DNA of 36,742 nt, taken from a virus. The notes under the pieces are model-generated. The model did not search any database. It was not told where the DNA came from and worked only from the letters and a program-made list of their open reading frames with translations. The position numbers were made by a program, and so were the translations under genes. The stretch lies in the IMG/VR virus record IMGVR_UViG_3300045996_001829, positions 1 to 36,742 of that record, one strand, 5' to 3'. Below are positions 1-36,742 of the stretch, one piece after another. The number at the start of each line of letters is the position of its first letter. Positions within the stretch are counted from its first letter, which is position 1.

Positions 1-2
1 GG

Positions 3-1478
3 GGCTACTGTGTGATCACTGGGCGGACGAGTACCACCGTGGTGACTGTCACCGTGATCAATTCGCTGGTGGATACCACGGCCAAGTCGGTATGGCGCCT
101 GGGGCTCTATTCGGACACGACGGGCTACCCCGCCTGTACGACCTTCTACGGTGATCGACTCTATCGTGGGGGCGTGCCGGAAATTCCGGAACGGCTCGAC
201 GGCTCGCGCGTGGGCGATTACGACAACATGGCGCCGTCTTCCTCCCTCGATGGGACGGTGACCGATAGCCATGCCGTGTCCTTCCGACTGAACTCCGACG
301 ACGTGCAAACGATTCGCTGGATGAAGGGCACCTCCAACGGGGTCGCGGTGGGCACCTTCGAAGGCGAGTGGTTGGTGAGCCCGTCCACGTTGAAAGAAGC
401 GTTGACCCCGACGAACGTCCACGCCGAACAGTCCTCCGACTGGGGCAGTGCGGATACGCAGCCGGTGAAGTGCGGTTCCTCGCTCCTCTACATCGAGAAG
501 GGCAGCACCCGCGTCCGTGAAATGAACTATCTGTATTACGAGAACACGTTGCAGTCGACGGACTCGACGGTGCTCGCTGAACACATTACGAAAGGCAAGT
601 ATGACCCGGCTGATCCTGATGCGGGCGAGTCCACCGTGGCGTCGTCCGGGTTGGTCGAACTGGCCTATCAGAAGAAAAAGATCCCGGTCATCTGGGCCCC
701 CCGGCGCGATGGGATTTTGGTGAGTTGTGTCTTCAGCAAAGAGGACAAAGTGGTCGGGTGGGAGCGGCACGAGATCGGGGGCTATTCCAATTCAGGTCAT
801 ACGGTCCACGCGCTGGTGGAATCGTGTTGTGTGATCCCGTCCTCAGACGGTCACTATGACGAACTCTGGTGTGTGGTGCAACGGTACATCAATGGCCGCT
901 CTGTTCGCACCGTGGAGTTCATGACCGACATCTGGGAACAGGGCAACGATCCGGTGGATCAGTTCTTTTTCGACTGCGGGCTCACGTATGACGGGGCTGC
1001 GGCGAGCACGATTACTGGGCTGTATCACTTAGCCGGCGAAACTGTTCAAGTCCTCGCTGATGGCGCCGTGCATCCCGATTGCGTCGTGAGTGCGACCGGG
1101 ACGATCACGCTCGATCGCGCGTCCTCGGTGGTGCATGTGGGCTATGCCTACAACAGTGACGGGCAAACACTTCGCTCCGACGCGGGCTCTGCGACGGGGA
1201 CCGCGCAAGGAAAAGTCCAGCGCACGAACCGGGTGGTGTTTCGCCTGTATGACTCGGGCGGGATGTCGGTGGGCCCGTCCTTTGACCGATTGTCGCGTTT
1301 GACCTTTCGCACGGGCGCGGATCCGACGAATGAGGCGGTCCCCCTGTTTACCGGGGACAAAGATGTGCCGTGGCCGGAAAATTACACAACGGAGAACCTC
1401 ATATGCTGGCGGTTCAACAAAGGACTCTCGGGGACGGTGGTGGCGATCATGCCGTCGCTGGTCACCCAAGACCGGTAG
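3..1478 (+). CDS. Tail nozzle protein (T7 gp12-like), 5' truncated
   Basis: The frame is open to the left edge, so the N-terminus is missing; the first in-frame GTG at 12 is probably an internal codon. About 490 residues remain. The sequence has the pattern typical of podoviral tail tubular B/nozzle proteins: an STRVREMNY strand, a WAPRRDG segment, a late beta-rich part around LTYDG and ADGAVHP, and the ending TVVAIMPSLVTQDR. Proteins of this family form the distal tail tube through which DNA leaves. Its 3' end overlaps the next gene by 76 bases. Family assignment is from recalled family patterns plus gene order (nozzle, core proteins, fibre). Confidence 0.8.
   Translation, partial: GYCVITGRTSTTVVTVTVINSLVDTTAKSVWRLGLYSDTTGYPACTTFYGDRLYRGGVPEIPERLDGSRVGDYDNMAPSSSLDGTVTDSHAVSFRLNSDDVQTIRWMKGTSNGVAVGTFEGEWLVSPSTLKEALTPTNVHAEQSSDWGSADTQPVKCGSSLLYIEKGSTRVREMNYLYYENTLQSTDSTVLAEHITKGKYDPADPDAGESTVASSGLVELAYQKKKIPVIWAPRRDGILVSCVFSKEDKVVGWERHEIGGYSNSGHTVHALVESCCVIPSSDGHYDELWCVVQRYINGRSVRTVEFMTDIWEQGNDPVDQFFFDCGLTYDGAAASTITGLYHLAGETVQVLADGAVHPDCVVSATGTITLDRASSVVHVGYAYNSDGQTLRSDAGSATGTAQGKVQRTNRVVFRLYDSGGMSVGPSFDRLSRLTFRTGADPTNEAVPLFTGDKDVPWPENYTTENLICWRFNKGLSGTVVAIMPSLVTQDR
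1391..1394 (+). promoter_or_regulatory. Ribosome binding site fixing the start at 1403
   Basis: GGAG lies 8 bases before the ATG at 1403, inside the nozzle gene. The alternative in-frame ATG at 1370 has no such site, and no start codon occurs between 1403 and the conserved part of the protein. Confidence 0.6.
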
Positions 1479-1900
1479 ATATTGTCAAGTTCGAGCCGTG
1501 GCACTTGACGTGGCTCGCGCTACAGCCATCTCAGGGGCACGTCGCGCATTTGCTCACGCGCTCCCACGGCCAAGCGTTGCAGTACACCGGGCCCTGCTTT
1601 ACCGCCTTCGCCGGCCGAGACGTGATCGCCGTCGCGGGGATCTGCAAATTCTGGGAGGGTCGCGCGCAAGTGTGGTCGATGCTCTCCCCGCTGATGCCGC
1701 AGTACAAAAAGACGATTCACAAAGCGGTGAAAAAAGTGATCGACGGCTATCGCGTGGCACGACTCGAGTGCGTGGTGGACCCCCGGTATCCCGCTGCGGT
1801 GCGGTGGGCGATGCGACTGGGGTTTGACCACGAATCGAACATGCTCAATTACGGGCCGGATGGGTCAACCCATCTGATGATGGTGAGGATCGAAATCTAA
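1403..1900 (+). CDS. GNAT-like protein in the internal virion gene group
   Basis: This is a 165-residue product. The core (VDIVKFEPWHL near residue 25, a central FAGRDVIAVAGICKFWEG strand-turn, then a helix and the ending WAMRLGFDHESNMLNYGPDG) looks like the compact acetyltransferase-like proteins found between nozzle and core-protein genes in T7-like phages, in the place of T7 gp13. The typical acetyl-CoA loop (Q/RxxGxG/A) is not obvious, so catalysis is uncertain; a structural or assembly role is possible. The start at 1403 is chosen for its GGAG site. The gene is followed after one base by the gp14-like gene. Confidence 0.6.
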   Translation: MLAVQQRTLGDGGGDHAVAGHPRPVDIVKFEPWHLTWLALQPSQGHVAHLLTRSHGQALQYTGPCFTAFAGRDVIAVAGICKFWEGRAQVWSMLSPLMPQYKKTIHKAVKKVIDGYRVARLECVVDPRYPAAVRWAMRLGFDHESNMLNYGPDGSTHLMMVRIEI

Positions 1901-1901
1901 G

Positions 1902-2423
1902 ATGGCAGATCCAGCGACAATTCTCATCGGGGTGACACTGGCTGGGGCCGCGATGAGTGCAGTCGGCGCCGTGGGTCAAGCGAACGCGGCGGCTTCCGCA
2001 GGGAAGTACAACGCCCAGATGAAGCAAAACCAAGCGGTCGCGTCGATGGATCAGGCGAATGCGGACGCGCAGCGGGTTCAGCGCGAGGGCACACGGGCCG
2101 CTGGTTCGCTCTTAGCCGGCTACGGGGCGTCAGGCGTGGCGACCGATGAAGGCAGTCCGCTCGATGTCTTGCGGGATAGCTGGACCCAGAACGCGCTCGA
2201 TGTGTCCAACATCATGTATCGGGGTCGCTTGAAAGCGACAGGCTATTACAACGATGCCACGCTGGATCGGCATTCGGCAGAAGTGGCGAGTGAACAGGGC
2301 CCGCTCAATGCGTCGGCCTATCTCCTCACCGGGGCGGGTCGCGCGGGCTCAAATTACTATGCGTCGAAACGACCGCTGACCCAAACGGCGGGCGGCGGGT
2401 ACGCCACGAACACACTGGACTAA
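1902..2423 (+). CDS. Internal virion protein (T7 gp14-like)
   Basis: The product has 173 residues. A hydrophobic, Ala/Gly-rich segment at about residues 7-34 is followed by a helical, Gln/Ala-rich stretch (30-75) and a LLAGYGASGVATDEGSP motif. This is the usual pattern of small ejection proteins that sit in the internal core and enter the host envelope during DNA delivery. Its position between the GNAT-like gene and two long core proteins matches the T7 order 13-14-15-16. The ATG lies directly behind the upstream TAA. Confidence 0.7.
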   Translation: MADPATILIGVTLAGAAMSAVGAVGQANAAASAGKYNAQMKQNQAVASMDQANADAQRVQREGTRAAGSLLAGYGASGVATDEGSPLDVLRDSWTQNALDVSNIMYRGRLKATGYYNDATLDRHSAEVASEQGPLNASAYLLTGAGRAGSNYYASKRPLTQTAGGGYATNTLD

Positions 2424-2426
2424 ACG

Positions 2427-3983
2427 ATGCCACGGATTAAACCGTACGAACAACAGATTACGAGTCAAGGGGACTTCCCGACGCGAGGCGCGAACCCGTC
2501 CGACTTTGGGGGACCGGGGATGGTCAACGCCGGAACCGGGGTGCAAAACCTCGCGGCCGATGGCTTTCAGATTCAGCGGTTCTTGCTGGCGAATAAATCG
2601 CGGCAGGAAGTGACCGACGCCGAGACGGGCCTCCTGAGATTGGCTGCGGATACTGAGCAAGAACTGATGGCCCGCTATAAAGCGTGGAAGCCGGGGGATC
2701 CGTCGTTGGCGGAATCCTATCAAGGGATCATCAAACAGCGGCTCGATAACTTCGGCTACACGGAAGACGGCACGGAGAAGTACGAGACGCAAGCGGGCAA
2801 CCATGCGTTTCGCACCGGGGCCGAACGGCTATCCGCCCAAGCCCTCAAACACGCTTCACAGCTTGACGCGGATCTGGCCGGCAAAGCGGCCGTCCTCCAA
2901 TACAACGAGACGGTGGCGAAGCAAGGGAACTTCTTGCAAGCCCACCCGAATTTCTACGAACTCCGCAAAGAAGAATTCGGCTCGATCATCGACAATCCGT
3001 ACGGCGTGTATAGCACGATCCCCGGTGTCGAGCGCGAGAAGCTCAGACAAGAAGGCACGGCCGCACTCGCGTATGCTGCGGCCCAAGGGCATATCCGCCG
3101 AGCCCCTCACGTCATGCTCGAGAAGTTTCGTGATCCCGCGTTGGCTCAAGACGAACAATATGGGTGGATGACGCGCGATATTCCGGCGAGCAAGTTCGAT
3201 GATTTGATCCGACAGGCCAACACCGAAGCCCACGCCCTCGAGACTGAACAAGCGCGGATTGAAGCGGAACGGAAGCGCCAAGCGATCGAACTTTCTCGCG
3301 CGAAAGAAACGGAGTTGGTCGAGAAACTCCTGTTGCACCAGCAAGACCCTAAGCACAATCCCGCGATGACGTCGGGGGATGTGCTGGAAGCACTGGACGG
3401 CGGGATGGACGGGGAAAAAGGCTTGACGATGTGGCGCCTCCTCGAAGCCCAAGCCAAGGAAGATCCCTATAAGCCGGTCCATACAAATCCGGCCGTGGAA
3501 AACATGCTGTTCAAGCGCATCCATCTTCCGGATAACGACCCGAGAAAGATCATCGAGTTGGATGAGGTCATTAAGCATAAGTCCCAACTGAGTTGGTCCT
3601 CGTTCAACTATCTGAAGCAAGAGATCATCGACAACCGCTCCCCAGAGGGCAGCGTCTTCAACAAAGAGAAAGCGGAATTCTATAAAGCCTACGAGCAACA
3701 AGTCCTCAAACCAGGACCGTTCGGGATCTACGCGGACCCGACAAACGGTGGTCATTGGCTGCGCTTCAAGGCAGATACGGAAGAGGCGATCAAACACATT
3801 CGCAAAGAGGGGGGCAATGCTCGGGACGTGTTCAATCCCAAGAGCCAACATTTCAGAGGCTCGAAAGAAGTGTTGAGTCAGTACACGGCGACCGGCTTCG
3901 GGTCAACCGAAACATCATCGGCCCCGGCCAAACCCCCGGCTGAACGGAAATCACTCGATAGCATCTTTGGAGTCAAACAGTGA
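2427..3983 (+). CDS. Internal virion protein (gp15-like position)
   Basis: The 518-residue product is predominantly helical and charged, with a Glu/Arg/Lys-rich coiled-coil-like region around residues 270-300 (ETEQARIEAERKRQAIELSR). No enzymatic motif is visible. Position and size fit the middle-sized ejection protein of podoviruses, although sequence alone does not prove homology with T7 gp15. The stop overlaps the GTG start of the next gene (GTGA), indicating translational coupling and a joint role in the internal core. Confidence 0.6.
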   Translation: MPRIKPYEQQITSQGDFPTRGANPSDFGGPGMVNAGTGVQNLAADGFQIQRFLLANKSRQEVTDAETGLLRLAADTEQELMARYKAWKPGDPSLAESYQGIIKQRLDNFGYTEDGTEKYETQAGNHAFRTGAERLSAQALKHASQLDADLAGKAAVLQYNETVAKQGNFLQAHPNFYELRKEEFGSIIDNPYGVYSTIPGVEREKLRQEGTAALAYAAAQGHIRRAPHVMLEKFRDPALAQDEQYGWMTRDIPASKFDDLIRQANTEAHALETEQARIEAERKRQAIELSRAKETELVEKLLLHQQDPKHNPAMTSGDVLEALDGGMDGEKGLTMWRLLEAQAKEDPYKPVHTNPAVENMLFKRIHLPDNDPRKIIELDEVIKHKSQLSWSSFNYLKQEIIDNRSPEGSVFNKEKAEFYKAYEQQVLKPGPFGIYADPTNGGHWLRFKADTEEAIKHIRKEGGNARDVFNPKSQHFRGSKEVLSQYTATGFGSTETSSAPAKPPAERKSLDSIFGVKQ

Positions 3984-6900
3984 CACCGGTTCAAGAAGCA
4001 TTGAAAGAAGGCTATAGCCAAGACGAGATCAACAGCTATCTCGCGGAACGCTCGCAGCAAGCGTTAGCCGAAGGCTACACCCCACAGGAGGTTCAGCAAT
4101 ACATCCGTGAGAACGTCCACCAGCAACCGGAGTTCAACAAGACAGCGATCGCAGCCCCGGCCCATGACACGCTCGCAGCACGGCCGTCCCCCACGACACT
4201 TGGGGAAGCGATTGAAACCGGCTGGGGCTGGTCGACGATGAGCCTTGGGAAATCAGCATTCAGTGGAGAAGGCAAGCTGCCCGAAATGGATCTCTCGAAT
4301 TCTCCCTGGTATCTGCGTGCGGCTGGCAATCTCTCCACCTTTGTGGGCGATGCGCCAGCGATCATCGCGGGCTATGCGATGGGTGGGGCGAATCCGATCA
4401 CGGGAGCGGGCGGCGCCTTAGCCCTTCCAATGGGATTGAGGAAAGTGTTCATCGACGCAATCGAACAGGGCCAAGCGATCGACAAAAAGGATTTCGCCAC
4501 ACGCGCGATCGAGACGATTTGGGAAACGGCGAAGGGGTGGGTGACTGGGGCCGCGACGGCCGGCGTGGGTGGCAAAGCGGCCAAAGACTTGGCGAACGCA
4601 GCAATCCCGTCTGCAGCCAAAACCATTATTCCAACAGCGGCCGAGCTTGCCACGCTCACAGAAGTCAGTGCTCGACTCGAGGGCCATGCCCCAGAGCCCC
4701 AGAGTTTGCTCGATAACGCTTTGCTGTTGGGTGTCATGAAGACCGTGACCCCGTGGTCTTATCCGCAGCCTCCGAAAGTCATGAAAGACATTTACGTGAA
4801 AACTGGCACGCACCCGGATGAAGTCTCTCTGGATGCCATGCGCGGGGATCGCGGGGTGTGGCAGGACACGCTCGATGGCGCGATGCCGAAGGCGTACCAG
4901 GAACGGGTGGAGATCGAACCGACTGGGCAGACGCAAGCGCAGAGAGCCCCGTCACAAAAGATGCCCGCTTCACCAACGGAAGAGTCGGGAGAGTTCTTGT
5001 ACCACGGGTCTGATAAATCCGGGGCTGATGCCATTAAAAAGCAAGGGGCGCTCGGTGGGCACACGGAAAGAACGTGGCTGACTGAAGATCGAAAGATTGC
5101 TGAAGCGTACGCGAAACAAAAAGGTGGTGAAGTCTTCAAAGTCCGGAAAAGCGATGTTCCACCCGAGTTATTGGAAGAACAGAACATCGAGGAAATGTCG
5201 GGCAACAAGTTTTACTCCATTCCGACGTTCGGCCCGTGGCGTGATGCGCGCGTGCCGTTTCAGAAGGAGGAAGCGAGCCAAGCTCCACCGCCTCCGACAT
5301 TGACCCCCGAGCAACAGGCCCAAGCTCGCGCCTTCATGGAACAGCCCTTTGCGGCCGTGCCTCAGATGCCGAACGAACCCTCACGGCCCACGCACATGAA
5401 TTACAACCGGATTGATACGGCTGACGAAACAAAACAAACCCTCTCGCGGCTCTCGGAAATTTATGAAGCGAAGATCCTCGAGAAACGGCAAGCCCCCAGA
5501 ACGTGGGAACAGTCGACAAACGACGCGGCTCAAGTGCTCTCCGATCTCCTCGATGCCTCACCGAAAGAAGTGATGGCGTTCTTGAACGGGGGCAAAGGCC
5601 CCTCGGCTACTGCCCAGTTATTGGCCCGTAAGGAGTTGGCACTAGGGTTTATGGAAGACCTGATGCGCTCTCGTGCGGCTCTTAAAGCGAAGGGTGATGA
5701 AGCGACCCCGGAAGACATCGCCGCGTTCCTCGCCCAAGTGGAACGAGTCAGCAATGTGCAATCGAGCTTCCTGGGACATCGCGCCGATACCGCTCGCGCC
5801 TTGAACGCGCTGAAGTCGACGAAGCGTATCGCAGAGCGATCCCAAGCGATTGTCGATGCGGTCAACTCCTACGGTGGCCCGGAGAATGTGGCGAAGCTGG
5901 TCGATATGTTGGGTGAGTATGACTCCCCCGCACAAGTCGCGAAGTTTGCCAAGGAAGCGACCAAGGCGACGAAGTGGGAAATGGTGGTCGAAGCGTGGAA
6001 AGCCGGGTTGGTGTCCGGATTGAAAACCCACGAGGTGAACTTCCTCTCGACGCTGGCGTTCACGGTCTTGCGTTTGAACACCGAAGCGATCGCAGCGGTG
6101 CAAGGCTTGGCACGCTCGGGCCCCGACAAAGTGTACATGAGCGAATTGCCGGCGAGAGTCTTAGGGCTCACCAAAGGCATGTATGACGGGATGAAAGCGG
6201 CCGGCGCAGTCCTTCGGACAGGTGACAACCTCGAAGCCGCAAAGACCGATCAGAAGGGCCCTGCGATCCCTGGTAAGGCCGGTGAGGTGATCCGCACCCC
6301 CTTCCGGATGCTCTCAGCTGAAGACACCGTACTGAAAACGATGAACCGACAGGCGGAACTCTATGCCCAAGGGGTCCACAAAGCCCTCGATGAAGGACTG
6401 AAATTTGGCACCGATGCGTTCTTCAAGCGTGCGGTGGAACTGGCGACGAACCCGACTGAATCGATGGTCGAAGCGGCCGATAAAGCGGCAGCACGCTACA
6501 CGTTCAACATGCCCCTCGGTCCTGCTGGGCAAGCCTTTCAACGGTTCGTGAAACTCGCCCATCTCGAGATGGTGTTCCCGTTCATCTCGACACCAGGGAA
6601 CATCTTCAAAGAAACGGCCCGCATGACACCGGGGTTGAACCTCGCGATCAAGGAGTGGCGGGAGGATTACGCAGCCGGTGGCGCACGCCGCGATAAAGCG
6701 ATGGCGGAAGTCACCCTCGGCGCCTCGATCATGGGCGCGGTGGTGCTCATGGCGATGCAAGGGCAGATCACGGGCAACGGCACCCCGGAGAAAGGTCATC
6801 GAGCGACGGAACGCGCAGCCGGGTGGAAACCCTATGCGGTGAAAACCCAAGTGGGTTATGTCGATGGCTACCTCCGGATGGCCCCGATCGGACCGCTCAT

Positions 6901-7666
6901 TGGTCTCGCAGTCGACGGATACGAATTCTCGAAATACATGACGAGTGAAGAACGCGATCAGTGGTCGCGCATGTTGGCCTTCGCCTTTGCCCAGAACGTC
7001 ACGAACCAAACCTTTTTCACGGGCGCCGTCAACCTCGTGAACGTCCTGCAGGATCCGAGTCGGTATGGCGAGAACTACTTTGAAACCCTCGCAGCGACGG
7101 CAATCCCACAAGCCGTGGGACAGACGGCGCAAGAACTCGATCCGCTCCTCCGAGAGATTCATGGAATGCGGGAAGCGATGTTGGCGCGTATCCCCGGTCA
7201 ACGCGAAGGATTGCTCCCGAAGCGTGATCTCTTTGGGAAGCCGATCGACAACCCCGAGCACTTGTGGTTCGGCAGTCCGTTCACTGTCTCGCCCGTCAGC
7301 ACCGATAAGGTCCGAACGGAAGCGGCACGGATCGGCTTTGCCACTCCGACGATCCCGAAAAAGATCGATGTCGTCCCGACTGTGCGCTTGGGCAACGATG
7401 ACAAAGTGGCGCTCTCGCCCGAACAACGCGATGTGTTTGCGTCGAAGTCCGGGCAATACGCCTACGAAGAACTGAACAAGATGGTGCATCAACCGGCGTG
7501 GGATATCACCCCCGACATCATCAAGCGGAAAGAATTTGAACTGATGTTCAAGAAAGCTCGGGACCGGGCAGAGAAAGAACTGTTCGAACAGATTATCAAG
7601 ACGGACGAGGCGAAAGACCGGATCAAGAAAACCGAGCAAGCCGTGAAACCGAAGGAGAAGAAATGA
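3980..7666 (+). CDS. Large internal virion protein (gp16-like position) with ADP-ribosyltransferase-like segment
   Basis: The product has 1228 residues and starts with GTG behind a TGGAG site. It opens with two related helical repeats (EALKEGYSQDEINSYLAE and QALAEGYTPQEVQQYIRE, about residues 6-45). A Gly-rich hydrophobic stretch follows (121-154). Residues 337-415 look like an ADP-ribosyltransferase/PARP-type fold: YHGS at 341-344, then WLTEDRKIAEAYA at 366-378 and a GEVFKV strand. The C-terminal third (FPFISTPGNIFKE onward) contains a hydrophobic helix, ASIMGAVVLMAMQ. It recalls the large polyvalent-protein-associated (LPD38-type) region. No lysozyme or transglycosylase motif was recognised, unlike T7 gp16. 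The role is inferred to be DNA ejection. Confidence 0.65.
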   Translation: MTPVQEALKEGYSQDEINSYLAERSQQALAEGYTPQEVQQYIRENVHQQPEFNKTAIAAPAHDTLAARPSPTTLGEAIETGWGWSTMSLGKSAFSGEGKLPEMDLSNSPWYLRAAGNLSTFVGDAPAIIAGYAMGGANPITGAGGALALPMGLRKVFIDAIEQGQAIDKKDFATRAIETIWETAKGWVTGAATAGVGGKAAKDLANAAIPSAAKTIIPTAAELATLTEVSARLEGHAPEPQSLLDNALLLGVMKTVTPWSYPQPPKVMKDIYVKTGTHPDEVSLDAMRGDRGVWQDTLDGAMPKAYQERVEIEPTGQTQAQRAPSQKMPASPTEESGEFLYHGSDKSGADAIKKQGALGGHTERTWLTEDRKIAEAYAKQKGGEVFKVRKSDVPPELLEEQNIEEMSGNKFYSIPTFGPWRDARVPFQKEEASQAPPPPTLTPEQQAQARAFMEQPFAAVPQMPNEPSRPTHMNYNRIDTADETKQTLSRLSEIYEAKILEKRQAPRTWEQSTNDAAQVLSDLLDASPKEVMAFLNGGKGPSATAQLLARKELALGFMEDLMRSRAALKAKGDEATPEDIAAFLAQVERVSNVQSSFLGHRADTARALNALKSTKRIAERSQAIVDAVNSYGGPENVAKLVDMLGEYDSPAQVAKFAKEATKATKWEMVVEAWKAGLVSGLKTHEVNFLSTLAFTVLRLNTEAIAAVQGLARSGPDKVYMSELPARVLGLTKGMYDGMKAAGAVLRTGDNLEAAKTDQKGPAIPGKAGEVIRTPFRMLSAEDTVLKTMNRQAELYAQGVHKALDEGLKFGTDAFFKRAVELATNPTESMVEAADKAAARYTFNMPLGPAGQAFQRFVKLAHLEMVFPFISTPGNIFKETARMTPGLNLAIKEWREDYAAGGARRDKAMAEVTLGASIMGAVVLMAMQGQITGNGTPEKGHRATERAAGWKPYAVKTQVGYVDGYLRMAPIGPLIGLAVDGYEFSKYMTSEERDQWSRMLAFAFAQNVTNQTFFTGAVNLVNVLQDPSRYGENYFETLAATAIPQAVGQTAQELDPLLREIHGMREAMLARIPGQREGLLPKRDLFGKPIDNPEHLWFGSPFTVSPVSTDKVRTEAARIGFATPTIPKKIDVVPTVRLGNDDKVALSPEQRDVFASKSGQYAYEELNKMVHQPAWDITPDIIKRKEFELMFKKARDRAEKELFEQIIKTDEAKDRIKKTEQAVKPKEKK

Positions 7667-9003
7667 CCATCTCAAATCAGAACAACCGTGTGACCCAAGT
7701 CGGCAACGGGAGCACCGATACCATTGCCATCCCCTTCCCGGTGCATACGCCCTATGACGATCTTCGGGTGGTGTCGGTGGTCATTGCGACCGGGGTGGAA
7801 ACCGACGTCACGGCCGAATCAGGCTGGACGTGGAGTGGGAGTGCCGACAGCCAAGGGCACTACCCCAACGGCGGGACGATCACGATTGTCGCTGGCGCCT
7901 GGGCGTCGACGATCCGGATGGTGGCCTATCGGGATCCTGACCCTATCCAAGAACTCGACCTCGTGGAAGACGACAGTCTCCCGGTGGAAGAGGTGGAAGC
8001 GGCCATCGATTATCTGACCATGTTGGTTCAACGGCTCGACGAACTGTCCCAACGGACGCTCCGACAACCGGACGGGGATGCAGATGAAATTGTCGCGATG
8101 CCGGCCACCGTCGAGCGTGCGTCCAAGTATCTCGGGTTCGATGCGGCCGGCGATCCCGTCGCGCTCGATGCCCCGACCGATACGGCGCTCACGTCGGCCT
8201 TTGTCGAAACCCTCCTCGATGATGCGAACGCCGGGGCCTTTGTCGAAACCTTGGTCACGGCCCTGTCCGCGCTCACGGCTCCTGCGGTGGGCGATCTTCT
8301 GGCGATCTCCGATGTGAGCGACGGGGATCTTGGCTTAAAAATCACCCTCGCGAATCTGTTCAAGGTGATCAACGAGTTCACGGAAGATACCACCCCGGAC
8401 TGGGCCGCAGATTTTCTCGCGACCTACGACGCGAGTGCGTCAGCGGCCAAGAAGATCAAACTGAGTTCGCTGGTCGCCTCCCAAGCGGAAGTGAACGCGA
8501 TGACGAGCACGGCCAAGCTGTTGACCCCCAACCACAACAAGCTGATTCCAGGGACGGTCATCGCCACCACCTCGGGCGGGAATGTGACCTTGCATAGCGC
8601 GATCCCGGCCGGCGTGAAGCGGATTACGGTGATGTTCAACGGGGTGTCGTTAAGCGGGACCGATAACATCCTCATTCAAATTGGCGATGCGGGCGGGGTC
8701 GAGACGACGGGCTACATCTCCTCATCCTGCAATCAAGCCGGCACGGTGGTGAACTCAACGGCCGGGTTTATCCTCGGCGTGGCGTCGGCAGCGGGGGTGG
8801 TCAGTGGGGCCCTCACGCTCTCGTTGTTGAGTGCGGCCGGGTTTCTCTGGGCGGGCGCGGGCGCCGTCAAAATCTCCACGAGTGCCACCAGCTACTTCGC
8901 GGGCGAAAAGTCGCTGACGGCGGAATTGACACAACTCATTATGGTCGTGACCGGTGTCGACACCTTCGACGCGGGCTCGGTCAGCATCCTCTATGAAAGG
9001 TAA
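7663..9003 (+). CDS. Tail fibre protein with T7 gp17-like N-terminus
   Basis: The product has 446 residues. Residues 1-135 match the phage T7 tail fibre attachment domain pattern: IPFPVHTPYDDLRV, a GGTITIVAGA strand, RDPDPIQELDL and DSLPVEEVEAAIDYL...LSQRTLRQP. The middle is low in cysteine and rich in Ala, Thr and Asp, with beta-rich repeats. The C-terminus (about 290-446) has short Gly/Ser/Ala-rich strands that probably bind the receptor. The ATG overlaps the upstream stop (ATGA). The N-terminal domain would fix the fibre to the tail encoded upstream. The receptor cannot be predicted. Confidence 0.8.
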   Translation: MTISNQNNRVTQVGNGSTDTIAIPFPVHTPYDDLRVVSVVIATGVETDVTAESGWTWSGSADSQGHYPNGGTITIVAGAWASTIRMVAYRDPDPIQELDLVEDDSLPVEEVEAAIDYLTMLVQRLDELSQRTLRQPDGDADEIVAMPATVERASKYLGFDAAGDPVALDAPTDTALTSAFVETLLDDANAGAFVETLVTALSALTAPAVGDLLAISDVSDGDLGLKITLANLFKVINEFTEDTTPDWAADFLATYDASASAAKKIKLSSLVASQAEVNAMTSTAKLLTPNHNKLIPGTVIATTSGGNVTLHSAIPAGVKRITVMFNGVSLSGTDNILIQIGDAGGVETTGYISSSCNQAGTVVNSTAGFILGVASAAGVVSGALTLSLLSAAGFLWAGAGAVKISTSATSYFAGEKSLTAELTQLIMVVTGVDTFDAGSVSILYER

Positions 9004-9007
9004 TCCC

Positions 9008-9325
9008 ATGAAAGGCTATCGCAAACCGAGCGGCGTCTATATCGAACTCGACAATACCGTGCCTGTCTCGGACTCGTTGGTCGAGGTGGCGTTACGGCCG
9101 TCTGCCGATCACGTCTTCGCGGACGGATGGCAAAGCGACCCGTTGAACGCGGCCGTGTGTTGGCGGGCGAAAACGGTGGCCGAACAGACCGCAGACAAAA
9201 ACACGGAACTGCAAGCCTTCCTCGACACCGCAGGGGGCAAGGCGCTGAAAGCGTTAGTGACGGTGCTGATCAACAAGAACGTGCTGACGCTCGCGGAAGT
9301 CCGCGCGGTGTACCGGACGTTATAA
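9008..9325 (+). CDS. Small conserved-type protein after the tail fibre
   Basis: The product has 105 residues. The start at 9008 has AAAGG 7 bases upstream; an earlier in-frame ATG at 8954 lies deep in the fibre gene and is unlikely. The N-terminus reads like a fibre-associated strand (GYRKPSGVYIELDN), followed by a helical C-terminal half (EQTADKNTELQAFLDT...LINKNVLTLAEVRAVYRTL). Its position suggests a fibre accessory or assembly protein. No recognised family. Confidence 0.6.
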   Translation: MKGYRKPSGVYIELDNTVPVSDSLVEVALRPSADHVFADGWQSDPLNAAVCWRAKTVAEQTADKNTELQAFLDTAGGKALKALVTVLINKNVLTLAEVRAVYRTL

Positions 9326-9341
9326 CCAGGAGGGACAACGG

Positions 9342-10589
9342 ATGAAGACATTGCTTGGGCTGTTCTTGGCGCTAATGGCGTTGGCCCCGCCTGTTGTGTT
9401 CGCAGAACTCAGCGACACGAAAGCGCACTCCTTTCATTCGGCCGCGACCGTGGATGGCGATGGGACCGATTTTGTCAACGCCGATAAATACACCTCGATG
9501 GCGGTCACCGTGACGATCACCAACACGGCGACGGTCACCTTCAAAGTGTCCCAGAACGGGACGGACTTTGCCGAGAAATTGTGTACGCCTTCGGACAGCA
9601 CGACGGCCGTGACTAACGTGTCGTCCACCGCACAAGTCCAGTGCAACATCGCGGGCTATGCGGCCGTCCGGATGGTGATCTCCGCGTGCTCCTCCTGTAC
9701 GGTGACCGTGACCGGCACCGTGACGACCGCGCTCTTTGGCGGCGGGGGTGGCGGCAGTGGCGCCACGCCCACATTCGACCAAGTGATTGCCCAAGGGGCG
9801 GAAACGGATAACGCCACCTCACTCGCCAATGCCGTCAAAATCGGCGGGACGTTGAAGTGGTGCATTTACGAAGACGCGGCCACAGGGTTGCAACTGCGGC
9901 CCTGTACCGCCTCGGATGTCAAACAAACCATTCTCACGAATTTCAACGGGGGATTTTACGACGAGGAGAACGATTGCTGGATCCTGCAGATTGACCCGGA
10001 TGCGGCGTCGACCCTCGCGGCCTGGACCTTTACGTGTAGCGCGACCAAGCCGAAGAAAAGTCTCTTGCTCACGGCTGATGCGTTCTACATGAAAAGCGGC
10101 TGTACGTTGACGACCGAATCGGCGTTGATCACGGCGGGCTTAACCGAACCCTACATCACCTGTACCGACAACGACGCGAGCGGGTTTCACCGCACGCTCG
10201 CCATGCCGGATTCCTGGGACGGGGGCACGGTCACCTTCAAAGTGTTTCTGACGAATGTGAACGCGACCCCGGCTAACGACTACCGGCTGGATCTCTCGGC
10301 CGAATGCGAAGCCAATAGCGAAGTCATCGGCACCTCGATCTCGGGCACGGGGGAAGTCTCGGCCCTGTTCGACTTTGATAACACCGGCACCTGTTCGACG
10401 GCCTGTGCGCAATTCGATCTCGCGACCGTGACGACCGCGGCCCATACCGTCAACGGCACCTGTGCGGGGGGCAACCTCTTCCGGATCAACGCGCTGGTCG
10501 ATGCAACGACCACCACGACCGCGCAAGTGGCCGACGTGAAGATCATCGCCGTCCGGATGGAGTACGGCATCTCCAGTCTCAGCGACTAA
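9342..10589 (+). CDS. Sec-exported, cysteine-rich two-module protein
   Basis: The product has 415 residues with a clear AGGAGGG site upstream. Residues 1-21 form a signal peptide: Lys2, a Leu-rich core and a VFA cleavage site before Glu22. The mature part has 14 cysteines, an even number, which suggests disulphides formed outside the cytoplasm. Residues 22-132 are a Thr/Val-rich beta sandwich-like module, joined by a poly-Gly linker (133-140) to a second beta-rich module. No known enzyme motif. A signal peptide is unusual for a virion component. The gene lies between the tail fibre and lysis genes as the first of four such genes. It may act in the periplasm or at the cell surface, or have been derived from a bacterial exported protein. 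Confidence 0.75.
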   Translation: MKTLLGLFLALMALAPPVVFAELSDTKAHSFHSAATVDGDGTDFVNADKYTSMAVTVTITNTATVTFKVSQNGTDFAEKLCTPSDSTTAVTNVSSTAQVQCNIAGYAAVRMVISACSSCTVTVTGTVTTALFGGGGGGSGATPTFDQVIAQGAETDNATSLANAVKIGGTLKWCIYEDAATGLQLRPCTASDVKQTILTNFNGGFYDEENDCWILQIDPDAASTLAAWTFTCSATKPKKSLLLTADAFYMKSGCTLTTESALITAGLTEPYITCTDNDASGFHRTLAMPDSWDGGTVTFKVFLTNVNATPANDYRLDLSAECEANSEVIGTSISGTGEVSALFDFDNTGTCSTACAQFDLATVTTAAHTVNGTCAGGNLFRINALVDATTTTTAQVADVKIIAVRMEYGISSLSD

Positions 10590-10601
10590 AAGGAGTCACC
10601 C

Positions 10602-11333
10602 ATGAGTTTGCTGTTCATCCTCCTGTTGAACCTGTTGTTCCCGTACCAGGCCCACGCTGCGACCCCGACCTTTGACGTGGCGAATACCCCGTGCGTGTTG
10701 ACCAATGAAAGCACGACGTCAGCCTGTACGCACGATCCGGGGGTACTGAGTAATGGCATCGCGCTAGTCGCGGTCACGACGCAGGACGGCGCGGCGACGA
10801 ACATGACTGCCCTGACCTACGGCGGGGTGAGCATCATTGCCAACGAGATCGGCAAGATTCAATACGCGGCCACCTGCTGGATTGGGTTCTATTACTATCT
10901 GAGCCCTCCGTCCACGTCGCAGTCAGTCCTCGCGACCTTCGATCAAGTCCAAAACCGGCACATCATCAGCGTGCGGACCTACGCCAATGTGAACCAGAGC
11001 GCCCCGCTCGGAACCGCTGTCCCCGTCGATGACTTCGACACCGCGAGCCCCTCCGAAGCGCGCGCCACGGTTTCGAGTGCGGCGGGCGAAGTGGTGGTCG
11101 ACGCGGCGGCGATGTGTAGCACGACCGCAGCCAGCTTTACCTCGACCACGCAAACGTCTCGCGTGAACACGGGATCGGCAAGTAGCCACACCCACGCGGG
11201 CGCAGAAGCGGCAGGCGCGGCCTCGGTGGTGATGTCGTGGACGCTGAACGAAAGTCGGAACAACGGAATTATTGCGGTGCCGCTGAAACCCTCGTCCTCG
11301 CGACGGGCCGCGCTGCCGCTGGGTCTGAACTAA
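10602..11333 (+). CDS. Sec-exported beta-rich protein
   Basis: The product has 243 residues, with the RBS AAAGGAG upstream. Residues 1-19 are a short, very hydrophobic signal peptide with AHA before Ala20; it lacks the usual positive charge. The mature part has four cysteines. The pattern of LVAVTTQDG...LTYGGVSI...YYYLSPP...VLATF and a late SYANVNQSAPLGT-like segment resembles a jelly-roll domain often seen in bacterial surface and secreted proteins. A basic tail (SSSRRAALPLGLN) ends it. Function unknown. It is the second gene of the exported cassette. Confidence 0.7.
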   Translation: MSLLFILLLNLLFPYQAHAATPTFDVANTPCVLTNESTTSACTHDPGVLSNGIALVAVTTQDGAATNMTALTYGGVSIIANEIGKIQYAATCWIGFYYYLSPPSTSQSVLATFDQVQNRHIISVRTYANVNQSAPLGTAVPVDDFDTASPSEARATVSSAAGEVVVDAAAMCSTTAASFTSTTQTSRVNTGSASSHTHAGAEAAGAASVVMSWTLNESRNNGIIAVPLKPSSSRRAALPLGLN

Positions 11334-11351
11334 CACGAAGGAGAACGGCTC

Positions 11352-13574
11352 ATGATGACACGCTGGCTGGTGGTCCTCACGGTGCTCTGCTTGGCGACTC
11401 CCGCATTGGCCGCAACGAAGTATGCGGATACCGCCGCAACAGGATGCGAGGCGGGAACGAACACCGATTATGACCCCACGGCGAATGCGGGGGCTGGTGG
11501 ATGCGGGGCTGGCAGTGCCACGATCTACATTACGTCAACCTTGTCCACGGCACTTCAGGCCCTTGTGAAGAGTGACATTCTGTACTTCAGGGCTGGCACC
11601 TATACCCAAACATCGACCTACGGGGATGCGGCGGGGGAAACCTGGGCCTGTCAGTCTGGAGGATGCCCGACTTCCTGGGACACGGCGACACAAGTGAGAA
11701 ACTACCCCGGCGAGGCGGTCGTGTGGCAGACACGCACGCTGAACTTTGACGGGGACTTGAGTACGGGCGGGGCCGCGTACTTCGTTATTCAAGGTGACAG
11801 CCGCTCGAATTTCATTATTGAAATGCAGGGGGCATCGCAGAGCATCACTGGCTTGCGCGCGGTAGACGGGGCTCACCATATTCGCCTCAAAAAGACGACG
11901 TTGAGAAATTTTAGTGAGCATGGCATCGGGGTGGGCGTCAATAGTTCTACCACCGTGCCGTCGTTTATCGAAATCATTGACAACCTTGTGACGAATAATG
12001 GGGATACCAACAATAGCTCTGGCACCACACACGAACATGGGTTTTACCCAAGCGGCTGCAACGATTGTTTAGTGGAATACAATTACTTCTACAGCAACCA
12101 CGCCTACGCGATTCACGGCAATTCGGCCAGTGCTCGTCTCAATCGCATGGTCATGCGGTACAACCTGATCGAAGGGCGAAACGCCACCAGCGGTACCAGT
12201 TTTGGCATCTTCATCGACGATGGAGCGGATAACGTCATCTACCGCAACCTCATTCTGCTAAAGGGCGGTGCGACTGGCACGCACACCGGCTGTATACAGT
12301 TGGGCAGTAACGCGGTGCGGACCTTGGTCTATCACAACACCTGCTATGGCACGGGCTCTGGGACTGGGTTACAGATTTCCGGGAATGCGACGAATACCTC
12401 CGTCATTAACAACATCTGGAATAACATCACGGCGGCGAATACCTTTCAACTCCTGGCTGGCTCTGGCACCACCGGCAACGGGAACCTCTGCCCATCGAAC
12501 GATGCGGATATTTCTGGAGCCTGTGATGTGAATACCACCACCCCTGGGTTTGTCAGTGCCGGCACCACGTTCTCCCTGGCGGCAAGTGCCGCAGCGATAG
12601 ATACAGGCGTTGCCATCGCTGGCTACAGCTACAACGGCTCGCTTCCAGACATCGGGGCCTTTGAAACCGTCACCCATGCGAGTTGTGTGGTGGAAGATGG
12701 GGACGCGAGCACATTGCGAGCGACGTATACCAATAACGTGTTTCCCCCTATGCAGATTACCGATTCTACCGGCGTGACCACGCGGAAGGCTGGTGCGGCC
12801 AACGCGCCGACAGCGGTGACGATCACGGGCGATACCCGTGTAGACATTACGCTGACCAATGCCATTGTAAACGGCAACGCGGTGGACTGGACCTATGCCC
12901 AAACCGGCGACTTACGCGATTCTGCGAACATTGGCGGGACATTGACACAGGAAGCCCTGGCGCACTCGCAAACCTCCTGTACCAACAATGTCGGGGCGGC
13001 AGCCTCCCATCTGTTCATCCAGGCTGCGTATAAATGGCACGGCTTACGCGGGACGGAAGCGGCACCCGTCGCCCTTCGCACGGCTGGGGGAGCGTCAGAG
13101 AATCTTGACATTAAACCGATGCCCGGAGGGAAGGCACGGCTACGGTTTAGCGTCACCTGTAGCACGGCAGATTGTCCACCGGAAGCCTTCTACCCGTATG
13201 TGGATGTGAACAGTGCAGGGTCGTATGCCGTGGTCCCTGATACCTTTGGCAGTGCCAACATCGCGTTTTGCGGAACCGGTATTGAGGCCGATGTGCCGAC
13301 CTCTGGTGAGGCGACCACCGGTCAACTGTCTACCAGTGGGACGTTTGTGGCCGGGGCATTGGTGCGAACCAGTAACGCGATTCCTACGGTGGACCTTGAT
13401 AATGACCCCGCCTCGAAAACTGAACTGGAATACTGCTTTGTCTGGGATACCGATGCGTCAGCGAACGCCACCTACGATTTTCGTTTGCGAAAACAGGACG
13501 GGTCCGTACTGGACACGTACACCGTGACGCCACGCGCCACCATTCAAGCGAGTGGGGCAGGAGGAGGATTCTGA
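11352..13574 (+). CDS. Sec-exported right-handed beta-helix protein
   Basis: The product has 740 residues. The start has GAAGGAG 8 bases upstream; the second Met at 11355 is equally possible. The signal peptide ends with ALA at residue 20. The mature chain has 16 cysteines. Residues of about 150-400 are Asn/Gly-rich parallel beta-helix repeats (IIDNLVTNNGD, VEYNYFYSNHAYAIHGN, MRYNLIEGRNATSG, VYHNTCYGTGSG), as in pectate lyase and NosD-like folds. About 455-545 resembles a SwmB-type Ig-like repeat (RVDITLTNAIVNGNAVDWTY). A beta-rich C-terminal domain follows. Phage beta-helix proteins are often polysaccharide depolymerases, but catalytic residues cannot be assigned here, and a signal peptide is atypical for a tailspike. 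Confidence 0.75.
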   Translation: MMTRWLVVLTVLCLATPALAATKYADTAATGCEAGTNTDYDPTANAGAGGCGAGSATIYITSTLSTALQALVKSDILYFRAGTYTQTSTYGDAAGETWACQSGGCPTSWDTATQVRNYPGEAVVWQTRTLNFDGDLSTGGAAYFVIQGDSRSNFIIEMQGASQSITGLRAVDGAHHIRLKKTTLRNFSEHGIGVGVNSSTTVPSFIEIIDNLVTNNGDTNNSSGTTHEHGFYPSGCNDCLVEYNYFYSNHAYAIHGNSASARLNRMVMRYNLIEGRNATSGTSFGIFIDDGADNVIYRNLILLKGGATGTHTGCIQLGSNAVRTLVYHNTCYGTGSGTGLQISGNATNTSVINNIWNNITAANTFQLLAGSGTTGNGNLCPSNDADISGACDVNTTTPGFVSAGTTFSLAASAAAIDTGVAIAGYSYNGSLPDIGAFETVTHASCVVEDGDASTLRATYTNNVFPPMQITDSTGVTTRKAGAANAPTAVTITGDTRVDITLTNAIVNGNAVDWTYAQTGDLRDSANIGGTLTQEALAHSQTSCTNNVGAAASHLFIQAAYKWHGLRGTEAAPVALRTAGGASENLDIKPMPGGKARLRFSVTCSTADCPPEAFYPYVDVNSAGSYAVVPDTFGSANIAFCGTGIEADVPTSGEATTGQLSTSGTFVAGALVRTSNAIPTVDLDNDPASKTELEYCFVWDTDASANATYDFRLRKQDGSVLDTYTVTPRATIQASGAGGGF

Positions 13575-14017
13575 TGACACGGACTTTTGCATGCCTGGCG
13601 ATCTTCTTGTACACGGCCACCTTCGCGTCAGCCGCATCCCTCTTTTGGGACAAGCCCCGTACGGGCAACATCAACCTCGAACGGGCTGACTTTGAAGCGG
13701 GGCCCTTCGCCTTCGTCGCGACCATCTCGGCCGAAGTGCCCTACAAACTCACACCGGGAGACTTCGGCTATTTCCGGGTGACCTACCTCGGGGTGCCCAG
13801 TAACGTGGTGCATTACAGCTTGGACGTGAACGGCAACGAAGTCTTGGAACGGCTCACGAGTATCGAAGGGGCCTTGATCAAACTGGTGCCGACGACCAGC
13901 GGGAACCTCAGTGTGAAACCTCTCGATGCCAACCGGATCGAGATCACGGGCTTGGCGTGTAGCTCTCTGAAAACCACCGGCACGGGATTGAAGCGCGTGG
14001 TGGAGTGCGTGAAATGA
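13574..14017 (+). CDS. Small Sec-exported protein
   Basis: The product has 147 residues. The ATG overlaps the previous stop (TGATG) and is preceded by AGGAGG. The signal peptide ends with ASA at residue 20, and the mature part has two cysteines near the C-terminus. The body is beta-rich (INLERADFEAGPFAFVATI, FGYFRVTYLGVPS) and could be an Ig-like fold. No family recognised. It is the last of the four exported genes and overlaps the lysis group by ATGA, so its expression is coupled to both. Confidence 0.7.
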   Translation: MTRTFACLAIFLYTATFASAASLFWDKPRTGNINLERADFEAGPFAFVATISAEVPYKLTPGDFGYFRVTYLGVPSNVVHYSLDVNGNEVLERLTSIEGALIKLVPTTSGNLSVKPLDANRIEITGLACSSLKTTGTGLKRVVECVK

Positions 14018-14502
14018 CCAAAGACGAATTGAAGACGCTCACGTTCTTTCGTGCGGGCGAACGCGATCTCTCGGGCCGGGTGCTCGACTGGGAGAAGGAG
14101 GGGCACTATGCCACGGTTCAACTGCTCGAAGCCCTCCGACGACGGCTCGATTCGCCCCTTAGCATTATCCGCCTCGCGCATCCGGGCAAACCGACTGCGA
14201 TCGATTGGTGCTGCCTTGGGCGTCGATACCGAGACGTCGTGTGTGAGGTCTTGCGACTGCCCCATGCCAGCTACGGGTTTTACAGTGGCAATTCAATCCA
14301 CACCGACCTCCGGGCATTTACGGAGCTTCCCGCGCGCTGGCTGGCTGTCAAGGAGGCGGAAAGACCGCTCCTCGGACGACTCGACAAAACCGTGACCAGT
14401 GTCGCCAGTGGGTGGGCGTATTTGCCGTGGACGTGGGATGGGCTGCAGCTTGTGATCGACCTCGCAGAGAAAAAGTCGGGGGAGCATCCGAGCGGAAACT
14501 AG
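14014..14502 (+). CDS. Putative peptidoglycan peptidase (M15-like endolysin)
   Basis: The product is 162 residues long; the ATG at 14014 overlaps the upstream stop. Residues 47-100 carry a pattern like the DD/LD-carboxypeptidase M15 group: a LSIIRLAHPGKPTAIDW segment (His56, Asp64) and, 32 residues later, GFYSGNSIHTDLR (His96, Asp98), giving possible zinc ligands H, D and H. Spacing differs slightly from the textbook motif, so this is a likely but not certain endolysin. Neighbouring genes for a small membrane protein and a holin support a lysis role. Confidence 0.55.
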   Translation: MTKDELKTLTFFRAGERDLSGRVLDWEKEGHYATVQLLEALRRRLDSPLSIIRLAHPGKPTAIDWCCLGRRYRDVVCEVLRLPHASYGFYSGNSIHTDLRAFTELPARWLAVKEAERPLLGRLDKTVTSVASGWAYLPWTWDGLQLVIDLAEKKSGEHPSGN

Positions 14503-14511
14503 GAGGGGACC

Positions 14512-14655
14512 GTGAGCGACGACGTACTCGAGCAACGCATTCGAAAGATGGAAAGCGAAATCGCGGCGGTGAAAACCGCCTGGACCGTCTTGAAGTATAT
14601 CGGCACGATTGCCCTCGCGATCGTGGGGGTCTGGGCTGCCATCAAAGGACATTAA
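14512..14655 (+). CDS. Small coiled-coil membrane protein of the lysis group (XhlA-like)
   Basis: A 47-residue gene starts with GTG at 14512 behind a very strong AGGAGGGG site. Residues 5-22 form an amphipathic heptad pattern (VLEQRIRKMESEIAAVKT), followed by one membrane helix (about 27-44, YIGTIALAIVGVWAAI) and a short basic end. This layout matches haemolysin XhlA-type phage lysis accessories. Gene order peptidase, this, holin supports it. Confidence 0.7.
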   Translation: MSDDVLEQRIRKMESEIAAVKTAWTVLKYIGTIALAIVGVWAAIKGH

Positions 14656-14666
14656 GGAGGGGATCT

Positions 14667-15110
14667 ATGTTTGGCGAAGAAATTCTCGCGGTGATCAAAG
14701 GACTGGGCGATACGGTCATTAAAGGCATCGACGAACTTACGATGTCGCCAGAGGAAAAGATGGCGGCAAAAATCCAGGTGCAACAGGCGGTGTTTGAATC
14801 GAAAAAAGCCACGATGGAATTCGTCTACAAGATGGTGAGTTCCGCCCAGAACCGGGAAATCCAGACCGGGGATAAGACCACCAAGCAACTCGCATGGCTC
14901 TACACGGGCGGGTATTTTGGGATCTTCGGGCTCCTCATCTCGGGCGTGGTCAAGGTCGATCCCGACATCAAGCAGTTGGTGGATGTGCTGATGGCGGTCT
15001 TAACCGCAGGGCAATACTCCATCCTCACCTATTACTTCGGCAGTTCCCACGGCTCACAGCAAAAGGACCGCACGCTCGATCGGGCGTTAGGGTCCAAAGA
15101 GCCGGCATGA
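14667..15110 (+). CDS. Holin
   Basis: The product has 147 residues. The ATG at 14667 follows AAGGAGGGG; longer in-frame readings start inside other genes. A helical, charged N-terminal half (residues 1-72) is followed by two membrane segments (about 76-95 and 104-124), then YYFGSSHGSQQKD, which is characteristic of the 3TM-type holin family of phages and gene transfer agents (DUF3154/PF11351, from memory). It would form the membrane lesion that releases the endolysin. Confidence 0.8.
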   Translation: MFGEEILAVIKGLGDTVIKGIDELTMSPEEKMAAKIQVQQAVFESKKATMEFVYKMVSSAQNREIQTGDKTTKQLAWLYTGGYFGIFGLLISGVVKVDPDIKQLVDVLMAVLTAGQYSILTYYFGSSHGSQQKDRTLDRALGSKEPA

Positions 15111-15310
15111 CCTCGATCTGGATTCTCACGGTGTGGATCCTGGGTACCACGCTCTCGTTTGACGATGGGCCACACTACTCGCTCGACGCCTGTAAACAAG
15201 AAGGCTTTCGGCAAGTCCGCGACTATCAGGACGGGAATATCCGCGCAGCCTTTGAGTGCGAGGAGATCCCCATTCCCCCGTCCTGCGACGATCCCCAAAC
15301 CTGCGTCTAA
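15107..15310 (+). CDS. Small membrane-anchored or exported cysteine protein
   Basis: A 67-residue product whose ATG overlaps the holin stop (ATGA). Residues 1-17 are a hydrophobic segment that may be a membrane anchor or signal peptide; no lipobox is present. The remainder is hydrophilic with four cysteines (C29, C50, C59, C66). It could assist lysis, but it lacks outer-membrane spanin features. Function unknown. Confidence 0.6.
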   Translation: MTSIWILTVWILGTTLSFDDGPHYSLDACKQEGFRQVRDYQDGNIRAAFECEEIPIPPSCDDPQTCV

Positions 15311-15321
15311 AGGAGTCGTGT

Positions 15322-16362
15322 ATGGGTAATCACCCACTCTCGCCCGAACTCTGTCAGCAAACCTTAGAGGCTTTAGCTAGGTATAAATCGGAAGCCGAAG
15401 CCGCGAAACAACTCGGGATCCCGCGCACCACCTTTCAAACACGGCTCCGAAGCGCACGGCTGCAGGAAGGACAAACCGCGAGCAAGCACATCCCCGAATT
15501 CGAATACACCCCGCTGCCGTCCCCGAGTTTGCCGATCGAGGAGTTGGTGGAACATCGGATCAAGATGTTCGATTACAAGCGGGCGTACGAAGATGCACGC
15601 CGGCTGATCAAGGTGAAGGTCCACATCGATGGCCCTATAGGGATCTGGCACTTTGGCGATCCCCACGTCGACGATGACGGGACCGACTTGAAAGCGATCA
15701 AAGACCACACCGAAATTATCCGCTCGACACCAGGGGTATTTGGGGCGAATGTGGGAGATACGACCAACAACTGGACGGGACGGCTCGCACGGCTCTATTC
15801 CCAACAAGCCACCAGCGCCAAACAAGCCTGGGACTTAGCCGAGTGGTTTCTTCGCCGGGTCGACTGGCTCTATTTGATCGGGGGCAACCACGATGCGTGG
15901 AGTGGGGACGGCGATCCCATTCGGTGGATTCAAGCAGGAGGCACGGCCCCCTACGCCCCGTCAGAAATCCGTCTGGAACTCGTATTCCCCAACGGTAATA
16001 CGTGTCGGGTAAACGCACGGCATGACTTTAACGGGCATTCGCAATACAACCCGGCACACGGCCCGATGAAGGCTACAATTTTTGGGGTTCGAGATCACAT
16101 CTCCATCGCGGGTCACAAGCATATCTCCGGTCACGGGGTCTTGAAAAACCCGGATGACGGTGCGCTTTGTCATTCGTTCCTCGTCGCCAGTTATAAGGTG
16201 TACGACCGTTATGCGTTAGAAAAAGGCTTCCGGGATCAGCACATTTCACCGGGGGTCTTCACGATTATCGATCCACGGTTGCCCAATACGGATCCGGATT
16301 TTGTGTCTCACTTTTGGGGGCTGGAACGGGGCGTTCAGATGCTCCGCTATCTGCGGGGGTGA
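15322..16362 (+). CDS. Calcineurin-like metallophosphoesterase with N-terminal HTH
   Basis: The product has 346 residues; the start at 15322 follows AAGGAG. Residues 14-46 form a helix-turn-helix (LEALARYKSEAEAAKQLGIPR-type). The rest is a metallophosphoesterase with every metal motif present: GDPH (Asp113, His115), GD at 145-146, GNHD at 188-191, His234, and AGHKH at 263-267. Such enzymes cut phosphodiesters, for example in nucleic acids or nucleotides. The HTH suggests DNA binding, so a DNA nuclease or a substrate-targeted phosphatase is possible. It is the last late gene and overlaps the opposing minus-strand gene by 98 bases. Confidence 0.85.
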   Translation: MGNHPLSPELCQQTLEALARYKSEAEAAKQLGIPRTTFQTRLRSARLQEGQTASKHIPEFEYTPLPSPSLPIEELVEHRIKMFDYKRAYEDARRLIKVKVHIDGPIGIWHFGDPHVDDDGTDLKAIKDHTEIIRSTPGVFGANVGDTTNNWTGRLARLYSQQATSAKQAWDLAEWFLRRVDWLYLIGGNHDAWSGDGDPIRWIQAGGTAPYAPSEIRLELVFPNGNTCRVNARHDFNGHSQYNPAHGPMKATIFGVRDHISIAGHKHISGHGVLKNPDDGALCHSFLVASYKVYDRYALEKGFRDQHISPGVFTIIDPRLPNTDPDFVSHFWGLERGVQMLRYLRG

Positions 16363-16549
16363 GCCACCCCTTCCGCTCGTAGTATTCATTCACAAGCCCG
16401 TTCACCGTCTTGGAGTGGTAGCCCGCGATCTCCTCGAGTTGCACAATCCGATCCCGTAGTCCGCTGATTCGATACGTATCAATACAACTGTACACACTGA
16501 GCACCGCGACCGTCCACCACAACACGACGAAACTCCGTTCCTGCGTCAT
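16265..16549 (-). CDS. Small membrane protein with coiled coil
   Basis: The product has 94 residues. The ATG overlaps the primase stop (ATGA). A single membrane helix at about residues 8-25 (VVLWWTVAVLSVYSC) is followed by a heptad-like stretch (ISGLRDRIVQLEEIAGYHSKTVNGL) and a Pro/Ser-rich tail. The layout resembles an inner-membrane spanin or a phage membrane accessory, but no partner gene is evident. It ends inside the opposing metallophosphoesterase gene (98-base convergent overlap). Confidence 0.6.
   Translation of the reverse strand: MTQERSFVVLWWTVAVLSVYSCIDTYRISGLRDRIVQLEEIAGYHSKTVNGLVNEYYERKGWLTPADSGASERPVPAPKSETQNPDPYWATVDR
16356..16370. other. Hairpin at the convergence of the two transcription arms
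   Basis: GGGGTG-AGC-CACCCC forms a perfect 6-bp GC stem over the metallophosphoesterase stop codon. There is no long T-tract on either side, so it could be a weak or factor-dependent terminator, or only an RNA-stabilising stem. Confidence 0.35.
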
Positions 16550-18741
16550 TCTTTCCCCCATTCATTCTCGTGCCCGATGAAGGTGTCCCACTCGGCTCTG
16601 GCACGGGCGAGCGGCGGGATGCTGTAGAAATACGGCTGCGACTTATCGTCCTTTTGCATCGGCCGGCGCCCGCGTGCGTGGCTGGGGCAGCACACCTTGA
16701 GCAAGCGGCCGATCAACCGGTCTTCCGGCATCCGGCCTTTAATATTGCGTTCACGACTGTAACGGCGGAACGCGCTGCGAAATCTCTCGCATTCAATTTC
16801 GTTCGGCCACCCTTCGAAATCGGCCCCACCGAACGTGCCCGCCTCAAGGCTATCGAACCACCACTGATGGAACGGTTCGAGCGAGCTATGCTTTTGATCC
16901 CGAAGACCGGCGGTGGATGGCGCGGCGTTGACATCGATTCCGGTGCAATCGTAATCTCGCAGATAACGGAGCAATACCGAATACCCGCCCGCTTCCATGC
17001 CTTCTCGCATCGTCGTAAAAAATTTGCGGTCTTGTTTGCGTCCATCCCCCACATCAAAGACTGCAAAGCGGCGTTCGTCATGACTGGCGGGGACGAGCCA
17101 GTCTTCATTACCGATGACACAGACCCGAGTGGTATTCGCCACCGTGTACGGTTCTTTGCCCTTATGTTCGATGACATGCTCCCTCCCGGTGATCAAATCT
17201 TTGAGCGTACCTTCCGCTTGCTTATCGCCCGACCAGAACGCTTCATCCAAAGCGAAGAGGAGGCAATTCTCGAGGTGACCATTGAAATTGCCGATGAGAT
17301 AGCGTCGGTTGGAAGTAAGGAGAAAATGGCCTCCAAGAAGGGCACCGACTCGCTCAATGAGGGCATTCTTTCCCACGCCTTTCGCCCCTCGGAAGACGAG
17401 AGCCACAAGCGGCTTTTCCCACGGACGCTGGATGAGATGAGCAAAGTATCCCATGAGCCATCGGAAAAGCGCCTCATGACCTCCACATACGTTAGTCTTC
17501 GCGTGGTCGAGGAAGGCGTCGACGGCCGGGTGCGTGGTGTGGTTAGCTGGTTCATAGGCAAATCCTCTCCAGAGGTTATAGAAGCGTTTCGGGGTGGGTT
17601 GTTCGGGCAGAAAGCAGAGCCCTTCGTACTCGCGGCGGTGCTTATCTCTGAGCCACACTTTCGACTGGGGCTCGGTCTTTTTGCCCACTTGGATTTCGAA
17701 CGGAGCCATCTTATTGTGAAAGGCGTCCATCGACAGGTGTTCGAGTTTGTACTTGTCGTGGTGATCGGTCGTTTCCCAGAGGACGTGACAGCCCCCACCA
17801 GCGGTGATGAAGGCGAACGACTGATTCATTTCCTCGACCCAGTGCTTTTTGCCATCTGGCAACGATTCTGTGCCAAGTGGCACGTCTTTGAAGTGCGTTT
17901 CGGGGGCTCCGGACCCTGGTATTTCGAGCCCATATTGGTAGGCGTGATCGATCTTTTCTTGGAGTTCGAGGGGACACCAGGGTGGCTCATTGCGGTGATT
18001 CCAATAGTCGAGCATCAACGGAAGGCAGTCGGATTTATCGAGCCCCAAGTCTTTCACTCGACACGCCACCTTATATGTCGTCTCGTCCCCGTTCTGCCCT
18101 TGCACCGCTCGCGGGGCTTCCTCTTCCAAGTATCGAACCGCACGGGGAATCGCCCGTTCACGATCTACGGGAACCAGGGGTGTTCGAGCGGGTCGTTCGC
18201 TGCGCTCGTCCACCCCTCCGGGTGCGGCGTCTCCACAAGCTCTAACGACCCAATCTGGGGCCTCGGAGACAGGTGTCGCATCGGCGGTATACGTTTGGGA
18301 TCCAATGCAGCTACCCGCACCAACAATGTAGCCCCCTCGACTCCGGACATCGAGATTCCGACCGAGTACGCTCGCGCCTTGCCGCACGGGTGCGCGATGA
18401 CGATACACCAGATGCCGTCCTCCCGTTGGTGTAAATTGACTGCGGGTGACGGGCAAATCGAATCCCTCAAGTTCAAGCCGCAACAGTTCTCGATCACCGT
18501 GTTGTCCCTCCTTGTTATCGACGTCGATCACGATGAGCGCGTCATCGTCGAGAAATTTACTCGTCGAAATCCCGATGTTCGCATCCGGCCACTTGGCCCA
18601 CCACGTCACGATTTGACTGACATCCCGCGTGGCTTTTTTCGGGAAGTCTTTAATCAGAGGAGGACTCTTCGCCCCCGGTTGAATCGGGAACACATGGAAG
18701 CCCTCGGCAGCGAGGTGTAAAGCGTGATCAACAAGTGTCAT
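16546..18741 (-). CDS. Bifunctional DNA primase-polymerase / helicase
   Basis: A 731-residue replication protein. Residues 1-170 form an archaeo-eukaryotic prim-pol domain: VIDVDN (Asp73, Asp75), TPTGGRHLVY (His110) and LDVRSRGGYIVGAGS. A linker region follows, then an SF3-like/DUF5906 helicase with Walker A GAKGVGKN at 452-459, Walker B LFALDEAFW (Asp499, Glu500) and a sensor region VCVIGNEDWLVPASHDERRF. It would prime synthesis and unwind DNA at the phage fork together with the polymerase encoded upstream. It is separated from that polymerase by an HNH gene that overlaps both. Confidence 0.9.
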   Translation of the reverse strand: MTLVDHALHLAAEGFHVFPIQPGAKSPPLIKDFPKKATRDVSQIVTWWAKWPDANIGISTSKFLDDDALIVIDVDNKEGQHGDRELLRLELEGFDLPVTRSQFTPTGGRHLVYRHRAPVRQGASVLGRNLDVRSRGGYIVGAGSCIGSQTYTADATPVSEAPDWVVRACGDAAPGGVDERSERPARTPLVPVDRERAIPRAVRYLEEEAPRAVQGQNGDETTYKVACRVKDLGLDKSDCLPLMLDYWNHRNEPPWCPLELQEKIDHAYQYGLEIPGSGAPETHFKDVPLGTESLPDGKKHWVEEMNQSFAFITAGGGCHVLWETTDHHDKYKLEHLSMDAFHNKMAPFEIQVGKKTEPQSKVWLRDKHRREYEGLCFLPEQPTPKRFYNLWRGFAYEPANHTTHPAVDAFLDHAKTNVCGGHEALFRWLMGYFAHLIQRPWEKPLVALVFRGAKGVGKNALIERVGALLGGHFLLTSNRRYLIGNFNGHLENCLLFALDEAFWSGDKQAEGTLKDLITGREHVIEHKGKEPYTVANTTRVCVIGNEDWLVPASHDERRFAVFDVGDGRKQDRKFFTTMREGMEAGGYSVLLRYLRDYDCTGIDVNAAPSTAGLRDQKHSSLEPFHQWWFDSLEAGTFGGADFEGWPNEIECERFRSAFRRYSRERNIKGRMPEDRLIGRLLKVCCPSHARGRRPMQKDDKSQPYFYSIPPLARARAEWDTFIGHENEWGKE

Positions 18742-19259
18742 CCGTGGGCCCGTCTCTTTCCGTTGCGCACATTCCAGACGTGCGTGCGGCTCACGTTGAA
18801 CCGCTTCGCAATTTCAGTAATGGTCCCCGTCGCCCGTTGGATCTTGACGAGTAAACGCCGGGGGTATTTCGTCCACGGGTGTTTCGGGCCGCACAACGCC
18901 GTCCCGTGTTTGTGCTTGTCTGCAAAATTGTTTTTCTTCGTATCGTACCGAAGGTCGACGAGGCGGGCCGATCTCGTGAGCACGTTGTGGCAGATTTCTT
19001 TTCCAGGGGGGCATGGGCCGACGAAGGCTTCCATCACCAGTTGGTGTACCGTACGCCAGCGTTTATCTTTTCCACGGCAGATCGCGACAAGGGGATACCC
19101 GTACTGGTTATGCGGTTTTGTTTTCAATAGCCGGCCTCTGTACCACCGAAGACGCCCGTCCGCAAATCTCACCAGCCTGTCCACCGACCGGACACGGCCA
19201 TGGTCGCTCACTTCGTACCACCCGATGTAGCCCGCCACAGGTTTCCATTGCTCGCTCAT
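18738..19259 (-). CDS. NUMOD4/HNH homing-type endonuclease
   Basis: A 173-residue product; the ATG overlaps the polymerase stop and its own stop overlaps the primase start. Residues 4-28 are a NUMOD4 motif (WKPVAGYIGWYEVSDHGRVRS). Residues 69-120 are HNH-like (TVHQLVMEAFVGPCPPGKEICHN...LRYDTKKNNFADKHKHGT), with His72, His91 and Asn110/111. The C-terminus (about 132-170) is a helix-turn-helix, ITEIAKRFNVSRTHVW, for DNA recognition. The usual Asp-Gly after the second His is replaced by Val-Leu, so activity may be altered. It is a free-standing mobile gene inserted between two replication genes. Confidence 0.85.
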   Translation of the reverse strand: MSEQWKPVAGYIGWYEVSDHGRVRSVDRLVRFADGRLRWYRGRLLKTKPHNQYGYPLVAICRGKDKRWRTVHQLVMEAFVGPCPPGKEICHNVLTRSARLVDLRYDTKKNNFADKHKHGTALCGPKHPWTKYPRRLLVKIQRATGTITEIAKRFNVSRTHVWNVRNGKRRAHG

Positions 19260-21217
19260 TTTCGAAATCGCTTGCCACGCCATCCCTCGACGGAGACTGG
19301 CAACCCCTCTGCCCATGCGGGTACTGCTGCCATGAGCTTGTGAAACTGGTGCATATCGCCCTCGCCTTCGTTGACTTCCACGACGATCTCGTCATGGACG
19401 TGAAGCACCACCGGATACCCCGCAGCTTCCACTCGCAGAATCGCTTCGGCTAGCAAATCCCTCGACACGGCTTGCGTAATGTTCTCAGATAAAGAACCGC
19501 CGTAAGTATGCGTCTCTTCCCACTTGTTTGTCAAGCCATTTACTTTCATGTAGTGGATCTGTTCGCGCTCCTCACCCCACGGGGTCATGCACAATTTCAT
19601 TTTCGGGTACGGGTAGGTGAGGAGCCGGCCGTTCGGGAGTAGGCAGAACAAAAATGAACCTTTGGTTCGGAAAGCCACATTCCGCACGCGGAACACCACC
19701 CCTGGAGTGGTGACGGCACTCGTGGCCGCTGATTCGAGATCGTACCAGTATTGCTTAATGTTGGGGTTCGCTTGACGCCACGCTTCTTTGATTGACTCGG
19801 CTTCGCTTTTGGGGACTTTGATTCCATACGTGTACGCCATCGTTTGAAACGCCCCAACGCCCCCACCATAGCCACAGGCGAGTTCAGCAACTTTTCCAAT
19901 TTGTCTTTCAGGACTTTTCTTTGTGAACTCGGAAGCTGGTCGATGATAGATGCGACTAGCAGATAATAAGTAGAGATCATCTCCCGTGCCGGCATCAAAG
20001 GCTGTGAAGGCTTCAAGTTTCCACCTCTCTTGGGCGAGCCATGCCAGCACTCGCCCTTCAATGTTGGCAAAATCGCCCGCGATGAGTTCGTTCCCCTCGG
20101 GAGCACAAATCAGTCCGCGTAAACAACTGGAAATAACTTCAAGAGGATGCCCGTACAGAAGACCAATAAAGGGAATCGCTTTGTCGATCGGCATGTGCGT
20201 GATCGCATCCAAGACCGACTCTATTTCGCTTTGGGTGAGGCTAGGTCGGGGCAAATTGTGGGGCTGCATTCGTCGACCGCCCCAGCGGCCGGTGGCGGCG
20301 GCGTGGTACTGCAATGGATACATAACCCGTCCGTCTTTGGTACTGCATTCGAGCATGGATTTGAGTTTGGCCGTGGACGTCTTAGCAAATTCGTACCGGA
20401 TCTCGAGAGCACGCCGAACGTCCGCTGGCAGATCAAGTTGGGACAGAAGATCGAGTACATCCGTCCGTTGAAGGCTAGGGCAGTCCACTCCGCGAGCCAC
20501 GCACCATCGGGTAAGCGCTGCCACTTCGGAGGGACGTGAAACTTTTCCCTGTGATACAGTTCGAAGTTCTTCGGAGAGACGTTCTTGCTCTCGCTCAACA
20601 ATCGGGATCGCAGCAACGACCGCTTGTCGATCCACGGGTACCCCTCGCCGGTTAATCGCATAATCCACCGTCCATAGTTTTTGCTCCTCGTGCGAAAGGT
20701 TGAGGGCCCTCTTTGCTAATTCTCGCTCAACCCGGACGTCCTGCTTGCAATACTCATAGAGTTTCTGTTTTTTGTCCTCCTCGTCCCACCACGTCAGCGG
20801 CTCGGTGGTTTTCGGTTTCGACATCTGCATCATGAGGCGTTGGCCCTCGAGATCCTTCCGCTGGGTGATCCCCAGTGCGGCCGACGCTTTCTCCAACGAC
20901 CCCGGCAAGGCCATCGAATAACACATTGCCATTGTGCACCGGCATTGCGCGGGATCAAGACGGGGCCACCCATACCTCGGCACCATGATCTGATTCCAAA
21001 TCGCGAGTTCGAAATGGGCGTTATGGGCGAAGACCAGATCATGCGGTTCAATCCGAACGGGCCAATTCACCGTCGGGTGCCAAATCTGCGGCACGTCTTC
21101 GTCCAGCGCAAAGCTCATACACCACACATCGGTATCCGGGTGGCTGGCGTAGTTCTCCAACCCCGCCGTCGTGAGTTCCACCGTGGAGCGCGTTTCGAAA
21201 TCGATGTGGATGTGCAT
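19256..21217 (-). CDS. Family A DNA polymerase with 3'-5' exonuclease
   Basis: The product has 653 residues, starting at ATG 21217; a TTG three bases earlier is less likely. The proofreading exonuclease occupies 1-170: Exo I IDFET (Asp6, Glu8), Exo II AHNAHFE (64-70) and Exo III YCKQD (Tyr156, Asp160). The polymerase part has motif A GDFANIEGRVLA (Asp382), motif B RQIGKVAELACGYGG (Arg438, Lys442, Tyr450) and motif C HVHDE (606-610). There is no 5' nuclease, as in T7-type replicative polymerases. It is the phage replicase. No normal ribosome binding site precedes it; a terminator-like hairpin does. Confidence 0.95.
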   Translation of the reverse strand: MHIHIDFETRSTVELTTAGLENYASHPDTDVWCMSFALDEDVPQIWHPTVNWPVRIEPHDLVFAHNAHFELAIWNQIMVPRYGWPRLDPAQCRCTMAMCYSMALPGSLEKASAALGITQRKDLEGQRLMMQMSKPKTTEPLTWWDEEDKKQKLYEYCKQDVRVERELAKRALNLSHEEQKLWTVDYAINRRGVPVDRQAVVAAIPIVEREQERLSEELRTVSQGKVSRPSEVAALTRWCVARGVDCPSLQRTDVLDLLSQLDLPADVRRALEIRYEFAKTSTAKLKSMLECSTKDGRVMYPLQYHAAATGRWGGRRMQPHNLPRPSLTQSEIESVLDAITHMPIDKAIPFIGLLYGHPLEVISSCLRGLICAPEGNELIAGDFANIEGRVLAWLAQERWKLEAFTAFDAGTGDDLYLLSASRIYHRPASEFTKKSPERQIGKVAELACGYGGGVGAFQTMAYTYGIKVPKSEAESIKEAWRQANPNIKQYWYDLESAATSAVTTPGVVFRVRNVAFRTKGSFLFCLLPNGRLLTYPYPKMKLCMTPWGEEREQIHYMKVNGLTNKWEETHTYGGSLSENITQAVSRDLLAEAILRVEAAGYPVVLHVHDEIVVEVNEGEGDMHQFHKLMAAVPAWAEGLPVSVEGWRGKRFRK

Positions 21218-21218
21218 C

Positions 21219-21253
21219 AAATAAAAAGCCCCCGCTCACGGGAACGGGGGCCT
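21219..21253 (-). terminator. Rho-independent terminator-like hairpin directly before the polymerase start
   Basis: Read on the minus strand: GCCCCCG, a 10-base loop, CGGGGGC, then TTTTTATTT. The 7-bp GC stem and T-tract are a textbook terminator after the ssDNA-binding protein gene. The T-tract ends 1-2 bases before the polymerase ATG. The only purine-rich stretch near the start (GAGCGGGGG) is inside the stem. Confidence 0.8.
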
Positions 21254-21263
21254 CTCCCCGCCC

Positions 21264-21833
21264 CTATTTGAATATGTCGCCGGGGTTTCCGCTCTCGGTT
21301 GCCCCCTCTTCGGCCACGGGTTCGAAGTCCGCTTGCGGCGTGGTGCGGCCCCCTAATGGTTGACCCTCACCCAACTTCTGAACGTGCTGCAGCCCAAAGC
21401 TGATGCCCTTATTGCCCTTGTTGTCGTAGGCAAAGGCTCTCACGGACGCGCGGGCATAACAGCCGGGATAGAACAACCGCTCCTCGATGATGTCGCTCAC
21501 CGACGCATCCACCAAGCCCGGTCGTTGCTTCGAGGTCGCGGTGATGAACATCGCGCCCTTCTCGTACCCTTCCACGTCCTTTTCACCCTGATCACGAAAC
21601 GGATTGCGCCAATTCTTCGGCCATTTGCTGACGTCTTCGCCCCACTTTTCCTTGCCCGCCCGCATCGCCTCTGCTTTCAGAGCCGTGAGATCCGCGCTCT
21701 TGTCAAAGAGCATCGTGATCGAAAATTTGGGCTCCTGTCCCTGCTGCATCGGCGTGTTCGGCCGAAAGATGTAGGGATAGGACACACGGAATTTCGGGGT
21801 GATGACATTTTTCGAGGCGACTGCCGTACCCAT
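21264..21833 (-). CDS. ssDNA-binding protein, DUF2815 type
   Basis: The product has 189 residues; the ATG at 21833 follows AGGAGGG. The N-terminus (KFRVSYPYIFRPNTP), FSITMLFDK, GYEKGAMFITATSKQRPGLVD and the tail of Glu/Asp/Phe (DIFK) fit the DUF2815 phage ssDNA-binding proteins, which adopt an OB-fold and carry an acidic C-terminus. It commonly occurs with a DUF2800 nuclease and a family A polymerase, exactly the neighbours here. It would coat single strands at the fork and in recombination. Confidence 0.85.
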   Translation of the reverse strand: MGTAVASKNVITPKFRVSYPYIFRPNTPMQQGQEPKFSITMLFDKSADLTALKAEAMRAGKEKWGEDVSKWPKNWRNPFRDQGEKDVEGYEKGAMFITATSKQRPGLVDASVSDIIEERLFYPGCYARASVRAFAYDNKGNKGISFGLQHVQKLGEGQPLGGRTTPQADFEPVAEEGATESGNPGDIFK

Positions 21834-21866
21834 AAAGCCCTCCTGTTTTTCCACTCGACTCCCAGT

Positions 21867-22043
21867 TTAGGCGTCGGGAGCATCACGCTGTTCGTCTTCC
21901 CACTCTTTCTGCATCTCGGCGGGATCCATCGGCCCGCACTCGGGACACTCCAACATATACACGCGCCGGATCGTCCCCACCCCGATGTCCACCTCATCGG
22001 CCTCTTCGACACAGTGCGGATTTCCACACGCGGGGCATTCCAT
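21867..22043 (-). CDS. Small zinc-ribbon protein
   Basis: A 58-residue acidic product. Cysteine pairs CPAC (3-6) and CPEC (33-36) form a zinc ribbon. The start is three bases after the DUF2800 stop. No specific function is visible; it may be a nucleic acid-binding or protein-contact accessory of the replication genes. Confidence 0.7.
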   Translation of the reverse strand: MECPACGNPHCVEEADEVDIGVGTIRRVYMLECPECGPMDPAEMQKEWEDEQRDAPDA

Positions 22044-22046
22044 ACA

Positions 22047-23204
22047 TCACGCAAACGGATCGACTACGCAAGTTGTTTCGAGAACCGCAAAATCTTCTTT
22101 TGCAGTCGTTCTCGTGACCGCTGGACGAGGATCGCTAAGTGGAGCAATGGTGTGTCCACTGGATGATTTGTCAATAAATCCGTCAAGCAAGCCCTTTGCG
22201 GTGGGGATAACTTTTTCCATCTGCGCAGGGCTGCGTAACTCTGGGTCAACATAAATTTGGGCATCACTGTAGCCCGCAGCTTTAAGTGTGTTTTTCGCTC
22301 CGACTTCATCTCGCCATTTCCTCCTCGGCTTTTTGTCCACCAGTTTGTAACCGGGGATCTCGCGGCCGGCTTCGAGTTCTCCGTAGGCAAATTCATTGAC
22401 GCGCTTCACCCACGCCTCGATCTTCGGGATGGCGGTCAAGGCTTGGGCGAGTTTATCCGGATCATAGGGAACGGGGGCTAACTCTTGCGTCTTCCCGAAA
22501 TCCATCTTCGCCACGATCTGGGTTTCTTTGTGCAACTCGGGACAGATGCCGGCCGCAGGGCAGAACCGGCACCAGCCGCCCGCTTTGAACGGGGCGTTGG
22601 GTTGCGCGGTCGCACTGGCGTACGCAATGAGATCGTTCTTGAAGTCGAGCAAATCCATCGTGTCGATCGTCCACGAGCGATATTTCCCGTCGCCGCATCG
22701 CGGTTGGACTATGCCGAGTTCGATCTTCTCGATCAGTTGGTTGGCTTCGCGATAGGCGCCGAGCCCGTAATACATCAACTGCGAATTCTTGACCGGATCG
22801 ACATACACGCCCGCGCCATATTTGAAATCGACCACGATCAACAGCTTGTGATCCGGCCAGTAGCACATGAAGTCACACGTCCCAAAGCAACCGGGATACA
22901 CGGCGGACAAATCAAACCGCTTCTCCACGAGATGCACGGCCCCCGTCTTGTGACGGAAGGAGTCGCAAATACGTACGTATTCTGCGACAGCTTCATACAT
23001 CTCGGGATCGTCGAGGAGCGCGGGGTTGAACTTGCCGGTGGTCAACCACTCGGCGGCGTAGGCATGGGCCTTTGTGCCTTCCTCTGCGTAGGCGCTCGAG
23101 GGCTGGGGTGGAACCGTCGAAATCAGTTTCACCGACCCCGGACAGTTGAACCACCGCTCGCTGGATGAGGCGCCGATCGGACTATGTTCGAGGAGTGGTG
23201 TCAT
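22047..23204 (-). CDS. DUF2800 PD-(D/E)XK nuclease (RecB/Cas4-like)
   Basis: The product has 385 residues. It shows SSSERWFNCPGS with Cys21, a nuclease core GTCDFMCYWPDHKLLIVVDFKYG (Asp...DFK motif), a QLMYY helix, and a C-terminal CRFCPAAGIC triplet. The four cysteines match the iron-sulphur arrangement of AddB/Cas4-like nucleases. The family is a phage recombination or end-processing exonuclease. It overlaps the upstream small gene by ATGA and precedes the ssDNA-binding protein gene, fitting a recombination module. Confidence 0.85.
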   Translation of the reverse strand: MTPLLEHSPIGASSSERWFNCPGSVKLISTVPPQPSSAYAEEGTKAHAYAAEWLTTGKFNPALLDDPEMYEAVAEYVRICDSFRHKTGAVHLVEKRFDLSAVYPGCFGTCDFMCYWPDHKLLIVVDFKYGAGVYVDPVKNSQLMYYGLGAYREANQLIEKIELGIVQPRCGDGKYRSWTIDTMDLLDFKNDLIAYASATAQPNAPFKAGGWCRFCPAAGICPELHKETQIVAKMDFGKTQELAPVPYDPDKLAQALTAIPKIEAWVKRVNEFAYGELEAGREIPGYKLVDKKPRRKWRDEVGAKNTLKAAGYSDAQIYVDPELRSPAQMEKVIPTAKGLLDGFIDKSSSGHTIAPLSDPRPAVTRTTAKEDFAVLETTCVVDPFA

Positions 23205-23377
23205 TCATTCCCTCCCCACGGTTCGAGCACGTAGGTTTGAAACCACCGCATTTCGCCGTGGTCATCCAGCACCTTCACGCCGTTCGGCCCGACGTTCGCA
23301 ATCGAGCCGTCCGGCAACCACTCGGTGAGGTCTTGCACGGCAAAGACTTCGTGGGTGTAGATATGCCGGACTTTCAT
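23201..23377 (-). CDS. Small hypothetical protein
   Basis: A 58-residue product lying between two real genes, 2 bases after the upstream stop and overlapping the next start by ATGA. It has a beta-like pattern (HIYTHEVFAVQDLTEWLPDG, EMRWFQTYVLEPWGG). No family recognised; gene packing and codon pattern support it. Confidence 0.6.
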   Translation of the reverse strand: MKVRHIYTHEVFAVQDLTEWLPDGSIANVGPNGVKVLDDHGEMRWFQTYVLEPWGGNE

Positions 23378-23379
23378 GG

Positions 23380-23844
23380 CTACACCTTGAACGGGTCAGA
23401 CCCAACGCTGCCCATCGCAGCGATCGCGGCGTCTTGCACGGCTTGGTACTTATCGGCCGGGACATCCCGCACCATCTTGATCCCAAAGCCATCGAGCAAC
23501 AGCTTCGAGACGGCGGTCATCCCTTCCTCGTTGGTCTTGTGCTTGCCGGCCAATTCCTGCAACGCCTTTTTCATCGACTCAAACGTGGCGCTGGGAACGG
23601 CCACCTTCGCATCGGCTGGCATCGGGACTGGCGCGGGTTCGACGGTCACCGCTTCTTTCGGCTTCGGCCCACGCTTTTTGGGGGTGGGAATTTCTTCTGC
23701 GGCCACCGCCGCATCCTTCAACAACGTGGCACCGCTGGCGAGGGTGGTGGACTGCAACGCGGGACCGTCCCACCCGGCGACCATGCTGCGAATCTTGCCT
23801 TGAATTTCGTCAAGTGAGATGCCTTGAATCGTGAGAGTCAACAT
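23380..23844 (-). CDS. Hypothetical protein with AT-hook-like basic patch
   Basis: The product has 154 residues, with RBS AAGGAG. The N-terminus is short and helical (SLDEIQGKIRSMVAGW). A Pro/Lys-rich linker follows with KKRGPKPK at about residues 56-63, similar to an AT hook. The C-terminal part is helical (ESMKKALQELAGKHKTNEEG...KYQAVQDAAIAAM). Its place between helicase and nuclease genes suggests a DNA transaction accessory. No named family recognised. Confidence 0.6.
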   Translation of the reverse strand: MLTLTIQGISLDEIQGKIRSMVAGWDGPALQSTTLASGATLLKDAAVAAEEIPTPKKRGPKPKEAVTVEPAPVPMPADAKVAVPSATFESMKKALQELAGKHKTNEEGMTAVSKLLLDGFGIKMVRDVPADKYQAVQDAAIAAMGSVGSDPFKV

Positions 23845-23846
23845 GA

Positions 23847-25262
23847 TTACGCTCCTTCAAATGGGTTAGGGTTATTGACTGGGGCCTTGTTGATCATCGC
23901 ATCGCCTAAGAGTTGACAGAGATCGCGCATCTTGCGGGAGAGGACTCGTTGTACCTGGGTGTCGATGGAATCCGGCAGCATGAACACCCGCGCCCGACAT
24001 TTCTCTTTTTGCCCGAGCCGGTGGATCCGCATCATGGCTTGGGCGTTATCGGCCGGCACATAGGATTGTTCGATGAAGGCCACTTCATGCGCGGCCGTCA
24101 GCGTGATCGCGGTCCCCGCTGCCTGGATGTTGCAAATCGCCACCCGCACATGGGCCAGCGTTTGGAATTCCTTAATGTAGCGGTTCTTTTTCGCTTGCGG
24201 CGTTCCACCCCAGAGGACGAAGGGATGGAAGGCCATCATGCGTTCACGCACTTCGCGGAGCACCGACTTGTGATGGCCGAAGATCACAATTTTGTGATAA
24301 TCGCCGCGCTTCAACTCAGCGGTGATCATCTCGCACATGGCCGGGATCTTCGAGAGCGCCACGTACTGGCGAGAGAGCGTACACTTATCTGAGAGCCCTT
24401 GGATCGCCTTCAAGCCCGATTCACTCGCGGCCCCCACCGCGTCCAGAAGGCGTTGCATGGTGACCATTTCGTTCGTGACCTCTTCTTGGACACTCGCAAT
24501 GGTGCGAGTCCCCATGATCACCTCGTGATGCCAGGACCGGAGTTCTACCTCTGATGGTGGCACCACCACGTCTTGAATGCGGAGATCGGGGAGTTGCACA
24601 TTCACTTCGTCTTTCCTCCTTCTAAGCATAATGGGGGCGAGGAGTTGTCGCAGTTCGGGGATGCGCACGGATCGGTGGACTCGGATGTCGTGATACGGTG
24701 TGTAGCTGAAGTCGGTAAACCGGCGCATGAAGGCCCAGTAATCAAGCCCAGTAGCCCCAAATGCACGAAGTAACGGATACAAATTTCCCGCATGATTACG
24801 CGCCGGAGTGCCGGAGACTGCCCAGAGCCGATCCGTAACGCGCAGCAAGTTCTGATAGACTTCGATGGTCCGCTGCGCGTTTCTGTTTTGGAGGACGTGG
24901 CTTTCATCAAGCACCACCACGTTCCAATGTTCCAACAATAACGAAATAGCGATGTCTCTCGTCGCCAGTAAGTCGTACGAGCAAATCGTTCCATTGTCCG
25001 AAGAGGAAAAACTTGCCGTCTTGTGTTCGAGAATCGAGAACCGCCTGACGAAGCAAGAGACAGTCGCGAACTGGTCCCGCCATTGATAGCGGGCTATCGC
25101 TGGGCAGAGAATCAAGATACGGTCCAAGACGTTCAACGAATCGACGGCTCTGATCACTTGGGCCGTCTTGCCTAAGCCCGGTTCGTCCGCGAGGAGTCTG
25201 TATTTGTGCTTCGTCAGCCATTCGGCCCCCTCGATCTGGTACGGATAGAACGGAAAGCTCAC
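23847..25262 (-). CDS. SNF2-family (SF2) helicase
   Basis: The product has 471 residues and starts with GTG overlapping the upstream stop (GTGA). Motif I is DEPGLGKT (26-33), motif II is LDESH (118-122), motif III SGTPARN, and the second RecA lobe ends with QAMMRIHRLGQ, typical of SNF2-type translocases. The length corresponds to a minimal helicase core without extra domains. Phage members act in recombination, replication restart or remodelling of protein-DNA complexes. Confidence 0.9.
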   Translation of the reverse strand: MSFPFYPYQIEGAEWLTKHKYRLLADEPGLGKTAQVIRAVDSLNVLDRILILCPAIARYQWRDQFATVSCFVRRFSILEHKTASFSSSDNGTICSYDLLATRDIAISLLLEHWNVVVLDESHVLQNRNAQRTIEVYQNLLRVTDRLWAVSGTPARNHAGNLYPLLRAFGATGLDYWAFMRRFTDFSYTPYHDIRVHRSVRIPELRQLLAPIMLRRRKDEVNVQLPDLRIQDVVVPPSEVELRSWHHEVIMGTRTIASVQEEVTNEMVTMQRLLDAVGAASESGLKAIQGLSDKCTLSRQYVALSKIPAMCEMITAELKRGDYHKIVIFGHHKSVLREVRERMMAFHPFVLWGGTPQAKKNRYIKEFQTLAHVRVAICNIQAAGTAITLTAAHEVAFIEQSYVPADNAQAMMRIHRLGQKEKCRARVFMLPDSIDTQVQRVLSRKMRDLCQLLGDAMINKAPVNNPNPFEGA

Positions 25263-25681
25263 TTGAAGATGTCGGGATCAGGAGCCGGGACTTCAGCGGG
25301 CCCACGGAACACCACGCCAGAAGGGAGGACACTCTGCGTAATCGTCGCACCAGACACCTCCTCAAAAAGGATCAACGCCAGCAACGCATAGACCGCCAAG
25401 TCCATGAAGCTGTCCCGCGCTGATTCATTCGCAAGCCCACCTTCCTTCGCCAACTTCTGCAGCCGCTTCACCTTATCGTTCGCCCGCACCATTGCGCCCA
25501 CCCAGGACGGGATGCCCCACTGTTCAGAGCCTCGGATGTTGGCTAATGGATCTCCATGAGTGCCGTAATCCATCTGCTTTTTGTCATGCAGATCACCGAT
25601 CTCTTTGAGCAATGCGTGGAACCGTGGATCACCGGGTCGCTTCTCAGCCATTGACGCGATTGCATCCTGCAGTCGTGACAT
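25259..25681 (-). CDS. MazG/DUF1599-like nucleotide metabolism protein
   Basis: The product has 140 residues; ATG 25681 follows AGGAGGG. The helical core DKKQMDYGTHGDPLANIRGSEQWGIPSWVGAMVRANDKVKRLQKLA...ARDSFMDLAVYALLALILFEE matches the group annotated as nucleotide modification-associated domain 1 (DUF1599), related to MazG-like pyrophosphohydrolases. The acidic residues at the end of the helix bundle are consistent with metal binding. Its substrate is unknown. It could adjust nucleotide pools for phage replication. Confidence 0.6.
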   Translation of the reverse strand: MSRLQDAIASMAEKRPGDPRFHALLKEIGDLHDKKQMDYGTHGDPLANIRGSEQWGIPSWVGAMVRANDKVKRLQKLAKEGGLANESARDSFMDLAVYALLALILFEEVSGATITQSVLPSGVVFRGPAEVPAPDPDIFK

Positions 25682-25886
25682 ACGCCCTCCTATTGAACAC
25701 TCGTCGCACCACGTAATTGCGGCCGATCGAGAGCACGGTAAAAAACAGGGTGATGATATTCGCTTGGACAAAGGTGACGGGCCACCCCATGAGCGGATAG
25801 ATCCAGAGGGACGCGAAGAGGCTCACGAGGTAGCCCGCCATCGTATTAGCGATTGATTCAATCGCGGAATGCTTACGGGTTTGCAT
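25644..25886 (-). CDS. Small membrane protein (DUF7220-like)
   Basis: An 80-residue product with two hydrophobic helices (about 14-33 and 41-58) after the motif MQTRKHSAIESIANTMAGY, and the ending GRNYVVRRVFNRR. This pattern is common to small phage membrane proteins of the DUF7220 type. Its start overlaps the previous stop (TAATG) and its end overlaps the DUF1599-like gene by 38 bases. Function unknown. Confidence 0.7.
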   Translation of the reverse strand: MQTRKHSAIESIANTMAGYLVSLFASLWIYPLMGWPVTFVQANIITLFFTVLSIGRNYVVRRVFNRRAYVTTAGCNRVNG

Positions 25887-26056
25887 TAGAACAGCCCCAC
25901 CGCAGGAACTTGTTTCCACAGCAAATCGTCCCAGTCAAATTGCCAGACCACCCCTAATGCGGTGAGCCCGACAATCGTGGGGTGCCGCTTATTACTCGGG
26001 TGCGCGACCGCCACTTGCACAAACTCAATGCGTTTCTGTTCCCGTGTGTCCGTCAC
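25886..26056 (-). CDS. Small hypothetical protein
   Basis: A 56-residue product starting with GTG that overlaps the RuvC stop (GTGA) and ends in TAATG with the next start. It reads REQKRIEFVQVAVAHPSNKRHP...LGVVWQFDWDDLLWKQVP, a two-strand plus aromatic-rich pattern. It may be a small structural-fold accessory. No family recognised. Confidence 0.65.
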   Translation of the reverse strand: MTDTREQKRIEFVQVAVAHPSNKRHPTIVGLTALGVVWQFDWDDLLWKQVPAVGLF

Positions 26057-26550
26057 AACGGCACCCCTTTCATGTGGTGGGCGTAATAGGCGAGCAATGC
26101 AGCTTCCGCTCGGCCATCATCCTTGACCCGCGAGAACAAGCCGGCCACTTGCGGAAACAACTGACAGGCCCGTTTCCTCGCGGCATCTTTGCGATCCGCT
26201 TTATCCTCGATCGATGCAATGCCCATCGCGCGCTTCCAGACCCCCGGTGTAATCGTGGAGAGGGGATAGCCCAAGCACACGATCATCGAATGCAGCGCCC
26301 CGTTGGTGAACCCAAAATTAAATGCGGAGGTAATGCCTTGCTTCGGCATCGCGTTGACTTGCTCGATGACCACATGGGGGGAGAAGACTTCATAGCATTT
26401 CAACATCTGGTAGAGGCGGTGGAGATCGAGTTGCACCTTCTCGCTCTTATTCACTTTGATCGTGAGCGTGGGGAGATCGTGGCACATGACCGCTTGATTC
26501 ATATACACGGCGTAGGCGCCTTTCACACCGGGATCAATGCCGATGATCAT
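26053..26550 (-). CDS. RuvC-like Holliday junction resolvase
   Basis: The product has 165 residues and is a RNase H-fold nuclease: GIDPGVKGAYAV with Asp6, VVIEQVNAMPKQG with the catalytic Glu, TPGVWKRAMGI, and a C-terminal DDGRAEAALLAYY acidic motif. This arrangement is typical of phage and bacterial RuvC-type resolvases that cut four-way junctions before packaging. The ATG overlaps the methyltransferase stop (ATGA). Confidence 0.85.
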   Translation of the reverse strand: MIIGIDPGVKGAYAVYMNQAVMCHDLPTLTIKVNKSEKVQLDLHRLYQMLKCYEVFSPHVVIEQVNAMPKQGITSAFNFGFTNGALHSMIVCLGYPLSTITPGVWKRAMGIASIEDKADRKDAARKRACQLFPQVAGLFSRVKDDGRAEAALLAYYAHHMKGVPL

Positions 26551-27488
26551 TCGTGTACCTGCAGTATCATTCGTCCAAGGATCTCAGCGAGGTGTGGGAC
26601 AATGGCATTACCGAGCGCCCTAAGTCGGTCCACCCGCTGGGGTACCCCATGAGCCACTCGACCCACGTCGGGTTCAGACTCCCACTCACGATGTTCTTGC
26701 CATGACTCTGCAGTCCGTCCCGCCGATTCGCCGTGGGTGTCGGAAATGTGTGAACCGCATCTTGCAAACTCACTGAGTGCCCGCCCGCTTTCCGCTTCTC
26801 CACGTTCTGCGGGCCACCCCTCGGGTACGAGTCGGGCGTCGGCCACAAATTTCTCGCGGCCATCATATCGAGCGTCGGGCGAATCTTCCCCGTGCGGCCG
26901 TTGCCCCCTCCCTGATTGTATCCACCCCGATGCGCCGTGATCGTCGGATAGAGCGCGCGACACCCTGGATGCTTCTGCATCGACGGGCAGAGTTGATTGG
27001 CGGTGCTGGTCGCCGTAGCCAAGAATCCAGAGCCGTTGCCGGATGTGCGGGGCGTCGACGGCACAAGCCGGTAGACAGACCGGCCAGACGGCGTAGCCGA
27101 GACTTTCCAAATCAGCACACACTTGGTCGAGTGCCATGTTGATAAGCCCAGGCACATTTTCGCCAAGGAACCAAGCGGGCCTGAGAGTGTCAAGGCATCG
27201 GACCACTTCCGGCCAGAGATAGCGGTCATCTGCCGTGCCTCGTCGCTTCCCGGCCTGAGAGAAGGGCTGGCAGGGGAAGCCCCCGCAGATGAGATCCGGC
27301 GTTTCCGTGAAGAGATCCCAGTCGATGGCTTTGATGTCGTCGTAGCAGGGCACGCCGGGAAATCGCTGTCGAAGAACGGATCGACAAAACCCGTTGTTCT
27401 CAACTTGCCAGATGACTCGCATTCCGGCCCGTTCAAGTCCAAGGTCAAATCCTCCAATGCCAGAAAACAAACTCCCTACGGTCAACAC
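26547..27488 (-). CDS. dcm: DNA cytosine-5 methyltransferase
   Basis: The product has 313 residues and starts with GTG (or the TTG after it). Motif I is FSGIGGFDLGLE (8-19), motif IV FPCQPFSQAG (catalytic Cys73), motif VI ENV (110-112), motif VIII QRLWI (151-155). A variable region rich in Arg, Ser, Glu and Gly follows, then motif X-like VDRLRALGNAIVP near the end. It would methylate the phage DNA to avoid restriction, or the host DNA. The variable region's +1 frame is open and protein-like as well (see findings). The recognition sequence cannot be predicted. Confidence 0.9.
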   Translation of the reverse strand: MLTVGSLFSGIGGFDLGLERAGMRVIWQVENNGFCRSVLRQRFPGVPCYDDIKAIDWDLFTETPDLICGGFPCQPFSQAGKRRGTADDRYLWPEVVRCLDTLRPAWFLGENVPGLINMALDQVCADLESLGYAVWPVCLPACAVDAPHIRQRLWILGYGDQHRQSTLPVDAEASRVSRALSDDHGASGWIQSGRGQRPHGEDSPDARYDGREKFVADARLVPEGWPAERGEAESGRALSEFARCGSHISDTHGESAGRTAESWQEHREWESEPDVGRVAHGVPQRVDRLRALGNAIVPHLAEILGRMILQVHE

Positions 27489-27737
27489 CTACAGCCCCAA
27501 CTCCTTCAGCTTCTCGAGCCCGCTTTTGGCAAACATCTTGACCACGTTCGCCCGCCCACCCCGATAGACCAACGGGGGCCTTTGCGACCAGTCTTCGAAC
27601 TGCATAAAGTGGGGACGCTTCGCGGCTCGCGAGCCCTTATAGTGCTCTTTGCAGAGCCCGGTCTTCGGCTTCGCTTGTTTGCTTTGCCGATGCAACGGCG
27701 CCCCGCACACATGGCAGAACCCCACGATGACTTTCAT
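27489..27737 (-). CDS. Small zinc-finger protein
   Basis: An 82-residue product. CHVC (8-11), then Cys and His 18-21 residues later (GLCKEHY), form a probable zinc site. The C-terminus is basic and hydrophobic. The stop abuts the methyltransferase start. The spacing is similar to small phage HNH-like or DNA-binding proteins but no nuclease motif is complete. Function unknown. Confidence 0.6.
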   Translation of the reverse strand: MKVIVGFCHVCGAPLHRQSKQAKPKTGLCKEHYKGSRAAKRPHFMQFEDWSQRPPLVYRGGRANVVKMFAKSGLEKLKELGL

Positions 27738-27946
27738 CGCGAACTAGTCTTTCGTTTTTTCCGCGTGTGGAGTCGGATGGCGTCGAGTGTCTTGGGAATG
27801 CGGAGAAAGTTCGGGCACGAGAGAACTCGCAAGTGGTTGTTCATCTCTTTCATCTCGTCCCGCAGGTCCATGAGCATCGTCAAGATCGCTTGCTCCGTCG
27901 TCGGGCTATCAGGCACCCTCCAATTCGCGTTCTTGTGCCGCGCCAT
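27734..27946 (-). CDS. Small hypothetical protein
   Basis: A 70-residue product. ATG 27946 follows GGAGG; longer in-frame starts overlap the preceding gene. A helical centre (TTEQAILTMLMDLRDEMKEMNNHLRVL) is followed by a strongly basic tail (LHTRKKRKTSSR), suggesting nucleic acid contact. No family recognised. Confidence 0.6.
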   Translation of the reverse strand: MARHKNANWRVPDSPTTEQAILTMLMDLRDEMKEMNNHLRVLSCPNFLRIPKTLDAIRLHTRKKRKTSSR

Positions 27947-27948
27947 GC

Positions 27949-28203
27949 TTACCTCCGACACGGATCGGCGTAGGGGTTGGACCACGGTTCGCTGTACGGG
28001 CTCTGATAGGTCCGGCCGAACACTTCCCGCTCGAATTGCGCGGTTTCCATTTCAAGCTGCGTGTTCAACGGGACGTCGAACTGGGCGCAACATTCTGTTG
28101 CCCCTGCCGCGTCATGCAGGGCGTAGCAGGTCGCAAAACCCATCGTGAAGCACGCGGCCATGATGAAGAGAACAAAAATCCCATCTCGTGTCGTAGAGTT
28201 CAT
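27949..28203 (-). CDS. Small single-pass membrane protein
   Basis: An 84-residue product with AGGAGG before the ATG. A membrane helix at about residues 8-29 (IFVLFIMAACFTMGFATCYAL) is followed by a hydrophilic, Tyr/Pro-rich tail. There is no recognisable family. It is one of several tiny membrane proteins in this operon. Confidence 0.65.
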   Translation of the reverse strand: MNSTTRDGIFVLFIMAACFTMGFATCYALHDAAGATECCAQFDVPLNTQLEMETAQFEREVFGRTYQSPYSEPWSNPYADPCRR

Positions 28204-28211
28204 AACGCCTC

Positions 28212-28355
28212 CTATGTCGCGGATTGACTGCGGAGCATGTGAACGGCTTGCTTCAACATGGCCTCCGCGAGCGTCGGTTGCAGATTCGAAAACCCGTCGA
28301 TGATCAGGCGAACGTACTGTTCCATCTCGTCGAGCGTGTAGGATTTTTCTTCCAC
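28212..28355 (-). CDS. Very small helical protein
   Basis: A 47-residue product starts with GTG behind GGGAGG. It is a single helical unit (EEKSYTLDEMEQYVRLIIDGFSN...LKQAVHMLRSQSAT). It lies in a chain of closely spaced small genes. Function unknown. Confidence 0.55.
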   Translation of the reverse strand: MEEKSYTLDEMEQYVRLIIDGFSNLQPTLAEAMLKQAVHMLRSQSAT

Positions 28356-28356
28356 G

Positions 28357-28488
28357 TCAGCCTCCCATCGCGATCAGGTAGTGACAGGCCGCAAAGCCGA
28401 TCACCGCGCCCATCACAAACACCGCGAGGACGGCGAGGGTGGCTTTAGCGAGTAACAGATCGTCGGATTCTTCGGGGTGATACTCCAT
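28357..28488 (-). CDS. Very small membrane protein
   Basis: A 43-residue product with an ideal AGGAGGT site. One membrane helix, about residues 13-37 (LAKATLAVLAVFVMGAVIGFAAC-type), after an acidic N-terminus. Function unknown. Confidence 0.65.
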   Translation of the reverse strand: MEYHPEESDDLLLAKATLAVLAVFVMGAVIGFAACHYLIAMGG

Positions 28489-28597
28489 GCGACACCTCCT
28501 GGTTAGCCATTCTGTCCAGAATTCCCCTGATGAGTTTCAGTTGCAATTCCAAGTCTTCGACCCGCCTCTCCAACTGCTTTTGCTCGAGGGGGGTCAT
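28445..28597 (-). CDS. Very small coiled-coil protein
   Basis: A 50-residue product whose ATG overlaps the upstream stop (ATGA). Residues 4-31 are heptad-like (LEQKQLERRVEDLELQLKLI). The last 14 codons overlap the next gene's start by 44 bases and are basic. Function unknown. Confidence 0.5.
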   Translation of the reverse strand: MTPLEQKQLERRVEDLELQLKLIRGILDRMANQEVSHGVSPRRIRRSVTR

Positions 28598-28746
28598 TGT
28601 TGTTCCTTCAGCATGACAAAGATTCTGTACAACGTCTCTTTGAGCACTTGCGCGTGCCAGTCTGACGTCAGCGAACCAGGACGCACCAACTCAGTCAACA
28701 GTTCGTCGTCCGTCAATTCACCCACTTCCTTCGCGATGTGGCTCAT
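28594..28746 (-). CDS. Very small hypothetical protein
   Basis: A 50-residue product, with ATGA overlaps at both ends. It reads as a helical acidic protein (SHIAKEVGELTDDELLTELVRPG, then WHAQVLKETLYRIFVMLKE). No family recognised. Confidence 0.6.
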   Translation of the reverse strand: MSHIAKEVGELTDDELLTELVRPGSLTSDWHAQVLKETLYRIFVMLKEQQ

Positions 28747-29219
28747 GACGGCAACCGCTCAATATCGTCTTTCATGAAGCCTTGCTCAATCGCCACGTCC
28801 TTCTGCCGAATCACTTCGGGGAACAACACGGCATCACCGTTTTTCACCGCGAAAAATTTCAACGCAGCACTGTAGCCGGCCAAGACGGACTCGAGATTGC
28901 TATCGAGGTTGACCGTAAACTTAAATTGGTGTTGCTCCATCGTGAGCGCCCACCGCCACGGCCACACTTTCAGCGGGGTCAGTTCGTAATTCGTGAGATT
29001 GATTTCGGATTGCGTCAACTGGGTGGGCGTGATGACGAACAGCGGGTCGATCATGTGGATCAGTTCTTTCAAGGCGCCTGAGAACGCGCTGGCAATGGTG
29101 CCGAGGTTGGCGTCCGTCCGAAAGTCCACCCGCTTCCCTTCACTCCTCATCATGTGCCAGTAGAGGCCACTCGCTTTTTTCAGTTGGAAATCGGTGAGCC
29201 AGATCGGGGCGTTCATCAT
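28743..29219 (-). CDS. Hypothetical protein
   Basis: A 158-residue product; start at ATG 29219 (overlapping the upstream stop) or 29216. A soluble alpha/beta pattern is visible with no motif I recognise (IWLTDFQLKKASGLYWHMM; LTQSEINLTNYELTPLKVWPW). The two aromatic-rich strands could form a small beta sheet. Function unknown. Confidence 0.6.
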   Translation of the reverse strand: MMNAPIWLTDFQLKKASGLYWHMMRSEGKRVDFRTDANLGTIASAFSGALKELIHMIDPLFVITPTQLTQSEINLTNYELTPLKVWPWRWALTMEQHQFKFTVNLDSNLESVLAGYSAALKFFAVKNGDAVLFPEVIRQKDVAIEQGFMKDDIERLPS

Positions 29220-29410
29220 GGGTTCGTTTCCCTTTCGTGGATCATTTCTCGAATGGTGAGTTGCTGTTCGAGATCACGGACTCGGGCTTCGAGGGTGCGA
29301 ATCTTCTCCACTTGCTGAGTGCTGATCGTTTGCATGTGCCGGATGTGAGCCCCGAGGGTACTGACTTCGATCTCTAAGTCATGTATTCGACGATCCGGTG
29401 TTTCGTTCAC
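29216..29410 (-). CDS. Small coiled-coil protein
   Basis: A 64-residue product starting with GTG overlapping the previous stop (GTGA). Almost the whole chain is a heptad pattern (IHDLEIEVSTLGAHI, then QQVEKIRTLEARVRDLEQQL). It probably forms a dimeric coiled coil. Function unknown. Confidence 0.6.
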   Translation of the reverse strand: MNETPDRRIHDLEIEVSTLGAHIRHMQTISTQQVEKIRTLEARVRDLEQQLTIREMIHERETNP

Positions 29411-29679
29411 GGTGCCGTATCCTCCGGAGTCAGAATAATGCCTTGCATCCTCGCGGCCTCTTTAATTCCCGGCCACATCGCCGCCGGCACCAAGCCATCC
29501 GTCCCGCCCTCTTCGCGGCAATAGGTCCACCGGTAAATGTTGGCCGGGTGCCGGTGATAGCTTTTCTTTTGCAGATCCGCCAAACAGACCGAGAAGTTCT
29601 TCACGCCCCCAAATTTATTGATGATGCGTTGCGCCTGGGTCGACATCGGCCGGCCGTCTGGGGGGAGATGGGAGGTCAT
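29407..29679 (-). CDS. Small helix-turn-helix protein (carph-isopro-like)
   Basis: A 90-residue product. The order of helices AQRIINKFGGVKNFSVCLADL...HPANIYRWTY...GLVPAAMWPGIKEAARMQGI resembles the small Cro-like HTH often labelled carph-isopro domain. It therefore is a candidate transcription regulator of the early genes. It has ATGA overlaps with the gene before and after. Confidence 0.6.
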   Translation of the reverse strand: MTSHLPPDGRPMSTQAQRIINKFGGVKNFSVCLADLQKKSYHRHPANIYRWTYCREEGGTDGLVPAAMWPGIKEAARMQGIILTPEDTAP

Positions 29680-29918
29680 AACACTTCAATCCCTTCGGCC
29701 ATGAGTTCGTCCCTTTGCTGCGCGGCCGCTTGCTGAATCACGGCTTGCAAATTCTCGGCGTATCGAGTCAGCGTCCCCGCTGGTAGACAATCGAACTCGG
29801 GATATTTGACCAGCCCGCACCCGTTGAAACATTGAAAGCGATTCAACTTGACCGCTCCGCACGAACAGAGGGTGTAGTCTTGGTCATCCTTGACGGTCGC
29901 CATGCGGATCGTTTTCAT
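29676..29918 (-). CDS. Small zinc-ribbon protein
   Basis: An 80-residue product, with the start at 29918 preceded by GGAGAG and overlapping the previous stop. CSCG and CFNGCG (near residues 18-34) form a cysteine cluster. A helical C-terminus rich in Gln and Ala follows. Function unknown; nucleic acid or protein binding is likely. Confidence 0.6.
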   Translation of the reverse strand: MKTIRMATVKDDQDYTLCSCGAVKLNRFQCFNGCGLVKYPEFDCLPAGTLTRYAENLQAVIQQAAAQQRDELMAEGIEVL

Positions 29919-30082
29919 CGGACTCTCCGGGGCAGTTTGAACGGACGGGGCAACAGATGTTTGGTTTTCGCTTTGTGGATGTCCCAACAGATTTGATGGC
30001 GATCCGCGTAATTGATCGAACCGGGAATGAGCGTGATCTCGATCGGCCCTCCGCAGAATCGGCATTGCAACGCCGTTACCAT
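29915..30082 (-). CDS. Small zinc-ribbon protein
   Basis: A 55-residue product overlapping the next gene by ATGA. CRFCGG near the N-terminus and IC-W at residues 31-33 could form a zinc site, and the C-terminus is basic (KAKTKHLLPRPFKLPRRVR). A GTG two codons upstream is an alternative start. Function unknown. Confidence 0.55.
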   Translation of the reverse strand: MVTALQCRFCGGPIEITLIPGSINYADRHQICWDIHKAKTKHLLPRPFKLPRRVR

Positions 30083-30162
30083 TTCCACACCGACGCCATA
30101 ATCAGGCCGATCAGACAGGCTTCGATCAGGAGGACAATCAACGCTTGTTCCAGGGGACTCAC
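30076..30162 (-). CDS. Tiny membrane peptide, 28 residues
   Basis: It starts with GTG after an AAGGGAG leader and ends inside the start of the next gene. Residues 8-25 are hydrophobic (LIVLLIEACLIGLIMASVW), enough for one membrane span. Function unknown. Confidence 0.5.
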   Translation of the reverse strand: MSPLEQALIVLLIEACLIGLIMASVWKW

Positions 30163-30178
30163 TTGGGGCTCGCTCCCT

Positions 30179-30373
30179 TCAGCAACCGTGAAAGCTGACT
30201 GGATGCCCGTTGCCCATGCCACGCAGAATATCTTTAATGCCCTGTCTGGTCTGTGACCAGATCACCCCGCTCGAACAGGACACCATGTGCCCGGCAGGAA
30301 CCGCTTGCACCCTCCAACATCCCGCGAACGGTCCACGCTTCGGTTCCGCTGTCCACGATGCGACGTATTCCAT
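30179..30373 (-). CDS. Small hypothetical protein, first gene after promoter P1
   Basis: A 64-residue product. ATG 30373 follows GGAGGG; an earlier in-frame ATG at 30412 would lie at the predicted transcription start. It reads as a small beta-type protein (VASWTAEPKRGPFAGCWRVQAV..., then GVIWSQTRQGIKDILRGM). Function unknown. Confidence 0.6.
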   Translation of the reverse strand: MEYVASWTAEPKRGPFAGCWRVQAVPAGHMVSCSSGVIWSQTRQGIKDILRGMGNGHPVSFHGC

Positions 30374-30419
30374 GTTTCCCTCCGAGGTTGAGGCCATGTG
30401 CTTGGTGTGCATAGTTGCG

Positions 30420-30449
30420 CTTATAACAACTCTACTCTGGGGTTGTCAA
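30420..30449 (-). promoter_or_regulatory. Sigma-70 type promoter P1
   Basis: On the minus strand: TTGACA (30449-30444), 17 bases, TTATAA (30426-30421) or TATAAG with 18 bases. It lies in the 3' end of the previous gene and about 45 bases before the next start codon, and would drive the replication arm. Confidence 0.7.
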
Positions 30450-30800
30450 GGGGTTTTGCGAGGAACGTAAAAATATTTTTTGATAGTCGGCGTTGAGGGC
30501 CTTGAGCTGGGCGGACAGGCCCTTGGTCACGGTGCGTCGTGATCGTCGTTCTGGGGCCCAGTGTGACGCATTATGTACGTCTTCTGGGCAGGTAGGCCGG
30601 GTATAGCCTTTGATCCGCATCCGGCAGATCCGGCCGAGCGTGATCATCTGGTCCAGGTGGTAGGCCAAGACCGTGGTTGAGTAGGTCGTGCCCCGAGCCG
30701 CGAGTTGCATCTGGATTTGCCCGACGTGTCGGTAATCGGGGAAGGCGGGCACACACTCGAGCAAGGCGCGTCGAAGCTGGGTGCGCTGATCGCGGGTCAT
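30432..30800 (-). CDS. Putative winged-helix DNA-binding protein
   Basis: The product has 122 residues; ATG 30800 is preceded by AAGGGGG. Residues 1-65 have a winged-helix-like pattern (DQRTQLRRALLECVPAFPDYRHVGQIQMQLAARG-type helices, then YSTTVLAYHLDQMITLGRICRMRIKGY). The basic C-terminus (ERRSRRTVTKG) could contact DNA. It is probably an early regulator. Its ATG overlaps the preceding stop. The prediction is by pattern only. Confidence 0.55.
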   Translation of the reverse strand: MTRDQRTQLRRALLECVPAFPDYRHVGQIQMQLAARGTTYSTTVLAYHLDQMITLGRICRMRIKGYTRPTCPEDVHNASHWAPERRSRRTVTKGLSAQLKALNADYQKIFLRSSQNPLTTPE

Positions 30801-31039
30801 CGCTCGCCCCCTTCAGTCGCACGGGCATACCCCCCGCCCCAGACCACCACGGTCGGATCGGCCAGAAGGACTTCGTGCATCTGCCGGCCAATTTCCCTCG
30901 TGGGGACCGATTGCCCACTGGTCTGACGCAACCCCCGTCTGAGTTCTCTGATCGTGATAAAGGCGGGCAGGACTGGAATGAGGGTGGATAACCGCCGTTG
31001 GACCCACAAGGATCGGGCGGTTCGTTCGGTTTTCGTCAC
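30797..31039 (-). CDS. Small putative DNA-binding protein
   Basis: An 80-residue product. GTG 31039 is preferred over GTG 31048 because AAGGGGG lies 8 bases before it. The sequence is basic with a helical pattern like a winged helix (RSLWVQRRLSTLIPVLPAFITIRELRRGLRQTSG, then REIGRQMHEVLL). It lies first behind promoter P2 and overlaps the next gene (ATGA). It may be a paralogue in fold of the following gene. Confidence 0.5.
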   Translation of the reverse strand: MTKTERTARSLWVQRRLSTLIPVLPAFITIRELRRGLRQTSGQSVPTREIGRQMHEVLLADPTVVVWGGGYARATEGGER

Positions 31040-31071
31040 GGCGCTCACCCCCTTCAGATGAATTTTCCGGT

Positions 31072-31100
31072 AATGTAGAAAAAATGTGGTGAAATGTCAA
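31072..31100 (-). promoter_or_regulatory. Sigma-70 type promoter P2
   Basis: On the minus strand: TTGACA (31100-31095), 17 bases, TACATT (31077-31072). Its 12-base stretch AACCCCTTGACA is identical to P1. Confidence 0.65.
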
Positions 31101-31111
31101 GGGGTTCCCCT
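31100..31111. promoter_or_regulatory. Palindromic operator candidate next to P2
   Basis: AGGGGTTCCCCT is a perfect 12-base palindrome touching the -35 box of P2, where a repressor would block polymerase. Confidence 0.4.
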
Positions 31112-31470
31112 AGTAGCTCAAGGAAAACGGCTAAAATGTGCGTGTTTTCAACGTGTTCTCGTCATGCTCGACAAGGGGAGCGGGAAAAGCTAGGGTCACA
31201 GCCAGGGGAAACACTAGCCAAAACAAGGGGCTCTGACGATAGAGGCCCGATACCATGAAAACATGGATCAGGTACGCCGGGGAATATAGGGCCACGGTGT
31301 AGGGGACACGTTGTCCACGGCTTTATATGTATATGTGCTGTAGATATAATATAATAATAATAATAATAAGAATAATAAGAATAGTATATATATCTATATG
31401 TAATATATACAAAAAATTTCACCTATGAAAATTGCGTTGTTGGGAACTGAACGGGAAAGAATAGGAAGTA
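31112..31470. other. Noncoding AT-rich region, possible replication origin
   Basis: No convincing gene is found in this stretch. It contains CAAGGGG at 31172-31178 and 31224-31230 (a further copy touches P2 at 31098), a GGACA-CGT-TGTCC palindrome at 31304-31316, and an almost pure A/T tract from about 31321 to 31430 with ATA/AAT triplet repeats. In a GC-rich phage such a tract is unusual and easily melted. Origin function is an inference only. Confidence 0.4.
31351..31380. repeat. AAT triplet microsatellite
   Basis: About six AAT units in a row followed by imperfect AATAATAAG copies, within the AT-rich tract. Confidence 0.8.
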
Positions 31471-31495
31471 GGCCCCTAGCGGGATGCCAGGGGCC
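31471..31495 (-). terminator. Terminator candidate of the right-hand small-gene operon
   Basis: GGCCCCT, an 11-base loop, AGGGGCC: a 7-bp stem just after the stop of the last gene. Read on the minus strand it is followed by a moderately T-rich stretch (TACTTCCTATTCTTT) rather than a clean T-run. Confidence 0.5.
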
Positions 31496-31509
31496 CTAGA
31501 GGGGGTTGG

Positions 31510-31767
31510 TTATTCTGGGTCTCCTTGGATAGATGGGTCGCCGTAGGCTGATTCCAGTTCGGCGTTACAGTGGGCGCATTGCACGTTCGGCCCTTCCCAG
31601 TACACTTCCGCGCCTTCGAACCTCCACCCGTCCGCTTCGCCTCCTTCGTGTACTGGCTGAGAGAGGAGGCAGTCATGGCAGAGCATTTCTCCGTCATCGA
31701 GGATTGCATAAATCGGATAGCCCCCAGGCCATGCACAAGGGTTCTCTTTTGCTTCTTGTAGTGTCAC
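31510..31767 (-). CDS. Small zinc-binding protein
   Basis: An 85-residue acidic product; GTG 31767 follows an ideal GGAGGTGA site located in the previous gene's end. CHDC (30-33) and CAHC (64-67) form a two-pair zinc site. It is the last gene before the terminator candidate. Function unknown. Confidence 0.65.
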   Translation of the reverse strand: MTLQEAKENPCAWPGGYPIYAILDDGEMLCHDCLLSQPVHEGGEADGWRFEGAEVYWEGPNVQCAHCNAELESAYGDPSIQGDPE

Positions 31768-31771
31768 AGGT

Positions 31772-31864
31772 TCACCTCCACGGATAATAGGTTAGCCACT
31801 TAATGACCACGTACCAAAACGCGAGGGAGAAGAGGAGCGCGATGGATCGGTACAGGGGGGTCAT
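31772..31864 (-). CDS. Tiny membrane peptide, 30 residues
   Basis: The ATG overlaps the previous stop (ATGA). One hydrophobic helix (IALLFSLAFWYVVIKWL) spans nearly the entire peptide. The 3' end carries the ribosome binding site of the next gene. Function unknown. Confidence 0.55.
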   Translation of the reverse strand: MTPLYRSIALLFSLAFWYVVIKWLTYYPWR

Positions 31865-32115
31865 GATTCCCTCGTCAGAGCTAGGGCTTTTTCGGCTTGG
31901 TCCATAACCTCGAAATATTCGTCATCTGTTACCCCTTGTGTCGTTTCCATCCCTATCATTGCTTCGAGTGCTTCTTTCAATGCTTTGTAACTGTTGACTG
32001 CGCGAATGATGGGAGGTGCGTCGGCTTTATCGTAGGTGACTGCGACATTTCTTCCTGTCTCTTCCTCGATTATCAGCCCTTGGTGGTTGCCTGTTTTTGC
32101 TTCGTAGAGTTTCAT
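31861..32115 (-). CDS. Small hypothetical protein
   Basis: An 84-residue product with GGAGAGGTGA before the ATG. An N-terminal beta part (LYEAKTGNHQGLIIEEETGRNVAVTY) is followed by helices (NSYKALKEALEAMIGMETT, then DDEYFEVMDQAEKALAL). No family recognised; codon use is richer in A and T than in the replication genes. Confidence 0.65.
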   Translation of the reverse strand: MKLYEAKTGNHQGLIIEEETGRNVAVTYDKADAPPIIRAVNSYKALKEALEAMIGMETTQGVTDDEYFEVMDQAEKALALTRES

Positions 32116-32119
32116 TGTG

Positions 32120-32287
32120 TCACCTCTCCAGTTTCTTGATTGCTGCGATTAGGTTCTTTTTTGCCTGTTCTGCTTTTTCGAAATAATAGGCGTAGGGCTT
32201 GTCTCCCTCCTCGTTGTAGTCCCCACATGCGAACGAGGCGTTTTCGAGTTCTGTAATCAGTTCGGCTATGGTTTTTTCTTTTGCCAT
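32120..32287 (-). CDS. Small helical protein
   Basis: A 55-residue product. ATG 32287 follows GGAGGAAC. A longer in-frame start at 32359 overlaps the upstream stop (TAATG) and would add 24 residues, so the start is not settled. The chain is helical and Lys/Glu-rich (TIAELITELENASFACGDY, then EKAEQAKKNLIAAIKKLER). Function unknown. Confidence 0.6.
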   Translation of the reverse strand: MAKEKTIAELITELENASFACGDYNEEGDKPYAYYFEKAEQAKKNLIAAIKKLER

Positions 32288-32358
32288 GTTCCTCCGCTCC
32301 CGTGTTGGTTGTTCAGTGGCGATCCAGCGTTGCCGGTCTGGGGTGGCGTGGTCTGTCA

Positions 32359-32814
32359 TTAGCGCACCCAGTACGTTACACCGTCAAATTCTACGGCGTT
32401 GTAGTCTTGTTGCAAGTCTTCCGCTGCCGCTTTCCAGTCAATATGGTTGGTCGGCCAGTTGGCGTCTTTGTTGACTGCGCCTATATCGTCTGCAAACTGT
32501 TCCGCGTATTCTTCGAAATAGCTGTCTCGAATTAATGCCGCGCCGTATTTCCAGTCGCTAGCATAGCCTTCCGCTTCGTCAGCAAAAGACTTGAGGGCTT
32601 TATATTCTTCCGTAGTGTCCTGTTCGGTGTTGTCTTCACTGTCTAACCATTCTTCGTAAGGGAGAATGGTGCGCGTGGTTTCTTCGTCTTCGTCTGCGGT
32701 GTCTGTGTATCGTTCGTAAGCGTCTCTTAGTTCGGTGTCTAGTTCGTCTAGTCTCGCAATGATGTCTCTGCTATCTATGATGTCGTCGCTGTTCGATACG
32801 TCATGGCTTTTCAT
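32359..32814 (-). CDS. Acidic protein resembling the ArdA antirestriction fold
   Basis: A 151-residue, very acidic product. The N-terminal half reads IIDSRDIIARLDELDTELRDAYE. The C-terminal half has SYFEEYAEQFADDIGAV...HIDWKAAAEDLQQDYNAVEFDGVTYWVR. This half has the same order of elements as the C-terminal domain of ArdA (a YAE-type helix, then a YIDYEA-type helix, then an aromatic strand), which mimics DNA and inhibits type I restriction enzymes. This family is common in phages and plasmids but usually annotated as hypothetical. The similarity is by eye; no antirestriction function is shown. Confidence 0.6.
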   Translation of the reverse strand: MKSHDVSNSDDIIDSRDIIARLDELDTELRDAYERYTDTADEDEETTRTILPYEEWLDSEDNTEQDTTEEYKALKSFADEAEGYASDWKYGAALIRDSYFEEYAEQFADDIGAVNKDANWPTNHIDWKAAAEDLQQDYNAVEFDGVTYWVR

Positions 32815-33761
32815 CGTCTCACCTCCGTCTGTTTCAAACAGTTGGGTTCATGGCTGTCAATGCCGAGGCAGTCTTCGCAGACTTTAGGGACAACGTGGTA
32901 CGCCATGACTTCAGGGGCAATGCGTTCGATTTCAGTGAGGGGAATTACATGACAGCCTACCGTGAGGTTTTCGCTGTCAACGGATCTCACCTCGAAATGG
33001 CCTACTCGTTGTCCGATGATGTTTAGTCCTGCTTTCAGTGCTCGATACAGTTTTTTCGCTTCAATGACTGGAACTGTAGCGCCGTGGGATGTTTGCACCT
33101 CTCCATCTTTCAGTCTGAGTCTGGTTAATTGGAAGTAACAGCGCGGGGATTCGCCTACCAGCCATTTTGCTAGTTCTTCCTGTTCTTCAATCGCGCGCTG
33201 TTCTCTTTCGAGTTTTTCTTTCTTCTCTCTTTCCTTTTGTGCTTGTTCTGTTTTTGTGATGAGCGTTTTCACCGTTTCCGGATTGAAGAATTTGTCCTGC
33301 TGAATGAGCCGAATACCGGCGCGTGTAGCTTTGTCTGTTTTCGTGAAATAACCGGGGAAGTCTTTCATGTATTGGATTGCGTCATCGGCGGCGTGTTGTG
33401 CGTCGCCTAGGAGTGAGGCGGCGTAGGTTCGTGCTCGCTGAGATTTTTGGTACAGGGCTTTAGCCAGGCCGACAAAATAGGCGAGGTTCTCAGCATGGTC
33501 TGTGAATGAGGGAACTGTGTAGGTCTTAATGTGGGAACCGATTGCGCGTCTCATATAGCTTAAATGTTTTGATGTGCTCACACTGTAGGTTCTATTCGTG
33601 ATGAGCACTAAATCTGGTCTGATAAATCGCGCCATTTCGAAGTGATGCCCGTAAGAGAAAATGCTAGGGCCTTCGAAAAATATTCGCGACCCTCTGCCAT
33701 GTGCTTGCTGTTGTGATGCCCATACGTGGCAGACTTGTTGATGGTCGAATACTGTTTTCAT
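32811..33761 (-). CDS. Conserved phage protein of unknown function
   Basis: The product has 316 residues and its stop overlaps the next ATG. N-terminal part: HVWASQQQAHGRGSRIFFEGPSIFSYGHHFEMARF, a pattern recurrent in phage genomes. A coiled coil follows (TEQAQKEREKKEKLEREQRAIEEQEELAKWL, about residues 170-200). A CEDCLG...HEPNC pair near the C-terminus may bind zinc. No enzyme motif is visible. I recognise the type but know of no function. Confidence 0.7.
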   Translation of the reverse strand: MKTVFDHQQVCHVWASQQQAHGRGSRIFFEGPSIFSYGHHFEMARFIRPDLVLITNRTYSVSTSKHLSYMRRAIGSHIKTYTVPSFTDHAENLAYFVGLAKALYQKSQRARTYAASLLGDAQHAADDAIQYMKDFPGYFTKTDKATRAGIRLIQQDKFFNPETVKTLITKTEQAQKEREKKEKLEREQRAIEEQEELAKWLVGESPRCYFQLTRLRLKDGEVQTSHGATVPVIEAKKLYRALKAGLNIIGQRVGHFEVRSVDSENLTVGCHVIPLTEIERIAPEVMAYHVVPKVCEDCLGIDSHEPNCLKQTEVRR

Positions 33762-33785
33762 AATTGCGCCCCCTTGTGTTGGTGG

Positions 33786-34256
33786 TTAGGCTCGTTTCCC
33801 GTCTTCGGTGAATTCGTACTCGTTGGCTCGGATGTCCTCTTCCATTGCTTCACGCGATTGCAGATAGTCCGCCTCTTTGTCGAGGATTGAGAAATATTCT
33901 TCGCACAGTGCTTCTGTGTATTCCTCCTCTAATTCTTCGAGGGTGTTTTCGTCTTTCACTCCTCGCATTGCGCCTTGAAAGCGTTTGGCTAGGGTGTACG
34001 TGTCACAGGCTTTGCCGTGGTCTTTTAGTATCGAGTTTATTGAATCTTTCATTGGCACAATCAAATGTCCTTTGATGTGCTTTCGGCCTCCTAGGTCAAA
34101 TTCAGTAATCTTTAATCCTGCGCGTTCTGCGTCTTCGAATGTAGAATCCCACCATTCGTAGTCGAGCGCGCCTTGCGCGTACCAGTCGAGCGCGCGTTCT
34201 TTGGCGCGTTCGTTTAGTTCGTCGTATTGGTAGACTTTTGTTTCTTTGATCCTCAT
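33786..34256 (-). CDS. Conserved phage protein of unknown function
   Basis: A 156-residue product. The N-terminus (VYQYDELNERAKERALDWYAQGALDYEWWDSTFEDAERAGL) is a pattern recurrent in small early phage proteins. The remainder is helical and acidic, with an EELEEEYTEALCEEYF helix. The ATG overlaps the upstream stop (TAATG). Function unknown. Confidence 0.7.
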   Translation of the reverse strand: MRIKETKVYQYDELNERAKERALDWYAQGALDYEWWDSTFEDAERAGLKITEFDLGGRKHIKGHLIVPMKDSINSILKDHGKACDTYTLAKRFQGAMRGVKDENTLEELEEEYTEALCEEYFSILDKEADYLQSREAMEEDIRANEYEFTEDGKRA

Positions 34257-34474
34257 TAGAAGTTACCTCCGTGTAATTCCCAAACCCATTCTTGGTTGCT
34301 GACTTCTGCTATTTCGTAAACCACCGCCCCACTCTTTTGGATGATTCGCGCTAGTTTTGCCCCTGCCATTTTCGGTGTTCTTGCTGCGACAGACTGGAAC
34401 CATAAGTGTGAACCTTGGCAGCATTCACGCTGCACTGTTGCGACTAATTGAAAACGATGTGTTTTGTTTTTCAT
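34256..34474 (-). CDS. Small hypothetical protein
   Basis: A 72-residue basic product. ATG 34474 follows GGAGGG and overlaps the preceding stop (ATGA). A beta-like pattern (HRFQLVATVQRECCQGSHLWFQSVAA) is followed by a short helix (AGAKLARIIQKSG). No family recognised. Confidence 0.6.
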   Translation of the reverse strand: MKNKTHRFQLVATVQRECCQGSHLWFQSVAARTPKMAGAKLARIIQKSGAVVYEIAEVSNQEWVWELHGGNF

Positions 34475-34587
34475 GCTTCCCTCCCTGTTAGGACTTCGCA
34501 CACAATCAACACCCCAGTTCCGAAGACATTGGCGAGGGCCCAGACTTGAATGAGGGCCCAGAAGATCATTTGTTGGTCAGTGGTCAT
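34471..34587 (-). CDS. Tiny membrane peptide, 38 residues
   Basis: ATG 34587 follows GGAGGGAG. A single hydrophobic helix spans residues 7-31 (IFWALIQVWALANVFGTGVL). It overlaps the next gene by ATGA. Function unknown. Confidence 0.6.
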   Translation of the reverse strand: MTTDQQMIFWALIQVWALANVFGTGVLIVCEVLTGREA

Positions 34588-34604
34588 GATGTTTGCTCCC
34601 TCCT

Positions 34605-34790
34605 CTAGTACAATTTCACTTTGTCTAATTGTTTCGCGTTATATTCCCAGCTAGAGGCTAGTTCCTCATCTTGCCAGTTGGTCCGCACGTGCTCTGCTTT
34701 GGCGTGGCATATATCAGTCAGCACATTCAAAATTATCCCTAGGCTATGTTTATCAAGTAGTCTTTCGAGTTCGTTTTCTAGTTCGTTCAT
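34605..34790 (-). CDS. Small helical phage protein
   Basis: A 61-residue product; ATG 34790 follows GGAGGAA and overlaps the upstream stop. The pattern ELENELERLLDKHSLGIILNVLTDICHAKAEHVRTNWQD...WEYNAKQLDKV is common among small phage early proteins of unknown role. It is probably helical and oligomeric. Confidence 0.7.
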   Translation of the reverse strand: MNELENELERLLDKHSLGIILNVLTDICHAKAEHVRTNWQDEELASSWEYNAKQLDKVKLY

Positions 34791-34957
34791 GCTGTTTTCC
34801 TCCTCTTGTTTTCTCTCCGTTCGTTGATTGCAACCTGCGCGTAATACAAGGCGCGTTCTTTTGACCCTAATGGTGGACCCCAAATTTCTTTCTTGCCATT
34901 GTCATGCTTGATTGCTGGCTGATACGTTTCGCCTTCTTTTGTATAGGTGGGTTTCAT
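34787..34957 (-). CDS. Small basic hypothetical protein
   Basis: A 56-residue product with ATGA overlaps at both ends. It has a Gly/Pro turn (KEIWGPPLGSKERALYYAQVA) and a very basic C-terminus (NERRENKRRKTA), suggesting contact with nucleic acid. Function unknown. Confidence 0.6.
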   Translation of the reverse strand: MKPTYTKEGETYQPAIKHDNGKKEIWGPPLGSKERALYYAQVAINERRENKRRKTA

Positions 34958-35220
34958 ATTTCAACCTCTTCCGCTGGCTCTAAACAATCGTCAGTGCATC
35001 CGACGCCCGAGTCCGTGAAGTCTTCGCCTTCGTATTCTGGGAATGTGGGAGTGAATAACGCAGCAATGAGGAACCAGGGGAGAATACACTTAATAGTTTT
35101 TCTCCCTGTTGCCTTGCGGTGGTTTTCACGCACACACTTTCCACACACTACGCCTAGAAAAATCTCCGCTCCTAATTCTTTCCCGCATTGCAAGCACTTT
35201 GTTTTGAGTATGTCTCCCAT
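34954..35220 (-). CDS. Zinc-ribbon membrane protein, first gene of the right-hand operon
   Basis: An 88-residue product with AGGAGGA before the ATG. CLQC (9-12) and CGKC (26-29) form an N-terminal zinc ribbon, followed by a membrane helix (about 45-58, CILPWFLIAALFTP) and an acidic tail with two further cysteines. The layout suggests a membrane-attached cytoplasmic zinc domain. Function unknown. Confidence 0.65.
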   Translation of the reverse strand: MGDILKTKCLQCGKELGAEIFLGVVCGKCVRENHRKATGRKTIKCILPWFLIAALFTPTFPEYEGEDFTDSGVGCTDDCLEPAEEVEI

Positions 35221-35262
35221 GTGTTTCCTCCTGGTTAGTGGTGAATTGCCCTGTCAAGGTGA

Positions 35263-35290
35263 AAGATAGCATTTGTTACGATAAACGCAA
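35263..35290 (-). promoter_or_regulatory. Promoter candidate for the right-hand minus-strand operon
   Basis: On the minus strand: TTGCGT (35290-35285), 16 bases, TATCTT (35268-35263). It is a moderate sigma-70 match about 45 bases before the start at 35220. Confidence 0.35.
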
Positions 35291-35300
35291 GAATTTTAAT
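35273..35300 (+). promoter_or_regulatory. Promoter candidate for the terminase genes
   Basis: TTGTTA (35273-35278), 16 bases, TTTAAT (35295-35300), overlapping the opposing promoter candidate. The predicted transcript start is just before the TGYRCA array. Confidence 0.35.
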
Positions 35301-35310
35301 GGAGCATTTT

Positions 35311-35357
35311 TGTACACCGTTGCACAAAAGTGTGCATTTGCTGTACATTTCTGTACA
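35311..35357. repeat. Array of five TGYRCA hexamers with one-turn spacing
   Basis: TGTACA at 35311, TGCACA at 35321, TGTGCA at 35331, TGTACA at 35342 and TGTACA at 35352. Successive starts are 10, 10, 11 and 10 bases apart. Three copies are perfect palindromes TGTACA; the two others are TGCACA and TGTGCA. The final A is the first base of the small terminase ATG. It is probably an operator or terminase-binding array. Confidence 0.7.
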
Positions 35358-35806
35358 TGAAAGACCTGACCGCTAGCTTCTCATTCCCACCCGAGTTCTT
35401 AGAGCTTTACAATGTAGAGGCAGCATTCGCTTCGGCTCTTGCCGGTGGAACGCTGAAACAAATAGCAAGTGAAATGGGGATGCCTCTACGCTCATTCATG
35501 CGATTGCGTTTCAACAATGCCTCTTTCAAACAGGCATTGGATCACGCGCGTGAAGAGGGAAGAGAAGCGATACATGACGGCATTAGGTCCATTGTCGATG
35601 AGAATGCGCACCTCAGTCCTCAACTGGTGAAGATCAAGAGTGATAATGACATCTGGTTCTTGAAGACATCGGACCCCGTGAAATACGGCGACCGTGTATT
35701 GGTTCAGAAGGAAGACATCAATCTGAAAGACGCACTCTCACAAGCTCGAACCCGCGTCATTGAACACACCCCAAAAGAGTCAAATAACCCCTTCGAAGAT
35801 ACCTAG
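35357..35806 (+). CDS. Terminase small subunit
   Basis: A 149-residue product. Residues 20-60 are an HTH-like region (VEAAFASALAGGTLKQIASEMGMPLRSFMRL), and about 85-115 carry KIKSDNDIWFLKTSDPVKYGDRV, the pattern of a small terminase family (helix, then PxKYGD). It binds the packaging site and recruits the large subunit. ATG 35357 is chosen over GTG 35330. Neither has a Shine-Dalgarno sequence, because the operator array fills the leader. Confidence 0.75.
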   Translation: MKDLTASFSFPPEFLELYNVEAAFASALAGGTLKQIASEMGMPLRSFMRLRFNNASFKQALDHAREEGREAIHDGIRSIVDENAHLSPQLVKIKSDNDIWFLKTSDPVKYGDRVLVQKEDINLKDALSQARTRVIEHTPKESNNPFEDT

Positions 35807-35823
35807 GCATACAACCTGTAGTG

Positions 35824-35832
35824 TTATCCACA
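35824..35832 (+). promoter_or_regulatory. DnaA box match
   Basis: TTATCCACA is the consensus bacterial DnaA box. It lies in the loop and right arm of a 6-bp hairpin (35814-35835). A single match could be chance. Confidence 0.4.
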
Positions 35833-35951
35833 GGTGATAATTCGTGAGTGTAAGGATATCAATGACTTACATGACCGATAAGAGGTATTATGTAAACTCT
35901 TAACTTGCTAGCATTGATAGCATTTCAAGCTAGGAGTCCCAAAAATAGACC

Positions 35952-35972
35952 GGGGTGGCGGGTGGGGTGGGG
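35952..35972 (+). other. Potential G-quadruplex
   Basis: Four G-runs (GGGG, GGG, GGGG, GGGG) with loops of 4, 1 and 1 bases, which meets the usual G4 pattern. Confidence 0.55.
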
Positions 35973-36129
35973 TCGGATTCGGCCGGCCGATCGTAGCCAC
36001 GCGGTACCTTTGCACTAGCTAGGTATTATTTTCTAATTATTTTTTATTTTTTGAAAAATGATATACAATCGCAGCTTGATGGTTTTCTAGCTCTGCTTTC
36101 CATATCAAAAAAGCCGAGCAAACCAACCG

Positions 36130-36742
36130 ATGGCGCAATCATCCACACGCCGAGAAGACGAAGAAGCCCTCATCCGTGATCTCCATTCTCCGGAGATCCG
36201 CGATAATCCCTACAATTTTGTGATGTATGCGTACCCCTGGGGCGTGCCAGGTACCCCGCTCGAGCATTACCCCGGCCCCCGGACGTGGCAGAAACAAGAC
36301 CTACGGGAAATTGCCGAGCATATCCAAAAACAGAAAAACGCGATCGACTTAAAAATACACCCGAGCATGTGGCAAAAGGCCACCGCATCCGGCCGTGGTC
36401 CTGGCAAATCTGCCTTAGTCTCCTGGCTCGTAGACTGGATGATGACGACGCGCATCGGGTCCACCACGATCGTGACCGCGAACACCGAGACGCAGTTAAA
36501 ATCGAGAACCTTTGCGGAAATCGGGAAGTGGACATCCTTGCTCATCAACGCCCACTGGTTCGAAACGACCGTCCTGGCGATGCGTCCCGCGCCCTGGTTT
36601 GCCGAATTGGTCAAAAAGCAACTCAAGATCGATACGCAGTATTACTATGCCCAAGGCCAACTCTGGTCAGAGGAGAACCCCGATGCCTTTGCTGGAGTCC
36701 ATAATCCGTTGGGTGTGCAAGTCATCATGGATGAAGCCAGTG
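36130..36742 (+). CDS. Terminase large subunit, 3' truncated by the window
   Basis: The frame is open from ATG 36130 to the right edge (204 codons visible). An N-terminal helical region (residues 8-75) is followed by Walker A ASGRGPGKSA (about 86-95) and a motif TIVTANTETQ. At the edge is a Walker B-like VQVIMDEAS (about 196-204). This is the packaging ATPase; the nuclease half lies outside. There is no obvious Shine-Dalgarno site before the start. Confidence 0.85.
   Translation, partial: MAQSSTRREDEEALIRDLHSPEIRDNPYNFVMYAYPWGVPGTPLEHYPGPRTWQKQDLREIAEHIQKQKNAIDLKIHPSMWQKATASGRGPGKSALVSWLVDWMMTTRIGSTTIVTANTETQLKSRTFAEIGKWTSLLINAHWFETTVLAMRPAPWFAELVKKQLKIDTQYYYAQGQLWSEENPDAFAGVHNPLGVQVIMDEAS

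Follow-up and report, generated by a model that had tools for sequence, protein, structure and literature searches.

The phage of IMG/VR record IMGVR_UViG_3300045996_001829 is T7-like and carries, adjoining its lysis genes, a cassette of four genes, A-B-C-D. It is strongly supported by sequence that the four proteins bear real signal peptides, are exported by Sec, and are disulphide-bonded. Tentatively, they are read here as a late, Sec-exported, and disulphide-stabilised set of glycan-binding, tail-fibre-type proteins that may join or accompany the virions at lysis. The window, i.e., the whole stretch of DNA analysed, comprises 36,742 nt (positions 1 to 36,742 of the record), and its relevant features are collected in Table 1. 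The coordinates, lengths, cleavage motifs, and mature cysteine counts of A–D given in a preliminary description of this DNA were all reproduced on rechecking, as was the single cysteine of the preceding tail fibre. The small ORF upstream of gene A is absent from that description; a family match was looked for and none was found. A scan of promoters and terminators yielded nothing above shuffled sequences.

Table 1. Genes of the cassette region and domains of A and C (residue ranges refer to the respective protein)
Feature	Position	Strand	Properties
Canonical T7-type tail fibre, 446 aa	7663–9003	+	Virion-docking domain; 1 Cys; without signal peptide
Small ORF, about 105 aa	about 9008–9325	+	Between tail fibre and gene A; without signal peptide
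Gene A, 415 aa	9342–10589	+	Signal peptide 1–21; 14 mature Cys
A, domain 1	residues 22–129		XepA/YomS-like β-sandwich
A, middle	residues 133–237		Glycine linker and middle part
A, domain 2	residues 238–411		CBM6/35/36-like jelly roll
Gene B, 243 aa	10602–11333	+	Signal peptide 1–19; 4 mature Cys
Gene C, 740 aa	11352–13574	+	Signal peptide 1–20; 16 mature Cys
C, domain 1	residues about 21–440		Right-handed β-helix, related to PL9 pectate lyase
C, remainder	residues 441–740		C-terminal β domains
Gene D, 147 aa	13574–14017	+	Signal peptide 1–20; 2 mature Cys
Holin-like protein	frame 14412–15110 (start probably close to 14667)	+	Weak phrog_3427 holin match, E 0.027

Export and cysteine pairing

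A–D feature the hallmarks of Sec and signal peptidase I substrates: a short n-region, a hydrophobic core, and small residues at −3/−1, as judged by a home-made filter that combines the hydrophobic core with the −3/−1 rule. Cleavage is predicted after VFA (A), AHA (B), ALA (C), and ASA (D), and each start codon is directly preceded by a Shine-Dalgarno site (AGGAGG for A, AAGGAG for B, GAAGGAG for C, and AGGAGGAGGA for D). The background pass rate of the filter is 6% of antisense ORFs of at least 120 aa and 1.2% when a Shine-Dalgarno site is also required, so that four consecutive passes would occur by chance with a probability of approximately 1e-5 to 1e-8. Chance or wrong start codons as the source of the signal peptides are ruled out by these rates together with the Shine-Dalgarno sites. 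None of the 13 other window genes that were scored passes the filter; the closest of them encodes an internal virion protein (1902–2423) with a hydrophobic N-terminus. The home-made filter is not the sole support, since orthologues, cysteine parity, and covariation add comparative evidence.

The cytoplasm is a reducing compartment and disfavours disulphides. Of 77 exported proteins, 74 have an even number of cysteines in the mature chain, versus 49 of 112 other proteins (74:3 versus 49:63), a tally that includes related proteins and hence is not one of independent cases. Across the relatives of the cassette proteins, cysteines come and go pairwise: about 60% of the cysteine columns have a partner column of identical presence pattern, compared with 6–30% for comparably rare residues. 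The disulphide pair of the CBM domain is kept in all 18 exported copies and occurs in none of the 10 copies that lack a signal peptide. Strong support for the earlier proposal of a phage cassette that exports cysteine-paired proteins late in infection comes from the orthologues, the parity, the paired gain and loss, and this contrast between homologues with and without signal peptides.

Recurrence and modular build of the cassette

A search for the same gene block in related phages, as suggested in the preliminary description, showed that about 20 contigs of uncultured phages have the A-B-C(-D) cassette, signal peptides included, beside tail and/or lysis genes, which rules out a one-off of the window contig. 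Runs of at least three signal-peptide genes are present in 15 of 22 cassette contigs versus 0 of 27 control loci. This recurrence points to fibre-like adhesins that some phages produce outside the compartment of virion assembly. Among 50,697 phage records, megablast of the region and tblastn of A, C, D, and proteins of the relatives did not turn up the cassette in any cultured phage. Those matches that were inspected are tail proteins without signal peptide; the lack of a signal peptide in the matching proteins led to the rejection of two Manatee Spring phages as carriers, and likewise of EBPR siphovirus 2 (gp74). Against genome contigs, gene A finds a single cassette-bearing MAG contig (L053) and one Xanthobacter locus without signal peptide (L054), and gene D finds no match. 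A–D have no significant match in PHROG, Pfam, and NCBIfam, superinfection-exclusion and moron families included, an absence that is no proof in itself. No published description of exported tail-fibre cassettes was found in a literature search confined to an open-access collection with few subscription papers and preprints.

The cassette combines a conserved core—the N-terminal half of A, the C-terminal part of C, and D—with tips that are exchanged between phages, as in receptor-binding proteins: the CBM of A, the entire B, and the β-helix of C. In this respect the set resembles an adhesin complex whose specificity can be exchanged. In the predicted model of A, residues 239–410 superpose on a CBM6/35/36 jelly roll (Z 13.0, rmsd 2.4 Å, 122 of 124 residues aligned), and this fold suggests that the cassette proteins may bind sugars. 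The same C-terminal domain also terminates ordinary tail fibres (EBPR siphovirus 2 gp74 and those of L045, L046, and L048), which share the MPxSWDxGT motif with A but, unlike exported A, have neither a signal peptide nor the conserved disulphide pair. B is variable and probably β-rich, and its position is taken by LamG-type or unrelated exported proteins in the relatives. D consists of a small domain, fn3-like on visual inspection alone, and of a C-terminal motif that is highly conserved, LDANxIEITGxxCxSLKTTGxGLKRxVEC.

Links to the virion and competing readings

A–D would be synthesized from the late gene block and cross the inner membrane, the signal peptides would be removed, and disulphides would form in the oxidising periplasm—steps for which the sequence support is strong—of a host that is presumably of the Gram-negative type. 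Lysis would then mix periplasm and cytoplasm, upon which the adhesins may attach to the new virions, or go along with them, in the role of accessory fibres that would supplement the ordinary tail fibre of the window. The most direct link to the virion is found in contig 3300021440_000054 (L059), where the cassette is accompanied by a T7-type tail fibre whose docking domain (phrog_1640, E 9e-30) is preceded by a signal peptide. This fibre gene features a perfect Shine-Dalgarno site and an n-region without Lys or Arg, and it is a single case: none of 25 other docking-domain loci examined has a signal peptide. In addition, an exported relative in L047 carries a Phage Tail Collar domain (E 6e-16), and tail-fibre repeats are among the parts of several exported relatives. 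The rule that signal peptides are normally absent from virion proteins appears to meet exceptions in this group. Among the possible functions suggested earlier, which include superinfection exclusion and matrix processing, virion decoration after lysis gains from the T7-type fibre with signal peptide and docking domain.

T7 gp17-type tail fibres resemble the cassette in their placement after internal virion proteins, their conserved base, and their exchangeable tips. Unlike these fibres, A–D are exported and lack the docking domain (phrog_1640/PF03906), which occurs within the window only in the true gp17-type fibre just upstream. In the window and several relatives the cassette does not replace the ordinary tail fibre, as a docking fibre without signal peptide is present there as well; contigs without a docking-fibre match may be fragments. 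Counted against the virion step are the missing docking match in A–D, the ordinary fibre already present in the window, and the absence of XepA from particles.

The latter two points favour another reading, which is possible but held with less confidence: A–D may be free lectins that escape at lysis or by earlier leakage, bind the host's own surface glycans on debris and neighbouring cells, and never enter the virion. They would keep progeny untrapped and may block superinfection. Late export and glycan-binding folds agree with this role, and swapped tips could track host glycans. T5 Llp, which differs from A–D in being a small lipoprotein, is an exported superinfection-exclusion protein of a phage, and Llp-type proteins are, as proposed for the cassette, phage products sent to the envelope, where they can affect receptor use. 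However, A–D have no significant match to a known superinfection-exclusion family in PHROG, Pfam, and NCBIfam, and several exported relatives have virion-type parts (collar domain, docking domain, and tail-fibre repeats). A precedent is given by XepA, which is exported yet not found in mature particles (PMC6834076).

The tail-fibre-type reading also competes with that of a secreted polysaccharide-degrading set, in which C would depolymerise the matrix with A, B, and D as its carbohydrate-binding partners; this is improbable. One product had been described as a β-helix, which is true of C: it matches the PL9 pectate lyase Pel9A (1ru4), likewise a secreted β-helix, in sequence (E 4e-21) and structure (Z 32.3), with similarity across nearly the entire chain including the GSAPDxGAFE end motif. 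A relative in L041 matches Chondroitinase B (PL6; E 2.5e-17). The catalytic residue Lys273 of Pel9A and its calcium ligands Asp233, Asp234, and Asp237 are, however, not conserved in the C family: the aligned family consensus is V at the lysine and G/G/Q at the aspartates, and the window protein, read by eye, has F and non-acidic residues. The helix of the C family has no invariant charged residue. These replacements make C unlikely to be an active polysaccharide lyase and weaken the enzymatic part of the matrix or polysaccharide processing suggested earlier. C further differs from Pel9A by its extra C-terminal domains and by being phage-encoded beside exported adhesin-like genes.

Quite improbable is a set of lysis helpers, in which A would act on the membrane from outside in the manner of XepA, with B–D as partners. 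XepA (PBSX) and YomS (SPbeta) are lytic-cassette proteins of Bacillus prophages, and XepA, in a parallel to A, is exported late in phage development; it sits within the lytic cassette, and the window cassette lies immediately 5' of the lysis region. Residues 20–129 of A, a C2-like β-sandwich of ~110 residues in the predicted model, superpose on XepA (Z 14.1, rmsd 1.9 Å, 105 aligned) and on YomS (Z 13.8), and NCBIfam gives a weak XepA match (E 0.017). Yet A holds a single domain of this type, which corresponds to the C-terminal, YomS-like half of XepA only, and YomS by itself was not cytotoxic (PMC6834076). XepA/YomS is described as a cytotoxic two-disc pentamer; A lacks the N-terminal disc of XepA and adds a signal peptide, disulphides, and the CBM-like domain, in a context that is presumably Gram-negative. 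The XepA-like part is absent or substituted in L017, L018, and L020, and B–D have no counterpart in these systems and no lysis features. That the N-terminal segments are membrane anchors or artefacts and A–D stay cytoplasmic is highly improbable given the cleavage motifs, the ribosome sites, their conservation in diverged orthologues, and the cysteine patterns in parity, paired gain and loss, and comparison with homologues lacking signal peptides.

Implications

By the usual assumption, the cytoplasm is where tail fibres and spikes are produced and joined to the virion. It is conceivable, if doubtful, that some tailed phages pass part of their receptor-binding apparatus via the host Sec pathway—one lineage including a T7-type docking fibre—with disulphides formed in the periplasm and attachment to the virion only at lysis, hence with an extracytoplasmic last step. 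For the production of phage adhesins and depolymerases, periplasmic expression is advisable for proteins of the cassette type. The cassette gives a name to a large group of phage proteins now annotated as hypothetical and accounts for their signal peptides. A widespread cassette of this exported, disulphide-bonded, fibre-like type means either that lectins are secreted around lysis for some purpose or that a part of the virion is completed outside the cytoplasm.

Genomic setting and recurrence of the cassette

The window phage is a T7-like podovirus. Its 36,742 bases form a complete IMG/VR record; as neither head nor terminase genes could be recognised in it, the record probably covers only part of a genome. 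The + strand carries the tail nozzle, internal virion proteins and a tail fibre with the phrog_1640 docking domain (the virion-attachment part of T7-type fibres); the − strand carries primase, HNH endonuclease, DNA polymerase A, Gp2.5-type SSB, exonuclease, helicase and DNA methyltransferase. The large internal virion protein has distant kin in Pelagibacter, Roseobacter and Synechococcus podoviruses. Residues ~335–390 of the window internal virion protein give a weak ADP-ribosyltransferase-like match; in L007 (L-numbers denote loci from other contigs) their place is taken by sequence bearing a HELEH metalloprotease-like motif, and an effector domain swap is possible.

The four consecutive ORFs A to D are as the preliminary description gave them, with signal peptides and 14, 4, 16 and 2 mature cysteines, and a good Shine–Dalgarno sequence lies directly upstream of each start codon yielding a signal peptide. 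The filter used (hydrophobic core, small residues at −3 and −1) is passed by 6% of antisense ORFs and by 1.2% if a ribosome site is also required, so four such genes in a row are not chance; 0 of 13 other window genes scored pass, and a mistaken signal-peptide reading is very unlikely. The small ORF of the lysis region (table) may encode a further exported protein.

Relatives were gathered by protein and profile scans of IMG/VR. A-B-C or A-B-C-D, with order and signal peptides kept, occurs in many contigs: 3300045996_000284 (L002), 3300028802_000047 (L003), 3300045996_000198 (L010), 3300045996_000725 (L012), 3300045996_001122 (L017), 3300045996_000232 (L025), 3300021440_000054 (L018), 3300045944_000168 (L020), 3300044648_000093 (L026), 3300009678_000131 (L029), 3300012228_000001 (L037) and others. 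At least three consecutive signal-peptide genes are found in 15 of 22 cassette loci versus 0 of 27 control phage loci, and signal-peptide genes overall number 82/267 versus 2/186; the loci were found via these very genes, and the contrast shows recurrence, not unbiased frequency. The cassette lies 3' of tail genes and often 5' of lysis genes, as in L029, where spanin-like and endolysin-like genes come next. Since it precedes tail tube genes in L003 and L017, gene order marks it as a movable module. The ~150-aa exported protein of L002 and L058 is missing from the window, an unrelated ORF without signal peptide taking its place. The 378-aa exported protein of L012 has no family match and resembles, by eye, a pectate-lyase-type β-helix.

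Positions of features in the window and in compared loci (SP, signal peptide)
Locus	Position	Strand	Feature
Window	3980-7666	+	Internal virion protein, ~95% identical to that of L007 over best segment
Window	7663-9003	+	Tail fibre
Window	9342-10589	+	A, 415 aa
Window	10602-11333	+	B, 243 aa
Window	11352-13574	+	C, 740 aa
Window	13574-14017	+	D, 147 aa
Window	15117-15310		ORF, ~64 aa, hydrophobic N-terminus, four cysteines
L002	7518-7976		Exported, ~150 aa, two mature cysteines, directly after tail fibre
L058	1704-2165	−	As L002 7518-7976
L007 (close window relative)	9680-13687		Internal virion protein
L007	13684-15792		Tail fibre, 702 aa; ends as in window fibre, classical tail-spike β-helix inserted mid-protein
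L012	6714-7850		Exported, 378 aa, 8 mature cysteines, downstream of D
L020	1042-8115		Five SP genes in a row, one with tail-fibre-type domain (ITELTELTTPATGDMLEIVDVSD)
L041	7694-12334		Exported, 1546 aa, Chondroitinase B (PL6) match, 32 mature cysteines
L059	11834-13372		Tail fibre of 3300021440_000054

Cysteine pairing and exchange of tips

Across 24 loci, mature cysteine number is even in 74 of 77 signal-peptide proteins (at least 120 aa, at least one cysteine) versus 49 of 112 other proteins (p ~1e-18 if proteins were independent, which related proteins are not). For ~60% of the cysteine columns in the A and C families, a partner with the identical presence/absence pattern exists; the figure is 6–30% for W, H, M, Y, F, K and R. 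This argues for pairwise gain and loss. The most telling single case is the A C-terminal domain, which, with its MPxSWDxGT motif, also ends ordinary tail-type proteins lacking signal peptides (L043, L045, L046, L048, EBPR siphovirus 2 gp74 and a Xanthobacter locus). Its C322/C374 pair is kept in 18/18 exported copies (one, L036, with an ambiguous signal peptide) and in 0/10 SP-less copies (two identical); in L012 and L039 the two cysteines are displaced jointly. In this domain, acquisition of disulphides thus seems to have gone with acquisition of export. Sequence gives strong support to the cassette as a conserved phage unit encoding Sec-type, disulphide-bonded proteins.

Comparison of the window with L002 gives ~75–88% identity for A up to residue 237 and 33% beyond; for C, 32–34% in the helix and 60–70% in the remainder; for mature D, ~89–97%; and for B, the most variable member, 21%. 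Between L002 and L017, B reaches 72% and the C helix 41–65%, and the L002 C C-terminus has no such match. As read from these identities, a contiguous block from the A CBM-like domain through B to the C helix is exchanged between conserved left and right parts, the same mosaic pattern as in receptor-binding regions.

Folds and site of action

The AlphaFold model of A (mean pLDDT 75.5) features, after the signal peptide, a predicted β-sandwich that comes closest, among solved structures, to XepA (Z 14.1, 1.9 Å, 105 residues) and YomS (Z 13.8). The C-terminal part is predicted to form a jelly roll resembling CBM36, CBM35 and CBM6 (Z up to 13.0, 122/124 residues). D is small, and its strongly conserved C-terminal motif holds both cysteines. 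The place of B is taken by a LamG domain in L003, where exported proteins carry tail-fibre repeats matching phrog_9942; further exported proteins feature Phage Tail Collar (L047) and a PL6-type helix (L041).

The T7-type docking domain is present in 7 of 24 contigs. The docking fibre lacks a signal peptide in the window, 3300045996_000284, 3300045996_001122 and 3300009678_000131 (four starts read); in these the cassette is thus an addition to the tail fibre and does not replace it. In another of the seven, 3300021440_000054, the fibre (L059) begins with the predicted signal peptide MVHVIILCLSLLLASPVLA, after which the chain reads TVPES; it has a perfect AAGGAGG site 5' and a stop codon just upstream, and continues into a complete docking domain (phrog_1640, E 9e-30). 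Of 25 further docking-domain loci that were taken from the scan and examined, none has a signal peptide. From this one case comes the strongest indication that a fibre, once exported, may yet attach to the virion. Tentatively, we favour that the cassette proteins would, after lysis, attach to or act beside progeny virions.

Free lectins masking receptors or debris are a possible alternative, ranked below attachment to or action beside virions; late in PBSX development XepA, encoded in a lytic cassette, is exported, and mature particles do not contain it (PMC6834076). Enzymatic matrix degradation is unlikely. C (mean pLDDT 69.7) is a right-handed β-helix with Pel9A as top match by fold (Z 32.3) and profile (E 4e-21), and the PL9 catalytic lysine and three calcium aspartates are substituted, which makes binding a more probable role for C than pectate lyase activity; the 1546-aa protein of L041 may be an active polysaccharide lyase. 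Help in lysis is slightly less likely than matrix degradation.

We infer a Gram-negative host, as well as the timing and final site of action. Fold and mosaic pattern support the cassette proteins as glycan-binding adhesins with exchangeable tips.

Follow-up and report, generated by a model that had tools for sequence, protein, structure and literature searches.

A phased array of TGYRCA palindromes at the small terminase start of an uncultured phage, a possible operator for a symmetric DNA-binding dimer

Introduction

Directly ahead of a small terminase gene (terS), the virus record IMGVR_UViG_3300045996_001829 carries five TGYRCA hexamers spaced about one helical turn apart. The record, hereafter the window, is linear, has 36,742 bases, was analysed at full length and ends within the large terminase gene (terL). 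Which protein would read such an array, and for what? The initial annotation, made from the letters of the sequence, had offered a cooperative binding array for a regulator switching between the two gene arms, or a site recognised by the small terminase, which would then also regulate its own gene. The choice between TerS and a separate dimer matters for understanding how TerS locates its DNA, a question that the available text of a 2022 review describes as still elusive and controversial (PMC9611059).

Results

Five palindromic hexamers overlap the terS start codon

The hexamers were recovered by sequence match, with no strand assigned, as TGTACA (35311-35316), TGCACA (35321-35326), TGTGCA (35331-35336), TGTACA (35342-35347) and TGTACA (35352-35357). 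Their start-to-start steps are 10, 10, 11 and 10 bases, so all five lie on one helical face, and the final A of the array, at 35357, is at the same time the first base of the terS start codon (ATG). The positions, the phasing and the overlap with the start codon described by the initial annotation were thus all reproduced from the coordinates.

The array is real and far from chance. TGYRCA is scarcer in the window than expected (25 observed, 34 expected), and the longest chain with 10/11-base steps reached three sites in 200 simulated windows searched for all palindrome classes, compared with five in the actual window. By an order-1 estimate, about 4e-10 five-site TGYRCA chains are expected in the window, or 2.5e-7 across 64 palindrome classes. 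One-mismatch hexamers did not extend the array in phase, and the window held no second cluster of at least four sites even when one mismatch per site was allowed. Since the four spacers (ccgt, aaag, tttgc and tttc) all differ, the array is not a decayed tandem repeat, and this origin was rejected. A near-identical copy (99.9% over 3,078 bases) is present on an independent contig of 8,213 bases.

Genes and promoters around the array

The plus-strand gene at 35357-35806 is an Sf6-type small terminase, as had been proposed. Its product matches PF20901 (41.2 bits, E 1.9e-10, cut-off 27), is assigned to phrog_1482 and has Sf6 gp1 as its best match among PDB sequences (E 4e-12); Sf6 gp1 was also at the top of a fold search with the structure model (pLDDT 83), although weakly (E 0.013-0.05). 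The terL gene, also on the plus strand, begins at 36130 and is interrupted by the window end at 36741; it is full-length in the records L002/L016. Shine-Dalgarno sequences are absent at terS (35357) and terL (36130), and AGGAG-like ones occur at many other window genes. By eye, relatives too seem to have none at terL. On the other side of the array, the minus-strand operon is led by a gene at 34954-35220 with a good Shine-Dalgarno sequence, whose 88-aa product shows CxxC pairs by eye and gave no family match. The minus-strand genes of the window include a DNA polymerase, an exonuclease and a helicase.

A divergent sigma-70-type promoter lies on the minus strand at 35264-35291 (TTGCGT-N16-TATCTT, with TGC preceding the -10 as in an extended -10) and aligns with TTGACA-N16-TATACT in the relatives L032 and L029. 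Downstream of it, the leader of the minus-strand operon (35220-35260) contains a conserved TTGACAGGGC...CACTAACC stretch that is also seen in L019 and L032. For terS, no plus-strand promoter candidate upstream of the gene passes the usual test. The best are TTGTTA-N16-TTTAAT and TGCACA-N17-TACATT, the latter within the array, where its weak candidate -10 (TACATT, 35344-35349) is partly overlapped by the fourth hexamer; if this -10 were used, the mRNA would begin approximately at the ATG and the operator would cover both the -10 and the start. The notion of a divergent control region holds for the conserved minus-strand promoter and lacks a convincing terS promoter on the plus strand. Of the two arms between which a switch had been proposed, only that of terS is directly overlapped by the array; transcription from the minus-strand promoter is estimated to start about 54-100 bases away.

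The array is absent in distant relatives, which carry another common element

The window TerL used as a query returned 28 related loci. Except for the near-identical contig, no TerS-bearing relative has a cluster of at least three TGYRCA sites in its terminase region; one (L014) has a loose cluster with spacings of 18 and 17, located 4 kb off that region. When 14 regions were tested for phased similar hexamers without a preset motif, the window alone was significant, and none of the 13 distant TerS-bearing relatives in that set has a phased array. The TerS proteins of these relatives are only about 24-35% identical to that of the window (in an alignment that left out L024 and L014), and the sequence of the close relative L017 (TerL 98%, available TerS part 72%) ends before the array region, so non-conservation is shown only at long distance. 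For the initial annotation, relatives that keep the gene and lack the hexamers would, together with no binding by any phage protein, have refuted its proposal; at that distance, the first part is what we found. Searches for close relatives with TerS and with a minus-operon protein returned only the same near-identical contig, conservation in the TerS alignment was nowhere high enough to provide a search query, and the window DNA gave no similarity match to named phages.

In the gap between terS and terL, a stretch with 17-23 G in 30 precedes an A/T tract by 75-90 bases. In the window this element occupies 35947-36050, the sole window site with at least 19 G (or C) in 30. It was seen in 13 other loci (L017, L019, L021, L022, L024, L025, L027, L029, L030, L032, L033, L034 and L037, with L032 and L033 identical across the compared stretch) and has a common layout in the alignment; it was not seen in L012, and the gap of L014 is too short for it. 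Between the window and L017 the element is almost identical, with diverged flanks. It could serve as a packaging (cos/pac) site, as a late promoter or as an origin. The same gap also contains, at 35824-35832, a perfect DnaA-box-like TTATCCACA, which is not preserved in L017.

Phased arrays recur upstream of terL

Among 2.9 million viral contigs, four-site TGYRCA patterns with three different leading hexamers gave 9, 14 and 12 overlapping stretches, and control palindromes gave 5 and 11; at such similar rates, the mere occurrence of phased arrays does not set TGYRCA apart. The TGTACA-led pattern gave 32 stretches in a genome collection, many of them perfect tandem decamers. With these counts and the similarly frequent controls in viral contigs, we rejected the idea that TGYRCA arrays are a widespread dedicated system.

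The array was located 510-880 bases upstream of TerL in five of 11 independent TGYRCA contigs, window excluded (1.3 expected, P 0.003), in a post hoc test that was devised after the pattern had been noticed and in which short contigs supply much of the expectation. The window array is about 0.8 kb from TerL. Non-tandem control palindromes were at that distance in two of nine cases (0.5 expected, P 0.09), and all non-tandem arrays pooled gave 7/20 (1.85 expected, P 0.0007). The test used only rows with TerL, which excluded L004, L005, L009, L011, L123, L132, L133, L136, L137, L117 and L119, and left out duplicates (L007, L116, L135, L129, L076 and L080); L121 and L112 are two arrays on one contig, and the TerL of L127 was recognised separately, not through the two TerL family searches. 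The TerS families beside TGYRCA arrays are phrog_51 (L006 and L125), 606 (L124) and 1206 (L130, weak). Next to the L127 array, in which hexamer orientation alternates strictly, TerL alone was recognised.

Several other arrays were noted. The viral contig L005 has a perfect 36-base palindrome of four TGYRCA at 10-base steps (3130-3165), which resembles a promoter operator. L079 and L076 each have several arrays of CAYRTG, in which as many as nine sites follow one another at 10-11 base steps and the spacers are dissimilar; they are distant from TerL in L079, and no TerL was found in L076. In a whole-genome de novo scan for phased arrays, epsilon15 had none and PaP3 (L139) a single run of three, CTTAAG at 11-base steps (1443-1470), about 510 bases upstream of terS. 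PaP3 also has a pair of CTTAAG 11 bases apart preceding orf19 (16330-16346).

TGYRCA arrays adjoin Phd/YefM genes elsewhere

TGTACA palindromes have an established reader in the Phd/YefM antitoxin family. According to the available parts of the studies, the YefM and Axe operators have two TGTACA palindromes, 12 bp apart, that overlap the promoter (PMC7730913, PMC4803016). The window array is like these YefM-YoeB and Axe-Txe operators in having multiple TGTACA palindromes (three, in addition to TGCACA and TGTGCA) on one helical face over a promoter and gene start. It differs in having five sites at 10-11 bp, rather than two at 12 bp, and in being followed by terS rather than by an antitoxin gene; no Phd/YefM, RHH_1 or Phd-like protein was found in the window, which is a fragment of the phage.

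In two bacterial loci, 10-bp TGYRCA arrays of four and six sites precede Phd/YefM domains by 19 (L062) and 21 bases (L066), respectively. Across the 73 array loci, which contain 9,330 ORFs, these two were the only strong Phd/YefM matches, and the L062 domain passes the Pfam cut-off; a weak match (E 0.015) in L063 lies 459 bases from its own array. In the phage L006, an ORF that starts within a TGTACA x5 array, with TerS and TerL downstream, was Phd-like by profile comparison (64%, ranking next among the 239 neighbouring ORFs compared), and the array of this phage probably directly abuts a Phd/YefM-type gene. A Pfam search recognised nothing in this ORF, and its structure model (pLDDT 43) was not used for fold comparison. 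In a set of 30 Phd/YefM genes drawn from five genomes, such an array accompanies that of L062 itself and no other, and a phased array as a generic trait of Phd operators was rejected.

Discussion

We consider the array to be an operator that controls terS and is bound by a two-fold symmetric DNA-binding dimer of a Phd/YefM-like recognition class, with a probability of about one half. The array differs from chance and its dissimilar spacers leave no tandem ancestry. A symmetric dimer suits it because the palindromic hexamers occur in both orientations, in strict alternation in L127. TGTACA is the core of the YefM and Axe operators in the parts of those studies available, similar arrays adjoin Phd/YefM genes in the two bacterial loci and a Phd-like ORF in L006, and they recur upstream of TerL; all of this argues for the operator. 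We infer that one dimer would bind each TGYRCA, one per helical turn, and that contacts between adjacent dimers would make binding cooperative along a single DNA face. Bound dimers would cover the terS 5' region and start codon, and the packaging genes would stay silent as long as the regulator is neither removed nor diluted. In its recognition class the dimer would be most like Phd/YefM antitoxin-type repressors, which have a TGTACA core in paired or arrayed sites at a gene start, and the binder may come from the missing part of the phage, the host, a resident prophage or a minus-strand operon gene whose product went unrecognised. Of the two proposals in the initial annotation, the cooperative regulator array is the better supported, by the operator-like position, the symmetric sites, the dissimilar spacers and the neighbouring Phd/YefM-type genes elsewhere; the binding itself is predicted. 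An operator in this place also has a precedent. Epsilon15, whose TerL is related to that of the window phage, has an annotated lysogeny repressor site at 12-27, about 20 bases before terS at 47; its operators differ in being single 16-17 bp palindromes (ATTACC...GGTAAT), found also at other promoters, with no phased array. Against an operator of this class stand the window itself, with no Phd/YefM-type gene, a spacing other than 12 bp and no strong terS promoter, as well as the single array among 30 Phd/YefM genes, the L006 ORF that Pfam does not recognise, the 13 distant relatives without an array and the post hoc nature of the distance test.

The array could instead be the recognition site of TerS (pac or cosB-like) and its autoregulatory operator, with a ring of helix-turn-helix domains wrapping the DNA and touching it once per turn. 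We regard this as possible but rather unlikely. TerS is the adjacent DNA-binding protein, and the array, unique in the window, overlaps the terS start and recurs beside terminase genes elsewhere. The small terminase of SPP1 reportedly represses itself. The SPP1 pac, as described in the available text, spans the terS promoters, RBS and start, has repeats and is bound by TerS (PMC6316719, PMC4737164, PMC4856287), and the helix-turn-helix domains in TerS rings are about one turn of B-DNA apart (PMC4737164). The SPP1 repeats are direct, however, and not palindromic hexamers, and the domains of a ring would share one orientation, whereas each TGYRCA site has two-fold symmetry and, in L127, the orientation changes strictly from one site to the next. 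In addition, the DNA-binding domains of the SF6 type are described as having little sequence preference (PMC4737164, PMC9611059). The relatives of the window phage, with TerS proteins as distant as noted above, lack the array and have another element in common, and this G-rich and A/T element between terS and terL would be the likelier and more natural packaging signal. The autoregulator proposal keeps the SPP1 precedent and loses conservation at long distance.

It is improbable, in our view, that a helix-turn-helix protein encoded in the window (the Cro-like 29407-29679, or the small proteins 30432-30800 and 30797-31048) binds as two monomers on neighbouring hexamers 10 bp apart. Monomers of Cro-like dimers are spaced by about 10 bp, which fits the array, the 29407-29679 protein is similar to the carph-isopro family (E 3.6e-5, short of the family cut-off), and close to the array of L125 an XRE-like ORF can be read by eye; the gene 29407-29679 itself has no such array, though, and the two small proteins match no family. 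It is very improbable that the hexamers, rather than being protein sites, form a hairpin (in RNA or as a cruciform) where terS begins, or an attenuator. A short stem there was flagged as terminator-like and the predicted fold pairs hexamers, but the folding energy is ordinary (z -0.67), and complementarity ends at the hexamer edges and leaves the fifth hexamer unpaired.

A wider reading is that phased palindromic-hexamer arrays are a recurrent, convergent form of control at the terminase loci of unrelated tailed phages, and that Phd/YefM-type antitoxins read the TGYRCA kind, which would put packaging genes under a toxin-antitoxin repressor of the host or a prophage. We consider this doubtful and offer it as speculation. 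In the portions of papers available to a literature search, none dealt with TGTACA sites at a terminase or linked Phd/YefM antitoxin operators to a prophage terminase. That such arrays recur 500-900 bases upstream of terL next to TerS proteins of unrelated families suggests a general design. If the array is indeed the operator of a symmetric dimer, it would represent a compact late-gene switch in an uncultured phage group.
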